64,000 nt of DNA from Alphaproteobacteria bacterium (GTDB lineage Bacteria; Pseudomonadota; Alphaproteobacteria; SP197): assembly GCA_016869675.1 (NCBI GenBank), contig VGDP01000006.1:1-64000 (forward strand). Reading direction: 5' to 3'. The position numbers were made by a program, and so were the translations under genes. Positions 1 through 64,000 of the stretch are shown here, one piece after another. The notes beneath the pieces are model-generated. The model made no database searches. It was given only the letters and a program-made list of their open reading frames with translations, and was not told the DNA's origin. Positions within the stretch are counted from its first letter, which is position 1; each line of letters begins with the position of its first letter.

Positions 1-93
1 CCTAGAGCGGTTTCACTGAAGGTTGAGTCGTGGGGGATTTCCGGGGTCGGCGAACAGTGATTCTCTCGCCTTGTGATGAGCGAGGAGGGAGCG

Positions 94-1040
94 ATGGGAC
101 GGCCTTTGAGTGTTGATCTTCGTCGGCGCGTTGTGGCGGCGATCGATGGTGGCTTGTCGACACGGGCGGCGGCTCGCCGGTTCGCGATCGGGATCGCGAC
201 GGCAGGGTCGTGGCATCGCCTGTGGCGTCGGACCGGGGATGTGCGACCGGGCCGGCAGGGCAAGCCGAGCGGCTCGAAGCTGGATACTCACGAGGGCTTC
301 ATCCTGGGCCTGATCGCGGAGAAACGCGACATCGCCTTGGCCGAGATCGCCGCGCATCTGGCCGAGGCCCATGGAGTCACGGCCTGCCCGGCGACGATCT
401 GGTACTTCCTGGACAAGCGCGGTCTGACGTACAAAAAAAGTCCGCGCACGCGAGCGAGCAGCAACGGGCGGACGTGAAGGCAGCTCGCCACGCCTGGTTC
501 GAGCGCCAGACCGATCTGCATCCGGCGACACGGGTCTTCATCGACGAGACCGGGGCTTCGACCAAGATGGCGCGCCTGCGTGGCCGCGCGCTCCGGGGCG
601 AGCGATGCCGTGCGAGCATCCCGCACGGTCACTGGAAGACCACGACGTTCACCGCCGCCCTGCGGCTCGACGGCCTGGCCGCCCCCATGATCCTCGACGG
701 CCCTATGCACGGCGCGGCCTTCCGCGCCTATGTCGAGCAGGCTCTGGTGCCCGAGCTCAAGCCCGGCGACGTCGTCGTCATGGACAACCTGCCGGCCCAC
801 AAGGTCGCCGGCGTGAGGGAAGCGATCGAGGCGGCGGGTGCTCGCCTGCTCTACCTGCCGCCCTACAGCCCCGACCTCAACCCCATCGAGATGGCCTTCG
901 CCAAGCTCAAGGCCCATCTGCGCAAGGCCGCCGCGCGAACCATTCCCGGCCTCTGGAACGCCATCGCCGAGGCCCTCGACGCCTTCGCACCGGCCGAGGG
1001 CGTCAACTACTTCGCCGCCGCAGGATACAACCTCGATTAA
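94..1040 (+). CDS. IS630-family DDE transposase, made by -1 frameshift
   Basis: This gene encodes the cut-and-paste transposase of the element. Two overlapping frames are needed: the first, from ATG 94, carries the N-terminal helix-turn-helix region, and the second carries the catalytic domain to the TAA at 1040. Joined at the A7 run they give the usual IS630 junction, a [12 protein letters not shown]-like stretch. The DDE residues are visible in [18 protein letters not shown] and [23 protein letters not shown] ribosome site lies four bases before ATG 94, which decides that start over GTG 73. The combined length of about 315 residues is normal for the family, so the enzyme is probably functional if frameshifting occurs. 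Confidence 0.88.
432..440 (+). other. Slippery A7 site for programmed -1 frameshift
   Basis: The first transposase frame reads TAC AAA AAA AGT here. Slipping back one base on C AAA AAA continues as AAG TCC GCG in the catalytic frame, which restores the family's conserved sequence across the junction. Several IS630 elements use such a run. A real indel mutation cannot be excluded from one copy. Confidence 0.6.
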
Positions 1041-1171
1041 GTTGAATCGGCTCTAGACCCGCGTTCGCACGATCGTCAACGGATCGGCGGCCGCCCGCCC
1101 CGCCGTCGGCGGCGGTCAGGGCGAGTTCTGCTCCGTCGAAGCGCAATGGCGTACCAGTAGACGCTCGGCTG

Positions 1172-1606
1172 TCACACCAATCGACCAATGTTGGCGAGCG
1201 CGAGAATCGGCGGGAGAGCGGGGCCCTTCGACCGCCGTACCGCCGCGACGAAACGTGCGTCCGCCGTGACGACCGGCACGTTCTCGGTGCGCGCCAGAGC
1301 CAGGTAGCCGCAGTCGTAGATCGGACGGTCTAGTCGTGCGGCAAGCGCGAGGGCGCTGCGGATCAGTTCCTTGCCCGCGACGAGGCGGATGGGTGCTGCA
1401 AGGAGTTGCTCCATCACGATGAGGACGTCCTCGCTCAGCATCAACCCGCGACGGGCACGCATCCACAGCGCGTTGCCACATTCAAGCGGGAGGAACTCTG
1501 GCGCCACGAGGTTCCAAGAAGCGAGACGCCGGGCCTCGTCGCTATCGGGCTCGGGCAACACCCACTTGAGCACGACGCTCGCATCCACCACGGCCGATGG
1601 GTTCAC
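1172..1606 (-). CDS. PIN-domain toxin ribonuclease, FitB/VapC type
   Basis: Predicted Mg-dependent RNase toxin of a type II toxin-antitoxin pair. The 144-residue PIN domain shows the first acidic residue in VVDAS (Asp8), an acidic residue in LPLECGNALW, and later aspartates in YDCGYLALA and VTADARF, which is the normal PIN arrangement and length. It starts with GTG inside the stop of the upstream antitoxin gene (4-base overlap), so the two are translationally coupled. The target RNA cannot be deduced. Confidence 0.85.
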   Translation of the reverse strand: MNPSAVVDASVVLKWVLPEPDSDEARRLASWNLVAPEFLPLECGNALWMRARRGLMLSEDVLIVMEQLLAAPIRLVAGKELIRSALALAARLDRPIYDCGYLALARTENVPVVTADARFVAAVRRSKGPALPPILALANIGRLV

Positions 1607-1860
1607 CTGGGCAGCCCCGCCCGACGGTCGCGTTCCTCACAGATGATGTCCGTGCTATCGCCCGTGACCCGTCCCTTGAGTCTCTCGCGCAGTTCGGCCG
1701 CGCCGGCCCAGAAATCCCGGCTCGTCGAGGACGTCGTAACGAGTGCATCGTCGAGGATCGCGCGCGCCTCGGCTTCGGCGGCGCGGCCGTTCTCGGCGGC
1801 GCGGATCCCTAGCCGACGCACCAGGGCATCGTCCAGCTTGCGGATGGTCAGGGTAGCCAT
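1603..1860 (-). CDS. FitA-like antitoxin, ribbon-helix-helix type
   Basis: Small (85 residues) antitoxin expected to bind the PIN toxin and repress the operon. The N-terminus MATLTIRKLDDALVRRLGIR matches the FitA/ribbon-helix-helix pattern, followed by an Ala/Glu-rich helix. The ORF track begins further upstream, but the ATG at 1860 is preceded by CAGGAAG at good spacing, so it is chosen as the start. It overlaps the toxin gene by four bases, in the usual order of antitoxin first. Confidence 0.82.
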   Translation of the reverse strand: MATLTIRKLDDALVRRLGIRAAENGRAAEAEARAILDDALVTTSSTSRDFWAGAAELRERLKGRVTGDSTDIICEERDRRAGLPR

Positions 1861-1880
1861 GGCATCTTCCTGAATGCTTG

Positions 1881-1894
1881 CATTGATGGCAATG
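1881..1894. promoter_or_regulatory. Possible antitoxin operator (CATTG-N4-CAATG)
   Basis: A perfect short inverted repeat, CATTG ATGG CAATG, lies 20 bases upstream of the antitoxin ATG, where an autoregulatory operator of a FitA-type antitoxin would be expected. The assignment rests only on symmetry and position. Confidence 0.35.
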
Positions 1895-2020
1895 ATCGTA
1901 CTGCTAGCAAAGGGCTCACAAGCCCTTGATCGTCGCCGCCCGTACCGCCATTTCACCCTGGGTGTGATTGTGATTTAAGTCGCCGCGCCGGTCGTCGTTT
2001 GCCCGGCCCAAGGACCTTCA

Positions 2021-3037
2021 ATGGCCTCTCGCCTGCGGCTGCTCGTCATCACCGGGGACCACGGCGCGCCCGATCTGAACAAGCGCGGCGGCCGCTACAA
2101 CGAAGAGGACTTCGAGACCCACGGCCAGATGGTCGCGGCGTTGTCCTCGTTCGCCGACCTGGACGTGGCGGTGCAGAGCGACCACGGCGCGTTGCTCGAC
2201 CGCCTGCGCGACGATCCGCCCGACCTGGCGCTGAATTTCTGCGACACCGGGTTCAAGAACGAGCCTGCGCACGAGTTGAATATCCCGGCGTATCTGGAGC
2301 TTCTGGGCATCCCCTACAGCGGCGCGACGCCAGCCGCCATGGTGATGGCGGTGGACAAGGCCGCGGTGCGTCTGGTGGCGTGCGATCTGGGCATCGCGGT
2401 GCCCGGCGAGGAGTTCATCTGGGCGTCCGAGACCGCGCGGATGCCCGCCGGGCCCTACCCGGTGCTGATCAAACCGAACCGCACCGACGGCAGCGTCGGC
2501 ATCACCAAGGACGCGGTAGCCCGCGACGCGGCCGGGGCGGCGCGCTATCTCGCCTTCGTGCGCGACGACCTGCCCGGCTTCGACATCCTGGTGCAGGAGT
2601 ACCTGCCCGGGCCCGAATACGGCATCGGGCTGATCGGCAATCCGGAGGCCGGCTTCACCGTGCTGCCGGCGCTCGAGGTCGACTTCTCGGACCTGCCCGC
2701 CGGCCTAAACCCGATCCTGTCCTACGAATCCAAGGCGATCCCGGATTCGCCCTACTTTACGCGCATCCGCTACAAGCGCGCGGCGCTGGACGCGGCCGAG
2801 GAAGCGGTCCTGGTGCGGACAGCGCAGACCATGTTCCGCCGCTGCGGCCTGCGCGACTACGGCCGGTTCGATTTCCGGCGCGGCGCCGACGGCGCGATCA
2901 AGCTCCTGGAGGTCAACCCCAACCCGGCCTGGGCGACCGACGGCAAGTTGGCCTTCATGGCCGGCTTCGCCGGTATCGCGTACCCCGACATGCTGCGCGC
3001 CATCGTCGACGCGGCGCGCGCGCGCACCGGACGCTGA
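2021..3037 (+). CDS. D-alanine-D-alanine ligase-like ATP-grasp protein
   Basis: ATP-grasp ligase of 338 residues, close in size to D-Ala-D-Ala ligases. The central ATP-binding part is visible (PYPVLIKPNRTDGSVGITKDA), as is the C-terminal Mg/ATP site FDFRRGADGAIKLLEVNPNP. The substrate site is not the standard Ddl one and there are no ddlB/mur genes nearby, so the substrate is unknown; ligation of two amino or carboxylic acids is the family reaction. It stands alone on the plus strand, with its stop abutting the convergent transporter gene. Confidence 0.75.
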   Translation: MASRLRLLVITGDHGAPDLNKRGGRYNEEDFETHGQMVAALSSFADLDVAVQSDHGALLDRLRDDPPDLALNFCDTGFKNEPAHELNIPAYLELLGIPYSGATPAAMVMAVDKAAVRLVACDLGIAVPGEEFIWASETARMPAGPYPVLIKPNRTDGSVGITKDAVARDAAGAARYLAFVRDDLPGFDILVQEYLPGPEYGIGLIGNPEAGFTVLPALEVDFSDLPAGLNPILSYESKAIPDSPYFTRIRYKRAALDAAEEAVLVRTAQTMFRRCGLRDYGRFDFRRGADGAIKLLEVNPNPAWATDGKLAFMAGFAGIAYPDMLRAIVDAARARTGR

Positions 3038-4255
3038 CTACGGCAGCACCAACGCGAACCAGCCGAGCGCCACGGCGAAGGCGAGCAGGGTCATGGGCAC
3101 GCCGGCGAGCGCGTGATCGACGAAGCCGAAGCGCTGGCCAACCGACGCCGCCCGTTCGGCAACGATGATGTTGGCGATGCTGCCGGTCAGCAGCAGGTTG
3201 CCGGCGAGCGTCGAGAGCACCGCGAGCGCGTGCAGGAACGCCGCGTCCACCGTGGGCATGGCCGCCAGCAGCAGCACCACGAGCGGCACATTGCCGACCG
3301 TGTTGCTGCCAGCGAGCGTGATCGCCGCCAACGCGCCATGGCCGGTGGGATCGATGCCCGCGCCCTCGAGGCCGGTAAGGAAGCGCGCCGGCAGCCCGGT
3401 CGCGGTGAACGCCGCCGTCACCACGAACAGGGCGGCGAACAGCACCAGCAGCGGCCAGTCCACGTCGCCCAGCATGGCGCGCGTCGGGCGGCGCCGGCTG
3501 ATCAGCAGCGCTCCGGCGATGACCAGGACGCTGGTCACCTGCGGCAGGCCGGCGGCGAAGGCGACGAGCAGCGCCACGGTCGCCACCCCGGCCTTGAGCG
3601 CCCCGGCGCGGTCGACGGCGGGCGCGGCCGTGGGCACCGGGTCCGGTGTATGGGCCAGCGCGCGCGCCCAGACGACCCGGATGGTCAGCGCCGCCGCGAC
3701 CAGCCCGATCAGCGCCGGCGGCCCGCACACGGCGAGGAACGCGAGAAAGTCCAGGTCACCGTGCTGGGCGATCAGGATATTCTGCGGGTTGCCGATGACG
3801 GTCGCAGCCGAGCCCGCGTTGGCGCCGGCCGCCAGCGCGATCAGGAAGGGCCGCGCGTCGAGCCCGCGCGCGACGATGGCGCGGCACAGCATCGGCGTCA
3901 TGGCGTAGACGACGACGTCGTTGGCGAACACCGCCGACAAAGCACCCGCCACCAGGACGGTCGTCACCATCAGCCGTGTCGAACCGACCCGGCTGGCGGC
4001 GATGCGCCAGGCGCACCAGTCGTAGAAGCCGCTGCCCGAGGCTTGGGCCGAGACGACCATCAGCCCGAACAGCACCAGCAGCGTACGCCCGTCGATGGCG
4101 GCAACCGCCGCCTCGGCCCCGATCGCCCCGGCGGCGTAGAGCACGATCGCGCCGATCAGCGCCACACCGGCGCGGTCGAGCGAAAGCCCGGGCACGCGCC
4201 CGGCCGCCATGCCCGCGTAGACCAGGGCGAAGACCGCCACGACCAGGGCGGTCAT
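3038..4255 (-). CDS. ArsB/NhaD-type ion transporter (SLC13 superfamily)
   Basis: Inner-membrane carrier of 405 residues with about ten to twelve hydrophobic segments, belonging to the ion transporter superfamily of ArsB, NhaD and citrate/sulfate carriers. Motifs include the conserved re-entrant segments ANAGSAATVIGNPQNI in the first half and GSNTVGNVPLVVLLL in the second. The ATG at 4255 overlaps the stop of the upstream gene (ATGA), so transport is coupled to the product of that gene. The ion is not determined: there is no arsR/arsC nearby, and a carboxylate or Na+/H+ exchange role is equally likely. Confidence 0.75.
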   Translation of the reverse strand: MTALVVAVFALVYAGMAAGRVPGLSLDRAGVALIGAIVLYAAGAIGAEAAVAAIDGRTLLVLFGLMVVSAQASGSGFYDWCAWRIAASRVGSTRLMVTTVLVAGALSAVFANDVVVYAMTPMLCRAIVARGLDARPFLIALAAGANAGSAATVIGNPQNILIAQHGDLDFLAFLAVCGPPALIGLVAAALTIRVVWARALAHTPDPVPTAAPAVDRAGALKAGVATVALLVAFAAGLPQVTSVLVIAGALLISRRRPTRAMLGDVDWPLLVLFAALFVVTAAFTATGLPARFLTGLEGAGIDPTGHGALAAITLAGSNTVGNVPLVVLLLAAMPTVDAAFLHALAVLSTLAGNLLLTGSIANIIVAERAASVGQRFGFVDHALAGVPMTLLAFAVALGWFALVLP

Positions 4256-5202
4256 GCGGCGGTAGCGGCGGCGGTCCTGCGTCGACGCCAGGGGCGCGCG
4301 GTGGCGTTGAACGCCAGCGACAGCCGATCGCACAGCGCGCGCCCCTGCGCGCGGTCCCAGCAGTTCACCAGCGCCAGGCGAAAGCCGCCGGGCGGCATGG
4401 AATGCTGGCTGGGGTCCTTGTCCTCGTGGAACGTGATCTGCAGGCTCGAGACGCCGGGCGTCGATCGCACCTCGGCCTGCAGGCCGGCGGGCGGGTGGCG
4501 GTAGCGCACGCCGTGGCGGCCGAACAGCACCACCGAGTAGCCGGTGCGCCGCTGCTCCTCGGGGAAGTCCCAACGGCCCTCGGCGTAGAGGCGTACCAGC
4601 GCCTCGACCCAGCCCGGGCCGTAAAGGTCCGGCCATTGGTCGGCGAAGCGCAGGTGCACCTCGATGATGCGCCCGCCGATGGTCTCGACGTTGAGCATCC
4701 CGGTGTAGCCCTTGAGATGCCGCCCGGTCCACGCGGCGACCCTGGCCGCCAGCGCCGGGCGCTCGTCCGCCTCGACGGCCCAGTGGTCGAACATGCCGCC
4801 GCCGATCGCGGCGCCGGTGGCGTGGCGCTGCCAACGGGCGTGCCCGTCCACCACGGCCACGTCGGTCGAGACGTGCTCGCCCTCGAGCAGCGTCATCCAC
4901 ATGTGGCCGGGCCGGTTGGCGCGCTTCATGCCGCGCGCGCTGCACACCACACGGCTGCCTGGGCCCATGCCGCGCATGTTGTAGATCGGCTTGCTGAACA
5001 CGGGATACGCCGTGGGCTCGACCCCGTGGGGCGCCGCCTCGAGGCCCTGGGTCTCGGCGATCAGCAGCTTGTTGTAGGTCCAGCGCTGGGCCGGGAACCA
5101 CATGTACGCATCCGCGTCCTCGGTCGGAACGCGCACGTCCGCCGGGCAGAGTACGTGATCGAAAAACTGGAACCGCCACGGGTCCCATTCGCAGATCGGC
5201 AT
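4252..5202 (-). CDS. Uncharacterised protein, divergent ATP-grasp-like
   Basis: Conserved hypothetical of 316 residues. No standard family name can be given. The stretch GYTGMLNVETIGGRIIEVHLRF resembles the C-terminal strand of ATP-grasp ligases (MxNxE...IIEVxxRF), and GPGSRVVCSARGMK could be a nucleotide-facing loop, so it may be a degenerate ATP-grasp enzyme. It is the first gene of a coupled pair with the ion transporter. The C-terminal 15 residues (Arg/Ala-rich) look like low-complexity read-through of high-GC DNA. Confidence 0.5.
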   Translation of the reverse strand: MPICEWDPWRFQFFDHVLCPADVRVPTEDADAYMWFPAQRWTYNKLLIAETQGLEAAPHGVEPTAYPVFSKPIYNMRGMGPGSRVVCSARGMKRANRPGHMWMTLLEGEHVSTDVAVVDGHARWQRHATGAAIGGGMFDHWAVEADERPALAARVAAWTGRHLKGYTGMLNVETIGGRIIEVHLRFADQWPDLYGPGWVEALVRLYAEGRWDFPEEQRRTGYSVVLFGRHGVRYRHPPAGLQAEVRSTPGVSSLQITFHEDKDPSQHSMPPGGFRLALVNCWDRAQGRALCDRLSLAFNATARPWRRRRTAAATAA

Positions 5203-5255
5203 GGTCCGCCTCTCCGGCCGTCGAGTCTATCGGTCGTGCCGTGCCGCGAACAGGG

Positions 5256-5924
5256 TCATGCGCTGTCGTCCACCTCGGCGCCGGCGCCGCGCGAGCGCGA
5301 CAGCGCGCTGGCCGGGACGTAGGTGCGCCGGGCGAAATCGCGGAGCCGCGTCCACGTCGCGGGGTCGACGTCGACGCCGCGTGCGATGGCGTCGCGCCAG
5401 CGCCGGTCGAGCGCGGTCGCGGCGAGCGTGGCCGCCGCGCGTGGCGGCGGGCCCGCGACCCGGACATCGACGTTCACGTCGGACGCGGGAACGAGCACAG
5501 CGCCATGGAGCGCCAGCGCGCCAGCCGCGTCGAACCGCACCTCGGCGCCGTCCCAGGCGATCGTGAGCGCAAGACCGGTTCGGGCGAAGCGTTCGGCGGC
5601 GGCGACCAGGAACAACGGATCGCGTGCGTCCGTGACCTTGAGCCCACCGGCGCCGGAGCGCAGCCGTGCCACCGCGAGATCAATGAGCGTACCGGCATGG
5701 AACGCGCAGGAAGCATCCGCCAGCGCCACGCGACCATCGTCGAGCACCAGCCCGCGCGCCGGACCATGCTTCAGCGCGGCCGCCAGGGGATCGAGCGCCG
5801 GCAGGCCGCGCGCCTCGAGCCAAGTGGCGGCGGCCCCGGCCTCGGTATCCACCCCGGCCGTGGCGCCAGCGCCGCGCGCGGCCCGTTCGACCGTGGTGGC
5901 GATCTCGTTGAGCGAAACGTGCAT
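5256..5924 (-). CDS. DUF3726 family protein
   Basis: Soluble protein of 222 residues whose N-terminus (MHVSLNEIATTVERAARGAG) and overall plan match what I know as DUF3726, a family of unknown function found in alphaproteobacteria. It contains an ALDPLAAAL helix and a C-terminal Arg-rich tail. It lies six bases after the 554-residue gene upstream and is probably co-transcribed with it and with the penicillin-binding protein gene. No catalytic motif is evident. Confidence 0.6.
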   Translation of the reverse strand: MHVSLNEIATTVERAARGAGATAGVDTEAGAAATWLEARGLPALDPLAAALKHGPARGLVLDDGRVALADASCAFHAGTLIDLAVARLRSGAGGLKVTDARDPLFLVAAAERFARTGLALTIAWDGAEVRFDAAGALALHGAVLVPASDVNVDVRVAGPPPRAAATLAATALDRRWRDAIARGVDVDPATWTRLRDFARRTYVPASALSRSRGAGAEVDDSA

Positions 5925-5930
5925 GGTCGA

Positions 5931-7595
5931 TCAGGCCGGCGTCGCGGCGAACGCCCAGTCGTCGGCGTCGGCGTGGCCGAACTCGTCGGCCAGCGGCGCA
6001 CCCTGGAACAACGTCACCCGGACCCAACGGTCGGACTTCGGATCGAAGCGCGACGCGCCGAAAAAGGCGAGCTTACAGCGCAGGATGTCGATCGGCAAGC
6101 AGGAACGGTCGAGCAGGTTGTCGCGGATCTCGGCGTAATCGAGCGACGCCAGGCTTTGCACGCGCGCGACCCAGTGACGGTGCTCGGGGTGCGCCAGCAG
6201 GAACGCGGCGACGGATGCGTCGGGCTGGCCCTCGAGCGCGCGGCGCAGCGCCTGCACCTCGCGCGCGACGCCGATGCGTGTCTCCAGCTTGGCGCCCGGC
6301 TCGGTCCACCGTTCGCCGAGGCGCGGCTCGAGCTTCTCCTCGGAGGCGTACCAGAACAAGTGCTGGGCGTCGGGGCGCGCGAAGTCGTAGCCGAGCGCCC
6401 AGCCGTACGCCTGGTCGATCAGCGCGCGCAGGCGCCCGATCGGCATGGTCGGGTCGGTCACGACGGCCTCGGGCGAGGCCATGGTGCCTTCCAGATCGTC
6501 GACCCCATCGCCATGAGGTTCCAGGATCAGGCTGGCCACCAGCTCCTGCAGGTCGAGCGACCCGGTCGCCTCGACCGTCGCCATCAGGCGGTGCCACGGC
6601 CGTTCGCCATCGGGCAGCGCGACGGACGCGAGTTCGCGGCCGAGCCCGTCGAGCCGTCCCCGGAGACCGGGATTGTCGGTACGCCAGCGGGCAACGTGGG
6701 CGTGGGCACGGGCGAGCACGGCGGCGAAGCGGGCGCGCGTGGCGGGCGTGGCGGTGGGCAGCGCGCGGACCCGCGCGATCGCCGTCTCGCGCGCCAGGAA
6801 CCAGCGGTGCACGAGTTGCGGGTGCCCCACGAGGAACGGCGCCATGCCGAGCCCGGTGGCATTACCGATGCCGAGCCCGCGGCGGAGTGCGCGATCGAGC
6901 GGCACGGCGCGCCCACCCGATCGTCGCGCGGCCATGTGGTCCGCCAGGTCGAGCGTGAAGTGGCGGATCAGGTAGACCGTGAGCATCTCGGCCTGGAAGG
7001 GGTGTTCCAGCACCGGGCCGTCGTGCAGACGCGGCCGGTCGGCGATGCCGAACTTGCCGTTGCCGTAGACCGCGGTGGTGCGCATCAGGTAGCCGACCTC
7101 GGCCAGGCGCCAGGCGTCCGGCTGGCGCCCGGCGGCCAGCCGTTCGACCACGTGTTCGAACAGGCGCACGCTGCGGTTGGCGCGGCTCAGCACCAACTCG
7201 TCGGCGCTGAAGCGCCCGGCCTCCTGGAGCGGCACCTGCGCCGCCAGCCGGTCGAGCACGTCGGGCGTGGCCTCGCCCACGGTCAAGGCGAACGAGGCAT
7301 CCCATGCCTCGGCGATGACGCGGTCGGTGCGCGCCGTGGGTGTCAGGTTCTGGCTGAACGCGGCCAGCCCGAAGATGCCGTGAGGCGTGGCGACGCGGTA
7401 GGCCGCGCGGCCGACGCCGTCGGCGTCGATCGCCCAGATGGGCCGCGACATGGACCATCTCTCGCGACCCATGCGGCGCACCAGGCTGCGCGTGAAGCTG
7501 AGGCGCGTGGGGAACGCGGCACCCATGCGCGCGAGCCGCATCACGACGTCGGGTGGTCGCAACGTCAGGCGTTCGGGCACTGGTTGAACGGTCAT
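5931..7595 (-). CDS. Conserved hypothetical protein, 554 residues
   Basis: I do not recognise this protein. It is long, soluble-looking and rich in Arg and Ala, with a RPPDVVMRLARMGAAFPTRLSFTRSL N-terminal region and several aromatic/charged blocks (for example AYGWALGYDFARPDAQ). No signal peptide or transmembrane segment is seen. Its start overlaps the stop of the penicillin-binding protein gene by four bases, and the DUF3726 gene follows after six bases, so the three form a tight operon. It probably works together with the DUF3726 protein. Confidence 0.6.
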   Translation of the reverse strand: MTVQPVPERLTLRPPDVVMRLARMGAAFPTRLSFTRSLVRRMGRERWSMSRPIWAIDADGVGRAAYRVATPHGIFGLAAFSQNLTPTARTDRVIAEAWDASFALTVGEATPDVLDRLAAQVPLQEAGRFSADELVLSRANRSVRLFEHVVERLAAGRQPDAWRLAEVGYLMRTTAVYGNGKFGIADRPRLHDGPVLEHPFQAEMLTVYLIRHFTLDLADHMAARRSGGRAVPLDRALRRGLGIGNATGLGMAPFLVGHPQLVHRWFLARETAIARVRALPTATPATRARFAAVLARAHAHVARWRTDNPGLRGRLDGLGRELASVALPDGERPWHRLMATVEATGSLDLQELVASLILEPHGDGVDDLEGTMASPEAVVTDPTMPIGRLRALIDQAYGWALGYDFARPDAQHLFWYASEEKLEPRLGERWTEPGAKLETRIGVAREVQALRRALEGQPDASVAAFLLAHPEHRHWVARVQSLASLDYAEIRDNLLDRSCLPIDILRCKLAFFGASRFDPKSDRWVRVTLFQGAPLADEFGHADADDWAFAATPA

Positions 7596-9649
7596 CGGTC
7601 GCCCGATGTCTCAAAGCGATCGTTGGCGGGCGCGGCCGATTCGTCGAGCCCGAGGCCCTCCATGAGATCGCCGATCAGATCGTCGAACGGTTGCGCGTCG
7701 GGCTCGGCCGGCGGCTCGTCCACGGGCATGGCGTCGAGCAGCGGCTGGGCGGGGCGATCCGCCATGGCCGCGGTCATGAAGCGCGCGAAGACGCGGGCGG
7801 GCGCGCCGCCGCCGGTCACCTTCGCCATAGCGGCGTTGTCGTCGTTGCCGACCCACACGCCGGCGACCAGATCGCGCGTGAAGCCGACGAACCAGGCGTC
7901 ACGGTAGTCTTCGCTGGTGCCGGTCTTGCCCGCGACCGGCCAGGGCACGGCCGCGGCGGTGCCGGTGCCGAAGGTCACGACGCCGGTCAGCATGTTGATC
8001 AGGTCGGCGCGCGCGCGCGCTTCCAGGGCCACGCCGCCGCCCGAACCGCCGCGCGCGTACAGCACGTGGCCGCGCGGATCGCGCACCTCGGTGATGCCGT
8101 AGGGCAGCACCGCGCGGCCATCGTTGGGCAGCACGGCGTAGGCCGCCGTGAGTTCGAGCAGCGAAACCTCGGACGAGCCCAGCACGAGGCTGAGATCGCG
8201 CCGCAGCGACCCGGCGACGCCGAAGCGGCGCGCCACGTCGATCACCCGGTCGATGCCGACCTGCTGGGCGACCTGCAACGTCACGCTGTTCAGCGAACGG
8301 GCCAGCGCCTCGGCCAACGTGACCTCGCCGAAGTACCTGTCGTCGTAGTTGCGCGGCGCGAAGCCGGCGATTGAGACAGGCGCGTCGGTGAACCGGCTGG
8401 TCGGCCTGAGCCTGGCCTCGAGTGCGGCGGCGAACACGAACAGCTTGAACGCCGAGCCGGGCTGGCGACGCGCCTGGGTCGCCCGGTTGAACTGGCTGGC
8501 TTGGTAGTCGCGCCCACCGACCATGGCGAGCACGGCGCCATCGGGCGCCAGCACCACCAAGGCACCCTGGCTCATGCGCAGATCGGCGCCATTCCTCGCC
8601 AGTTCCTCGGTCAGGGCGCCTTCAGCGGCGGCCTGGAAACGCGCGTCGAGCGTGGTCACCACCACCACGTCGCCACGGTCCGGGCCGACATAGCCGCCCA
8701 GGTCGTCGAGCACCCAGTCGGCGAAGTAGCGCCCGCCGGTGCCGGTCGAGCGCACGGCCGCCGGTTCGGCCGGCGCGGCCTTCGCTTCGCGCGCCGCGGC
8801 GGCGGTGATGGCGCCGGTCTCGGCCATGGCGTCGAGCACCAGCGCGGCGCGCGTCTGCGCCGCCGGCAGGTCGCTGGTCGGCGCGTAGCGGGTCGGCGCC
8901 TTCAGCAGTCCCGCCAGCATCGCCGCCTGGGCGACCGTGAGATCGCCGGCCGAGCGGTCGAAGTAGCTCTGGGCCGCCGCGTCGATGCCGTAGGCGCCAG
9001 CGCCGAAATAGACCCGGTTGAGATAGATCGCCAGGATCGAACGCTTGTCGAAGGTGTGCTCGAGCCACAGCGCCAGCATCAGCTCGCGCGCCTTGCGCGC
9101 GAAGGTGCGTTCCGGCCCCAGGAACAGGTTCTTGGCGAGCTGCTGGGTGATCGTTGAGCCGCCCTGCACGACGCGCCCGGCCGCCACATTGGCCGCGGTC
9201 GCGCGCAGTAAGCCGAACAGGTCGACGCCGCCATGGTCGAAGAACCGGCGGTCCTCGATGGCGAGCACGGCGGCGATCAGGTCCGGGTCGATGTCGTCGT
9301 AGGCGAGCGGCCGACCGACGATGCCGCCGAGTCTGGTGATGACTGCGCCGTCCGCCGAGGTCACCACGATCGAGGGGCCCTGGCGCGGCTCCGCGAGTTG
9401 GGCGGTATCCGGGAGGTCGAGCGCCAGCCAGGCCGCGAACCCGGCGGCGCCGATGGCGACCCAGATGGCCAAGGCGATGCTCCAGCGCAGAAACCGCGCA
9501 CCCCAGCGCCGGCGCGCGCCTGCCATGGCGGCCTTGGCCTTGGCGCGGCGGCGGCCCTTGGCGGGCACGGCACCGCCCTTGGTGGGCGCGGCGCCCAGGC
9601 GCAGGCTGGGGTCGGCCTTGAGCTCGATCCGGGATTCGGCGCGGGGCAT
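7592..9649 (-). CDS. Class A penicillin-binding protein (PBP1A-type)
   Basis: Bifunctional peptidoglycan synthase of 685 residues acting in the periplasm. A basic N-terminal tail is followed by one membrane anchor (WSIALAIWVAIGAAGFAAWL). The glycosyltransferase domain has EDRRFF, GGSTITQQLAKNL and RKARELMLALWLE. The transpeptidase domain has the SxxK serine in RQPGSAFKLFV, the SxN motif SLN and the KTGTSEDYRDAWFVG box. It is shorter than E. coli PBP1A, lacking the OB insertion, and resembles the PBP1A/PbpC-like enzymes of alphaproteobacteria. First gene of the operon with the two hypothetical genes downstream. Confidence 0.9.
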   Translation of the reverse strand: MPRAESRIELKADPSLRLGAAPTKGGAVPAKGRRRAKAKAAMAGARRRWGARFLRWSIALAIWVAIGAAGFAAWLALDLPDTAQLAEPRQGPSIVVTSADGAVITRLGGIVGRPLAYDDIDPDLIAAVLAIEDRRFFDHGGVDLFGLLRATAANVAAGRVVQGGSTITQQLAKNLFLGPERTFARKARELMLALWLEHTFDKRSILAIYLNRVYFGAGAYGIDAAAQSYFDRSAGDLTVAQAAMLAGLLKAPTRYAPTSDLPAAQTRAALVLDAMAETGAITAAAAREAKAAPAEPAAVRSTGTGGRYFADWVLDDLGGYVGPDRGDVVVVTTLDARFQAAAEGALTEELARNGADLRMSQGALVVLAPDGAVLAMVGGRDYQASQFNRATQARRQPGSAFKLFVFAAALEARLRPTSRFTDAPVSIAGFAPRNYDDRYFGEVTLAEALARSLNSVTLQVAQQVGIDRVIDVARRFGVAGSLRRDLSLVLGSSEVSLLELTAAYAVLPNDGRAVLPYGITEVRDPRGHVLYARGGSGGGVALEARARADLINMLTGVVTFGTGTAAAVPWPVAGKTGTSEDYRDAWFVGFTRDLVAGVWVGNDDNAAMAKVTGGGAPARVFARFMTAAMADRPAQPLLDAMPVDEPPAEPDAQPFDDLIGDLMEGLGLDESAAPANDRFETSGDR

Positions 9650-9703
9650 GGCAGCGAGATTAGGCGGGCAATCGGGCGAAGGTGTGACGCGCCGATCGTC
9701 GCA

Positions 9704-13338
<3,635 letters not shown>

Positions 13339-13346
13339 GCGGCCCC

Positions 13347-14471
13347 CTAGACGCGCATCGGCATGAGCACGTAGAGCGTGGCGGGATCGCCCAGGTCGCG
13401 CATCAGGGTCGGCGCCGCGGCATCCGCCATGGCGAACTCGATCGCCGCGCCGTCGGTGCGCTCGGTCATGTCGAGCAGGTAGCGGGCGTTGAAGCCGATC
13501 TCGATGGCCGGGCCGTCATAGGTGACGTCCAGCTCCTCGGCGGCGCTGCCGCTGTCGGGGCTGTTGGCCGAGAGCCGGAGCCGCCCGCCGTCCTTGCCGG
13601 ACTCCAGCGCCATCTTCACGGTGCGCGATCGTTCGGTGGAAATCGTCGCGACGCGATCGACCGCCTCGGAGAAGCGCTTGCCGTCCACCGCCATGATCTT
13701 GTCGTTCTGGGTCGGGATGACGCGCTCGTACTCGGGGAATGTGCCGTCGATCAGCTTGGAGGTGAGCACGACGCGGCCCAGCGCGAAGCGGATCTTGGTG
13801 CGGCTGACCCCGATGGTCACGGCGCCATCGGCGTCGTCCGCCAGCTTGCGCAGCTCGAGCACCGCCTTACGCGGCACGATGACGCCGGGGATGCCGGCGG
13901 CGCCATCGGGCATGGCCGTATCGAAGCGCGCCAGCCGATGTCCGTCGGTGGCCACGGCGCACAGCACCTGGTCGGCGGCCCGCGTGTGCAGGTAGACGCC
14001 GTTCAGGTAATAGCGGGTCTCCTCGGTCGAGATGGCGAACCGCGTGCGGTCGATCATGCGGCGCACCACGTCGACCGGCAGGGCAAACTCGTGGTCGAAA
14101 TCGCCATCCGCCATCACGGGGAAATCGTCGGTCGGCAGGCAAGGCAGGGCGAAGCGCGACCGGCCGCAGCGGATGGTGATGCGCCCGCCGTCCCCGGCAG
14201 TCTCGAGCGCGACCTCGGCGCCCTCGGGCAGCTTGCGCACGATGTCGTGGGCCAAGTGCGCGGGCACGGTGGTGCCGCCCTCGGCGCCCACGTGCGCGTC
14301 GACCGTCTCGACCAATTCCAGGTCCATGTCCGTCGCGGTGACCTCGAGCCGCCCGTCGCGCCCCATGAGGAGAACGTTCGACAGGATCGGGATCGTGTTG
14401 CGCCGTTCGACGACGCTCTGGACGTGGCTGAGCGCCTTGAGCAGCGCGGCGCGGTCGATGGCGAGCTTCAT
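13347..14471 (-). CDS. dnaN: DNA polymerase III beta clamp
   Basis: Sliding clamp of the replicative polymerase; 374 residues in three clamp repeats, starting MKLAIDRAALLKALSHVQ with NTIPILSNVLL close behind and ending with YVLMPMRV, the usual C-terminus that contacts the clamp loader. The ORF track begins at 14558, but the ATG at 14471 matches the family start and lies downstream of a plausible promoter. It is separated from dnaA by dcd, which is not the usual order. Confidence 0.95.
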   Translation of the reverse strand: MKLAIDRAALLKALSHVQSVVERRNTIPILSNVLLMGRDGRLEVTATDMDLELVETVDAHVGAEGGTTVPAHLAHDIVRKLPEGAEVALETAGDGGRITIRCGRSRFALPCLPTDDFPVMADGDFDHEFALPVDVVRRMIDRTRFAISTEETRYYLNGVYLHTRAADQVLCAVATDGHRLARFDTAMPDGAAGIPGVIVPRKAVLELRKLADDADGAVTIGVSRTKIRFALGRVVLTSKLIDGTFPEYERVIPTQNDKIMAVDGKRFSEAVDRVATISTERSRTVKMALESGKDGGRLRLSANSPDSGSAAEELDVTYDGPAIEIGFNARYLLDMTERTDGAAIEFAMADAAAPTLMRDLGDPATLYVLMPMRV

Positions 14472-14560
14472 GGCCTGGACGATCCGATGGCGCGTGACGG
14501 CGCCGGCACCCCCTTGCGCCGCCGCCCGCCTTTCCGCATGCGACATCGGAAAGGACATTG

Positions 14561-14588
14561 ACTATACCAGATCAGCACAAAGGGTTAA
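14561..14588 (-). promoter_or_regulatory. Candidate dnaN promoter
   Basis: On the minus strand TTAACC, 16 bases and then TATAGT occur in the AT-rich 167-base gap between dcd and dnaN. The predicted transcript start lies about 80 bases before the dnaN ATG and after the upstream in-frame ATG, which supports the start chosen for dnaN. The -35 match is only four of six. Confidence 0.35.
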
Positions 14589-14638
14589 GGATTTTCAACG
14601 GCTTGACGCCGTATGTTCACGGCCCGTTCCGGGTCGGT

Positions 14639-15808
14639 TCAGAGCCGCCGGAACTGTTTGGACAGCGCCAGGCCCTGGCGCTGGTAGGACGAGCCGATGG
14701 TGCCACCGTAGAGCTTGTCGGGCCGCGCCGTGAGGCGTTCGTAGAGCAGGCGGCCGAGGATCTGGCCGTGCTCGATCAGGAAGGGCACCTCGTGGCTGCG
14801 CACTTCGAGCACGGCACGCGTGGCGCCGCCGCCGGCCTCGTCGTGGCCGAAACCCGGGTCGAAGAAGCCGGCGTAGTGCACGCGGAACTCGCCCATCTGG
14901 GTGTCGTAGGCCGCCATCTCGGCCGCGTAATCGGGCGGCACGCTGATCGTGTTCTCGGAGGCCAGGATGTAGAACTCGCTGGGGTCGAGGATGATCGCGT
15001 CGTCCATGGTCGCGCTCACCGGTTCCCAGAACGCGGCCGGGTCGTAGGCGCCGACGAGGTCGATATCGACCACGTCCGTGTGCCGCCGGGCACGCCAGCC
15101 GATGATGCCGTTGGGGCCGGCGGTGCGCAGATCGACCGAGATGGCGAAACCGCCGTCGACCGAATCGTCGGCGGTGATCGAGACGACCTTGTCCCGTTCG
15201 CGCAATTCGCGCAGCGCGCGCACGCTATGGCGCGGCGAGCCCGAGCGCAGGCGGAGCTGCACTAGGCGCGAGCCCTTGCACACGATGACGCTGAAGCCGC
15301 GCGGCGAGATCTCGGCGTAGAGCGGCCCGCGGTAGCCCGGCCGCACCACGTCGAACTCGAGCCCGCCGTTGGTGATGACGCGGCTGAACACGTTGAGCCG
15401 CCCGGTCGAGCTCTTGGGGTTGGCGATGCCGCTGGTGCGGTAGCCGAGCCGCACGTGCTCCATGAGCGGCACGATGTAGACGCAGCCCTGTTCCAGCACG
15501 GCGCCGCGCGTCAGGTCGATCTCGTGCATGTTGAGCCGCTCGAGCTTCGCCTCGACGTCCTGGCCGGGCGCGGGCAGGAAGCTCGCGCGCACGCGGTAGG
15601 CCACGGCGCCGAGGCGCAGGTCGATGCTGGCCGGCTGGATCTGATCCTCGCCGATCTCCTCGGTCGCCGTGATCGCGCGCTCGTGCACCATGGCGCGCAG
15701 GCGCTGGGACGGCAGGATGCCGGTCGAACGGTCGCCGTCGCGCTCGGCCTCGTCCGCGCCCTGGTCGGGGAACAGGGTCTCGACGTCGGACCGGCCGTCG
15801 CTGGTCAT
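14639..15808 (-). CDS. dcd: dCTP deaminase, long alphaproteobacterial form
   Basis: Predicted 2'-deoxycytidine 5'-triphosphate deaminase, which supplies dUTP for dTMP synthesis and so works upstream of dUTPase (dut, 24983 in this window). At 389 residues it is about twice the size of E. coli Dcd, typical for the long form with two trimer-family barrels. Motifs include DQIQPASIDLRLG near the N-terminus and GLEFDVVRPGYRGPLYAEISP. It follows dnaA by seven bases on the same strand and precedes dnaN, an unusual insertion into the replication operon. Confidence 0.88.
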   Translation of the reverse strand: MTSDGRSDVETLFPDQGADEAERDGDRSTGILPSQRLRAMVHERAITATEEIGEDQIQPASIDLRLGAVAYRVRASFLPAPGQDVEAKLERLNMHEIDLTRGAVLEQGCVYIVPLMEHVRLGYRTSGIANPKSSTGRLNVFSRVITNGGLEFDVVRPGYRGPLYAEISPRGFSVIVCKGSRLVQLRLRSGSPRHSVRALRELRERDKVVSITADDSVDGGFAISVDLRTAGPNGIIGWRARRHTDVVDIDLVGAYDPAAFWEPVSATMDDAIILDPSEFYILASENTISVPPDYAAEMAAYDTQMGEFRVHYAGFFDPGFGHDEAGGGATRAVLEVRSHEVPFLIEHGQILGRLLYERLTARPDKLYGGTIGSSYQRQGLALSKQFRRL

Positions 15809-15815
15809 GGCCCGT

Positions 15816-17201
15816 TCAGCCCTCGAGCATGCGCCGCAGCAGCTCGACGTCCTCGGCGAACGAGACGTCGCTGAGCCGCAGCTCCTCGACCTTGCGCACG
15901 GCGTGCATGACCGTGGTGTGGTCGCGGCCGCCGAACTTGCGGCCGATGTCGGGCAGGCTGCGCTGGGTCAGCTGCTTGGACAGGTACATGGCGATCTGGC
16001 GCGGCCGGGCGACGGCGCGCGCGCGCCGATCCGAGGTCATGTCGGCGAGCCGCATGTTGTAGTGCTCGGCGACGCGGCGCTGGATTTCCTCGACGGTCAC
16101 GTGGCGGTCGTGCGCGCGCAGCATGTCGCGCAAGAGATCCTGGGTGCCTTCAAGCGTGACAGCGCGACCGACGAAATTGGCGTGGACGATCAGGCGCGTC
16201 AGCGCACCTTCCAGCTCGCGCACGTTGCCCGAGATGCGGTGCGCGAGGAACTCGAGCACCCGGTGCGGCACCGGCTGGCGCGGCGCCAGGGTTTCCAGGC
16301 GCGCCAGCAGGATGCCGAGCCTGAGTTCGTAATCCGTCGGGTGCAGGTCAGCCACCAGGCCCCAGCCCAGGCGCGAACGCAGGCGTTCCTCGACGCGATC
16401 CAAGTCCTTGGGCTGGCGGTCGGCCGAGATGACGATCTGCCGGTTCTGGTCCACCAGGGCGTTGAAGGTGTGGAAGAACTCCTCCTGGGTCGACTCCTTG
16501 CCGCTGATGAACTGCACGTCGTCGATCAGCAGCACGTCGACCGAACGGAACAGCTCCTTGAACGCCATGGTGTCCTTGAAACGGAGCGCACGGACAAACT
16601 GGTACATGAACGCCTCGGCCGACAGGTAGATGACCCGTCGGTCGGGCGCCGTCTCGCGGATGTGCCAGGCGATGGCGTGCATCAGGTGCGTCTTGCCGAG
16701 CCCGACACCGCCGTAGAGGTACAGCGGGTTGAACGTGACCTCGGCGGATTCCGCGACGCGGTGCGCGGCGGCGTGGGCGAACTCGTTGGGTTTGCCGACC
16801 ACGAAGTTGGCGAAGGTGAAGCGCGCGTCCAGCGGCGCCGAGACGTTGCGCATGGCGCCGTCGACCAGGGTGGGACGCGGCGCGCCGTTGCTAGTGGCCG
16901 GCTCATCCGCGGTGGCAACCGCCTCGTCCTCGCCGCCGGCGGTCTCAGCCACGTCGACCGAGACCTCGCGCACACTGGCGTCCTCGAGCGCCCACAGAGC
17001 GCGCAGGCGGTCGGCGTAGCGCGAGACGATCCAATCGCGCACGAAGACGCTGGGCACCGACAGCACCACCAAGCCTTCGCCGACCCGGTCCAGGGTCATC
17101 CGGCGCACCCAGCTGCGGTACTGGGTCTCGCCGATCTCGGCGCGCAGGCGGGCGCGCACCCGTTCCCAACGCGCCTGGATGTCGATCGCGGGAGCCGTCA
17201 T
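15816..17201 (-). CDS. dnaA: Chromosomal replication initiator protein DnaA
   Basis: Initiator ATPase that opens oriC. Domain I is at the N-terminus (IQARWERVRARLRAEIGETQYRSW begins it), the AAA+ core has Walker A YGGVGLGKTHLMHAI and Walker B LLIDDVQFISGKESTQEEFF, and the DNA-binding domain IV carries GGRDHTTVMHAVRKVEEL near the C-terminus. The start is ATG 17201 (MTAPAIDIQ) rather than the longer track ORF, giving 461 residues. It is ten bases downstream of the rhodanese gene. The predicted origin lies about 23 kb away. Confidence 0.96.
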   Translation of the reverse strand: MTAPAIDIQARWERVRARLRAEIGETQYRSWVRRMTLDRVGEGLVVLSVPSVFVRDWIVSRYADRLRALWALEDASVREVSVDVAETAGGEDEAVATADEPATSNGAPRPTLVDGAMRNVSAPLDARFTFANFVVGKPNEFAHAAAHRVAESAEVTFNPLYLYGGVGLGKTHLMHAIAWHIRETAPDRRVIYLSAEAFMYQFVRALRFKDTMAFKELFRSVDVLLIDDVQFISGKESTQEEFFHTFNALVDQNRQIVISADRQPKDLDRVEERLRSRLGWGLVADLHPTDYELRLGILLARLETLAPRQPVPHRVLEFLAHRISGNVRELEGALTRLIVHANFVGRAVTLEGTQDLLRDMLRAHDRHVTVEEIQRRVAEHYNMRLADMTSDRRARAVARPRQIAMYLSKQLTQRSLPDIGRKFGGRDHTTVMHAVRKVEELRLSDVSFAEDVELLRRMLEG

Positions 17202-17211
17202 GACCGGGCGC

Positions 17212-17661
17212 CTAGGTCTGGGTCCACGGCAGGCCGGCGGCTTTCCAGCCGGCCTTGGCGCCACGGTGGCCGGCGTCGTCTAGCGGTCCCTCGAAGCCGT
17301 CGGCCAGATTGTAGCAGCGCGCGAAACCGCGCTCGGTCATGGCGATCGCCGCGGCCTTGCTGCGCGCGCCGCTCCGGCACAGGAAGACGATGGCATCCTC
17401 GCGCGCGATGCTCGCCTCGGTCAGATCCTGTTCGAACGTCTGGTTCACGCTCATGGCCGGGTAGACCTGCCACGAGATCAGGTCGGGCTTCTTACCGAGC
17501 CGCGTCAGGTCGGGGAGGCCGACATAGGCCCACTCCGACGACGTGCGCACATCGACCAGGCGCGCGGTCGCTTCCGCCTCGATCACGCGCCACGCCTCGA
17601 CCGGCTGAAGATCGCCGGCATAGCCCACCGCCGAGCCGCCCCGCCCCGCGCCTCCGGCCAT
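17212..17661 (-). CDS. Rhodanese-like domain protein
   Basis: Single-domain sulfurtransferase of 149 residues. The persulfide-forming cysteine is in the loop LCRSGARSKAAA, after the RLVDVRTSSEWAYVGLP segment typical of rhodaneses. The loop length fits a GlpE/YgaP-like enzyme rather than a Cdc25-type one. A strong GAGGAGGAGG ribosome site precedes ATG 17661. It sits directly upstream of dnaA with ten bases between, so dnaA may be transcribed through it. Confidence 0.88.
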   Translation of the reverse strand: MAGGAGRGGSAVGYAGDLQPVEAWRVIEAEATARLVDVRTSSEWAYVGLPDLTRLGKKPDLISWQVYPAMSVNQTFEQDLTEASIAREDAIVFLCRSGARSKAAAIAMTERGFARCYNLADGFEGPLDDAGHRGAKAGWKAAGLPWTQT

Positions 17662-17792
17662 CCGCCTCCTCCTCTACCCGCCGTGGGGGGGCGCGCCACC
17701 CAAACGCATCCCCACGCAGCCGGAGTCGTTGCTCCGGCGGCGGCCGATCTCGACCGATCGTCTTCCTGATTTGGTCCGAGGCAGCGTTCCCC

Positions 17793-17824
17793 TCGAACCC
17801 ATTTACGCTCGAACCCATTTACGC
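17793..17824. repeat. Perfect tandem duplication of a 16-bp unit
   Basis: The unit TCGAACCCATTTACGC occurs twice without a gap, in the 257-base space between rpsT and the rhodanese-dnaA genes. No other copies are seen nearby. It could be a duplicated regulator site in the leader of the dnaA operon or a chance slippage product; nothing in the sequence decides. Confidence 0.7.
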
Positions 17825-17918
17825 TAACCCGACGATGCCGTCCGAGGCAACGGGGATGAATCTAGAACGGCGATTCTTTAGCCCGGCGTTGCGACGGCGC
17901 GACACTCGCGCGACGGCG

Positions 17919-18197
17919 TCACGACGACGCCTTGCCGCCCATCGTCTTGATGCGCTTCGCCAGGCGCGAGACCTTGCGCGACGCGGCGTTCTTCGCCACC
18001 ACGCCGGCGCGCACGCCGCGCTTCAGTTCGGGTTCCGCCGCGCGCAGCGCCGCGCGCGCCTTGTCCGTGTCGCCGCCTTCCAGCGCGCGTTCGACCGCCT
18101 TGACGAACGTGCGCACGCGGCTCTTGCGCGCGGTGTTCACCGTGGTGCGGCGCACCGTCTGGCGCGCGCGCTTCTTAGCTGACTCCGTGTTGGCCAT
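17919..18197 (-). CDS. rpsT: 30S ribosomal protein S20
   Basis: Small basic primary-binding protein of the 30S subunit, 92 residues, starting MANTESAKKRARQTVRR with the usual Ala/Lys/Arg-rich helical sequence. rpsT upstream of dnaA is a common alphaproteobacterial arrangement. Transcribed from its own promoter just upstream. Confidence 0.96.
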   Translation of the reverse strand: MANTESAKKRARQTVRRTTVNTARKSRVRTFVKAVERALEGGDTDKARAALRAAEPELKRGVRAGVVAKNAASRKVSRLAKRIKTMGGKASS

Positions 18198-18227
18198 AAT
18201 CGGGTCCGTCCCAGTGGGAAAGCGGGG

Positions 18228-18256
18228 CTTATAAGCCTGCGGCGCCGGCCGGTCAA
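18228..18256 (-). promoter_or_regulatory. Sigma-70-type promoter of rpsT
   Basis: TTGACC and TATAAG are separated by exactly 17 bases on the minus strand, 31 bases upstream of the rpsT ATG. The -10 lies within a perfect palindrome GGCTTATAAGCC. The -35 overlaps the stop of the enoyl-CoA hydratase gene. This is the best promoter match noticed in the core region. Confidence 0.75.
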
Positions 18257-19032
18257 CGGTGGCGGAACGCGGGCGCGCGCTTCTCGACGAACGCGGCCAT
18301 GCCCTCGGCCCGGTCGTCGTGGGCGAAGCACGCGTAGAACTGGTTGCGTTCGTACGTCAGGCCCTCGGCCAGGGTCGACTCGAAGGCGCGGTTGACCGCG
18401 TCCTTGGCCTTGGCGACCACGGGGCGCGAGAGCTTCGCTATGCTAGTTGCGATGGCCACGGCCTCGTCGACGACGCTGGCGGTGGGCACAACCTTGGCGA
18501 CCAGGCCCCAGCGTTCGGCGGTGGCCGCGTCGATCATCTCGCCGGTCAGCATCATCATCATGGCGCGCGCCTTGCCGATGGCGCGGGTCAGCCGCTGGGT
18601 GCCGCCGGCGCCGGGGATGACGCCCAGCTTGATCTCGGGCTGGCCGAAGCGCGCGTTCTCGGCGGCGATGATCATGTCGCACATCATGGCGACCTCGCAG
18701 CCGCCGCCCAGGGCGACACCGGCCACGGCCGCGATCAGCGGCTTGCGCGCGTGCGCGACGTCCGCCCATGAATCGATGAAGCGCGTCGCCGAGGCGGCGG
18801 CGAAGTCGAGCGCCTGCATCTCCTTGATGTCGGCGCCGGCGGCGAACGCGCGCTCGCTGCCCGTCAGCACCACGGCACCCACCGCGTCGTCCGCGTCGAA
18901 GGCGCGAAGCGCCGCGTTCAGCTCGGCGATGACCTGGCCGTTCAGCGCGTTCAGCGCCTTGGGCCGGTTGAGCGTGATCAGCCCCACGGGGCCACGCGTT
19001 TCGACGAGCAGGGTCTCGTAAGCCATGGTCAT
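18253..19032 (-). CDS. Enoyl-CoA hydratase, crotonase family
   Basis: Hydrates 2-enoyl-CoA in fatty acid beta-oxidation. The protein of 259 residues has [11 protein letters not shown], the oxyanion-hole region [10 protein letters not shown] and [15 protein letters not shown], and both catalytic glutamates in the [17 protein letters not shown] region. Several in-frame starts exist; ATG 19032 is chosen because GGAG lies about seven bases upstream, though ATG 19026 ([12 protein letters not shown]) matches relatives best. Confidence 0.9.
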
Positions 19033-19079
19033 GGTCTCCGTCGCGATCATTCGTGGATGGGATCGAAGGCGCGCCGCGC

Positions 19080-19433
19080 CTATTCGGTTTCCGGCGTCAG
19101 CGAGAAGCGCACGGTCAGGCCGGCGGCGTTCTCGGTCGTGGTGATGGTCAGGTGCTCGTCCTCGCGCACATAGGCGCCGGGTCCTTCGGCGCGCCAGCCG
19201 AGCTGCGGCAGTGTATCCGCGTAGAAGGTGGCGACGGAGGCGGCGTCCACCGGCCCGGCGGCGAAGGTCTCGACGATGCGGCCCGAGGCGCTGTCGAACA
19301 CGGTTCCCGCCCCCTGCACATCGGTCAGCCCTTCCATCAGCGGCAGATCGTCGATGCCGCGCACGAAGCCCTCGGCGAGCGCCGGGGCCGCGAGCGCGGC
19401 GAACACGACGGCGATTCGGAGCGCGGATAGCAT
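19080..19433 (-). CDS. Small exported hypothetical protein
   Basis: The 117-residue product begins with a clear Sec signal peptide ([20 protein letters not shown], cleavage expected after ALA) and the rest is a compact acidic domain with [22 protein letters not shown]. It may be a small periplasmic domain; I do not recognise a family with certainty. The start at 19433 is preferred over the longer track ORF because it leads directly into the signal peptide. It follows mutM by seven bases and is likely co-transcribed with it. Confidence 0.65.
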
Positions 19434-19440
19434 GGAAGCC

Positions 19441-20271
19441 TCAGCGTTGTCTGGCGGGACAATAGAACGTCGAGCGATTCGCTTGCACGATGCGCCGCAC
19501 CGTACCGCCGCAGCGGCAGCCCGGGCACTTGACGCCTTCGCGATCGTAGACCGCCCAGCGGTGCTGGAAGTAGCCAAGCTCGCCGTCCGCCTGCACGTAG
19601 TCGCGCAAGGACGAACCACCCGCCTCGATCGCCTCGGTCACGGCCTCGCGCAAGGCCTTGGCCAGCGCGTCGGCCCGCCGCCCGGTCACCGTGGCGGCCA
19701 GGCGGCGCGGCGACAGGCGCGCGCGCCACAGCGCCTCGCACGCGTAGATGTTGCCGATGCCGGCGACAACACGTTGGTCGAGCAGCGCCGGCTTGATCGG
19801 CGTATGCCTGCCGGCCAGGCGCGCGGCCAGGAACGGTCCGTCGAAGACGGCGTCCAGCGGGTCGGGCGCAAGCCCCGCCATCAGGGGATGGGTGTCCAGG
19901 TCGGCGCGGTCGACCAGGGTCATCAGGCCGAAACGGCGGGCGTCGTTGTAGACGACGCGGCGGCCGTCGTCGGTCTCGAACACCACATGGTCGTGGGGCG
20001 AGGGCGGCGGGCCGTTGCCGCCGGCGATCACCATACGACCCGACATGCCCAGATGGGCGATCAGCACCTCGGCGTTGTCCAGCTCGATCAACAGGTACTT
20101 GGCGCGGCGCGCGAGCCCGACGACCGTGCGCCCGGTCAGGCGCTGGGCGAAGCGTTCGGGGAACGGGATGCGCAGGTCCGGGCGGCGCTGCTCGACGCGG
20201 ACCAGCCGGCGCCCTTCCAGCACGCGGGCCAGACCGCGGCGCACCGTCTCGACCTCGGGGAGCTCGGGCAT
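19441..20271 (-). CDS. mutM: Formamidopyrimidine-DNA glycosylase
   Basis: Removes oxidised purines such as 8-oxoguanine. The protein begins with the catalytic [14 protein letters not shown] (Pro2, Glu3) and has the helix-two-turn-helix region [12 protein letters not shown] and the C-terminal zinc finger. The finger reads CPGC...FYCPARQR: the fourth expected cysteine (normally CxxCQR) is arginine here, although a third Cys follows the first pair. 276 residues, normal. Divergent from ubiE with 47 bases between. Confidence 0.92.
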
Positions 20272-20318
20272 GGCGCCAAGCTAGCGCGCGGTTTACCACG
20301 GCGCTATGGTCCGCTGCG

Positions 20319-21089
20319 ATGGCCCGCCAGGCACCGCCCTCCCACACCGCGCCGATGGTCGATTTCGGCTTCCGCCGTGTCGCGGCGGACGCCAAGGCCG
20401 GTCTGGTGCGCGGCGTGTTCGATTCGGTCGCCGGCCGCTACGACCTGACGAACGACCTGATGAGCGGCGGCCTGCACCGGCTGTGGAAGGACGCGCTGGT
20501 ACGCCAACTCGACCCGCGTCAGGGCCAGCGCGTGCTCGACGTGGCGGGCGGCACCGGCGATGTGGCCCTGCGCATCGCGCGCCGCGTAGCCGAGCCGAGT
20601 GCCGTCACCGTGTGCGACATCAACCCGGCCATGGTGGCGATCGGGCGCGACCGCGCCATCGACAAGGGACTGGTGGACGCCATCGCCTGGGTCGTCGGCG
20701 ACGCCGAGGCCCTGCCCCTGCCCGACCGCTCGGTCGACGCCTACACGGTCGCCTTCGGCCTGCGCAACGTGACGCGGCTCGACGTCGCGCTCGCCGAGGC
20801 CCGGCGCGTCCTGGTGCCCGGCGGCCGCTTCCTGTGCCTGGAGTTCAGCCGGCTGGTCGTACCGGCGCTGCGGCCCATCTACGACGCCTACTCGTTCCGC
20901 CTGCTGCCCCTGATCGGCCAGGCGGTGACCGGCGACCGCGACGCCTACGCCTATCTGGTCGAGAGCATCCGGCGTTTCCCCGACCAGGCGGCATTCGCGG
21001 GCCGGATCGAGGCCGCGGGTTTCGCCGGTGTGCGCGCAACCAACCACTCGGGCGGCGTGGTCGCCATCCACGGCGCTTGGCGCGTCTGA
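20319..21089 (+). CDS. ubiE: Ubiquinone/menaquinone C-methyltransferase UbiE
   Basis: SAM-dependent methyltransferase for the C-methylation step of ubiquinone synthesis. Motif I is [12 protein letters not shown] and the family signatures [24 protein letters not shown] and FGLRNV are present in the 256-residue protein. The ubiB gene follows after three bases. Confidence 0.94.
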
Positions 21090-21092
21090 GGC

Positions 21093-22595
21093 GTGATCGC
21101 GACGCTGCGCCATCTGGGACGGCTCGGTCGGATCGCCGCGACGCTGGCGCGTCACGACGCGCTCGAGGCCCTGATGCCGACCGGCGCGCCGGCCTGGCTG
21201 CGCCGTTCCGTTCGGCGCTTCGCGCGGCCTGGCGCCGAGGCGCGACCCGGGCGGCGCATCGCGCGGGCGCTGGCCGACCTGGGCCCCGCCTTCGTCAAGC
21301 TGGGCCAGATGCTGTCGGTGCGCCCCGACCTGGTGGGCGAGGCGATGGCCGAGGACCTGGCGGACCTGCAGGACCGCCTGGTGCCTTTCCCGGGCCAGGC
21401 CGCGCGCGCGGCGATCGCGCGCGATCTGGGCCAGCCGGTCGAGGCCCTGTTCGCCACGTTCGACGATGACGCGATCGCCGCCGCCTCGATCGCCCAGGTC
21501 CACTGGGGTACCACGACCGACGGCCGCGAGGTGGCGGTCAAGGTGCTGCGTCCGGGCATCGAGGCGGCGTTCGAGCGCGATCTCGCCCTGCTCGCCTGGC
21601 TCGCGCGCCTCGCCCGGCGCCTGATGCCGGGCCTCGCCCGGCTCAAGCCGGTCGAGACCATCGCGACGCTGGCCGAGAGCGTGCGGCTCGAGATGGACCT
21701 GCGCATGGAGGCGGCGGCGGCCTCGGAGCTGGCCGAGAACTTCAAGGGCGACGCGGGCTTCCGCGTGCCGGCGGTCGACTGGGCGCGCACCGGCCGGCGG
21801 GTGCTTACGCTCGAACGGATCGCCGGCACCCCCATCGACGAGCGCGACGCGCTGATTGCTGCCGGCCACGACCCGCGCGTGGTGCTGACGCGCGCCGCCG
21901 AGGCGCTGTTCAGTCAGGCGTTCGGCGACGGCTTCTTCCACGCCGACCTGCATCCGGGCAACCTGTTTGTCGACGCGGCTGGCACCATCGTCGCGGTCGA
22001 CTTCGGCATCATGGGCCGGCTCGACTGGGCGACGCGCCGCCACCTGGCCGACATCCTGGTCGGCTTCCTGACGCGCGATTACGCCCGCGTGGCCGAGGCC
22101 CACTTCGCCGCCGGCTACGTGCCCGCCGGCCGCTCAGCCGCCACCTTCCGTCAGGCGTGCCGCGCGATTGGCGAACCGATCCTCGGCCTGGCGATGAACG
22201 AGATCTCGGTGGCGCGCCTGCTCGGCCAGCTGTTCCGTGTCACGCGCGACTTCGGCATGGAGACGCAGACGCAGCTCCTGCTGCTGCAGAAGTCCATGGT
22301 GGTGGCCGAGGGTGTCGGGCGCGCGCTCGACCCCACGGTCAACATGTGGGAGCTGATTAGGCCCCTGATAGAGAGCTGGGCGGCCGAGCACCGCAGCCCC
22401 GAGGGCCGCGTGCGTGACGCGCTCAGCGAGGGTCTCGCCGCCGCCGCGCGGGTTCCCCGCATTCTGGCCGAGGCCGAGGCCGCGCTCGCCACGCTCAAAC
22501 GCGCCGCGAACCAGGCGGAAGCCCCGCGCGCGTCCGCGCTGCTGCCCTGGCTGGCCATCCTGCTGGCGCTCGCCCTGCTCGCCCTCGGCGACTGA
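21093..22595 (+). CDS. ubiB: Ubiquinone biosynthesis kinase-like protein UbiB
   Basis: Atypical ABC1/ADCK-family protein needed for ubiquinone synthesis. The KxGQ motif is FVKLGQMLSVRPDL, the Ala-rich loop is AAASIAQVHWG, the ATP lysine lies in VAVKVLRPG, and HADLHPGNLF with VDFGIMGRL form the catalytic and Mg-binding parts. A C-terminal hydrophobic helix (LPWLAILLALALLALG) anchors it to the membrane. 500 residues, GTG start, coupled to ubiE. Confidence 0.93.
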   Translation: MIATLRHLGRLGRIAATLARHDALEALMPTGAPAWLRRSVRRFARPGAEARPGRRIARALADLGPAFVKLGQMLSVRPDLVGEAMAEDLADLQDRLVPFPGQAARAAIARDLGQPVEALFATFDDDAIAAASIAQVHWGTTTDGREVAVKVLRPGIEAAFERDLALLAWLARLARRLMPGLARLKPVETIATLAESVRLEMDLRMEAAAASELAENFKGDAGFRVPAVDWARTGRRVLTLERIAGTPIDERDALIAAGHDPRVVLTRAAEALFSQAFGDGFFHADLHPGNLFVDAAGTIVAVDFGIMGRLDWATRRHLADILVGFLTRDYARVAEAHFAAGYVPAGRSAATFRQACRAIGEPILGLAMNEISVARLLGQLFRVTRDFGMETQTQLLLLQKSMVVAEGVGRALDPTVNMWELIRPLIESWAAEHRSPEGRVRDALSEGLAAAARVPRILAEAEAALATLKRAANQAEAPRASALLPWLAILLALALLALGD

Positions 22596-22600
22596 CCCCG

Positions 22601-22924
22601 CTACGTCGCGTTCAGCCGTTCCTGCACGGCGGCGACGAAGGCGCGCGCGGCGCCCTTGGCCACGCCCCGGATGTCCAGGTTGTTCGAGCCGCCCGAGGTC
22701 TCGACGATCACCGTGTCCCACACCACACCCTTGTCGTGCACGACCGAGGACAAGCGGCCGAACGCCGCGTGCTCGTCGGTGCACACCCAGGGCAGCAGCA
22801 GGAAGCGCACCTTGGACGTGGCGACGCCGTCCGCGCTCAGCGTCATGCGGTGCGGGAACAGGAAACGCGTCGGGCTGAGCCGCGTGAGCGCCCACAGGCG
22901 GCTCGAACGGATCGCCTCGGTCAC
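22601..22924 (-). CDS. Small conserved hypothetical protein
   Basis: A 107-residue product with GTG start five bases after the AbrB-like gene. Sequence blocks such as RLSPTRFLFPHRMTLSADGV and SSVVHDKGVVWDTVIVETSGG suggest a beta-rich, PH-like fold, as in bacterial PH-domain membrane-associated proteins, but there is no transmembrane segment. Function unknown; the pairing with the AbrB-like protein is the only hint. Confidence 0.55.
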   Translation of the reverse strand: MTEAIRSSRLWALTRLSPTRFLFPHRMTLSADGVATSKVRFLLLPWVCTDEHAAFGRLSSVVHDKGVVWDTVIVETSGGSNNLDIRGVAKGAARAFVAAVQERLNAT

Positions 22925-22929
22925 GGCCG

Positions 22930-23187
22930 TCAGAGCTTGGCGCTGGTCACACGCGCGGGCGCCAGCGCCGGCGCATCGGCCGGCGCCGTGGCGGGCGCCG
23001 GGCCGTCCTTGGCGCCGAGACGCGCGATCAGGTCGCCCACGCCATAGCGCACGGGGTGGATCGTCAGGCCGGCCTTGCCGATGTTTACGTCGATCGGCGA
23101 ACCTTCGGTCAAGCCGTTGTCCTGGCAGAACGTGTCGGGCAGGACGACGACCAGGTGCTGGCCGGACTTGACCACATGGGCGCGCAT
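22930..23187 (-). CDS. AbrB/MazE-like DNA-binding protein
   Basis: An 85-residue protein whose N-terminus MRAHVVKSGQHLVVVLPDTF followed by LTEGSPIDVNIGKAGLTI matches the swapped-hairpin AbrB/MazE fold used by transition-state regulators and antitoxins. The tail is Ala/Pro-rich and probably disordered. No MazF or VapC partner is adjacent; the next gene is the PH-like hypothetical. Start 23187 chosen to fit the fold. Confidence 0.65.
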   Translation of the reverse strand: MRAHVVKSGQHLVVVLPDTFCQDNGLTEGSPIDVNIGKAGLTIHPVRYGVGDLIARLGAKDGPAPATAPADAPALAPARVTSAKL

Positions 23188-23337
23188 CACGGGCCTCGTT
23201 GGCGGAAACGACCCCGAGTCTAGCGGAGCCCAGGGCGCCATGCACGCCATAGAGTGGGGTGTTCAGGCCATGATCGTCGCCTTGCCGGTCGGGCCGTGGT
23301 TACCCTACGTTCAGGCGATCGTCCAGGGAGCCCTATC

Positions 23338-23787
23338 ATGGCGCGTGAGCTGGCCTACGCGGGACGGCTGGTCTGGGATCGCGATCCGGGCGGGCGGGCC
23401 TACGCGCGCTCGTTCCGCGTCGCGTTCGACGGCAAGCCGCCGATCGTGGGCTCGGCCGATCCGCACTTCCAGGGCGACCCAGGCCGCCACAACCCCGAGG
23501 AGCTGCTGCTGGCCGCGGTCGCCGGCTGCCACATGCTGACCTACGTAGCTCTGGCCGAACGCGCGCGCCTGCCGCTGCTGGTCTACGAGGACAACCCGAG
23601 CGGCACGGTCGCTATGAAGGACGGCCGCATGCGCTTCGTCGACATACTGCTGCGTCCGCGCGTGACCCTGGGCGAGGGCGGCGACCGCGCCAAGGCGCTG
23701 GCGCTGCACGGTGCCGCCGCAGACTACTGTTTCATCAGCAACTCGGTCAACTTCCCCGTGCGCCACGAACCCGAGGTCGCGCCGTGA
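23338..23787 (+). CDS. OsmC family peroxiredoxin-like protein
   Basis: Predicted thiol-dependent hydroperoxide reductase of 149 residues. The first peroxidatic cysteine lies in AVAGCHMLTYV and the second in ADYCFISNSVNF, with HNPEELLLAAVAGCH being the family signature. The next gene, coaBC, starts inside its stop codon, so they are coupled. Confidence 0.88.
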   Translation: MARELAYAGRLVWDRDPGGRAYARSFRVAFDGKPPIVGSADPHFQGDPGRHNPEELLLAAVAGCHMLTYVALAERARLPLLVYEDNPSGTVAMKDGRMRFVDILLRPRVTLGEGGDRAKALALHGAAADYCFISNSVNFPVRHEPEVAP

Positions 23788-24986
23788 CCGAACGCCGCGT
23801 GCTGCTGATCGTCGGCGGCGGCATCGCCGCGTACAAGACGCTTGAGCTCGTCCGGCTCTTGCGCAAGGACGGCGTCGCCGTGCGCGCCGTGCTGACCGAG
23901 GACGGCGCGCACTTCGTCACAGCGCTCAGCCTCGCCGCGCTGACCGAGGACAAGGTCTACCAGGACCTGTTCTCGCTGACCGACGAGAGCGAGATGGGGC
24001 ATATCCGCCTCAGCCGCGAGGCGGACCTGGTGGTGGTGGCGCCGGCCAGCGCCGACCGGCTGGCGCGCATGGCCGCGGGCCTGGCCGGCGACCTGGCCGA
24101 CGCGGTGCTGCTGGCCACCGACAAGCCGGTGCTGGTGGCGCCGGCCATGAACGTGCGCATGTGGCGCCACGCGGCGACGCAGCGCAACCTGGCGCGGTTG
24201 CGCGTGGACGGCATCGCGACGGTCGGCCCGACCGAGGGCGACATGGCGTGCGGCGAGTACGGCATGGGTCGCATGGCCGAACCGGTGGTGATCGTCGAGG
24301 CAATCCGCGCGGCGCTCACGACCGGCACGCGTCTGGCCGGCGTGCGCGCGCTGGTAACCAGCGGCCCGACCCACGAGGCGATCGACCCGGTGCGCTACAT
24401 CGCGAACCGGTCGTCGGGCAAGCAGGGGCACGCCATCGCCGACGCGCTGGCGCGGCTGGGCGCCACGGTCACGCTAGTCAGTGGCCCGACCGCGCTGGCC
24501 GACCCGTCCGGCGTGACCACCGTGCGCGTGGAATCGGCGCGCGCCATGCTGGCCGCGTGCGAGGCCGCGCTGCCCGCCGACGTAGCGGTGTGCGCGGCGG
24601 CCGTCGCCGACTGGCGCCCGGCCGAGGCCGCCACGGCCAAACTGAAGAAGAAGGGCAAGGCGCCGCCGCTGGCCCTGGTCGAGAACCCCGACATCCTGGC
24701 CACGCTGGCGGCGCGCAAGAAGGGCCGTCCGCGGCTGGTGGTCGGCTTCGCCGCCGAGACCGAGAACCTGGTCGCTAACGCCTGCGCCAAGCTGGCCAAG
24801 AAGCGCTGCGACTGGATCGTGGCCAACGAGGTGGGCGCCGGCACCGGCACCTTCGGGGGCGACGACAACACCGTGCACTTGGTGCGCGACGGCGCCGCCG
24901 AGGCGTGGCCGCGCGCGACCAAGGCCGAGGTCGCGGCGCGGCTGGCGGAGCGCATCGCGGATCATCTGGCCGGGCGCCGCGCGTGA
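23784..24986 (+). CDS. coaBC: Phosphopantothenoylcysteine synthetase/decarboxylase
   Basis: Bifunctional enzyme of coenzyme A synthesis, 400 residues. The N-terminal FMN-dependent CoaC domain has [25 protein letters not shown] and the decarboxylase cysteine loop [14 protein letters not shown]. The CoaB domain has [24 protein letters not shown] and the KLKKKG loop. GTG start within the OsmC stop; the dut start overlaps its end. Confidence 0.95.
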
Positions 24987-25432
24987 CGCCGCCTATCGCC
25001 ATCCGCCGGCTCGACCACGGCCGCGACCTGCCGTTGCCGGACTACGCCACGGCCGCCGCCGCCGGGCTTGACCTGAGGGCGGCAGTCGAGGCGCCGTTGG
25101 TGTTGCTACCGGGCGAACGCGCCTTGGTGCCCACGGGCATCGCGCTCGCGATGCCCGACGGCTACGAGGCGCAGATCCGCCCGCGCTCGGGGCTCGCGCT
25201 GCGCCACGGCGTCACCCAGCTCAACACGCCGGGCACCGTCGACGCGGATTATCGCGGCGAGATTGGCGTGATCCTGATCAACCACGGCCAAGAACCATTC
25301 ACGGTGACGCGCGGCATGCGCGTCGCCCAACTTGTGGTCGCGCCGGTCGCCCGCGTGCGCTGGACCCAGGTCGAGGTTCTGCCCGAGAGCGAGCGCGGCG
25401 CCGGTGGCTTCGGCTCGACCGGGGTGGCGTAA
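24983..25432 (+). CDS. dut: dUTP diphosphatase
   Basis: Hydrolyses dUTP to dUMP, giving the dTMP precursor and keeping uracil out of DNA. Trimeric dUTPase motifs are all visible in order: [39 protein letters not shown] and the C-terminal GAGGFGSTG arm. 149 residues with GTG start overlapping the coaBC stop by four bases. Confidence 0.95.
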
Positions 25433-25445
25433 GGGGCACCGCCAT

Positions 25446-26565
25446 CGCTGCGCGTCACACGGGACGGCGCGGACGCGGGCCTGCTGCGCCGCTGGGCCGC
25501 GGCCGGTGCCCGACGGACGAAGCGTTCTGGGTGCGGCTCGGCCGCGCGGGGCACCGGGTCGCCGTGCTCGACATTCCGAAGTGCCCTGTCAGCGCGATCC
25601 CCGCCGGCATTCATCTGTGCGGTTGGCTGGTGCACGGCCGCAGCCACCCGGAACCTGCCAGCCACCCCGCCACGCTGGCCGGCGACGTGGTCGGCCGCTT
25701 CGGCGCCGCGCCGCCCAGCCGTTGCAGCGAAATCGTCGAACCGATGGACGACGCCGAGACGCGCGCGGTCGCCGCCCGGCACTACCTGGCCGCCGAAGCC
25801 TGGGACGTCTTCATGGTCGCGTTCAAGGAGGCTCGCCGCGCCAGCCACATGCTGCGGCATCCGGTGGACCCCGGGCATCCCGCCTTCGACGCCGCGCGTG
25901 ACGTCCGCCTCGGCGCGCCGCCGCTGGCGGTCCAGCAGGCCATCGACGCGGCGCTCGGGCGGCTCCTCGCCCTGGCCGGCAAGGACGCGGCGACCGTCGT
26001 CTTCGCGCTGCTTGAAATGGCGCGCAACGTCACCGGCAAACACCTGCTGGACGATTTGGTCGCGCGCTTCGACCGCGCGCACGGCGCCGGGCGGGACCGT
26101 GCCGCGCCAACCTGTTCCGTGCTGCCGCACAACGAGGCAAGCGGCGCCATCCGCATCCACGTGGCGGGACGCTATCCCGGCGGGACCGTCGCGCCAGCCG
26201 CCGCGTTCGCGAACCTGCGCGGGCAACTGGCGCGCGTCCTGGCCGACCTGACCGACGCCGAGACCGGCCGCCCGGTCGTCGAGGCGGTGATCGAAACCGC
26301 CGAGACCTGGCCGGGCGCGCGCGTCGACATGCTGCCCGACCTGTTCGTCGTGTGGCGCCGGGACCAGCCGTTCCGCGCCATGCGCTCGGCGACCCTCGGC
26401 GTGGTCGAGGGGCCGCTCCCCGCCTACCGGCCGGGCAACCATGTACCGGGCGGTTTCTACGTCGCGGGAGGCACGCAGCGGCCTGCGCCTGGCCGTTCCA
26501 TGGCGGACTTCGCGGGTCTGATCGAAGGTCTCGCGGCCGCGCCGGGCGGTTTGGCACGTCCCTGA
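25446..26565 (+). pseudogene. AlkP-superfamily phosphodiesterase, decayed
   Basis: The open frame from GTG 25531 encodes about 345 residues that look like the C-terminal two thirds of an alkaline-phosphatase-superfamily hydrolase (SHMLRHPVDPGHPAF, LPDLFVVWRRDQP, AYRPGNHVPGGFYVAGG). The N-terminal catalytic core is missing. Just upstream, in another frame (25446-25530), the text VTRDGADAGLLRRWAAAG resembles the family's N-terminal helix, so the gene has a large internal deletion with a frame change. The GTG start is therefore probably meaningless. A novel short protein cannot be fully ruled out. Confidence 0.65.
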
Positions 26566-26621
26566 CTTTGCGCTACCACTAGGCGGGCCACGATCGCCGC
26601 GGAACCCCGCGCCCGCCGCCC

Positions 26622-27425
26622 ATGACCGATTTCGAGTTCACCGAACAGCAGATGCTGCGCTACGCGCGGCACATCGTGTTGCCCGAAGTGGGCGGCGTCG
26701 GTCAGGCGAAGCTTCTGCGCGCGCGCGTCCTGGTGGTCGGCGCCGGCGGCCTGGGTTCGCCGCTGCTGCTCTACCTCGCCGCGGCGGGCGTCGGCACGCT
26801 GGGCGTGGTCGATTTCGACACGGTGGACCTGACCAACCTGCAGCGCCAGATCATCCACGGCACCGACCGCGTCGGCGAGGCGAAGACCGCCAGCGCCGCG
26901 CGCTCGATCGCTGCGCTGAACCCCGAGGTGCGCGTGATCGAGCACCGCGAGCGACTGGGCGCCGCGAACGCCGTGGCGATCATCGAAGGCTACGACCTGG
27001 TCGCCGACGGCTCCGACAACTTCGCCACGCGCTACCTGGTGAACGACGCGTGCTTCCTGGCCCGGAAGCCGCTGGTCTCCGCCGCCATGATGCGCTTCGA
27101 GGGCCAGCTCACCACCTTCAAGGCGCACGAGCCGGGCAACCACCCGTGCTACCGCTGCCTGTTCAAGGAGGCGCCGCCGCCCGGCCTGGTGCCGTCGTGC
27201 TCCCAGGCCGGCATCTTCGGCGCCATCGCCGGGGTCATGGGCACGCTGCAGGCCGCCGAGGTTCTGAAGGAGATCGTCGGCATCGGCGAATCGCTCTCGG
27301 GCACGCTGGTGCTCTACGACGCGCTGGCGACGCGTTTCGACCGGCTGCGGCTCAAGCGCGACGCGGCGTGCGAGTTGTGCGGCCCGCAGGCAACGATCAA
27401 GGATCTGGCGCACCATGCCGGCTGA
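26622..27425 (+). CDS. moeB: Molybdopterin-synthase/sulfur-carrier adenylyltransferase
   Basis: E1-like enzyme that adenylates the C-terminus of MoaD/ThiS-type sulfur carriers. The ATP site is VVGAGGLGSPLLLYLA, with the NLQRQIIH motif and the catalytic aspartate in VADGSDNFATRYLVND. Zinc cysteines appear as CYRCLF and the C-terminal CELC. 267 residues, no rhodanese domain, so of the MoeB/ThiF type. Overlaps the dsrE-like gene by 11 bases. Confidence 0.9.
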   Translation: MTDFEFTEQQMLRYARHIVLPEVGGVGQAKLLRARVLVVGAGGLGSPLLLYLAAAGVGTLGVVDFDTVDLTNLQRQIIHGTDRVGEAKTASAARSIAALNPEVRVIEHRERLGAANAVAIIEGYDLVADGSDNFATRYLVNDACFLARKPLVSAAMMRFEGQLTTFKAHEPGNHPCYRCLFKEAPPPGLVPSCSQAGIFGAIAGVMGTLQAAEVLKEIVGIGESLSGTLVLYDALATRFDRLRLKRDAACELCGPQATIKDLAHHAG

Positions 27426-27840
27426 CGCGCCGCCGCCCGCGAAGCTCTCGATCGTCGTGCTGGACGGATCGTACCAGCGCGTGCACTACGCCCTGGCGAT
27501 GGCGGCGGCGCAGCTCGCCATCGGGCGCCTGGCCACGCTGTTCTTCACCATGGGCGCGATCCGCGCGCTGCTCGCGCCGCGGGGCGACGGCGTGCCGGGC
27601 TGGCGCGCGCTCGATGGCGCCGCGCGCGACGACGCCATGGCGGCCAACGGCCTGGCCACGTTCGAGGAGTTGCTCGGCGCCTGCGCCGAGCTGGGTGCGA
27701 CGGTCCTGGTGTGCGACATGGGCCTGAAGGCCGAGGGGTTGACGCGCGCCGACCTGCGCGCCGACCTGACCATCGGCACGGGCGGACTCGTGACGTTCCT
27801 CAACGACGCGCGCGCCGACGGCGCCATGGTCGTGCTGTGA
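27415..27840 (+). CDS. DsrE family sulfur-relay protein
   Basis: A 141-residue DsrE/F-like protein predicted to handle sulfur or peroxide. It starts LSIVVLDGSYQRVHYALAMAAA and contains a single likely active cysteine in LVCDMGLKAEG near the C-terminal part. It is encoded between moeB and a GNAT gene with overlaps, which suggests a role in sulfur-carrier modification. Exact activity is inferred only. Confidence 0.75.
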   Translation: MPADAPPPAKLSIVVLDGSYQRVHYALAMAAAQLAIGRLATLFFTMGAIRALLAPRGDGVPGWRALDGAARDDAMAANGLATFEELLGACAELGATVLVCDMGLKAEGLTRADLRADLTIGTGGLVTFLNDARADGAMVVL

Positions 27841-28286
27841 GCACCTTCCGCGTGCGGCCCGCGCGGCGCGGCGATGCCGCCGAGATCGCGCGCCTGGCGC
27901 GCCAGTTCACCGCCGACGAAGGCGGCGGCAAGGACCCGATGAGCGTCGCGGCGATCCTGCGCCACGGCTTCGGTCCGCGCCGGGTGTTCTGGATCCTGGT
28001 CGCCGCGCGGGGCGCCGACATTCTGGGCTACGCCCTGGTCTATCCGGGCTACGACGCCGGCGAGTCTTCGGTCGGGCTGCACCTGTCGGACCTGTTCGTG
28101 CGCGCGGATGCGCGTCGCCAAGGCGTCGGCCGTGCCCTGATGGACGGGGTCGCCGCCGAGACGAAACGCATCGGCGGCGCCTGGTACACCTGGTTCGTGG
28201 TCAAGACGAACGCCGAAGGCCAGGCGTTCTACGCTCGCCTCGGCGCAAAGGAGCTTCCGAGCCTGCCGCTCTACATCGAGGTCTGA
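27837..28286 (+). CDS. GNAT family N-acetyltransferase
   Basis: Acetyltransferase of 149 residues with the acetyl-CoA loop RADARRQGVGRALMDGV. GTG start inside the DsrE-like stop (4-base overlap); third gene of the moeB operon. Its stop overlaps the convergent MFS gene by 16 bases. Substrate unknown. Confidence 0.85.
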   Translation: MSTFRVRPARRGDAAEIARLARQFTADEGGGKDPMSVAAILRHGFGPRRVFWILVAARGADILGYALVYPGYDAGESSVGLHLSDLFVRADARRQGVGRALMDGVAAETKRIGGAWYTWFVVKTNAEGQAFYARLGAKELPSLPLYIEV

Positions 28287-29485
28287 AGCGCGGGCCGCGC
28301 GCGCCACGCCGTGCGCGTGACGGTCAACATCGCCGCCGCGAGGATCACGTTGAACCCGGCGCCGAGCGCGAGCAGCGTGAGGATCGGGCCGTCGTCGGCG
28401 CCGTCGAAGGCGAGCGCGGCCAGCGGCGGCGCGATCGCCTGGGCCAGCAAGATCGGCATGGCCAGACGACCCATGAGCGCGGCGTAGCCGCGGGCGCCGA
28501 ACAGCGCCAGCGGCACCGTGCCGCGCGCGATGCTCTCGATGCCCACGCCGGAGGCGTAGATCACGATGGCGACGCCGGTGACCGGCAGGCCGAGCGCCAG
28601 CACCGCGAGACCGGCCGCCATCAGCGCGACCGAGGCGACCAGCGTCCACACCGGGTGATGGTGCCGGCTCAGCGCCATCTCGACGACGCGCGCGCCGACC
28701 TGGGCGGGGCCGATCAGCATGCCAAGCGCGACGGCGTCGGCGAGCTCGAGCCCGCGCGCGCGCAGGAACCCGATCAGGTGCACCGACATCACCGCGACCA
28801 GCACCTGCGCCAGCGTCAGGATCGCGGCCAGCAACCACAGGCAGGCGCGGCTTCGCGCCGGGCTCAAGGTCGTCGGCAGCGCGCCGTTGGCGCCGTCACG
28901 GGCGGCGATGTCGTCGCGCGCGGGCGGTGCGGGGATCGCCGCCAGGTGCGCCGGCAGGGCGAGCGCCAGGTGGATCGCGGCGTAGGTCAGGCACGCGCCG
29001 CGCCAGCCGAACGTCTCGACCAGCAGGGTCGTCAACGGCCAGCACACCGTGGACGCGAAGCCGCCGAACAGGGTCAGCACGGTGATGGGCGTGCGCGCCA
29101 GCAGCCCGAACTGCCGGCCCAGCGCGGCGAACGCCGCGTCGTAGAGGCCGATCCCCATGCCGACGCCGAGCACGACCCACGCCGCCAGGAACAGCGGCAG
29201 GCTGGGGGCCAACGCCAGCGCCGCGAGACCAAGGGCGATGACGGCCGAGCTGGCGGCCAGCACCGGACGGCCGCCGCGCGCCTCGATGGCGCGGCCCATG
29301 CGCGGCGACACCAGCCCGGCGACGAACAGCCCGATGCTGAGCCCGCCGACCACCCAGGGGAACGGCCAGCCCGTGTCCTCGGCGATCGCTTGCGCCGTCA
29401 CCGCCGGCAGGTAGTAGGTCGAGCCCCAGGCCAGAATCTGGGTCAGGCCGAGGGTCGAGACCAGGACGAGCGGCGCGCGGGTCAC
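28271..29485 (-). CDS. MFS transporter
   Basis: Twelve-helix major facilitator permease of 404 residues starting at GTG 29485, three bases after the flavoprotein stop. It has GLTQILAWGSTYYLPAV in the first helix and MGIGLYDAAFAALGRQFG and conserved loops between the two halves. Its sole genetic neighbours upstream are the Cys-tailed flavoprotein and a Cys-rich PadR regulator, so an export role for the flavoprotein product is likely. The substrate is not seen in the sequence. Confidence 0.82.
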   Translation of the reverse strand: MTRAPLVLVSTLGLTQILAWGSTYYLPAVTAQAIAEDTGWPFPWVVGGLSIGLFVAGLVSPRMGRAIEARGGRPVLAASSAVIALGLAALALAPSLPLFLAAWVVLGVGMGIGLYDAAFAALGRQFGLLARTPITVLTLFGGFASTVCWPLTTLLVETFGWRGACLTYAAIHLALALPAHLAAIPAPPARDDIAARDGANGALPTTLSPARSRACLWLLAAILTLAQVLVAVMSVHLIGFLRARGLELADAVALGMLIGPAQVGARVVEMALSRHHHPVWTLVASVALMAAGLAVLALGLPVTGVAIVIYASGVGIESIARGTVPLALFGARGYAALMGRLAMPILLAQAIAPPLAALAFDGADDGPILTLLALGAGFNVILAAAMLTVTRTAWRARPALQTSM

Positions 29486-29487
29486 AC

Positions 29488-30819
29488 CTAGGCGCAGCAC
29501 GCCGGAGCGCAACAGCCGGCTGCGACCTCGACCTTGGGGCCGGAGCACACGCCGGTGTCGGGCAGCGCGAGCTGCACCGCGCGCGCCGCCGCGTGGTCGC
29601 CGGCGAGCCAGGCCGCGATCGAGCGCACCTGTTCGTAGCCGGTCGCCATCAGGAAGGTCGGCGCGCGGCCATAGCTCTTCATGCCGGCGATGAAGAAGCC
29701 GGGTTCGGGGTGGGCCAGCTCGACGGCGCCGTGGGGATCGACGGTGCCGCACGAATGCTCGTTGGGGTCGATCAGCGGCGCCAGCGCGCGCGGGCAATCG
29801 AGCGCCGGGTCGAGATCGAGGCGCAGCTCGGTGAGGAACGAAAGATCGGGACGCAGGCCGGTGGCGACCACGAGCTCGTCGACCGCGACGGCGCGGCCGT
29901 CCTCGGCCACGACGCGCAGACCCTCGCCCGCGCGCTCGAGCGCGGCCACGTGGAACGGCGCCACCACCTCGAACGCGTCGCGCTCGACCAGGGCCTTGAG
30001 CCGCTGGCCGATGGCGCTGCGCTCGGGCAGTTCATCCTTGGTGCCGCCGCCGAACACCGCGGCCAGGTCGGCCCGCCGATGCGCCCACACCGGGCGCGGC
30101 GCGCCGGTCTGCTCGGCCAGCGTCGCGAGGTCGATCAGCGTGCCCACGGCCGAGTGGCCGCAGCCCACCACCATGACCCTTCGTCCGGCGTAGCGGTCGC
30201 GCTCGTCGCCCAGCACGTCGGGCATGCCGTAGCGGATGCGCGCGCGCGCCGCCGCTTCGCCGCGCGCCGGCAGACCGCTCGCGCCGGCCGGGTTGGGGTG
30301 GTACCAGGTGCCTGAGGCATCGATCACCGCGCGCGCCAGGATCGAGCCCTCGGTGCCGTCGGCGCGGACAAACCGCACCTCGAAGGGCGCCTCGCCCCGG
30401 CCGGGCGTGCGCATCTTGCCGAAGCGTCGGCGGGCGACGCCCGTGACCCGGTGGTCGAGCCGCAGGTGCCGCGCGATTTCCGGCAGCGCCGCGAGCGGCG
30501 CGAGATAGCGGTCGACGATGTCGCGGCCCGTGGGGAAGTCCTCGGGCTCAGGCGCGGTCCAGCCGCGCTTCTCCAGCAGGTCGGCGGCGGCGCAATCGAT
30601 GTTGAAGCGCCATGGCGAGAACACCGGCACGTGGCCCCAATCGGCGACCGCGTGGCCGACGCGCGGACCGGCCTCGAGCACGATCGGCTCCAGCCCACGC
30701 TCGAGCAGCCGCGCCGCGGCGGCCAAGCCGATCGGTCCGGCGCCGATGACGGCGACCGGCAGGTCGTTCGTCACCGACGATAGGCCGGGACGCGGTGCTT
30801 CGCGGGCGATCTCGTTCAT
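29488..30819 (-). CDS. NAD(P)/FAD-dependent oxidoreductase with Cys-rich tail
   Basis: Flavoprotein of 443 residues of the flavin monooxygenase class. The FAD motif AVIGAGPIGLAAAARLLE is at the N-terminus and a second dinucleotide motif, VVGCGHSAVGT, is central. The last 20 residues are CSGPKVEVAAGCCAPACCA-like, with five cysteines in pairs, which is unusual and points to metal or metalloid binding. It lies between a PadR regulator and an MFS permease in one operon. ArsO-type arsenic flavoproteins are a possible comparison, but that is inference. Confidence 0.78.
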   Translation of the reverse strand: MNEIAREAPRPGLSSVTNDLPVAVIGAGPIGLAAAARLLERGLEPIVLEAGPRVGHAVADWGHVPVFSPWRFNIDCAAADLLEKRGWTAPEPEDFPTGRDIVDRYLAPLAALPEIARHLRLDHRVTGVARRRFGKMRTPGRGEAPFEVRFVRADGTEGSILARAVIDASGTWYHPNPAGASGLPARGEAAARARIRYGMPDVLGDERDRYAGRRVMVVGCGHSAVGTLIDLATLAEQTGAPRPVWAHRRADLAAVFGGGTKDELPERSAIGQRLKALVERDAFEVVAPFHVAALERAGEGLRVVAEDGRAVAVDELVVATGLRPDLSFLTELRLDLDPALDCPRALAPLIDPNEHSCGTVDPHGAVELAHPEPGFFIAGMKSYGRAPTFLMATGYEQVRSIAAWLAGDHAAARAVQLALPDTGVCSGPKVEVAAGCCAPACCA

Positions 30820-30886
30820 GGCTCGAGTCCTCTAACAGGGACGATGCATCGAAGGGCGATGGTCACAGGCAAAAAAGAGAGAGCGT

Positions 30887-31348
30887 TCAGGAACACGCCG
30901 ACGGGGCGCAGCCGCGTGCCAAGGACACGGGGGAGCCATCGAGCGCGCGCCCGGCATCGGTCAGCGCGCCGGCGATCTCGAACCACGCTTCGACGGCGAC
31001 GCGGTGGGCGAGACGGCCGCGCTCGGTCATGGTGTAGACCTTACGCCGGCGCCCGCCGGCCGTGGTCTCCTCGGCGGTGACGTAGCCGCCCGCCTCGAAT
31101 TCGCGCAGCGACGGGTAGATCGTGCCCTCGCTGGGCGAGCAGCAGCCGCGGGTCATGGCCTCGACCCGCCGCGCGACCTCGTAGCCGTGCTTCGGCCCTT
31201 CGGCCAGCGCAGCCAGGATGAACAGCTTGCTGAGGCTCATCTTGATGGTGCCGGTCCAGTAGGCCCGGCTGGTCAGATCCTGGCCGGCGCGGTCGTTCGG
31301 CCGGGCCGTGACGGCGGTTTGGTCGGTCGTGGGCGTCGAGGTAATCAT
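30887..31348 (-). CDS. PadR family regulator with Cys-Cys in recognition region
   Basis: PadR-type winged-helix repressor. The core SLSKLFILAALAEGPKHGYEV is followed by RGCCSPSEGTIYPSLREFE, in which the usual PadR sequence is altered by an adjacent Cys pair, and the C-terminus ends GCAPSACS. Four cysteines suggest thiol or metalloid sensing. The start is uncertain: ATG 31348 lies at the predicted transcript start and would be near leaderless, while ATG 31240 has no clear ribosome site. Likely controls its own operon through the promoter just upstream. Confidence 0.75.
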   Translation of the reverse strand: MITSTPTTDQTAVTARPNDRAGQDLTSRAYWTGTIKMSLSKLFILAALAEGPKHGYEVARRVEAMTRGCCSPSEGTIYPSLREFEAGGYVTAEETTAGGRRRKVYTMTERGRLAHRVAVEAWFEIAGALTDAGRALDGSPVSLARGCAPSACS

Positions 31349-31354
31349 GCGCAT

Positions 31355-31383
31355 CACATATACATCGCCCCTCGACATGTCAA
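31355..31383 (-). promoter_or_regulatory. Promoter of the PadR-flavoprotein-MFS operon
   Basis: On the minus strand TTGACA and TATGTG are separated by 17 bases, close to the sigma-70 consensus. The region contains ATGTATATGT and the palindrome ATGCGCAT, which are the kind of sites PadR proteins bind, so self-regulation is likely but not shown. Confidence 0.6.
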
Positions 31384-31471
31384 GGGTCGATGCTTCGCTT
31401 GGGGTCAGCGCTATGGTCAGGCCGGCAGGCGTCGCCTACCGTCGGGGGTGCGCGAAACGACGAGGCACGAC

Positions 31472-31783
31472 ATGGCCCTGGAGCTTCGACCTAACTGCGA
31501 GATGTGCGATGTGGATCTGCCGGCGGCGGTGGTGAACGCGCGCATCTGTTCGTACGAATGCACGTTCTGCGCGGACTGCGTCGAGACCAGGCTGATGAAC
31601 GTGTGCCCCAACTGCGGCGGCGGCTTCGTGCCGCGCCCGATCCGGCTGGCGACCGCGTGGCGTCCGGGCGTATCGGCCGCCGACCAGCCGCCGGCGACCC
31701 AGCGGCGCCACCTCAAGTACCCGCTCGACGACATCGCCCGCCATATCGCCCGCATCCGGACCATCACGCCGGAGCGTCGCTAG
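31472..31783 (+). CDS. DUF1272 family zinc-ribbon protein
   Basis: A 103-residue protein with a compact multi-cysteine zinc module: CEMC, then CSYECTFCADC, then CPNCGGG. This pattern and the initial ELRPNCEMCD match DUF1272, an uncharacterised family. The C-terminal half is a helical, basic extension. Translated just upstream of a GNAT gene (three bases between), possibly as a unit. Confidence 0.75.
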   Translation: MALELRPNCEMCDVDLPAAVVNARICSYECTFCADCVETRLMNVCPNCGGGFVPRPIRLATAWRPGVSAADQPPATQRRHLKYPLDDIARHIARIRTITPERR

Positions 31784-31786
31784 CCG

Positions 31787-32305
31787 GTGACGAAGATCCT
31801 CGAGACCGAGAGGCTGCTGTTGCGCCGTCTGGAACCCGGTGATCTGGACGCGCTGGCGCGGCTCTACGCCGACCCGGAGGTACGACGCTACTACCCGGAA
31901 GGCACGCTCGACTGCGCCCAAACCAAGGACGAGCTCGACTGGTTCGTGGCCGGCGATCCCGACCACCCGGATCTCGGCCTGTGGGCGACGATACTCAAGG
32001 CGGAGGATCGCTTCATCGGCCGCTGCGGCCTGATCCCGTGGACCATCGACGGCGTCGCGGAGGTCGAGGTCGCCTATCTGATCGACAAGGCGTACTGGGG
32101 CCGCGGCCTGGGCGCGGAAGCCGCGCGCGGGCTGGTGCGTCACGCCGTCGACAACCTGGGGCTTGCCCGCCTCATCGCCCAGATCGACCCGGCGAACGAA
32201 GCCTCGGCGCGCACGGCGCGGGCCGCCGGCCTGGCCTTCGAGCGCACGGCGACCGTCGAGGGATCGTCGTTCGCCCTCTACGCGGTCGGCCGCGCGGCGC
32301 CTTAG
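31787..32305 (+). CDS. GNAT family acetyltransferase (RimJ/RimL-like)
   Basis: Acetyltransferase of 172 residues, GTG start. The N-terminus ILETERLLLRRLEPGDLDALARLYADPEV and the AYWGRGLGAEAARGLV acetyl-CoA loop are typical of the RimJ/RimL-like branch that modifies amino groups of proteins or small molecules. Substrate unknown. It follows the DUF1272 gene closely. Confidence 0.85.
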   Translation: MTKILETERLLLRRLEPGDLDALARLYADPEVRRYYPEGTLDCAQTKDELDWFVAGDPDHPDLGLWATILKAEDRFIGRCGLIPWTIDGVAEVEVAYLIDKAYWGRGLGAEAARGLVRHAVDNLGLARLIAQIDPANEASARTARAAGLAFERTATVEGSSFALYAVGRAAP

Positions 32306-32318
32306 TCCAGCGTGACGC

Positions 32319-33305
32319 CTACAGCATCGTGTCGATGACGCGGTCGGGTGGTTTGTGGCCGTCGGCGAAGGTCTTGATGTTGATGATGACCTTCTCGCCC
32401 ATGTCGATGCGGCCCTCGATGGTGGCCGAGCCCATGTGCGGCAGCAGCACGACGTTGTCGAGCTTCAGCAGCTTGGGGTTGACCGCCGGTTCGTGTTCGA
32501 ACACGTCGAGCCCGGCGCCGGCGATCTCCTTGGCCATCAGCTTGCGCGTCAGGCTCGCCTCGTCGATCACCTCGCCGCGGCTGGTGTTGACCACGTAGCA
32601 GTGCGGCTTCAACAGCTCCAACCGGCGCGCCGACAAGAGGTGGAACGTGGCCGGCGTGTGCGGGCAGTTGACCGAGATGATGTCCATGCGCGCCAGCATC
32701 TGGTCCAGGCTGTCCCAGTATGTCGCCTCGACCTCGGCCTCGACGTCCTCGGGCAGGCGTCGGCGGTTGTGGTAGTGGATGGCCAGCCCGAAGCCGCGCG
32801 CGCGCCGCGCCACCGCCAGCCCGATGCGACCCATGCCGACGATGCCCAGACGCTTGCCCCAGATGCGGTGGCCGAGCATCGAGGTCGGGCTCCAGCCGCC
32901 CCACTTGCCCGAGCGCATCAGCCGCTCGCCCTCGGCGAGCCGGCGTGGCACCGCCAGGATCAGCGCCATGGTCATGTCGGCGGTGTCCTCGGTCAGCACG
33001 CCCGGCGTGTTGGTCACGGTGATGCCGCGCTGGCGCGCCGTGGCCAGGTCGATGTGATCGACACCGGTGCCGAAGCTGGCGATCAGCCGAAGCTCGGGGT
33101 TGGCGAAGGCCAGAACCTTGGAATCGATGCGGTCCGTCACCGTGGGGACCAGGACGTGCGCGGCCTTGACCGCCGCCACCAGCTCGTCCTGGCCCATGGG
33201 GTGATCGTCCTCGTTCAGGCGGACGTCGAACAGCTCTTTCAGCCGGGCCTCGATGGCCTCCGGCAGCTTGCGCGTGACGATGACGAGGGGCCGCTTGCGG
33301 GCCAT
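32319..33305 (-). CDS. D-isomer 2-hydroxyacid dehydrogenase (glyoxylate reductase-like)
   Basis: NAD(P)-dependent dehydrogenase of 328 residues, probably glyoxylate/hydroxypyruvate reductase or D-glycerate dehydrogenase. The Rossmann motif is GIVGMGRIGLAVARRA, with a substrate-binding SFGTGVDHIDL loop and the catalytic Arg, Glu and His in VNTSRGEV, DVFEHEP and LLPHMGSAT. The gene stands between the GNAT gene and the SH3 protein gene. Confidence 0.88.
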   Translation of the reverse strand: MARKRPLVIVTRKLPEAIEARLKELFDVRLNEDDHPMGQDELVAAVKAAHVLVPTVTDRIDSKVLAFANPELRLIASFGTGVDHIDLATARQRGITVTNTPGVLTEDTADMTMALILAVPRRLAEGERLMRSGKWGGWSPTSMLGHRIWGKRLGIVGMGRIGLAVARRARGFGLAIHYHNRRRLPEDVEAEVEATYWDSLDQMLARMDIISVNCPHTPATFHLLSARRLELLKPHCYVVNTSRGEVIDEASLTRKLMAKEIAGAGLDVFEHEPAVNPKLLKLDNVVLLPHMGSATIEGRIDMGEKVIINIKTFADGHKPPDRVIDTML

Positions 33306-33498
33306 GGGCTGCTCCGTGGGCTCGACCGCGCCGACGGGCGCGCGCCGCGTCGACGGCTTGGTTTAACAAACGGCTCGACGCCGCACAATCGGTCGACGCG
33401 AACCGCGCCGACCCGCTCGCCCGCCGGTCACCGGCGGTACCCGCCCCGCGCGCGCCCTACTGTTGCCGGAAACGCCGAAACGCGCCACAAACGCGGCA

Positions 33499-33987
33499 AT
33501 GCCGCGCGCGCCCCTGCCGATCGTTCTGCTGGCCCTTGCCGCCTTCGTTCTTGCCGGCCATGCGACCGCCCAGACCGGGCTGCCGGTGCCGCGCTTCGTG
33601 TCGTTGCGCGCGACCGAGACCAATCTGCGCGCCGGGCCGGGCACCGGTTATCCAGTGGAATGGGTGCTGCTGCGCCAGGCCTGGCCGGTCGAGGTGATCG
33701 CCGAATACGACACCTGGCGCCGCGTGCGCGACGTCGAGGGCACGGTCGGCTGGGTGCATCAGACCATGCTGTCGGGCGAGCGCACGGTCGTCATCATCGG
33801 CGACATCCGCACACTTCACACGGAACCGGCCGAGGATGCCTCGGCGGTGCTGCGCGCCGGGCCCGGCGTGCAGGGCACCTTGATGACGTGCCGGGAGTCC
33901 TGGTGCCGGGTCGAGATCCGGGGCACGCGCGGCTGGATCGCGCGCGAGGCGATCTTCGGCGTGCTGCCCGACGAGACGTTCGAGTAG
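33499..33987 (+). CDS. Exported bacterial SH3-domain protein
   Basis: A 162-residue product with a signal peptide (PLPIVLLALAAFVLAGHATA) followed by two SH3b-like modules; the repeated NLRAGPGTGYPVEW and LRAGPGVQGTLMTC are the family landmark. Such proteins bind cell wall material or act as periplasmic scaffolds. Start ATG 33499 rather than the TTG start of the track ORF, because it places the signal peptide correctly. Its stop is two bases from the convergent mltA stop. Confidence 0.8.
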   Translation: MPRAPLPIVLLALAAFVLAGHATAQTGLPVPRFVSLRATETNLRAGPGTGYPVEWVLLRQAWPVEVIAEYDTWRRVRDVEGTVGWVHQTMLSGERTVVIIGDIRTLHTEPAEDASAVLRAGPGVQGTLMTCRESWCRVEIRGTRGWIAREAIFGVLPDETFE

Positions 33988-33989
33988 GC

Positions 33990-35177
33990 TTAGTCGCCCG
34001 TGGCGACCACCAGGGCCTTGGGCAGCAGGACCGCGTAGGTCCCGTCGTGCTTCATGGTGCCGGCGCGCCATTCGGCCTCGGCGCCGCCACCCCAGAACAG
34101 ATCGCCGCGCACCACGCCCTTGATCGCGCCGCCGGTGTCCTGGGCGACGACCAGGCGGCGCAGGCTCTCGTCGGGCACACCCTCAGCCGGCCCCGGCACC
34201 GTGACGTCGAGCCACAGCGGTACGCCGAGGGCGACGAAGCGGCGGTCCACCGCCAGGCTGCGTCCCGGCGTCAGCGCCACGCCGAACGCGCCGACCGGCC
34301 CCGGGCCATCGAGCACCCGGAAGAAGACGTACGAGCCGTTCAGGTTCATCACCGCGTCGGCTTCGTCCGGGTGAGCCTCGAGCCAGGCGCGGATGGTCTG
34401 CAGCGAGACCGCGTCTTTGGTCAGTTCGCCCCGTTCCACGAGCGCGCGGCCGATGGCGTAGTAGGACCGCCCGTTCTGGGCGGCGTAGCCGAGCCGAAGC
34501 TCGCCGCCTTCGGCCAGGCGGACCCGGCCCGAGCCCTGGATCTGCAGGAAGAACGCATCGATCGGATCGTCGACCCAGACCAGCACGGCCGCCCGGCCAT
34601 CCAACGCGCTGGCGGTGATGGCGGCGCGGTCCTCGTAGGGCACCAGCGCCGCTTCCTCCACCCGGCCCGCCACGGTGCGGCCCGCCAGGTCCTCGGCGAA
34701 GGCGCCGAGATCGACGGTCACCAGATCGTCGGGCCGGCCGAACAGGGGCACATCGTTGACAGCCGATGGCGTCAGGCCGCCGTCGAGCGTCGGTTCGTAG
34801 TAGCCGGTGAACAGGCCGGTTGCGCCGTCACCGTCGGTGACGCGCCAGGGCTCGAACCAGGTCTCGAAGAAGGCGCGGGCCGCCGTGCGATCGCCCAGCG
34901 CCACGGCCTCGGCCGCCTCGCACACCGCCGCCCAATCGGCGGCGGTGCCGTAGGCGGGCGCACGGCCAATCGCCGCGGTCGGATCCTTCTTCGCCCAGCG
35001 CGCGCAGCCGGGCAGGAACGTGGCGAGCGCGGCGGCGTGGTCGTCCGCGGCCCAGCCGGCCAGGTCTGCAAAGCCGATGGGTTCCAGCGTCAGCGCCGGT
35101 TCCGCTTCCTCAGGAGGTGCTTCGGGCGTCTCGCACGCGGCCAGCGCCAGCGTGAGTACCAACAGAATCCGCCTCAT
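33990..35177 (-). CDS. mltA: Membrane-bound lytic murein transglycosylase A
   Basis: Outer-membrane lipoprotein that cleaves glycan strands to 1,6-anhydro products. The 395-residue protein begins with a lipobox signal (LALAAC, Cys as the lipid site), then the MltA domain with GLFTGYYEPTLDG, and the C-terminal 3D domain with VVAQDTGGAIKGVVRGDLFWG that holds the catalytic aspartate. The ATG overlaps the Tim44 gene stop. Part of the conserved origin-proximal gene block. Confidence 0.92.
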   Translation of the reverse strand: MRRILLVLTLALAACETPEAPPEEAEPALTLEPIGFADLAGWAADDHAAALATFLPGCARWAKKDPTAAIGRAPAYGTAADWAAVCEAAEAVALGDRTAARAFFETWFEPWRVTDGDGATGLFTGYYEPTLDGGLTPSAVNDVPLFGRPDDLVTVDLGAFAEDLAGRTVAGRVEEAALVPYEDRAAITASALDGRAAVLVWVDDPIDAFFLQIQGSGRVRLAEGGELRLGYAAQNGRSYYAIGRALVERGELTKDAVSLQTIRAWLEAHPDEADAVMNLNGSYVFFRVLDGPGPVGAFGVALTPGRSLAVDRRFVALGVPLWLDVTVPGPAEGVPDESLRRLVVAQDTGGAIKGVVRGDLFWGGGAEAEWRAGTMKHDGTYAVLLPKALVVATGD

Positions 35178-35824
35178 TCGCCGCTGCGCGTCGCCACGAG
35201 CATCCAGTTGGGATCGCGCGAACGAGTGTCGCGCTCGAACGTCCACAGGTCGACGATGCGGTCCGTGCGGCGCGAATCGCCTTCGACGACGTCGCCGGTC
35301 GCGGCATCGCGCACCACGTCGACCTGGCGGCTGACCACCCGCACGGTCAGGCGCGCGACGCGCCGCTCGACCGCCGCCTCGACGATCGCGACCTCGTCGA
35401 CCGCCACCAGCGTCGTTTCGTGTTTGCGGCCCTGGGCGCCGCGCTGGGCCACGGCCTTGACGAAGCTGTCGTGCACGGCCGGCGACAGCAGCGACTTCAC
35501 ATCCGTCAGATCGCCCTTGGTGAAGGCGGTCACGATCATCTCGAAGGCGCCGCGTGCGCCGGCCACGAACTGGTCCTGATCGAACGACGAATCAGCCAGG
35601 TTGATCTGGGTCAGCGCGCCGGCGAGCGACGGTTCGACCGCCACGGGCTTCGCCGACAAACGATCCGGCAAGGCGACCACGTTGTCGCCGGCGCCGTTGG
35701 CCGCCGGGCGTCGGCGCACGGGTTCCTCGTGGCCGGTCCGCTTGCCCAGGGTCTGGTAGAGGCGCCAACCCACAACCACGGCGATGGCGGCGAACACGAC
35801 GAGCTCGATGAAGGAACCGTTCAT
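35174..35824 (-). CDS. Tim44/TimA-like inner-membrane protein
   Basis: Alphaproteobacterial homologue of mitochondrial Tim44, 216 residues. One N-terminal membrane helix (FIELVVFAAIAVVVGW) is followed by a linker and the Tim44-like domain (FVAGARGAFEMIVTAFTKGDL). The MNGSFIEL start at 35824 replaces the longer track start. It lies next to secB and mltA as in other alphaproteobacteria. A role in membrane protein or envelope handling is inferred from the family. Confidence 0.85.
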   Translation of the reverse strand: MNGSFIELVVFAAIAVVVGWRLYQTLGKRTGHEEPVRRRPAANGAGDNVVALPDRLSAKPVAVEPSLAGALTQINLADSSFDQDQFVAGARGAFEMIVTAFTKGDLTDVKSLLSPAVHDSFVKAVAQRGAQGRKHETTLVAVDEVAIVEAAVERRVARLTVRVVSRQVDVVRDAATGDVVEGDSRRTDRIVDLWTFERDTRSRDPNWMLVATRSGE

Positions 35825-35971
35825 GCACCTAGCCTCGCGCGCCGGCACGCGACGCGGACGGGACGTCGGAACCTAGATACGGCGGCGGGGGGGCGAACGC
35901 AACGGGATCGGCCCGGTTGCCGACCCCCCTGATCCGTGTTAGCCACGCCCCGACCCTGTCGAGGAACCGCC

Positions 35972-36496
35972 ATGAGCGACCAGACCGATCCCGCGAAGCC
36001 GGCCGAACCCGCCGCCACCCCGGCGCCGCGCATGGTCATACACACGCAGTTCGTGCGCGACCTGTCTTTCGAGAACCCGCGCGGCCCGGCGGCGCTGGGC
36101 GATGCGGACGACAAGCCCCAGGTCGAGGTGCAGGTCAACGTCGAATCGAAGCGGGTGCCCGAGCAGGCCGACCGCTACGAGGTCGCGCTGAAGATCAACG
36201 CCACCGCCCGCAAGAAGACCGGCCCGGCGTTCCTGCTGGAGCTCGACTACTGCGGCGTGTTCGACATCACCGGCTTCGACAACAACGTGCTGGCCCAGGT
36301 CCTGCTGGTCGAGTGCCCGCGCCTGTTGTTCCCGTTCGCCCGGCGCATCGCGGCGGACGCGGTGCGCGACGGCGGTTTCCCGACCCTGTTCCTCGACCCG
36401 ATCGATTTCCTCGGCCTCTACCGCCAGCGGCTGACCGAGGAAGCGCGCAAGGCCAAGCTCATGAGCCCCGCCGAGGGTTCGGCCAAGCCCAACTGA
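35972..36496 (+). CDS. secB: Protein-export chaperone SecB
   Basis: Cytoplasmic export chaperone that keeps preproteins unfolded for SecA. The 174-residue sequence contains TQFVRDLSFENPRG near the start, ECPRLLFPFARRI and GFPTLFLDPIDFLGLYRQR, all SecB signatures. ATG 35972 follows a GAGG site. The gene is divergent from the Tim44 gene. Confidence 0.94.
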   Translation: MSDQTDPAKPAEPAATPAPRMVIHTQFVRDLSFENPRGPAALGDADDKPQVEVQVNVESKRVPEQADRYEVALKINATARKKTGPAFLLELDYCGVFDITGFDNNVLAQVLLVECPRLLFPFARRIAADAVRDGGFPTLFLDPIDFLGLYRQRLTEEARKAKLMSPAEGSAKPN

Positions 36497-36506
36497 GCGG
36501 GCGTCG

Positions 36507-37169
36507 TCAGCAGCGCCAGATCGGATCGCCGAGCTTCGCCAGGAACGCCTCGTGGGCCGCTAGTTCCGCCGCGCTGGGCGCGTGCGGACGGGGCACGCGG
36601 AACGCGCGCTGGATCGCGGCCGCGTTGGCCTTGCGCGCGGTCAGGTCCAGCCCCGCCTGGCGGTCGCCCAGGAGTTCGACATAGACGGCGGCCAGCAGCC
36701 GCGCATCGAGCAGCGCGCCGTGCAGTGCGCGTTCGCTGAGGTCGATGGCGAAGCGCTTGCAGAGCGCGTTCAAGTTCGCCGGCGCGCCAGGGAAACGCCG
36801 GCGCGCCAGCAACACGGTGTCGATCGCGCGCTCGGCGGGCAGCGGCGGCCGATCGAGCCGCGCGAGTTCGGCGTTGAGGAAGCCCAGATCGAACTCGGCG
36901 TTGTGGATGACAAGCGGCGAATCCGCCAGGAAGACTAGGAGGTCGTCGACGATCGCGGCGAACGGCGGCTCGTCCGCCAGGTCCTCGTTGCTGCGACCGT
37001 GCACCGCCTGGGCGTCGCGCTCGATGGCGATGCCGGGGTTGACGTAGCGCTGGAACGTGACGCCCGTCGGCACGTGGTTCTCCAGCTCGACGCAGCCGAC
37101 CTCGATGATGCGGTGGCCACGCGCCGAATCCAGCCCGGTGGTTTCCGTGTCCAACACCACTTCGCGCAT
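36507..37169 (-). CDS. dnaQ: DNA polymerase III epsilon subunit
   Basis: 3'-5' proofreading exonuclease, 220 residues. DEDDh residues are visible in VVLDTETTGLD, VIHNAEFDLGFLN and HGALLDARLLA. The start MREVVLDTETTG at 37169 gives the family's normal N-terminus. It lies two bases after coaE. Its position beside coaE and aroE is standard near the alphaproteobacterial origin. Confidence 0.93.
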   Translation of the reverse strand: MREVVLDTETTGLDSARGHRIIEVGCVELENHVPTGVTFQRYVNPGIAIERDAQAVHGRSNEDLADEPPFAAIVDDLLVFLADSPLVIHNAEFDLGFLNAELARLDRPPLPAERAIDTVLLARRRFPGAPANLNALCKRFAIDLSERALHGALLDARLLAAVYVELLGDRQAGLDLTARKANAAAIQRAFRVPRPHAPSAAELAAHEAFLAKLGDPIWRC

Positions 37170-37171
37170 GG

Positions 37172-37783
37172 TCAACGCCTCCGTCGTCGCGCGCCGCGGG
37201 CGCCCAGGCCGCGCAGCAGGGCGCGCACGGCCAGCAACGATACCCGGCGGCCACGCCCCGTAGGGATCACCGCGTCGGCGCGCCGGCGCTTCGCGGTGGC
37301 CGGCATCTGACGCGCCAGGATGTCGCGCAAGCGCGCCCGTGTCATCTCCGGCCGGCGCAGCACGCGCGCCCCCTGCACGAACGGCGGCGCGTCCACCACG
37401 ACCACCAGGTCGCAACGCTTCTCGCCGCCGGTCTCGAACAGAAGCGGGATATCGAGAACGGCCACGGCGCGGCGGCGGCGGCGTACACAGGCCAGGAACG
37501 CGGCTTCGCGCCGACGCACGAGCGGATGGACGATGGCTTCCAAACGGGCGAGCGCGGCCGTATCGCCGAACACCCGGCGGCCCAGCGCGGCGCGATCGAT
37601 GCCGCCATCGCGCGCCAAGCCGGGAAACGCCGCCAGCACCGGCGCGACGCCTTCGCCACCCGGCGCGAACAGGGCATGCACCGCCGCATCGGCGTCGAAC
37701 ACCGGCACGCCCGATCTTTGGAAATGACGGCTGACGGTCGTCTTGCCCATGCCGATCGAGCCGGTCAGGCCGATCACGATCAT
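37172..37783 (-). CDS. coaE: Dephospho-CoA kinase
   Basis: Last step of coenzyme A synthesis, 203 residues. Walker A is [17 protein letters not shown] and [14 protein letters not shown] is the acceptor motif; [15 protein letters not shown] follows. The C-terminal 20 residues are Arg-rich. ATG 37783 overlaps the aroE stop by four bases. Confidence 0.93.
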
Positions 37784-38622
37784 GGGCAGCCCAGCACGTG
37801 GGCACGCAAGCCGGCGGTCACGGTCGGGCGCACGCCGAACCATGCGGCGAAGCCCGGTACCGCCTGGTGCAACAGCATGCCGAGCCCGTCGACCGCCACC
37901 AGGCCGCGCGCCCGCGCCGCCGCCAGCAGCGGCGTCTCCAGCGGCACGTAGACCAGGTCGTTGACGACGCAGGCGCCATCCACCGGCGCGAGGTCGACGT
38001 CGAGCGGCGGCTGACCCGTCATGCCGAGCGACGTGGTGTTGACCACAAGCGCGGCGCCGCGCAGGGCGACGCTCCGTTCGTCCCATGGGCGCACGACGAA
38101 CGGCCCGTCCAGGTCGCGCGCCAGCCCTTCGGCGCGCGCGGGCGACCGGTTGACCAGACGGATCGCCTTGACGCCTGCGTCGATCAGCGCGGCGCACACG
38201 GCGCGCGCGGCACCGCCTGCGCCCAGCACGACCACGGGGCCGCCGTCGGCGCGCCAGGCCGGCGCGCCTTCGCGCAGGTTGGCCATGAAGCCGTGGGCGT
38301 CGGTGTTGCTGCCCGCGAGCGCGCCCTCCGCGTCGACCACAACCGTGTTGACTGCGCCGATGCGCCGGGCGAGCGCATCCACCGTGTCCAGCGCCTCAAG
38401 CGCCCGTTCCTTGTGCGGCACGGTCAGGTTCGCGCCCCGAATGCCGAGCGCCGGCAGGGCGCGCAGCGCCGTGGCCAAGTGCTCGGGTCGCACGGGGAAG
38501 GGAACGTAGACGCCGTCGATGCCATGCTCGGCCAGCCAATAGCCGTGCAGGCGCGGCGAGCGCGAGTGCACGACCGGCCAACCCATCACCCCGGCCACGC
38601 GCGCGGCGCCGCTGATCGTCAT
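37780..38622 (-). CDS. aroE: Shikimate dehydrogenase
   Basis: NADPH-dependent reduction of 3-dehydroshikimate. The 280-residue protein has [30 protein letters not shown] with the catalytic Lys, [13 protein letters not shown] for NADPH, and [12 protein letters not shown] near the C-terminus. It overlaps maf upstream and coaE downstream by four bases each. Confidence 0.94.
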
Positions 38623-39224
38623 GGCAGCCCGATCCCGTGGCCGCGCAGGAAACCCAGCAGCGGCAGCAACGGCAGGCCCAGGATGCCGCTGTGGTCGCCC
38701 GCGACGTTCGAGAACAACTGCAGCCCTGGTCCTTCCACCTGGTAGGCGCCGGGCGAGTGCAGCGCCGTCTCGCCCACCTGATCGAGGTAGCGCTCGATGG
38801 TCTCCGGCTCGAGTGGCCGCATGGTCAGGCGGGCCCGCTTCACGTGGTGCCACAGCCGGGCGCCATCGCGCACCACGACGACCGCCGAGACCAGCTCGTG
38901 GGTCGCGCCGGCGAGCACCGCGATCTGCGCATGCGCGTCGGCGCGATCAATCGGCTTGTCGAACCAGCGACGTCCAGCCGCCAGGATCTGGTCGGCGCCG
39001 ACGACCAGCGCGCCCGCGTGGCGCGCGGCGACGCGGCGCGCTTTCAGTTCGGCCAGGGTCTCGGCGGCACGGCCGGCGTCGACCTCTTCGGCGCGCAGGG
39101 CCTGCTTGACCTCGGCTTCGTCGATGGCCGCGACATCGACGCCGAAGACCAGCCCGACCGATCGCAGCAGCGCCGCGCGCGTGGTGCTGGCCGAGGCGAG
39201 AACGAGGGGCGGCGGCACGGTCAT
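38619..39224 (-). CDS. Maf-like nucleotide pyrophosphatase
   Basis: Predicted dTTP/UTP-type house-cleaning nucleotide pyrophosphatase of 201 residues. The ASASTTRAALL start and the VVGADQILA motif are typical of Maf proteins. It is within the maf-aroE-coaE-dnaQ block, and overlaps both the ppsR and aroE reading frames by four bases. Confidence 0.9.
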   Translation of the reverse strand: MTVPPPLVLASASTTRAALLRSVGLVFGVDVAAIDEAEVKQALRAEEVDAGRAAETLAELKARRVAARHAGALVVGADQILAAGRRWFDKPIDRADAHAQIAVLAGATHELVSAVVVVRDGARLWHHVKRARLTMRPLEPETIERYLDQVGETALHSPGAYQVEGPGLQLFSNVAGDHSGILGLPLLPLLGFLRGHGIGLP

Positions 39225-40057
39225 GGTACGGCGTCCAGCCGTTCCTGATGCAGGCGCAGGATCGCGGCGGCGGTTTCCTCGATCGAGCGCCGGGTGACGT
39301 CGATCACCGGCCAGCGCCGTTCGGCGAACAGCCGGCGCGCGTGCGCCACTTCCTCCTTCACCCGGTCGATATCCACATAGTCGGTCTGCTCCGCCTGATT
39401 GAGCATCAGCAGGCGGTTGCGGCGCACCTGGACCAGCCGTTCCGGGTTGTTGGTCAGGCCGACGATCAGGGGCTGCTTGGCACGCGACAACGCCTCAGGC
39501 AGCGGCACGCCCGGAACGATGGGCACGTTGGCCGCCTTGATGCCGCGGTTGGCCAGGTAGAAGCACGTCGGCGTCTTGGATGTGCGCGAGACACCGACCA
39601 GCACTATGTCGGCTTCCTCGATGTCGTGCGGCAACTGGCCGTCGTCGTGGGCCAGCACGAAGTGAATCGCGTCGATGCGTTGGAAATACTCGGCGTCGAG
39701 CGCGTGTTGCCGCCCCGGCTGGTCGCGGCTGACCACGCCGAAGTGGCCGCTGAGCACGCCGATGAGCGGGTCGAGCACCGAGACGGCGGGCACCTGGAGA
39801 CCACGGCAGGCGGCCTGCAGATGCTCGCGCAGCTTCTTGTTGACCAACGTGAACATCACCACGCCCGGGTGGTTCTCGACCGCCTCGAGCACCTTGTCGA
39901 GCTGGCGCTTGCCGCGGATCAGCGGCCACATGTGCTCGACCACGGCGACGCCCTCGAACTGGGAGAGCGCGGCGCGCGCGACGCTGTTGATGGTCTCGCC
40001 GGTCGCGTCCGAGATGAGGTGGAGGTGATAGCGGCGGTCGGCTGGATCGCTGGACAT
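39221..40057 (-). CDS. ppsR: Pyruvate water dikinase regulatory protein (DUF299)
   Basis: Bifunctional kinase/pyrophosphorylase that controls PEP synthase or PPDK by phosphorylation, 278 residues. It has the SDATGETINSVARAALSQF start and the P-loop-like VLVGVSRTSKTPTCFYLANRG. This family (RP001/COG1806 as I know it) flanks the replication origin of many alphaproteobacteria, with hemE on the other side, as seen here. Confidence 0.92.
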   Translation of the reverse strand: MSSDPADRRYHLHLISDATGETINSVARAALSQFEGVAVVEHMWPLIRGKRQLDKVLEAVENHPGVVMFTLVNKKLREHLQAACRGLQVPAVSVLDPLIGVLSGHFGVVSRDQPGRQHALDAEYFQRIDAIHFVLAHDDGQLPHDIEEADIVLVGVSRTSKTPTCFYLANRGIKAANVPIVPGVPLPEALSRAKQPLIVGLTNNPERLVQVRRNRLLMLNQAEQTDYVDIDRVKEEVAHARRLFAERRWPVIDVTRRSIEETAAAILRLHQERLDAVP

Positions 40058-40411
40058 GGGATAACCCTGTGGACAACGGTGGACTTAGCAGATTCACCGC
40101 CGAGATTCGATGGCCGCCCACGCACCCGTCCCCACCGCCACGCCGTCGCCCACAGGCCGAGAATCCTGAGGATTGGTGATGATGGCCGCACGCGACGATC
40201 CCCGTGATTCCCTTCTCGCGCGTCGTGGACGTGGACCGACGAGGTGCGCTTCACGCCATCGATCCACCGATCGGCCCACCATCTTGGGCCATCGACTGTC
40301 GGTTCGTCGCTGTGTGCCGACCGACCTGTGGGCCGTCAGTCAATCCCCAGGAATCGCCGCCTACCACTATCTCTCACTTCCTTTATCCTCTAAGGAAAGA
40401 AGCGAAAAACC
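40058..40411. other. oriC: Predicted chromosomal replication origin (oriC)
   Basis: The 354-base gap between ppsR and hemE occupies the position of the origin in Caulobacter, Rickettsia and relatives. It carries a near-consensus DnaA box TGTGGACAA at 40068-40076, a weaker TTATCCTCT at 40383, a 9-bp inverted pair GCCCACAGG (40148) / CCTGTGGGC (40325), and five GANTC sites at 40091, 40104, 40161, 40206 and 40351. A pyrimidine-rich, AT-richer stretch leads up to hemE. I did not find the TTAA-N7-TTAA CtrA pattern. Confidence 0.7.
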
Positions 40412-41479
40412 ATGACGTCCCCGGTCGGATCCCCTGCCCTAGCACGCACGACGGATCGGCGCCTGTTGCGCGCGATTCGTGGCGAGGCGCGTGTGCCCCC
40501 ACCGATCTGGCTGATGCGGCAGGCCGGACGTTACCTGCCGGAGTACCGCGCGATCCGCGCGGAGGCGAAGGGGTTCCTCTACCTCTGCTATGACCCGGCG
40601 ATGGCGGCTGAGGCGACGTTGCAGCCGGTCCGCCGCTTCGGGCTCGATGCCGCGATCCTGTTCTCGGACATCCTGGTGGTGCCCCACGCCCTGGGGCTCG
40701 CGGTCACGTTCGAGGACGAGCGCGGGCCGGAGGTTGAGCGCGTGGGGTCAGCGCGCGACCTTGACCGGCTCGATCCGACCGCAGCCGTGTCGCGGCTCGC
40801 GCCCGTGTTCGAGACCGTGCGCCGCGTGCGGGCGGCACTCGCATCCGATGCGACCCTGATCGGGTTCGCCGGTGCGCCGTGGACCGTGGCGACCTACATG
40901 GTCGAGGGCGGCACCAGCCGCGACTTTGCGGCGACCAAGCGTTGGGCCTTCAGCGATCCCGAAGGCTTCGGCCGGCTGATCGACACGATCGAGACCGCGA
41001 CGATCGACTATCTGGTCGCCCAGGTCGCGGCCGGCGCCGACGTGGTGCAGCTGTTCGACAGTTGGGCCGGCGTGCTGGCGGATGAGGACTTTGAGCGCTG
41101 GTGCGTAGCGCCGACCGCGCGCATCGTCGCCGCGGTCAAGGTGCGCGCGGACGTGCCGGTGATCGGTTTTCCCCGCGGCGCCGGCGTGCTGATCGATCGC
41201 TACGCGGCGGCGACAGGCGTGGACGCGGTCGGGCTGGACACCACGGTGCCGCTGGCCTGGGCGCGCGACGTGCTGCAACCGAAGGTGACGGTCCAGGGCA
41301 ACCTGGACCCGCTGCTGCTGGTCACGGGCGGTGCCGCGATGGAGCGGCGCGCGCGTGCCATCCTGGAAGCCCTGGGCCGCAGGCCGTTCATCTTCAACCT
41401 GGGTCACGGCGTGGTGCCCGAGACCCCGCCCGATCACGTGGCCGCGCTGGTCGCGTGCGTCCGGGGCTGGCGGCCGTGA
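40412..41479 (+). CDS. hemE: Uroporphyrinogen decarboxylase
   Basis: Decarboxylates uroporphyrinogen III to coproporphyrinogen III. The 355-residue protein has the signature PPIWLMRQAGRYLPEYR near residue 29, GFAGAPWTVATYMVEGG and FNLGHGVVPETPPDHV. Its end overlaps the hemH start by four bases. hemE at the origin border is a known alphaproteobacterial landmark. Confidence 0.95.
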   Translation: MTSPVGSPALARTTDRRLLRAIRGEARVPPPIWLMRQAGRYLPEYRAIRAEAKGFLYLCYDPAMAAEATLQPVRRFGLDAAILFSDILVVPHALGLAVTFEDERGPEVERVGSARDLDRLDPTAAVSRLAPVFETVRRVRAALASDATLIGFAGAPWTVATYMVEGGTSRDFAATKRWAFSDPEGFGRLIDTIETATIDYLVAQVAAGADVVQLFDSWAGVLADEDFERWCVAPTARIVAAVKVRADVPVIGFPRGAGVLIDRYAAATGVDAVGLDTTVPLAWARDVLQPKVTVQGNLDPLLLVTGGAAMERRARAILEALGRRPFIFNLGHGVVPETPPDHVAALVACVRGWRP

Positions 41480-42504
41480 GCCGGCGTATCGCCGTCGTCC
41501 TGTTCAACCTGGGCGGTCCGGACCGGCCGGACGCCGTGCGACCCTTCCTCTACAACCTGTTCAACGATCCGGCGATCATCGGCCTGCCGGCGCTGCCCCG
41601 CCTGCTGCTGGCGACGCTGGTGTCGTCGAAGCGCGAGAAGGAAGCCAAGGGGATCTACGCGCGCATCGGCGGCGGCTCGCCGATCCTGGAGCTGACCTGG
41701 CGCCAGGCGCACGCGTTGGAGGCGGCGCTGGCCGGCGCGGACGAGATACGCGTGTTCGTTGCCATGCGCTACTGGCACCCCATGAGCGAGGAGACGGCGC
41801 GCGAGGTCGCCGCCTTCGCGCCCGACCGTGTGGTGCTGCTGCCACTTTATCCTCAGTTCTCGACCACGACGACGGAATCCTCGCTCGGCGAGTGGTGGCG
41901 GGTGGCGCGTCGTGTCGGGCTGACGGCACCCAGCCACGCCATTTGCTGCTACCCGGACGAGCCGTCGTTCGTCGCAGCCCATGCCGGGCTGCTGCGCCGT
42001 GCGCTCGATTCCATCCCCGGCCAGGCCGCGCGCATCCTCTTTTCGGCCCACGGCCTGCCGGAGAAGGTGGTGGCGCGCGGCGACCCCTACCCCTGGCAGG
42101 TCGAGCGCACCGCCCAGGCGGTGCTGGCGGCGCTGGGAGGCGGCCACGACGCGGTGGTGTGCTACCAGAGCCGCGTGGGGCCGCTGACGTGGATCGGTCC
42201 GTCGACCGAGCACGAGATCGCGCGCGCGGGACACGACGGCAAGGCGGTGGTGCTGGTGCCGATCGCCTTCGTCTCGGAGCATTCCGAGACCCTGGTGGAA
42301 CTGGACATGACCTACGCCGAGCTCGCGCGGGCGAGGGGTGTCGCGCGGTATGTGCGCGTTCCCGCGCTGGGCGAGGACCCGACCTTTATCGCGGCGCTGG
42401 CTGGCCTGGTGCGCGCGACGCTGACGCGGTACGAGCCGATGTCCAGCGGTGGCTGCCAGCGCTGCCCGGCGGCGCACCGGCGCTGCGCCCTGGCGACGCC
42501 ATGA
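41476..42504 (+). CDS. hemH: Ferrochelatase
   Basis: Inserts Fe2+ into protoporphyrin IX. The 342-residue protein has the catalytic His in LFSAHGLPEKVV and the acidic Glu in SEHSETLVELD, plus YPQFSTTTTESS. The C-terminus SSGGCQRCPAAHRRCALATP adds a cysteine cluster, which with an internal Cys pair could hold a [2Fe-2S] centre, as described for some alphaproteobacterial ferrochelatases; this needs confirmation. GTG start at 41476, coupled to hemE and hemJ. Confidence 0.93.
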   Translation: MSRRIAVVLFNLGGPDRPDAVRPFLYNLFNDPAIIGLPALPRLLLATLVSSKREKEAKGIYARIGGGSPILELTWRQAHALEAALAGADEIRVFVAMRYWHPMSEETAREVAAFAPDRVVLLPLYPQFSTTTTESSLGEWWRVARRVGLTAPSHAICCYPDEPSFVAAHAGLLRRALDSIPGQAARILFSAHGLPEKVVARGDPYPWQVERTAQAVLAALGGGHDAVVCYQSRVGPLTWIGPSTEHEIARAGHDGKAVVLVPIAFVSEHSETLVELDMTYAELARARGVARYVRVPALGEDPTFIAALAGLVRATLTRYEPMSSGGCQRCPAAHRRCALATP

Positions 42505-42941
42505 CCTGGCTGCGCGACGCCTATCCGTGGATCAAGGCGCTGCACGTCATCGCCGTCATGGCCTGGATGGCGGGGATGCTCTATCTGCCGCGCCTCTACG
42601 TCTATCACGCCGACACGGCACCGGGCTCGGCGGCCTCGGAGATGCTCAAGGTGATGGAACGGCGGCTGCTGCGCGCCATCATCAACCCGGCGATGATCGC
42701 GAGCTTCGTCTTCGGCATCCTGCTTCTGATCACCATCGACGCGTGGGACCAGGGGTGGGTGTGGGTCAAGATCGCCCTGGTGCTGGGCCTGGGCGCGCTG
42801 CACGGCGAGCTCGCGCGCTGGCGCCGCGACTTCGCCGCCGACCGCAACCACCATTCGGCGCGCTTTTACCGCGTGGTTAACGAGGTGCCAACGGTCATCC
42901 TGATTGCTGTCGTCATCCTGGTGATCGTCAAGCCGTTCTGA
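42501..42941 (+). CDS. hemJ: Protoporphyrinogen oxidase HemJ
   Basis: Integral membrane protein of 146 residues with four predicted helices, converting protoporphyrinogen IX to protoporphyrin IX in alphaproteobacteria. The initial WIKALHVIAVMAWMAGMLYLPRLYVYH carries the conserved His and the helix-1 pattern of the family. It comes directly after hemH with an ATGA overlap, so hemE-hemH-hemJ form a heme operon. Confidence 0.88.
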   Translation: MTWLRDAYPWIKALHVIAVMAWMAGMLYLPRLYVYHADTAPGSAASEMLKVMERRLLRAIINPAMIASFVFGILLLITIDAWDQGWVWVKIALVLGLGALHGELARWRRDFAADRNHHSARFYRVVNEVPTVILIAVVILVIVKPF

Positions 42942-42960
42942 GCGCAACGGACCGTTGCGC
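42942..42960 (+). terminator. Hairpin directly after hemJ
   Basis: A perfect 8-bp stem with a 3-base loop, GCGCAACG GAC CGTTGCGC, starts right after the hemJ stop codon. No T-run follows, so it may be a Rho-independent terminator of low efficiency or an mRNA 3' end-protecting hairpin. Confidence 0.45.
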
Positions 42961-43136
42961 GGCCGGGTCACCGTTGCTAAAGTGAATGGGCTGGCGCGCG
43001 ACCCGCTTCTGGCGCGCCCGTCCCACCCGCACCTTGAGCATCGCCCGGCGACGCCCGCCAACGCGCGGACGGTCCGGACCGGACCAGGCCCCTGGCGATG
43101 GCTTGCCCCGCACCCTCCTACTCTTTCGGACCCACC

Positions 43137-44393
<1,257 letters not shown>

Positions 44394-44399
44394 GCGCAA

Positions 44400-44427
44400 G
44401 GGGCCGCGCGCCGATGCCCGCGGCCCC
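44400..44427. terminator. Convergent-gene hairpin after rho
   Basis: A perfect 9-bp stem GGGGCCGCG / CGCGGCCCC with a 10-base loop lies six bases after the rho stop, between rho and the oppositely directed ribH remnant. There is no T-tract on either strand, so its activity as an intrinsic terminator is uncertain. Confidence 0.45.
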
Positions 44428-44438
44428 CATGATGTCCG

Positions 44439-44745
44439 CTACGCGGCGTGTCCCCTGATCGTCGCGAGGGTCGCAAGGGTCTGAAGGCACGCTTCGGCGG
44501 CCTCGACACCCTTGGTCGCCGCGTGTTCGGCGAAGAAGCGGCGATGGACGACGTGCTCGTGGAATGCCTGCGGTGTGAGCACGGCCGAGATCACAGGAAC
44601 CTCGGACTCCATCTGAACGCGCATCAGGGCGTCGATCACGGTCGCGGTGCCAGTTCGCTTGAACGAAGGCGACGTTGGGACCGCCATGGCATGCCGTGTC
44701 GGTTTTGGTGGGTCGGGGAAGTGAACCGGTCATGTCCTGCTCCAT
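44439..44745 (-). pseudogene. ribH: 6,7-dimethyl-8-ribityllumazine synthase remnant
   Basis: Two pieces of lumazine synthase in different frames. From ATG 44745 the first frame reads toward NVAFVQANWHRD, the RibH N-terminus. The second frame (44439-44687) reads TVIDALMRVQMESEVPVIS, then RRFFAEHAATKGVEAAEACLQTLA, the RibH C-terminus. The middle 70-80 residues are missing, including the central active-site region, so the enzyme cannot work. The gene follows an FMN riboswitch remnant, as ribH often does. Confidence 0.82.
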
Positions 44746-44811
44746 GAAGTGAACCGTCTGGAACAGGGCGGACGGGCGTCATCGGCCAGCCGCGGCGAGG
44801 CTGGGCCATCG

Positions 44812-44935
44812 GAACCCGTTCTCTTTCATCCGGACTTTGACCGTCGGCATCGGCTTCTCACCGACTCTGCTGTCCCCGGCCGACTAACCGACCGGGCGCT
44901 CGCGGGCTCGTGCGCCGAGGCGCGCACCGGTCGCC
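44812..44935 (-). promoter_or_regulatory. FMN riboswitch (RFN element), 5'-truncated
   Basis: On the minus strand the conserved RFN blocks appear in order: GAGCCCGCGAGCG, then GCAGA...GGTGAGAAGCC, then GCCGACGGTCAAAGTCCGGATGAAAGAGAACG. They lie 66 bases upstream of the ribH start, where a flavin mononucleotide sensor controlling riboflavin synthesis is expected. The 5' side with the GGGGTGAAA block and the strand that pairs with AGAGAACG is gone, replaced by grpB sequence, so the aptamer cannot fold fully. Confidence 0.85.
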
Positions 44936-45234
44936 GGATGGTCCCGGGTCATGTAACGCCGTCCGGGGATGCCGGCCTCGCCCCAGGCGTCGTAGCCCGC
45001 GCGGCGCAGCACGGGCGCGGCCTGGCCGAGGACGGCGAGGTCATGGACCTCGGGCAGCAGGTCGAGGATCGGTCTGGCGGCGATACCGGGGATCGGCGTG
45101 GACCTGATGTGGTGGAGGCGGACGATGCTGTCGCCCATGTTGGCGACCAGCCTGGCCGTCTCGGCGGCGGCACGGTCCGCCCAGCGGGGATCGTGGGGCA
45201 CGAGACGCACGGCGATAGGCGGCGGCACGGGCAT
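44884..45234 (-). CDS. GrpB/UPF0157 family protein, C-terminally truncated
   Basis: Nucleotidyltransferase-fold protein of unknown function. The first ~95 residues fit the family (RLVPHDPRWADRAAAE, LHHIRSTPIPGIAARPILDLLPEV, GIPGRRYMTR), but the protein then runs into DHPATGARLGARARERPVG and stops. That tail is encoded by the FMN riboswitch remnant, so roughly 60 normal C-terminal residues are missing. It is probably inactive. It follows the racemase gene by nine bases. Confidence 0.7.
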   Translation of the reverse strand: MPVPPPIAVRLVPHDPRWADRAAAETARLVANMGDSIVRLHHIRSTPIPGIAARPILDLLPEVHDLAVLGQAAPVLRRAGYDAWGEAGIPGRRYMTRDHPATGARLGARARERPVG

Positions 45235-45243
45235 CGAGCTCGG

Positions 45244-45906
45244 CTAGCGGTACCCTACGGCGACGGCGGTGATGGCGAGCCCGACGGCGGCCTGGGTCGG
45301 GTCGACCACCGGCACGCCGAGCGCCGCCTGCACCTCGGCGCGGTAATCCGCCATGCCGGCGCAGCCCATGACGATCACGTCCGCCCCCTTCTCGTAGCGC
45401 AGCCGCGTGCCCACCTCGATCATGCGCACGCGGGTGCGCTCGGCGTCCGCCAGCTCGACCACGCCCATGTCGAGTGCGATCGACCCGGTTAACCGCTCGG
45501 CGATGCCCAGCGTGCGTGCCATGCGCACTTGACGCGCCACCGAGGCCGGGCGGATCGCGATGATGCCGACGCGTTCGCCCAGGTTGAGCGCTGTCGTCAA
45601 CCCGGCCTCGCCGATGCCGATGACCGGGTGCCGTGTGGTCTCGCGCGCGGCGTGCAGGCCGGGGTCCGAGAAGCACGCGATGATGAAGGCGGCCGACCGG
45701 TTGTCCTCGCGCGCGATCAGGGCGCACAGCGGCGGCACCACCTCGGCGATGTGGCGCGCGGTCTCGATGCCCCGCGGGCCCTCGGCCAGGGTGGCGCAGT
45801 CGATCGTGGGCCCGCCTTCGCGCCGCAAGGGCTCGACCGCCCGGTCCATGGCGTCGGTGACGCCCTGGCTCGAATTTGGGTTGATCACCAGGATGCGAGA
45901 GGTCAT
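45244..45906 (-). CDS. Hydantoin/Asp-Glu racemase family protein
   Basis: Racemase of 220 residues of the Asp/Glu/hydantoin group, likely interconverting 5-substituted hydantoin enantiomers. The family start ILVINPNSSQGVTDAM is present, as are the two catalytic cysteines, in IIACFSDPGL and VMGCAGMADY. It is downstream of the D-hydantoinase and D-carbamoylase genes with the HepT/MntA genes in between, fitting a hydantoin-using operon. Allantoin racemase is an alternative. Confidence 0.8.
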   Translation of the reverse strand: MTSRILVINPNSSQGVTDAMDRAVEPLRREGGPTIDCATLAEGPRGIETARHIAEVVPPLCALIAREDNRSAAFIIACFSDPGLHAARETTRHPVIGIGEAGLTTALNLGERVGIIAIRPASVARQVRMARTLGIAERLTGSIALDMGVVELADAERTRVRMIEVGTRLRYEKGADVIVMGCAGMADYRAEVQAALGVPVVDPTQAAVGLAITAVAVGYR

Positions 45907-45913
45907 GGGCGCC

Positions 45914-46267
45914 TTATTCGGTCGTTCTCGAGGGAATGAGCGGGGCAAGCCGATGGACAAGCCGTGGCACGTCCTTGGTAACAGCATGCCAGACTTCTCG
46001 ATCGTCGAAGTCGTCGTAACCATGGATCAATCGATCGCGCATACCCGCGATGCGCTTCCATGGAACGTCCTCGTGGGTCATTCGAAAGCTATCGCTCGGG
46101 CGCTTGACGGCTTTGCCGATGATCAGGAGCTGGAACAGCACAGGGGACCGGAGCTTCTCGTCGCGCCGGAGATCGTCCTCGGCGAGACCCGCCATGAACG
46201 ACGCGACGCTCTTGCTGGCACCGACGACGTCCAGCACGGTCGCAAGATCACGCGGCGTAGACGACAC
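45914..46267 (-). CDS. hepT: HepT-like RNase toxin (DUF86)
   Basis: All-helical HEPN ribonuclease of 117 residues. The RX4HXY catalytic motif is RDRLIHGYDD. GTG start at 46267 lies inside the mntA frame, overlapping by 20 bases. Together with MntA it forms a type VII toxin-antitoxin module, where MntA adenylylates the motif tyrosine. The pair lies between the carbamoylase and racemase genes of the hydantoin operon. Confidence 0.82.
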   Translation of the reverse strand: MSSTPRDLATVLDVVGASKSVASFMAGLAEDDLRRDEKLRSPVLFQLLIIGKAVKRPSDSFRMTHEDVPWKRIAGMRDRLIHGYDDFDDREVWHAVTKDVPRLVHRLAPLIPSRTTE

Positions 46268-46577
46268 GGGCGGACCCCAGAATGTCGGCGCGGGGGATCC
46301 AGTTCTTGCTGTGCTCGACCGCTCGTCGCGTCACGAGATCGACCGGGCGACCGAAGACCTCGGCCAGATCCTCCTGCGCGCCGATGTGGTCCCACAGGCT
46401 CCAACGCGCTTCGGGATCGAACGTGACCAGCAGGTCCTCATCGCTGGCGGGCCCAGGTTTGCCGCGGGCGAACGAGCCGAACAGGGCGAGTTCGGTGATG
46501 CACCAGCGCCGGCAATCCTCGAGCAGGCGCTCGACGCACGTGCCCGGTGGCAGGTCGCGCGGACCGGGCGTCTTCAT
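46248..46577 (-). CDS. mntA: MntA-like minimal nucleotidyltransferase antitoxin
   Basis: A 109-residue MNT-fold protein. The active-site motif GSX10DXD is exact: GSFARGKPGPASDEDLLV, with an additional acidic residue downstream. It would modify the HepT tyrosine with AMP and so neutralise the toxin. Its ATG overlaps the carbamoylase stop (ATGA), making it translationally tied to the enzyme gene. Confidence 0.82.
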   Translation of the reverse strand: MKTPGPRDLPPGTCVERLLEDCRRWCITELALFGSFARGKPGPASDEDLLVTFDPEARWSLWDHIGAQEDLAEVFGRPVDLVTRRAVEHSKNWIPRADILGSARVVYAA

Positions 46578-47509
46578 GCTGGCGGCACCACGCCGGTCTG
46601 GGACGTGATCAGCCCGTAGTGCTCGATGCGCCGGTGGGCGGCGAAGTTGAACACGGTCTCCTTTATGTAGCGGCCGGCGTCCAGGTCGCAGTCGTAGACG
46701 ATCAGCTCGTCGCCCTCGGTCATGGCCTGGGCGACGATCTCGCCAGTAGGGGCGACGATGCAGCTGCCGGCCATCATGTCCACGCCTTCCTCGGCTCCGG
46801 CCTTGGCGACGCCGACCACCCAGGTGCCGTTCTGGTAGGCGCCGGCCTGCATGGACATCTGGTTGTGCATCATGCGCAGGTGTTCGGATTCGCGCGCCAC
46901 CGCGTTGCGCACCGGCGTGTTGTAGCCGAGCGCCACCAGCTCGACCCCCTGCAGGCCCATGACGCGGAACGTCTCGGGCCAGCGGCGGTCGTTGCAGATG
47001 CACATGCCCAGGATGCCGCCCATGGCGCGGAACACCGGAAAGCCCAGGTCGCCCGGCTCGAAGTAGCGCTTCTCCAGGTGCTGCCAGGGGCGCTTCGGGT
47101 CGAACTCGGCGTGCCCGGGCAGGTGCACCTTGCGGTAGCGGCCGACGATAGCCCCTGAGGCGTCGACCAGGATCGCGGTGTTGAAGTGGCGCACGCGGCC
47201 GGCCTCGCGCACCCGTTCGGCGTAGCCGAGATAGAAGCCGAGCCCGAGCCGGCGCGCCGCATCGAACAGCGGCTGGACCTCGGGGTTCGGCATGATTGCC
47301 TCGAAGAAGCGGTCGACCTCGGCCTGATCGGTGATGAACCAGCGCGGGAAGAACGTGGTCAGCGCCAGTTCCGGGAACACCACGAAGCCGGCGCCCTTGG
47401 CGTGCGCCTTCTCCATCAAGGCGACCATGCGGCCGACCGCTTGGCTGCGCGGTTCGTCGCGCGCGATGGGGCCGAGCTGGGCGCCGGCGACCGTGAGGAC
47501 GCGGGTCAT
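46574..47509 (-). CDS. N-carbamoyl-D-amino acid amidohydrolase
   Basis: Nitrilase-superfamily amidase of 311 residues, predicted to release D-amino acids from N-carbamoyl derivatives. The Glu-Lys-Cys triad appears as FPELALTT, RKVHLPG and CICNDRRWPE; the CNDRRWPE text is characteristic of D-carbamoylases rather than of beta-ureidopropionases. ATG 47509 overlaps the hydantoinase stop by four bases. No signal peptide, so cytoplasmic. Confidence 0.83.
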   Translation of the reverse strand: MTRVLTVAGAQLGPIARDEPRSQAVGRMVALMEKAHAKGAGFVVFPELALTTFFPRWFITDQAEVDRFFEAIMPNPEVQPLFDAARRLGLGFYLGYAERVREAGRVRHFNTAILVDASGAIVGRYRKVHLPGHAEFDPKRPWQHLEKRYFEPGDLGFPVFRAMGGILGMCICNDRRWPETFRVMGLQGVELVALGYNTPVRNAVARESEHLRMMHNQMSMQAGAYQNGTWVVGVAKAGAEEGVDMMAGSCIVAPTGEIVAQAMTEGDELIVYDCDLDAGRYIKETVFNFAAHRRIEHYGLITSQTGVVPPA

Positions 47510-48927
47510 GAAGCCTCCGTCATTCGAGCAAGCGGCCCGGGCACGCCGCACGGCAGGAATTGGCCACGCCCCGGCTCGGCCAGGACCTTGCCTTCGTCCG
47601 CGACGATCGCACCGCCGGCGATCACGGTCACGGGCCAGCCGGTGACACGGCGGCCTTCGTAGGGCGTGTAGCCCACGTTGTCGTGCAGCAGGGCGGCGGT
47701 CACGGTAACGACGCGCGCCGGGTCCCAGATCGCGATGTCGGCGTCCGCGCCCGGCGTGATGGTGCCCTTGCGCGGGTAGAGGCCGTAGAGCTTGGCGTGG
47801 TTGGTCGCGGTCACGGCGACGAAGCGTTCCAGCGTCATGCGCCCCGTGACGACGCCCTCGGAGAACAAGAGTGGCAGGCGCAGTTCCAACCCCGGCACGC
47901 CGTTGGCCACGGTCTTGAACGGCGCGTCCGGGCCCTTGGCCAACTTGCCAGTGACGTCGTAGCGGTAAGGCGCATGGTCCGACGAATAGACGTCGAGCGT
48001 GCCGTCGATCAGGGCGCGCCACACGTGGTCCTGGTTCGCCGCCTCGCGCGGCGGCGGGCTGCACATGTACTTAGCGCCCTCGAAGCCGGGGCGGTCCAGA
48101 TCGGCGGCGGTCAGGAACAGGTACTGCGGGCACGTCTCGCCGTGCACGGCCAGGCCCTCGGCGCGCGCCCAGCGGATCTGCTCGATCGCCGCCGCCGCCG
48201 AGACGTGGACGATCAGCACGGGCACGCCGGCGATCTCGGCCAGCGTGATGGCGCGATGGGTCGCCTCGCGCTCGGCCTGGGGCGTGTGCGCGACGGCGTG
48301 ATACTTGGGCGCGGACCGGCCCGCGGCCAGCAGCTTCTCGGTCAGCCACTGGATCACGTCGTGGTTCTCGGCGTGGATCATGACCAGCGCGCGCTCGCGC
48401 CGCGCCAGGTCGAGCACCTCGAGCACCTGGCGGTCGTCGAGCCTGAGCCGCTCGTAGGTCATGTAGATCTTGAACGACGTGAAGCCGTCGCGGATCAGCA
48501 CCGGCAGGTCCTGCCCCAGCACGCTGGGCGTCGGGTCCGACACGATCAGGTGGTAGGCGTAGTCGATGTAGGACTTGCCGCGCGCCTCGGCGTGATAGTC
48601 CTCGACCACTTGGCGCAGGCTCTGACCACGGTGCTGGCAGGCGAACGGGATGAACGTGGTGGTGCCGCCCATCAGCGCCGAGAGCGAGCCCGACGCGAAG
48701 TCGTCCGCCGTGCGTAGACCGAACGACGAGGCCTGGGCGATGTGGCAGTGGCTGTCGATACCGCCGGGCAGCACCAGCCGGCCGCGCGCGTCGATCTCGC
48801 GCGTGCCCTTGCCCAGGTCCGCGCCCAGGGCGGCGATGCGCCCGCCACGCACGCCCACGTCGCACGGCGCCGTGTCGCCGGCCGTGGCGACTGTGCCGCC
48901 GCGGATCACCAGATCGAAGTCCGCCAT
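47506..48927 (-). CDS. D-hydantoinase/dihydropyrimidinase
   Basis: Zinc amidohydrolase of 473 residues that opens cyclic imides to N-carbamoyl amino acids. The metal ligands are visible: DSHCH in GGIDSHCHIAQ, the carbamylated lysine in FTSFKIYMTYE, the histidines in MIHAENHD and LIVHVSA, and the aspartate in YSSDHAPY. Start ATG 48927 shares its first base with the upstream TGA. Together with the D-carbamoylase and the racemase it forms the set for D-amino acid release from racemic hydantoins; pyrimidine breakdown remains an alternative. Confidence 0.85.
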   Translation of the reverse strand: MADFDLVIRGGTVATAGDTAPCDVGVRGGRIAALGADLGKGTREIDARGRLVLPGGIDSHCHIAQASSFGLRTADDFASGSLSALMGGTTTFIPFACQHRGQSLRQVVEDYHAEARGKSYIDYAYHLIVSDPTPSVLGQDLPVLIRDGFTSFKIYMTYERLRLDDRQVLEVLDLARRERALVMIHAENHDVIQWLTEKLLAAGRSAPKYHAVAHTPQAEREATHRAITLAEIAGVPVLIVHVSAAAAIEQIRWARAEGLAVHGETCPQYLFLTAADLDRPGFEGAKYMCSPPPREAANQDHVWRALIDGTLDVYSSDHAPYRYDVTGKLAKGPDAPFKTVANGVPGLELRLPLLFSEGVVTGRMTLERFVAVTATNHAKLYGLYPRKGTITPGADADIAIWDPARVVTVTAALLHDNVGYTPYEGRRVTGWPVTVIAGGAIVADEGKVLAEPGRGQFLPCGVPGPLARMTEAS

Positions 48928-49619
48928 CAACGCTCCCGCCCGTGACGGTTGGTAGTTAGGCAGGCCGGGGACGCATCGGTCAATGCGCCGTCCGCCGGGC
49001 AAACCTGATCCCACAGCGCCCGGACGCGCGCCACGTCGGCGGTATGCTCGGCGCGGTAGCGTACCGCCGTCTGGGCCAGGGCGTCCCGCCACGCGGGAAG
49101 GCCGGCGCCGTCGAGCGCGCTACCCGGCGTGGCCGGATGCTGGAGGATTATGCGGCGCACCGACGCGGTGTCCGGCGCCGCCTTGAAGTGGCCGGGCTCC
49201 CAGAAAAAGGTCATGCGTCCGTCCGTGTCTCCGGCGGCGGGGATGGGCTCGGTGGTCCACGGGTTGTACGCGATGAAATCGTAGAGCGCGAGCGGCGCGT
49301 CGGCGGGCGCGGAACGCAGCCGGTCCACCAGGGCGACCAGATCGCGCCGCTAGGCGTGGAGTGCCGGTCCCAGGCCGGCCACGCGCAGGCCTTCGAGGGT
49401 GTCCGCGTGGTAGGGATACGTCAGCACGACGACCGCGATGCCGCGCGCCCGCGCATCCTCGATCAGGCGTGCGAGGAACGGGAAGCGCCAGTGGTGTGTG
49501 GCCGGGCACGCGGCGAGCACCGCACCCTCGCGCGCGAAGCGGCGCAGGTTCTCGAGGTTCTTGAACGCGGCGATGGCAGCATGGCCGTCGCGCGCCAGAT
49601 CGGGCTCCATGGACGCGAG
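48927..49619 (-). pseudogene. SGNH-like hypothetical, 5'-truncated with in-frame TAG
   Basis: The same frame runs from the element border at 49619 to 48927 but is broken by TAG at 49350-49352. Read through, it gives KNLENLRRFAREGAVLAACPATHHW, then GPALHA (stop) RRDLVALVDRL, then YDFIAYNPWTTEPIPA and FFWEPGHFKAA, which fits an uncharacterised SGNH-hydrolase-like family seen with MBOAT acyltransferases, though I am not certain. The N-terminus is cut off by the 191-bp element. The downstream part may still be translated from an internal start because it overlaps the hydantoinase start by one base. Confidence 0.65.
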
Positions 49620-49810
49620 TGTGAAATCGCGCCCAACTTTGACCCCACCCCTTAAGCTTCGTAACCGGTTGCGTTCGTTGGAGAAAAGCTGATTCAGGTG
49701 GGGTCGCGTTTCGCGTCCAACCGTAGCCCCACCCGGGCACTCGATTCGACACTTCCATCAATGACTCAGCACCATATGATGGTGGGGTCACAGTTGGGCG
49801 CGATTTCACA
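49620..49810 (+). repeat. 191-bp element with terminal inverted repeats, left copy
   Basis: Begins TGTGAAATCGCGCCCAACTT and ends with its imperfect inverse, AGTTGGGCGCGATTTCACA. Further ACCCCACC/GGTGGGG motifs are repeated inside, in the manner of the multiple binding sites at IS21-type termini. It has no real ORF. The second copy at 56305 is inverted and nearly identical. No target-site duplication is visible at either copy. Best described as a non-autonomous (MITE-like) relic, possibly derived from an IS21-type element. Confidence 0.85.
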
Positions 49811-49845
49811 GACAAGAGCGGTATCCACAGACGGTGGTCGTCCTC

Positions 49846-51018
49846 ATGAAGATCGCGAAGCTCGAAGCCATTCCCGTCCGTATTCCCTACCGGCGGATCG
49901 AGGCGTCGTCGTTGATCGCGCGCGGTGGCATCACGGACGTCCTGGTCAAGATCACGACCGAGGACGGGATAGTGGGGTGGGGCGAATGCACCCGGGCCGC
50001 CGATGCCGCTGGCATCGAGAGCGCTGTGAAAGCTATGGCGCCCCTCGTGCTGGGGCGCAGCGCATGGGACAAGGAGAGAATCCACCGCGATCTAGCGGTG
50101 ACAGCGCTGTGGGCGTTTCAGCCCATGACCGGCAATTTCGCATTTGCCGGTATCGACATGGCGCTGTGGGACGCTTGTGGCAAGGCTGTCGGGCAGCCGC
50201 TTTACAGGTTGATCGGCGGGGCTATGCGCGAGGAGGTCGACTACTTCTACTACATGGAATGGGGCACGCCGGACGAGGTGGCACGCCAAGGACGCGATGG
50301 CCGCGAGCGCGGATACACGTGTTTCTACATCAAGGCGGGCGTCGATGAGAAACGCGAGGAAAGCATGCTCGAGGCCCTGCGCGATTCGATCGGGCCCGAG
50401 TGCCGGATCCGTATCGACGTCAACCAGGCATGGGACGTTCCGACAGCGCTGCGCCTCCTGAAGCGTTGGCACGAGCGCTTCACCCTCGATTTCGTCGAGG
50501 CGCCCGTGCGCATCGACCCGGTGGAGAACAACCTGGACCTAATGAAGCGCCTGGACGTGCCGATCTGCGTCAACGAAGGACTGTGGCGCGAGGCCGATGC
50601 CTGGCGCATCGTCAAATCCCGCTGCGGGCACTATCTTTGCTTTTCACCCTACTGGGTGGGATCGATCGCGCGATTCCATATGTTCTGCCACGCGGCCCAC
50701 CAGGAGGGCTGGCTGGTGTGCAAACACACCCACGGCGAGTTCGGGCTCGCGGCCGCCGCCGGACAGCATCTCATGCTGACGATTCCCAACGCCTGTCTCG
50801 GCCATCAGCAGACCGCGCAGATGATGGCAGACGACGTGCTGACCGAGGCGATCCCGATCGCGGCATCTCCCCGCTGGGGTCACATCGAACGGCCCGGCCT
50901 AGGCGTGGATGTGGACGAAGACAAGGTCGCCCGCTACCACGCGGACTACCGCGCTCAAGGGGATTTCAAGCCCTATCCTGCCGGGCTCGCGGCCGGCGCG
51001 GCGCCGAGGCGGGTATAG
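49846..51018 (+). CDS. Enolase-superfamily acid-sugar dehydratase/racemase
   Basis: Mandelate racemase/muconate lactonising enzyme-type protein, 390 residues. Metal ligands are Asp191 (IDVNQAW), Glu218 (FVEAP) and Glu244 (CVNEG); likely acid-base residues are Lys163 in FYIKAG, where the first Lys of the usual KxK is replaced by Tyr, and His294 in CKHTHGEFG. Substrate cannot be read, but the lactonase and SDR that follow suggest a sugar acid. It begins 35 bases after the left element and no ribosome site is visible, so its own promoter may have been lost. Confidence 0.78.
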   Translation: MKIAKLEAIPVRIPYRRIEASSLIARGGITDVLVKITTEDGIVGWGECTRAADAAGIESAVKAMAPLVLGRSAWDKERIHRDLAVTALWAFQPMTGNFAFAGIDMALWDACGKAVGQPLYRLIGGAMREEVDYFYYMEWGTPDEVARQGRDGRERGYTCFYIKAGVDEKREESMLEALRDSIGPECRIRIDVNQAWDVPTALRLLKRWHERFTLDFVEAPVRIDPVENNLDLMKRLDVPICVNEGLWREADAWRIVKSRCGHYLCFSPYWVGSIARFHMFCHAAHQEGWLVCKHTHGEFGLAAAAGQHLMLTIPNACLGHQQTAQMMADDVLTEAIPIAASPRWGHIERPGLGVDVDEDKVARYHADYRAQGDFKPYPAGLAAGAAPRRV

Positions 51019-51092
51019 CGACGGAACCCTCCAGGCCCGATCGCGCTGGGGTCGCCGACGGGTCCGCATCTTCACGTCGCGGGGGATCTACC

Positions 51093-51989
51093 ATGAATGT
51101 TCGTTGCGTCGTTGAACGTCCATCGTGGCTAGGCGAGGGACCAATGTGGTCGGCGGCCGAGGGCTGCCTCTACTGGACCGACGTGCCCTCATACCGCGTG
51201 CACCGTTGGTATCCGGCCAACGATCGTCACGATGTGTTCGAGACGCCCGAGATGGTGACTGCCCTGGCCCCGCGTAGACGTGACGGTCTCATCGCCGCGA
51301 CGACATCGGGGGTGGAGCTCTGGAACCCTGACACGGGACATCGCCGCCGGCTCGCCGCGCCCGAAAGCAATTTGCCTGGCAACCGATCAAACGACGGCAG
51401 ATGCGACCGCCAGGGCCGGTTCTGGCTCGGGACCATGGCCAACAATCTGAATCCTGACGGCACCGGGCGCGACCTGCTCGAGCGAAGCGGCCACCTATAC
51501 CGCATCGATGCCGATGGGGCGGCAACCCGGATGGATGGTCCCTTCGGCATCTGCAACACACTCGCTTGGAGTCCCGACGACCGCACGATGTATGTCGGCG
51601 ACTCCCTCGTCGGCCTCTATACCTACGACTTTGATCTCCCGAGCGGTTCGATCAGGTGCCGGCGGCCGTTCGCGATGACGGACGACTCCTCGCTCGGCGT
51701 CCCGGACGGCTCAGCCATCGACGCGGACGGGTACCTGTGGAACTGCCGCTGGGGCGGCGGCTGCGTTCTGCGCTGGACACCCGATGGCCGGCTCGACCGG
51801 CGCGTCGACCTACCGTGCGACCAGGTCACGAGCGCGGCGTTCGGTGGCAAGAACCTTGACGTACTCTATGTCACGACGGCTCGCCACGGCCTGAGCGAGG
51901 AGACGCTGGCACGCCAGCCGCTCGCGGGCGCGGTCTTCGCGATCGACGCCGGTGTGCGAGGGCTTCCCGATGTTCCCTTTGTCGGCTAG
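51093..51989 (+). CDS. SMP-30/gluconolactonase family protein
   Basis: Beta-propeller lactonase of 298 residues, expected to hydrolyse sugar lactones. The start is MNVRCVVERPSWLGEGPMW, with the metal ligand Glu in LGEGP; SNDGRCDRQGRFWLGTMA and GICNTLAWSPDDRTMYVGDS give the Asn and Asp ligands, and GVPDGSAIDADGYLWNCRW is the usual last blade signature. It sits between the enolase-superfamily gene and the transporter. The pair suggests oxidation and dehydration of a sugar acid. Confidence 0.87.
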   Translation: MNVRCVVERPSWLGEGPMWSAAEGCLYWTDVPSYRVHRWYPANDRHDVFETPEMVTALAPRRRDGLIAATTSGVELWNPDTGHRRRLAAPESNLPGNRSNDGRCDRQGRFWLGTMANNLNPDGTGRDLLERSGHLYRIDADGAATRMDGPFGICNTLAWSPDDRTMYVGDSLVGLYTYDFDLPSGSIRCRRPFAMTDDSSLGVPDGSAIDADGYLWNCRWGGGCVLRWTPDGRLDRRVDLPCDQVTSAAFGGKNLDVLYVTTARHGLSEETLARQPLAGAVFAIDAGVRGLPDVPFVG

Positions 51990-52086
51990 GCACTGGGAAC
52001 GTCAGAGCCCATATTGGCGCGGTCAGGACCGTGCTATCGTCAAGGCCAACGGCGTCAATTTCGACGCCGATCAAGGGAGGAAAAGA

Positions 52087-53223
52087 ATGAACCAAAAGAG
52101 CCTGGTGCACGTACGGACGCTGGCCTCGTTGCCGCGTCGCGACCTCTTGAAAGGCGGAACAGCATTGAGCGCCGCCGCGGCCTTCGGTCTGCGGGGCGGA
52201 TCGGCGCGCGCCGCCGGAGCGGTCTCGCTGTTCGGTTGGCAGGACTACGACGCGGGCCTGCGCGTCGGCGATTTCCTTCAACGCGAAGGAATAGAGGTCA
52301 ACCTAACGCCTATCGGCAACAACGACGAGATCATCAGCCGCCTCTCGGCAGGCGGCGCGGGACAGATCGACTTGGTGACCCCTTACATGGGTTATATCCC
52401 GTTCATGGTCGCAGCGGAGTTGTTGGAACCGATTGACGAGGCCCAGGTGCCGAATCTCGCGAACGTCCCGGAGGTGTTCCGGAACGATTCGAACGTCATT
52501 GTCAACGGGACGAGATACTCCGTGCCCTTCACGTGGGGATCGGGTCCGATGGCGTACGATCCCGCCGTCATCGCCACTCCGCCCGAATCCTGGATGGATG
52601 TCTTCAAGCCGGAGTACGCCGGCAAGGTCGGCATGATGGATGACCCCATCGGCAACCAAATGCTCGCCGCCATCCTCGCGACTGACGCCAAGGTGCCGAC
52701 GATGCTAACGCCCGAACAGCTCGACCAGGCGACCGCGTTCCTGATCAGGCTGAAGAAGGAGGCCGTTCGCCAGCTTGCGGTTAGCTGGGGCGAACTCGCC
52801 AACGCGCTCGCCCGGAGCGAGGTGGTCATCACCTTTAGCGGCGGCGAGTTTCTCAAAAAGTTCGCGGGCGACGCCGGCAAGGAGATCGAGTTCACCTATC
52901 CGAAGGAAGGCACCTTCGCCTGGCTCGACAGTTACTGCATCGCCAAGGGCGCGCCAAATATCGAGGCGGCGCACAAATGTGCGAACCATATCCTCGATGT
53001 CGAAGCCCAGGTCGCGTTCGGCGAGAAGACGTTCCAGGCCATCGTCGTGCCCGAAGCCGTCGACAAGTTGCAGCCCGCGACCCGCGCACTCTATCCTTAC
53101 GACAACCTGGCGGAGTTCGAGCAGAAGGCGAAATTTTTCCCCATGCCGCCGCTGGAACCCGACGGGACCCACGCGAGCTACGCTGACTGGCAGACTGCGT
53201 ACCAGAAGTTCAAGGCAGCCTGA
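52087..53223 (+). CDS. ABC transporter substrate-binding protein, PotD-type
   Basis: Periplasmic binding protein of the spermidine/putrescine family, 378 residues. The N-terminus has a twin-arginine motif (PRRDLLKGGTALSAAAAFG) and a cleavage site near ARA, so Tat export is likely. Family blocks include LFGWQDYDAG, ISRLSAGGAGQIDLVTP and GSGPMAYDPAVI. A strong GGGAGG ribosome site precedes the ATG. The permease genes follow after the SDR gene; no ATPase gene is present. Confidence 0.87.
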   Translation: MNQKSLVHVRTLASLPRRDLLKGGTALSAAAAFGLRGGSARAAGAVSLFGWQDYDAGLRVGDFLQREGIEVNLTPIGNNDEIISRLSAGGAGQIDLVTPYMGYIPFMVAAELLEPIDEAQVPNLANVPEVFRNDSNVIVNGTRYSVPFTWGSGPMAYDPAVIATPPESWMDVFKPEYAGKVGMMDDPIGNQMLAAILATDAKVPTMLTPEQLDQATAFLIRLKKEAVRQLAVSWGELANALARSEVVITFSGGEFLKKFAGDAGKEIEFTYPKEGTFAWLDSYCIAKGAPNIEAAHKCANHILDVEAQVAFGEKTFQAIVVPEAVDKLQPATRALYPYDNLAEFEQKAKFFPMPPLEPDGTHASYADWQTAYQKFKAA

Positions 53224-53271
53224 CCGTCGCTTGCGCCGGGAGCGGGCGCGCATCCCGCTCCCGGGGCCCAC

Positions 53272-53592
53272 TCAGCGGCACGTTCATCGCATTGTGAAAG
53301 AGCACGTCGATAATGCCCGAGCTCGCAGGCAAGGTCGCGATCGTGACGGGCGCCGCGTCCGGGATCGGGCGGGCGGGTGCTCGCGTGTTCGCGCGCGAAG
53401 GCGCCACAGTGGTCATAGCCGACATTGACGCGAATGCGGGCGAACGTGAGTGCCGAGAGCTCGGGCCCTCGTCCGCTTTCGAGTTGACCGACGTGCGCGA
53501 CACGGCGCAGGTCCAGCGCATGGTCACATCGACAGTCGCGCGCTTCGGCCGGATCGACGTGCTCTTTCACAATGCGATGAACGTGCCGCTGA
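53272..53592. repeat. 40-bp perfect inverted repeat, leader against SDR coding
   Basis: The arm at 53272-53311, immediately before the SDR ATG, is the exact reverse complement of 53553-53592 inside the SDR gene, where it codes for IDVLFHNAMNVPL. The arms are separated by 241 bases. The leader arm covers the ribosome-binding region, so the mRNA could pair with itself and block translation. Probably created by a template switch. Confidence 0.9.
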
Positions 53593-54104
53593 TCAACCGC
53601 GAGGACCGCCGGGCGACCGACCTGCCGGAGTCAACTTGGCGGGCGATCATCGACCTAGTCCTGACCGGCACCTTCCTTTGTTGCAAGTACGTGGGCCGCC
53701 AGATGCTAGCGCAAGGATCCGGTTCGATCGTGCTGACCGCCACGACCGATGCTCTGATCGGCCAAGCCGGGATCGACGGGTATACGGCGGCGAAGGGTGG
53801 AGTCGTTGCAATGACGCGATCCTTGGCCGCGGGGCTGTCGCCCGAGGGCGTGCGGGTCAACGCGGTCTGCCCCGGTTTCGTCGAGACGCCGCACCAGGCG
53901 CCGTTCCTCGGCGATCCTCAGGAGCGCCGCAAGTTCGAGGAGCTTCACCTGATGGGCGTCATGCAGCCCGAGGACATCGCGGAGTTCGCGACCTTCCTCG
54001 CCTCGGACCGGGCCAAGCGCGTGACCGGCGGGATCTTCCCGGTCGATTCGGGCTACACTGCATTCAAGGGCCTGCTCTCGCTCAAGGATTCGATCGCGCG
54101 CTGA
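53313..54104 (+). CDS. SDR family oxidoreductase
   Basis: NAD(P)-dependent short-chain dehydrogenase of 263 residues. The cofactor motif is VTGAASGIGRAGA, the catalytic site is YTAAKGG after a T in VLTATTD, and NAM in FHNAMN replaces the usual NNAG. C-terminal VTGGIFPVDSGYTAF is also typical. Likely acts on the sugar-acid intermediate of the neighbouring enzymes. The permease gene starts in its stop (TGATG). Confidence 0.87.
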   Translation: MPELAGKVAIVTGAASGIGRAGARVFAREGATVVIADIDANAGERECRELGPSSAFELTDVRDTAQVQRMVTSTVARFGRIDVLFHNAMNVPLINREDRRATDLPESTWRAIIDLVLTGTFLCCKYVGRQMLAQGSGSIVLTATTDALIGQAGIDGYTAAKGGVVAMTRSLAAGLSPEGVRVNAVCPGFVETPHQAPFLGDPQERRKFEELHLMGVMQPEDIAEFATFLASDRAKRVTGGIFPVDSGYTAFKGLLSLKDSIAR

Positions 54105-54940
54105 TGCAAAGGCAGGCTGTCACCCTCCTTCTCCTTGGCCCCGCGGTGGTCATTCTGGGGGTCCTCTTCGTCCTGCCGCTTGGCTACTTCCTGGTCATCA
54201 GCTTCTGGCGCGTAGTCCTTTTCAAGCTGAAGCCCGACGCGACACTCGCAAACTACAACCAAGTTTTTGAGCTGCATCTTTCCACCCTGATCTTCACCCT
54301 AGAGCTCGCGCTCGTTGTGTCGCTGCTGACGACCACGCTGGGGTTCATCTTCGCCTACTTGATTCGTTTCAAGGCGGGGCGTTGGGGACCCGCGCTGCTG
54401 TTCATCGCGATGATCACGCTCTTCGGCGGCTATCTGATGAAGATCTACTCGTGGATGACAATCCTAGGTATCACCGGCGTTCTGAATACGGCCTTGCTCG
54501 CTCTGGGCCTCGTAGCCGAACCGCTGCCCTGGCTCTTCTATAACGAGGGCGCGGTCGTGGTGACACTCGTCAACTTCCTGCTGCCGATCACGATTCTTCC
54601 GATCTACGCCGCGATGCGAGGGGTCACCAACGTAGAGTTGGAGGCGGCCCGCGATCTCGGTGCGGGCGTCTGGCGGGCCTTTTCGGACATCCTCGTTCCG
54701 CGCTGCCAAGCTGGCATTGCGGCGGGCTTCGCGCTGTCGTTCCTTTTGGCCTCGGGCGATTACCTCACCCCGCAGCTCGTCGGCGGCAAGGTCAACATGA
54801 TCGGGGTCCAGATCGCTGCCCAGTTCGGGGGCATCTTCAACTGGCCCATGGGGGCGGCGATGTCGTTCGTGACGCTCGCCTGTTCGCTCGGCGTTGTGGC
54901 GGCCGCCATGGCTCTGCTCGCCTTGTGGCGGCCGCGATGA
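54104..54940 (+). CDS. ABC transporter permease, PotB-type
   Basis: Inner-membrane permease of 278 residues with six hydrophobic helices. The ATPase-contacting EAA loop reads VELEAARDLGAGVWRAFSDILVPRC, next to the SFLLASGDYLTPQLVGG segment typical of polyamine permeases. Overlaps the SDR stop and the potC-like start. Confidence 0.88.
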   Translation: MQRQAVTLLLLGPAVVILGVLFVLPLGYFLVISFWRVVLFKLKPDATLANYNQVFELHLSTLIFTLELALVVSLLTTTLGFIFAYLIRFKAGRWGPALLFIAMITLFGGYLMKIYSWMTILGITGVLNTALLALGLVAEPLPWLFYNEGAVVVTLVNFLLPITILPIYAAMRGVTNVELEAARDLGAGVWRAFSDILVPRCQAGIAAGFALSFLLASGDYLTPQLVGGKVNMIGVQIAAQFGGIFNWPMGAAMSFVTLACSLGVVAAAMALLALWRPR

Positions 54941-55713
54941 ACGCGGGCGCGTCGTTCATTTGGCGAGGCATCGGGGCGCTCTTTGTCGTCTTCCTTCTGT
55001 CGCCCCTGCTGCTCGTCGTCCTGTTTGCTTTTACCAGCCGGGCGCAGTCCGCCTTTCCAATCGAGGCGCTGTCGCTGCGCTGGTGGCGAGAAATGGCCGC
55101 CGAACCGGAGTTTCTCCCAGCGCTCTGGAACAGCCTGGTCATCAGCGGCACCGTCGGCATCGTGTCCGCCGCGGTCGGCACTATGGCTGCGATGGGCCTG
55201 GTCCGGCTCGCGCCCCGGGCGGCACGCATAACCTCGGCGCTTCTTTGCGTGCCGCTGATGACGCCGCCTCTAGTGTTGGGTGTGTCGCTCCTCGGCCTTT
55301 ACGCTTGGGCGCACGTTCCGATGGGGCGTCTGACCGTCGTCCTGAGCCACCTCCTGTTCACCATGCCCTTCGTCGTGCTCGTGATCTACGCCCGCTTGCG
55401 CAACTTCGACGAGCGCGTTGTGGAAAGCGCGCGGGACCTCGGTGCCTCGCCGGTCCGGGCCTTCCTCACCGTGACCCTGCCAATCATTCGGCCGACGGTC
55501 GTGGGGGCGGCCCTGATCGCGATGGCGCTCTCGCTCGATGACTTCATCATCACCTTCTTCACCATCAGCGGTGGGGTGACCCTTCCGACCTTCGTGTTTG
55601 GCATGATCCGCACCGCATTGACGCCAGCCGCGAACGCTGTCGGCACTCTAATCCTGGCAATAACGATCGGGGCGACTCTTGCTGCGCTTTGGTTGACACG
55701 CTATCGCGACTAG
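54937..55713 (+). CDS. ABC transporter permease, PotC-type
   Basis: Second permease, 258 residues, with the EAA loop DERVVESARDLGASPVRAFLTVTLPIIRP and SLDDFIITFFTISGG. It starts four bases inside the upstream stop (ATGA). Together they form the membrane part of a spermidine/putrescine-like importer. An ATPase gene would normally follow or precede, but the sequence beyond the stop changes into an IS fragment. Confidence 0.88.
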   Translation: MNAGASFIWRGIGALFVVFLLSPLLLVVLFAFTSRAQSAFPIEALSLRWWREMAAEPEFLPALWNSLVISGTVGIVSAAVGTMAAMGLVRLAPRAARITSALLCVPLMTPPLVLGVSLLGLYAWAHVPMGRLTVVLSHLLFTMPFVVLVIYARLRNFDERVVESARDLGASPVRAFLTVTLPIIRPTVVGAALIAMALSLDDFIITFFTISGGVTLPTFVFGMIRTALTPAANAVGTLILAITIGATLAALWLTRYRD

Positions 55714-56304
55714 CGACGACTCGTGTCTGACGTCAGAGCCTATGGGACGGATTGAGGGGATTTGGTAGTGGAGGATTTCTGGCTCATCGTAGGGACCGAA
55801 GGGACCGGGGATGAGGCAGAAATCTTAGGCTTCGACATCCGAGGCGGAGCAGACGGTGCGGGACGTCCGCCGTCGGACGCGTAAGCCGTATTCGGCCGAG
55901 GAGAAGATCCAGATCGTTTTGTCCGGGCTGCGCGGGGAGGCCAGTATCGCCGAGCTGTGCCGGCGCGAGGGGATCGCGGAGAGCCTAGGCTTGGTCCAAC
56001 AGATCCGTCCGCATGGCGAAACCGTTAGGGCCCCAGTCGCAGGGCACGACGAAATGAACGGCGAGATCATCGTCAACCATGCCGGTGTACGTACGGTCAG
56101 TCGAACGATCCGCGCCGTGACCCGGCTGGCGATCCGAGACGATTCGCTGTTCGGGCTGTAGAGTTCCCTTTTCCCGAGATTTCTTTCCCTGATACGTCCG
56201 AGAAAATTCCCTGTTTCCATGCGTAGGGAATTCGCCTCCAAGTGCCTGTCGCTGCTCCGTGATTCAGCTCAATCCAAGCACGCGGGGCACCAGATCCGAA
56301 GAAT
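55714..56304 (+). mobile_element. IS3-family remnant and junk between transporter and right repeat
   Basis: This 591-base stretch holds no complete gene. A GTG at 55723 opens MSDVRAYGTD and stops, which might be the first codons of the missing ATPase gene, but that is a guess. From 55856 the frame reads RKPYSAEEKIQIVLSGLRGEASIAELCRREGIAESL, the N-terminus of an IS3-type orfA, and then loses similarity. The rest up to the right 191-bp repeat shows no recognisable feature. Confidence 0.6.
55856..56161 (+). pseudogene. IS3-family transposase OrfA, truncated
   Basis: The first ~45 residues form the helix-turn-helix domain of an IS3-family OrfA. The usual YYSWSKEF continuation is replaced by unrelated sequence (GLVQQIRPHGETV...), and no OrfB integrase core is present. 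The element is therefore dead. Confidence 0.7.
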
Positions 56305-56495
56305 TGTGAAATCGCGCCCAACTGTGACCCCACCATCATATGGTGCTGAGTCATTGATGGAAGTGTCGAATCGAGTGCCCGGGTGGGGCTACGGTTGGAC
56401 GCGAAACGCGACCCCACCTGAATCAGCTTTTCTCCAACGAACGCAACCGGTTACGAAGCTTAAGGGGTGGGGTCAAAGTTGGGCGCGATTTCGCA
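56305..56495 (-). repeat. 191-bp element with terminal inverted repeats, right copy
   Basis: Reverse complement of the left copy at 49620-49810, same length, and seemingly one base different (TTTCGCA end versus TTTCACA). Its outer edge cuts an MBOAT gene right after WHIT. The two copies bracket about 6.5 kb of accessory sequence. Confidence 0.85.
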
Positions 56496-57292
56496 GTAAT
56501 GTGCCAGCGGCGCCAGAAGTCCTGGATGCTGGTGGCCTTGTAGGGCGAGTCGATGTTGGCCGACAGCCGGATGCCGAACAGGCGCGCCGCGCCCACCGCC
56601 ATGTCGCAGTAGCCCGAGAAGTCGAAGAAGAGCTGCATGGAGTAGGCCAGCGCGCCGCCCCAGGCGCGCGCCGCGTCGATGGTCTCGCCAGCCTCGGCGG
56701 CGGCGAAGACCGCCGTCGCGTAAGGCGCCACGCCGTCGGCCAGCACCGCCTTCTTGAACAGGCCGATGGCCAATATGGTCAGCCCGGCGGCGATGTCGTC
56801 GAGCCGGAGCGCCGCGCCGTGCGCGCGGAACTGCGGCATCATTTCGCGGTGGTGGACGATCGGGCCGGCGATGAGCTGCGGAAAGAACGTGACGAACAGC
56901 GCGTAGCTGACCAGATCGCGGTCGGCGACGCCGCCACACGCCACGTCCACCTGGTACGCGATCTGCTGGAAGGTGAAGAACGAGATGCCGAACGGCAGCA
57001 CCACGTGAAGCAGCTCGGCATCGGTACCCAGCGCGGCGTTCGCGGTCTGGATCGCGAAGTCGGCGTACTTGAAGTGGGCGATGAGGCCGAGGTTGAAGAG
57101 GACGCCACCGACGAGCACGGCCTTGCGCGCGCTTGGCCGCCCCCGCAGGCCGGCCGAGGCAAGCCAGAGCCCGAGGACGAAGTTGGCGGCGATCGAGCCG
57201 CCGAGCAGCAGGACGAAGCGCGGACCCCAAAAGCCGTAGAAGAAGATCGAGGCGCCGAGCAGCACGGCGAGCACCGCAAGCACCGCGCGCAC
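56496..57292 (-). pseudogene. MBOAT O-acyltransferase, truncated at both ends
   Basis: Membrane-bound O-acyltransferase of the AlgI type that transfers acyl groups to polysaccharides. Recognisable blocks are ASIFFYGFWGPRFVLLL, GISFFTFQQIAYQVD, FFPQLIAGPIVHH and DFWRRWHIT. The gene is cut by the 191-bp element just after WHIT, so the catalytic His region and about half of the protein are lost. The available GTG start (57292) also lacks the usual N-terminal helix. It lies 11 bases after the GNAT remnant. Confidence 0.8.
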
Positions 57293-57303
57293 CGGCCGCG
57301 CGC

Positions 57304-57795
57304 TCAGGCATCGCTGGGTACCCACGTCGAGAAGTGCAGCAGGCTCTCGTAGCGCACGGGCGCGAAGCCGGCGCGCGCATAGAGCGCGAGCGCTGGCGCG
57401 TTCTCCCATTCGGTGACGACGCGCACGGCGCGGCGCCCCTCGCGCGCTGCGATCGCAAGGATCCGCGCGAGGAGCGCGGAGGCGATGCCGCGCCGCTTTG
57501 CCACCACCGAGACGAGGTCGATGCGGATGTCGTCGCCGTCCTGCGCGAGGGTGACGAAGCCGCTCTCGAGCGCCACGACGCGTTGGCGCGCGCCGGACAG
57601 CGCGTTCGCTATCCGCCGGGCCCAGAAGCGGTCATGGGCGGCGCGCGGGATCGCGACGTCGAGCGCGAAGCGGTCATGGACGAAATTCGCGGCGTGGCGT
57701 GCGATCTCGGACGGCGCGAGGTCGAGGCCGGGCAGGGCGGGCGCGGCCGGCGCGCGCGCGTTCTCACGCGGCCCCGGGCGCTGTATGACTAGGCG
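57304..57795 (-). pseudogene. GNAT acetyltransferase, 5'-truncated
   Basis: The readable part, ARHAANFVHDRFALDVAIP to LHFSTWVPSDA, fits a GNAT domain resembling WecD-type sugar acetyltransferases, with VVAKRRGIASALLARIL as the acetyl-CoA loop. No ATG, GTG or TTG occurs in frame between the domain start and the divergent rfbF promoter region, so the N-terminus has been lost. Its stop lies 11 bases before the MBOAT remnant, which suggests a former two-gene polysaccharide-modification operon. Confidence 0.65.
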
Positions 57796-57840
57796 TCCGC
57801 GACGGGCCGCCCCGAGGCCTCGCGGGAAAGGAGACCGACC

Positions 57841-58611
57841 GTGAAAGCCGTGATCCTCGCCGGAGGAAAAGGCACGCGCATCGCCGAGGAGAGCGCGTCG
57901 CGCCCCAAGCCGCTGATCGAGATCGGCGGGCGCCCGATCCTCTGGCACATCATGAGCGGCTACGCGGCGCACGGCATCACCGAGTTCGTCGTCTGCGCCG
58001 GCTACAAGGGCTACATGATCAAGGAGTATTTCGTGAACATGCTCCTGCACCATGCCGACGTGGAGGTCGACATGGTGCGGCGCGAGGTCTCGCATCTCGG
58101 CGCGAACCCGCCGCCCTGGAAGGTGACCGTCGTGGACACGGGCCAGGAGACGATGACCGGCGGCCGGCTCAGGCGCGTCGCGCCCTTCCTGCCTCCCGGC
58201 GAGACCTTCTGCATGACCTATGGCGACGGCGTCAGCGACGTTGACATCGGCGCGACCATTGCCTTCCACCGCGCGCAGAAGGTCGCGGCGACGATGACCG
58301 TGGTGCGACCGCCGGCGCGCTTCGGCGCGGCGGAGCTCGACGGCGACCGCGTCGTCGCCTTCCGCGAGAAGACGCAGGCCGACAGCGGCTTCATCAACGG
58401 TGGCTTCTTCGTGCTCGAGCCCTCGGTGCTCGACCTGGTCGAGGGCGACGCGACCGTCTGGGAGCGGGCGCCGCTGGAGCGCCTCGCCGCGTCGGGCCAG
58501 CTCGTTGCGTTCCGGCACACCGGCTTCTGGCAGCCGATGGACACGCTGCGCGAGAAGCTCATGCTCGAGGAGCTCTGGGAAAGCGGCAGGGCGCCCTGGC
58601 TGAAGCGATGA
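57841..58611 (+). CDS. rfbF: Glucose-1-phosphate cytidylyltransferase
   Basis: Makes CDP-glucose from CTP and glucose-1-phosphate, 256 residues. The nucleotide-binding signature ILAGGKGTRIAEESASRPKPLIEIGGRPILWHIM is typical, followed by MTYGDGVSDVDI with the metal-binding Asp and a GFINGGFFVLEP loop. GTG start with AGGAG upstream. First gene of a plus-strand polysaccharide run. Confidence 0.92.
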   Translation: MKAVILAGGKGTRIAEESASRPKPLIEIGGRPILWHIMSGYAAHGITEFVVCAGYKGYMIKEYFVNMLLHHADVEVDMVRREVSHLGANPPPWKVTVVDTGQETMTGGRLRRVAPFLPPGETFCMTYGDGVSDVDIGATIAFHRAQKVAATMTVVRPPARFGAAELDGDRVVAFREKTQADSGFINGGFFVLEPSVLDLVEGDATVWERAPLERLAASGQLVAFRHTGFWQPMDTLREKLMLEELWESGRAPWLKR

Positions 58612-59672
58612 ACCCCTCCGCCGATTTCTGGGCGGGCCGGCGCGTCCTGCTGACCGGCCACACGGGCTTCAAGGGCAGCTGGCTCGCGGCTTGGCTCGCG
58701 CGCCTCGGCGCGCGCGTGCATGGCCTCGCCCTGCCGCCGGAGACGCGCCCGAGCCTGCATGCGCTCCTCGGCGCGGCGCCCGCGCTCGGCGAGACGATCG
58801 GCGACATCCGCGACCCCGCGACATGCGCCGCGGCGATGGCGGCGGCCTCGCCGGAGATCGTGCTCCATCTCGCCGCGCAGGCTCTGGTGCGGCGCTCCTA
58901 TCGCGAGCCGGCCGCGACCTACGCGACCAACGCGATGGGGACGCTCAACCTGCTCGAGGCCGCGCGCGGGCGACCCGGCCTGCGCGCCATCCTCGTCGCG
59001 ACCACCGACAAGGTTTATCGCAACGATGGTGCAGGGCGCGCCCTCCGCGAGTACGACCCGCTCGGCGGCCATGATCCCTACAGCGCGTCGAAGGCGGCCG
59101 CCGAGATCGTCGTGGAATCGCATCGCGCGAGCTTCCTCGCATCCGCCGGGGTGGGCGTGGCGACGGCTCGCGCGGGCAACGTGATCGGCGGCGGCGACTG
59201 GTCGGAGGACCGCATCATCCCCGACCTGCTGCGCGCGCTCGACGCGGGGCGGCCGGTCGAGCTGCGCTATCCCGACGCGGTGCGGCCCTGGCAGCACGTG
59301 CTCGAGCCGCTGGCAGGATACCTGCGCCACGCGCAGGCGCTCGCGGAGGATCCCGCCGGCGCTCCGACGGCGCTCAATTTCGGCCCCGATCCCGGCGCCT
59401 TCCTCACCGTGCGCGACCTCGTCGCGCGCTTCTCCGCGCGCTTCGCCGGCAGGCCCGGCTGGACGCCGCAGCCCGGCACGCATCCCGCGGAGGCCGGGTA
59501 CCTGACGCTCGACCCCGCGCGCGCCGCCGCGACGCTCGGCTGGCGGTCACGCCTCCCGGCCGACACGGCCATCGACTGGACCGCCGGCTGGCACGCGGCG
59601 CTCGCCGCGGGCGCGCGGGCTGCCGACCTCGTCCTCGCCGACATCGAACGCTACGAAGGCGCAACGCCATGA
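58608..59672 (+). CDS. rfbG: CDP-glucose 4,6-dehydratase
   Basis: SDR-type dehydratase making CDP-4-keto-6-deoxyglucose, 354 residues. The cofactor motif is LLTGHTGFKGSWLAAWL, and the active site is TDKVY with YSASKAAAEIV. The end overlaps the methyltransferase gene by four bases. No rfbH-like 3-dehydrase gene is present in the window. Confidence 0.9.
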   Translation: MNPSADFWAGRRVLLTGHTGFKGSWLAAWLARLGARVHGLALPPETRPSLHALLGAAPALGETIGDIRDPATCAAAMAAASPEIVLHLAAQALVRRSYREPAATYATNAMGTLNLLEAARGRPGLRAILVATTDKVYRNDGAGRALREYDPLGGHDPYSASKAAAEIVVESHRASFLASAGVGVATARAGNVIGGGDWSEDRIIPDLLRALDAGRPVELRYPDAVRPWQHVLEPLAGYLRHAQALAEDPAGAPTALNFGPDPGAFLTVRDLVARFSARFAGRPGWTPQPGTHPAEAGYLTLDPARAAATLGWRSRLPADTAIDWTAGWHAALAAGARAADLVLADIERYEGATP

Positions 59673-60904
59673 CGACGCTGGCCTGCCGCTCCTGCGGCGC
59701 CCCGCTATCCCGCAGCTTCGTCGACCTCGGGCGCACGCCGCTCGCCAACAGCTACGTGCCGCCGCACGCCGCCGGCACGCCGGACCCGACCTTCCCGCTG
59801 CATGCGCGGATCTGCGACGCCTGCCTGCTGGTGCAGGTGGAGGCCGTGACGGCGCCCGAGGACATATTCGGCGAGTACGCCTATTTCTCGTCCTATTCCT
59901 CGTCCTGGGTCGCCCACGCGAAGCGCTTCTGCGAGGACGCGACGCGGCGCTTCGGCCTATCGGGTTCCAGCCTCGTGGTCGAGGTCGCGAGCAACGACGG
60001 CTACCTGCTGCGCCACTTCCTCGCCGCGGGCGTGCCGGTGCTCGGCATCGAGCCGGCGGCGAACGTCGCCGAGGCGGCGAAGGCGCTCGGCATCCCGGTC
60101 GAGGTGCGGTTCTTCAGTCGCGAGGCTGCGGCTGACCTCGTGGCCTCGGGCCGTGCCGCGGACCTCGTCGTCGCCAACAACGTCCTCGCGCACGTGCCCG
60201 ACCTCAACGACTTCGTCGCCGGCCTCGCGCGCGCGTTGAAGCCGTCGGGCGTTCTGTCGGTCGAGTTCCCGCATCTGCTGAACCTCGTCCGCGAGGCGCA
60301 GTTCGACACGATCTACCACGAGCACTACTGCTACTTCTCGCTGCTGGCGGTGGAGCGCGCCTTCGCGCGCCACAGACTGCGCGTCTTCGACGTTGAGACG
60401 CTGCCTACGCATGGCGGCAGCCTGCGCATGCTCGCCTGCCGCGCCGACGGCACGCCGCGCGCCGAGGAGCCGCGCCTCGCGCGGGTGCGCGGGATGGAGC
60501 GCGCCGCCGGGCTCGATCGCGTAGAGGCCTATGCGGGCTTCCAGGAGAAGGTCGACGCGGTTCGCGACGCGCTGCTCGCCTTCCTGCGCCGCGCGCGGGC
60601 CGAGGGACGCAAGGTCGCGGCCTATGGCGCGGCGGCGAAGGGCAACACGCTGCTGAACTACTGCGGCATCGGCACGGACCTCGTGGAGTACGTGGTCGAC
60701 CTCAACCCGCACAAGCAGGGGCGCCTGCTGCCCGGCTCGCGCCTGCCGGTCCATGCGCCGTCGCGCCTCGCCGAGACACGGCCGGACTACGTTCTGGTGC
60801 TGCCGTGGAATATCGCCGCGGAGATCACGTCGAGCATGGCGCATGTGCGTGGCTGGGGCGGCCGCTTCGTGGTCGCCGTGCCGACCACGCGCATCCTCGA
60901 CTGA
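59669..60904 (+). CDS. NDP-sugar C-methyltransferase with zinc N-domain
   Basis: Class I methyltransferase of 411 residues with three parts: an N-terminal four-cysteine zinc module (CRSCGAPL... CDACLLVQ), a SAM domain (VVEVASNDGYLLRHFL) and a C-terminal domain with KVAAYGAAAKGNTLLNYCGIG. This layout is that of sugar C-3 methyltransferases such as TylC3-type enzymes. With CDP-4-keto-6-deoxyglucose from rfbG as likely substrate it would make a branched 6-deoxy sugar. Confidence 0.82.
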   Translation: MTTLACRSCGAPLSRSFVDLGRTPLANSYVPPHAAGTPDPTFPLHARICDACLLVQVEAVTAPEDIFGEYAYFSSYSSSWVAHAKRFCEDATRRFGLSGSSLVVEVASNDGYLLRHFLAAGVPVLGIEPAANVAEAAKALGIPVEVRFFSREAAADLVASGRAADLVVANNVLAHVPDLNDFVAGLARALKPSGVLSVEFPHLLNLVREAQFDTIYHEHYCYFSLLAVERAFARHRLRVFDVETLPTHGGSLRMLACRADGTPRAEEPRLARVRGMERAAGLDRVEAYAGFQEKVDAVRDALLAFLRRARAEGRKVAAYGAAAKGNTLLNYCGIGTDLVEYVVDLNPHKQGRLLPGSRLPVHAPSRLAETRPDYVLVLPWNIAAEITSSMAHVRGWGGRFVVAVPTTRILD

Positions 60905-60914
60905 GGACGCGGCG

Positions 60915-61775
60915 TCAGGCGCGGCGCAGGCCGAGGCTCCCGGCCACGAGGCGGCGCAGCTTCCAGGCGTGCCGGCCGGCGTAGCGCAGCAGCGAGGGAA
61001 GCAGCGCGGCGCGCTGCGCCGCGGGCAGGCCGGATTCGCCGAGCAGCCGCAGCGCCTCGCGCAGGAAGTCGCGGTAGAGGCGCTTCTGGTCCGCGAGCGT
61101 GCGCGGCTTGTAGCGCGCCTCGGAGAGCGGGGTTTGGCGCTGGTAGTAGGTCGCTTCATTCGACGCCGCGACGCGCCCATCGAGCAGGAAGGGCAGCAGC
61201 GTGACGAACTCGTTGCCCCAGGCATGGCCGAAGCGCTCGGTCGCGAGCTGCGCGCGCAGCAGCGCAGCGCGATCGACGAGGCCGTAGATCCAGCCGCTCT
61301 GCGCCCAGCGCAGCAGCGCCATCCGGCGCGCGAGGCCGCGCGCGGCCAGCAGCGACGCGGGCACGCCGAAGCGCAGGTCTTCCGCGCCGTCGATCGTCGT
61401 CTTCACCACCTGCGGCACGGCGAGGAGGCAGCCCGGCGCGCCCGTCGCCGCCTCGTGGAGCGCCGAGACGAAGTTCGGCGACCAGCGGTCGTCATGCGCG
61501 GCGAGCATGAACCAGCGCGCCTCGGCCACCTGCCGGACGAGGGCGAAGTTGCCGATCATGCCGAGGTTCTCGCGCTGGCGATGCAGCTCGATGCGGCTGT
61601 CGCGCGCGGCCCAGGCGGCGAGGATGCCGGGCGTCGCGTCGGTCGACGCGTTGTCGGAGACGACGATGCGCAGGTCGGCGAAGTCCTGCGCGCAGAGCGA
61701 GGCCATCGCCGCGTCGAGGTACTCGGCGCCGTTGTAGACGGGCAGGCCGATGGCGACCGTGGGCAGGGCGCTCAT
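60915..61775 (-). CDS. Family 2 glycosyltransferase
   Basis: GT-A-fold glycosyltransferase of 286 residues. The start TVAIGLPVYNGAEYLDAAMASL, the IVVSDNASTDAT motif and the DxD-type AAHDDRW segment are clear. Donor and acceptor are unknown. First start codon ATG 61775 overlaps the next gene stop (61772). Last gene of the minus-strand operon reading toward rfbF's methyltransferase end. Confidence 0.86.
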   Translation of the reverse strand: MSALPTVAIGLPVYNGAEYLDAAMASLCAQDFADLRIVVSDNASTDATPGILAAWAARDSRIELHRQRENLGMIGNFALVRQVAEARWFMLAAHDDRWSPNFVSALHEAATGAPGCLLAVPQVVKTTIDGAEDLRFGVPASLLAARGLARRMALLRWAQSGWIYGLVDRAALLRAQLATERFGHAWGNEFVTLLPFLLDGRVAASNEATYYQRQTPLSEARYKPRTLADQKRLYRDFLREALRLLGESGLPAAQRAALLPSLLRYAGRHAWKLRRLVAGSLGLRRA

Positions 61776-62332
61776 CCGCCGCAGCGCTCCAGGAACGCCT
61801 CGACCGGGCCGTAGAGCACGTCCTCGAGCGCGCGCAGCCTGTCGTCGGGCCAGTCCCACCAGGCCAGCGCCAGCAGCCGCGCGACGATCTCCGGCGGGAA
61901 GCGGTGGCGCACCACCTGCGCCGGATTGCCGGCGACGATCGCGTAGGGCGGCACGTCGCGCAACACCACCGCTCCCGCGCCGACGACGGCGCCGTGGCGG
62001 ATCGTGACGCCGGACAGCACCATGGCGCGCGCGCCGATCCAGACGTCGTTGCCGATCGTCACGCCTCCGCGCGTCGTGGCGTCGCGGTTCCCCGCCGCGG
62101 GATCGAAGAGCAGCGTGCGGAACGGATAGGTCGAGGCGAGGTGCGTTGGGTGGTCCGCCTGTCCGAAGACCAGCACATCGGGACCGATCGAGCAGAAGCT
62201 GCCAATCGAGATCGGCGCCGCTGCGCTCGGTCGCACGAGGTTGCGCCTGGAGAGCCCGTAGCTGTGGCGGCCGACGCTCACGTGCTCGGGCAGCTTCGGC
62301 TCGCGCCGGCGGCGGAAGAGGCGCGCGATCAT
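61772..62332 (-). CDS. CatB-type O-acetyltransferase, left-handed beta-helix
   Basis: Hexapeptide-repeat acetyltransferase of 186 residues. The loops VSVGRHSYGLSRRN and IGSFCSIGPDVLVFG, the His in ADHPTHLASTYPF, and GVTIGNDVWIGARAMVLSGVTIRHGAVVGAGAVV are typical of the CatB/NeuD-like group. It probably acetylates the surface sugar. Overlaps its neighbours by four bases on each side. Confidence 0.87.
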   Translation of the reverse strand: MIARLFRRRREPKLPEHVSVGRHSYGLSRRNLVRPSAAAPISIGSFCSIGPDVLVFGQADHPTHLASTYPFRTLLFDPAAGNRDATTRGGVTIGNDVWIGARAMVLSGVTIRHGAVVGAGAVVLRDVPPYAIVAGNPAQVVRHRFPPEIVARLLALAWWDWPDDRLRALEDVLYGPVEAFLERCGG

Positions 62333-63243
62333 CGGTCGGCTCCCTGCGCGCGCTGCCAGTCTATGGCGGCGGCGATGCTGTCCTCGAGATCGTGGCGGGG
62401 CGCGAAGCCGAGTTCGCCGCGCATGCGCGCCAACGCGGGAACGAGCCGCGCCGGCTCGCCCGCGCGCGCCGGCAGCGCGCCGAGGCGCAGCAGCTCCGGT
62501 CGCCCGCAGCGTGCGGCGACGCGGCGGGCGATCTCCGCGACGCTGGCGGGCGCGCCGCGTCCGAGATTGACGCGACCCTGGAGCGGCGAGGCGGCAAGCC
62601 GCGCGAAGGCGGCGCCGAGGTCGCGCACGTCGATCGGATCCTGGACCTGGGTCCCCGCCGTGCAGCGCGCCTCCTGCCCGGCATCGAGCGCGGCGACGAT
62701 CGAGGGCAGCAGGCGCCCCGCGCGCTCGCCCGGCCCGATCGCGTGGAAGACCACGCCCCATGTGGCCTCCATGCCCGTCTCGGCGGCGTAGGCCGCGGCG
62801 ACGTCCCAGAGCGCGCCCTTGGCGGCGCCGTAGAGCGTCGCGGGCCGCCGCGGTGCGTCCTCGCGCACGGGCGCCGCACCGATGCCCGTCCAGTCGTGTT
62901 CCGCGCATGTGCCCGCGCCGACGAAGCGCGTGCCGCCCGCCTCGCGGAACGCGCGCAGCAGCGTCGCGCCGGCGGCGAGCCAGTCGAGATTCGCCGCCGA
63001 GGTCCAGTAGCCGGGCCCGACATCCCAGGCGAGGTGGATGCAGGTATCGCATGCCGCGGCGGCGACGGCGCCGCGCAGCGCGGGGGCGTCGAGCATGTCG
63101 ACCGCACGCCACCGCAGCATGGCGCCCGCCGCCGGTCGCGGTCGCCGCGACAGCGCGACGACCTCCACGTCGTCGCGCGCGAGCGCGTCGAGGACGGCCC
63201 GCCCGACGAAGCCCGTGGCACCGGTGACCAGGACGCGCCTCAT
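62329..63243 (-). CDS. NAD(P)-dependent epimerase/reductase
   Basis: Extended SDR of 304 residues, likely an NDP-sugar 4-ketoreductase. The cofactor motif is VLVTGATGFVGRAVLDAL, and YGAAKGAL supplies the Tyr-Lys pair; the usual catalytic Ser/Thr position reads GAGTCAEHDW. With the rfbC gene it would finish a 6-deoxy sugar. Overlaps rfbC by four bases. Confidence 0.8.
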   Translation of the reverse strand: MRRVLVTGATGFVGRAVLDALARDDVEVVALSRRPRPAAGAMLRWRAVDMLDAPALRGAVAAAACDTCIHLAWDVGPGYWTSAANLDWLAAGATLLRAFREAGGTRFVGAGTCAEHDWTGIGAAPVREDAPRRPATLYGAAKGALWDVAAAYAAETGMEATWGVVFHAIGPGERAGRLLPSIVAALDAGQEARCTAGTQVQDPIDVRDLGAAFARLAASPLQGRVNLGRGAPASVAEIARRVAARCGRPELLRLGALPARAGEPARLVPALARMRGELGFAPRHDLEDSIAAAIDWQRAQGADR

Positions 63244-63794
63244 CGCGCGAGTTCCGCTTCGGCCAGGCCGGAGAGCAGGGGCAGCGCGTGATCGCGCTCC
63301 GAGACGATCCTCGGCACGATCGGCCAGGCGACGGCGACGAGCGGATCGTCCCAGCGGAAGCCGCGCGCCAGCGCGGGCCGGTAGGTCGCGCCCATCATGT
63401 AGAAGACGCTCGTGTCATCCGCGAGCGTGACGAAGCCATGCGCGAAGCCGGCCGGCACGAAGAGCGCCCTGCCGTCATTCGCCGCGAGCTCCACCGCGGT
63501 CCACCTGCCGCGCGTCGGCGAGCCCGGGCGGATGTCGACCGCGACGTCGAACATCCGGCCCGAGAGGCAGCGCACGAGCTTCGCATCGGGCTCGGGCGCG
63601 GCCTGGAAATGCATGCCGCGCAGCGTGCCGCGGAAGCGGTTCGAGGAGATGTTGCATTGCGTGCCGAGCGGCGGCAGGCCGGCGGCGGCGAAGGCCTCCG
63701 CGCAGTAGCTGCGCTCGAAGCCGCCACGCTCGTCCTCCATGCGCGGCGTCTCGACGAGCACGACGCCGGGAAGGGATGTGGCAATGAAGCGCAT
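63240..63794 (-). CDS. rfbC: dTDP-4-dehydrorhamnose 3,5-epimerase family protein
   Basis: Cupin-fold sugar epimerase of 184 residues. The family signatures ERGGFERSYCAEAF, NISSNRFRGTLRGMHFQ and VPAGFAHGFVTL hold the catalytic His and the Tyr site. ATG 63794 has GGAG at six bases and is preferred over ATG 63815, which would overlap the upstream gene. The true nucleotide here may be CDP because rfbF/rfbG are CDP enzymes. Confidence 0.87.
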   Translation of the reverse strand: MRFIATSLPGVVLVETPRMEDERGGFERSYCAEAFAAAGLPPLGTQCNISSNRFRGTLRGMHFQAAPEPDAKLVRCLSGRMFDVAVDIRPGSPTRGRWTAVELAANDGRALFVPAGFAHGFVTLADDTSVFYMMGATYRPALARGFRWDDPLVAVAWPIVPRIVSERDHALPLLSGLAEAELAR

Positions 63795-63811
63795 GGGCGG
63801 CTCCAACATCT

Positions 63812-64000
63812 TCATGCGCGCAGCGCGGCGTCGGCGCAGGCGGATGGACGATCGGGCCCCGACGGTTCGGAGGATAGCGCGCCCGCCACGCCGGCGATCG
63901 CCGGCAGGGCCTCGCCTCGGCGGTCGGCCGTGTCCACGTTCAGCGCAAAGACGCAGAACAGCGCGTAGGCGAGCAGCCCCGCGAAGGCGCCATGCGCGAG
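63812..64000 (-). CDS. C-terminal end of an unidentified membrane protein (partial)
   Basis: Runs off the right edge of the window. The 62 visible residues contain one hydrophobic helix (GAFAGLLAYALFCVFALNV) followed by a soluble tail, and the stop overlaps the possible rfbC ATG at 63815. It is the next gene upstream in the rfbC operon, so possibly another polysaccharide membrane enzyme. Confidence 0.5.
   Translation of the reverse strand, partial: LAHGAFAGLLAYALFCVFALNVDTADRRGEALPAIAGVAGALSSEPSGPDRPSACADAALRA

Follow-up and report, generated by a model that had tools for sequence, protein, structure and literature searches.

A probable chromosomal replication origin between ppsR and hemE in an alphaproteobacterial lineage in which no CcrM was found

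Where does replication of the chromosome begin in this uncharacterised alphaproteobacterial lineage, and does the DNA methylase CcrM take part in it? The 64-kb stretch of DNA analysed here (the window) carries dnaA and, 22.8 kb from it, a 354-base gap between ppsR and hemE, in which a preliminary description had placed the origin, with the suggestion that its firing may be linked to CcrM methylation. We conclude that the gap is very probably oriC, at the usual spot for Alphaproteobacteria, which places an origin for this lineage. The proposed link to CcrM is a tempting but wrong one, and it is removed here.

Gene order and chromosome-scale signals

Experiments place the Caulobacter origin Cori between hemE and a DUF299/COG1806 gene (PMC1914354), the same gene that borders the gap as ppsR (Table 1), and hemE and ppsR were thus rightly named as known origin flanks. 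Beyond ppsR lie maf and aroE and then dnaQ, beyond hemE lie hemH and rho, and dnaN, like dnaA, is about 23 kb away. Of 102 alphaproteobacterial hemE loci, 95 show the divergent arrangement ppsR-gap-hemE, usually with a gap of 260-520 bases; in the other seven, ppsR lies 3.7 kb away (two loci) or was not found (the rest). The GC content, previously put at roughly 65%, is 70.5% for the window and 61.6% for the gap.

Table 1. Features of the ppsR-hemE gap and of its contig (contig positions; those up to 64,000 lie in the window)
Feature	Position	Strand	Basis or remark
dnaA	15816..17264	-	TIGR00362
ppsR (PEP synthase/PPDK regulator, DUF299)	39221..40057	-	NCBIfam NF003742, 343 bits, above cut-off
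Candidate oriC (ppsR-hemE intergenic gap)	40058..40411	.	354 bases; synteny
Half-box GGGATAAC	40058..40065		beside the ppsR-proximal box
ppsR-proximal near-consensus DnaA box TTGTCCACA	40068..40076	-	only exact copy in 64 kb
Five GANTC sites (40091, 40104, 40161, 40206, 40351)	40091..40355	.	sequence
DnaA box of the opening module, CAATCCCCA	40341..40349	+	start of ungapped profile match
11-base spacer with degenerate second box and GANTC 40351	40350..40360	+	sequence
DnaA-trio-like tract CTA CCA CTA (other strand 3'-GAT GGT GAT-5')	40361..40369	+	covariance-model match; C-N-A consensus
AT-rich stretch reaching the hemE start	40370..40411	+	57-63% AT (30-base windows) vs 30% around
hemE	40412..41479	+	TIGR01464, 422 bits
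ParB	98864..99790		
parS TGTTTCACGTGAAACA	101131..101146		perfect palindrome
parS TGTTTCACGTGAAACA	103070..103085		perfect palindrome

The genome itself consists of 97 contigs and is rated 100% complete; on the contig that bears the gap, GC skew is weak (+0.004 left and +0.017 right), and neither it nor the counts of GGGNAGGG give a usable signal. A same-family relative, G006, is near-closed, with two contigs of which the main one measures 3.42 Mb, and its dnaA (2.96 Mb) and ppsR-hemE (0.13 Mb) are about 580 kb apart. The two-replichore fit of GC skew in 38 stretches of 20 kb of G006 peaks at 140 kb, with ppsR-hemE at 130 kb, and gives t=3.29 at ppsR-hemE vs 1.43 at dnaA; the skew is weak here too, and when origin and terminus are both left free, the best fit moves to 650 kb, at a slightly higher t (3.98). 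TA skew, weaker than GC skew, peaks at 320 kb. The GC-skew check that had been proposed for the locus thus favours ppsR-hemE in G006, the contig with the gap being uninformative. ParB, mnmG, mnmE and the two parS sites, which flank mnmG, all lie on the same contig as the gap, 59-64 kb from it and outside the window, within which a parS scan allowing two mismatches returned chance-level matches only.

DnaA boxes and a candidate opening module

The box inventory of the preliminary description, one near-consensus DnaA box and one 7/9 match, can be confirmed and extended. The ppsR-proximal box is the one site within one mismatch of the consensus, and CCCTGTGG is retained at this box in the nearest relative, G004; the gap also holds the CAATCCCCA box near hemE and weaker sites, including two-mismatch boxes at 40146 and 40383. 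Neither TTAA nor an IHF consensus occurs in the 354 bases, so that the CtrA-type TTAA-N7-TTAA is absent, as had been noted, and the combination of CtrA and IHF sites found in Caulobacter is lacking; the genome encodes ChpT, a member of the CtrA relay. With few boxes and neither of these consensus sites, the layout does differ from that of Caulobacter, as had been anticipated; the missing sites reduce identity with Cori, not origin function. No Rfam family matched the gap region, and an origin ncRNA was rejected on this ground.

Next to hemE, the elements of a candidate opening module follow each other in the order box, spacer, triplet tract and AT-rich stretch, with a degenerate pyrimidine-rich tract directly after CTA CCA CTA. 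The AATCCCC core of the module's box is almost invariant across 48 relatives, and the AT-rich stretch probably belongs, judging from its composition, to the duplex-unwinding element. With training on 100 relatives, the window sequence excluded, a position-weight matrix scores 40341-40386 (+) at 23.3 bits as its sole match in the window, with no other non-overlapping site above 0 bits on either strand of the 64 kb. For a calibrated covariance model built on 48 relatives, the top match in the window is 40342-40387 with 11.6 bits (E=0.026 for 64 kb, or about 1.4e-4 when scaled to the 354-base gap alone); over the genome's 3.5 Mb the gap site fails E<=1. The module is thus a degenerate, weak copy that is not significant genome-wide in its own genome, whereas in 15 of 17 relatives (7 outside the training set) this model finds its top genome-wide match at ppsR-hemE. 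Position, synteny and module are established by comparing sequences, and from them we infer that DnaA binds at the gap, opens the strands and fires replication there.

The triplet tract repeats C-N-A in the 48 aligned relatives, in which the C of the first three repeats is kept in 41-47 and the A in 36-45, while the middle base varies among T, A and C, G being absent. Runs at a spacing of three are far above shuffles for A and C and barely so for T, the base that stands for the published 3'-NAN-5' rule; loci outside the alignment still show the C-N-A periodicity, though less strongly (z 6.1 vs 18), these triplet statistics depending partly on loci chosen for their resemblance to the consensus. 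The 11-base spacer keeps the tract within 16 bases of the box and falls in the published peak of 10-13 bases for box-to-trio spacers (PMC8287927), but a series of at least three consecutive 3'-NAN-5' trios is interrupted by the middle GGT, which has no A and where relatives also vary. In Bacillus, Asn187 of DnaA reads the middle adenine of the trio (PMC10721633). Alignment to 8btg puts Tyr, Lys and Lys of the window's DnaA at Bacillus Asn187, Asn196 and Arg202, and Tyr occupies the Asn187 position in all 12 DnaAs of the class that were examined, the window's included. Given these correlated sequence differences, we hypothesize that the C-N-A triplets and the tyrosine may be linked, a concrete residue-to-base proposal for origin opening by alphaproteobacterial DnaA, whose newness is uncertain.

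For the opening of the origin, we propose that DnaA would bind two boxes, the ppsR-proximal one and CAATCCCCA near hemE, be guided over the 11-base spacer onto the triplet tract, which it would read from single-stranded DNA, and open the adjoining AT-rich stretch, where the helicase would be loaded. The distant ppsR-proximal box might act through a loop, as a distant DnaA box can in Bacillus (PMC6669920). Methylation of GANTC by CcrM would have no part in this mechanism in the present genome.

Two other readings of the locus deserve consideration. Many bacteria have their origin at dnaA, and with dnaA and dnaN just 23 kb away and a contig skew too weak to tell dnaA from the gap, the latter could be an ordinary divergent promoter region; this is very unlikely, since near dnaA there is neither a match to the opening module nor a DnaA box within one mismatch, and since the skew prefers ppsR-hemE in G006, where dnaA is remote. 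Synteny, a module picked out by a profile built without the window, the skew of G006 and the presence of parS and ParB on the same contig together argue for an origin in the gap and not at dnaA, and it is here, about 23 kb from dnaA, that the preliminary description had put it. Alternatively, the conserved block at 40341-40387 could belong to hemE as a leader or promoter element, as it precedes the hemE start by 25-70 bases, a distance that is usually similar in relatives. Yet box, spacer, triplets and AT-rich DNA follow one another in the block as they do in the basal unwinding system defined by experiment, the block is repeatedly the top genome-wide match of its kind and its region belongs to no Rfam family, so that we give very little credence to a role in hemE expression in place of one in the origin.

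GANTC sites and the missing methylase

All five GANTC sites described in the gap are real; two of them, 40091 and 40161, have aligned GANTC counterparts in G004, and so, by eye, has the one at 40351 when the opening module is taken as the anchor. Whether five exceeds chance, which had been put at about one site, depends on the null: 0.46 are expected from the average rate in the contig (P=1e-4) and 0.75 from that in its other intergenic DNA (P=0.001, uncorrected), but shuffling the dinucleotides of the gap raises the expectation to 2.4 (P=0.08). By heuristic gene calls, the gap has the highest count among 42 intergenic segments of the contig, and the 13 other segments listed as GANTC-richest show no excess (26 observed vs 27.4 expected). 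Across 15 family origins no other palindromic pentamer is as enriched as GANTC (62 observed vs 26.3 expected, z 7.4), and 84 other alphaproteobacterial origins hold 234 vs 148 expected; because the species are not independent, such z-scores are upper limits. The enrichment is 2.4-fold at the origins of the CcrM-less family and 1.6-fold in the other Alphaproteobacteria. Depletion of GANTC elsewhere, which had been suggested as a check, was rejected as a CcrM signature because CANTG and CTNAG are about equally depleted in the contig. The GANTC inside the opening module was likewise judged incidental and not a conserved methylation switch, since relatives show GGGATTC or GGCATCC at its position whether or not they have CcrM.

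The gap thus carries the GANTC sites of a CcrM-methylated origin, and its genome encodes no CcrM that could be found. None of the 16 genomes examined in the order, this one included, has the RAMA domain by which CcrM is recognised; 17 of 17 control genomes from other families of the class have it, one with a score under the family cut-off. A CcrM query that reaches 60-70% identity in four controls matches nothing in this genome, nor does the Pfam domain N6_N4_Mtase, and motif searches that covered DPPY, NPPY and NPPF yielded only proteins that by their sequences resemble RsmD, PrmC or TrmN6. The check for ccrM that had been called for is therefore negative. G006 has about a dozen N6_N4_Mtase matches, probably acquired restriction-modification genes, with none in the four other family members searched, the present genome included. 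CcrM has been stated to occur in nearly all Alphaproteobacteria except Rickettsiales and Magnetococcales; because no CcrM was found across the order, which a two-gene tree without support values places near Acetobacteraceae, the order is an apparent exception. GcrA is retained (gcrA at contig C28, 17473-17799), which is surprising alongside the GANTC enrichment at these CcrM-less origins.

The origin GANTC sites could still be read by a CcrM-like methylation clock, with its methylase missing from the assemblies or with an unrelated enzyme in its place. The rank of GANTC among pentamers at the family's origins speaks for it, as does the persistence of GcrA, a protein with a preference for methylated GANTC in Caulobacter (PMC3667746); with RAMA missing from all 16 genomes of the order, and CcrM, N6_N4_Mtase and plausible candidates bearing DPPY, NPPY or NPPF missing from this genome, we regard such a clock as improbable. 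As no CcrM was found, and as CcrM methylation is not required for the control of initiation even in Caulobacter (PMC3973325), a dependence of origin firing on CcrM finds no support. We consider it highly probable that the gap is the single chromosomal origin, opened by DnaA through the module and independent of CcrM.

A broader proposal, which we regard as possible but doubtful, joins two ideas: that CcrM was lost while GcrA was kept and selection holds GANTC at the origins, and that DnaA of the class, with Tyr for Asn187, reads 3'-GNT-5'. If true, GANTC would be read unmethylated, for instance by GcrA, and base specificity would have moved from the middle to the outer bases of the triplet. 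A natural order with GcrA and no CcrM offers a system for asking what GANTC does at origins without methylation.

Comparison with known origins

In its flanking genes, similar gap size, DnaA boxes and AT-rich stretch, the gap resembles Cori of Caulobacter crescentus and the origin of Rickettsia prowazekii, from which it differs in having no TTAA-N7-TTAA, no IHF consensus, no CcrM and fewer recognisable boxes. With the basal unwinding system of Bacillus subtilis oriC it shares a DnaA box, a spacer of usual length, a trinucleotide tract and AT-rich DNA. Unlike that system, it has C-N-A triplets on the top strand (3'-GNT-5'), where Bacillus has 3'-GAT-5' with an invariant middle A, a DnaA with Tyr for Asn187 and a position away from dnaA. 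The gap is an origin of an ordinary class, well placed by the preliminary description, whose regulatory inference was wrong.
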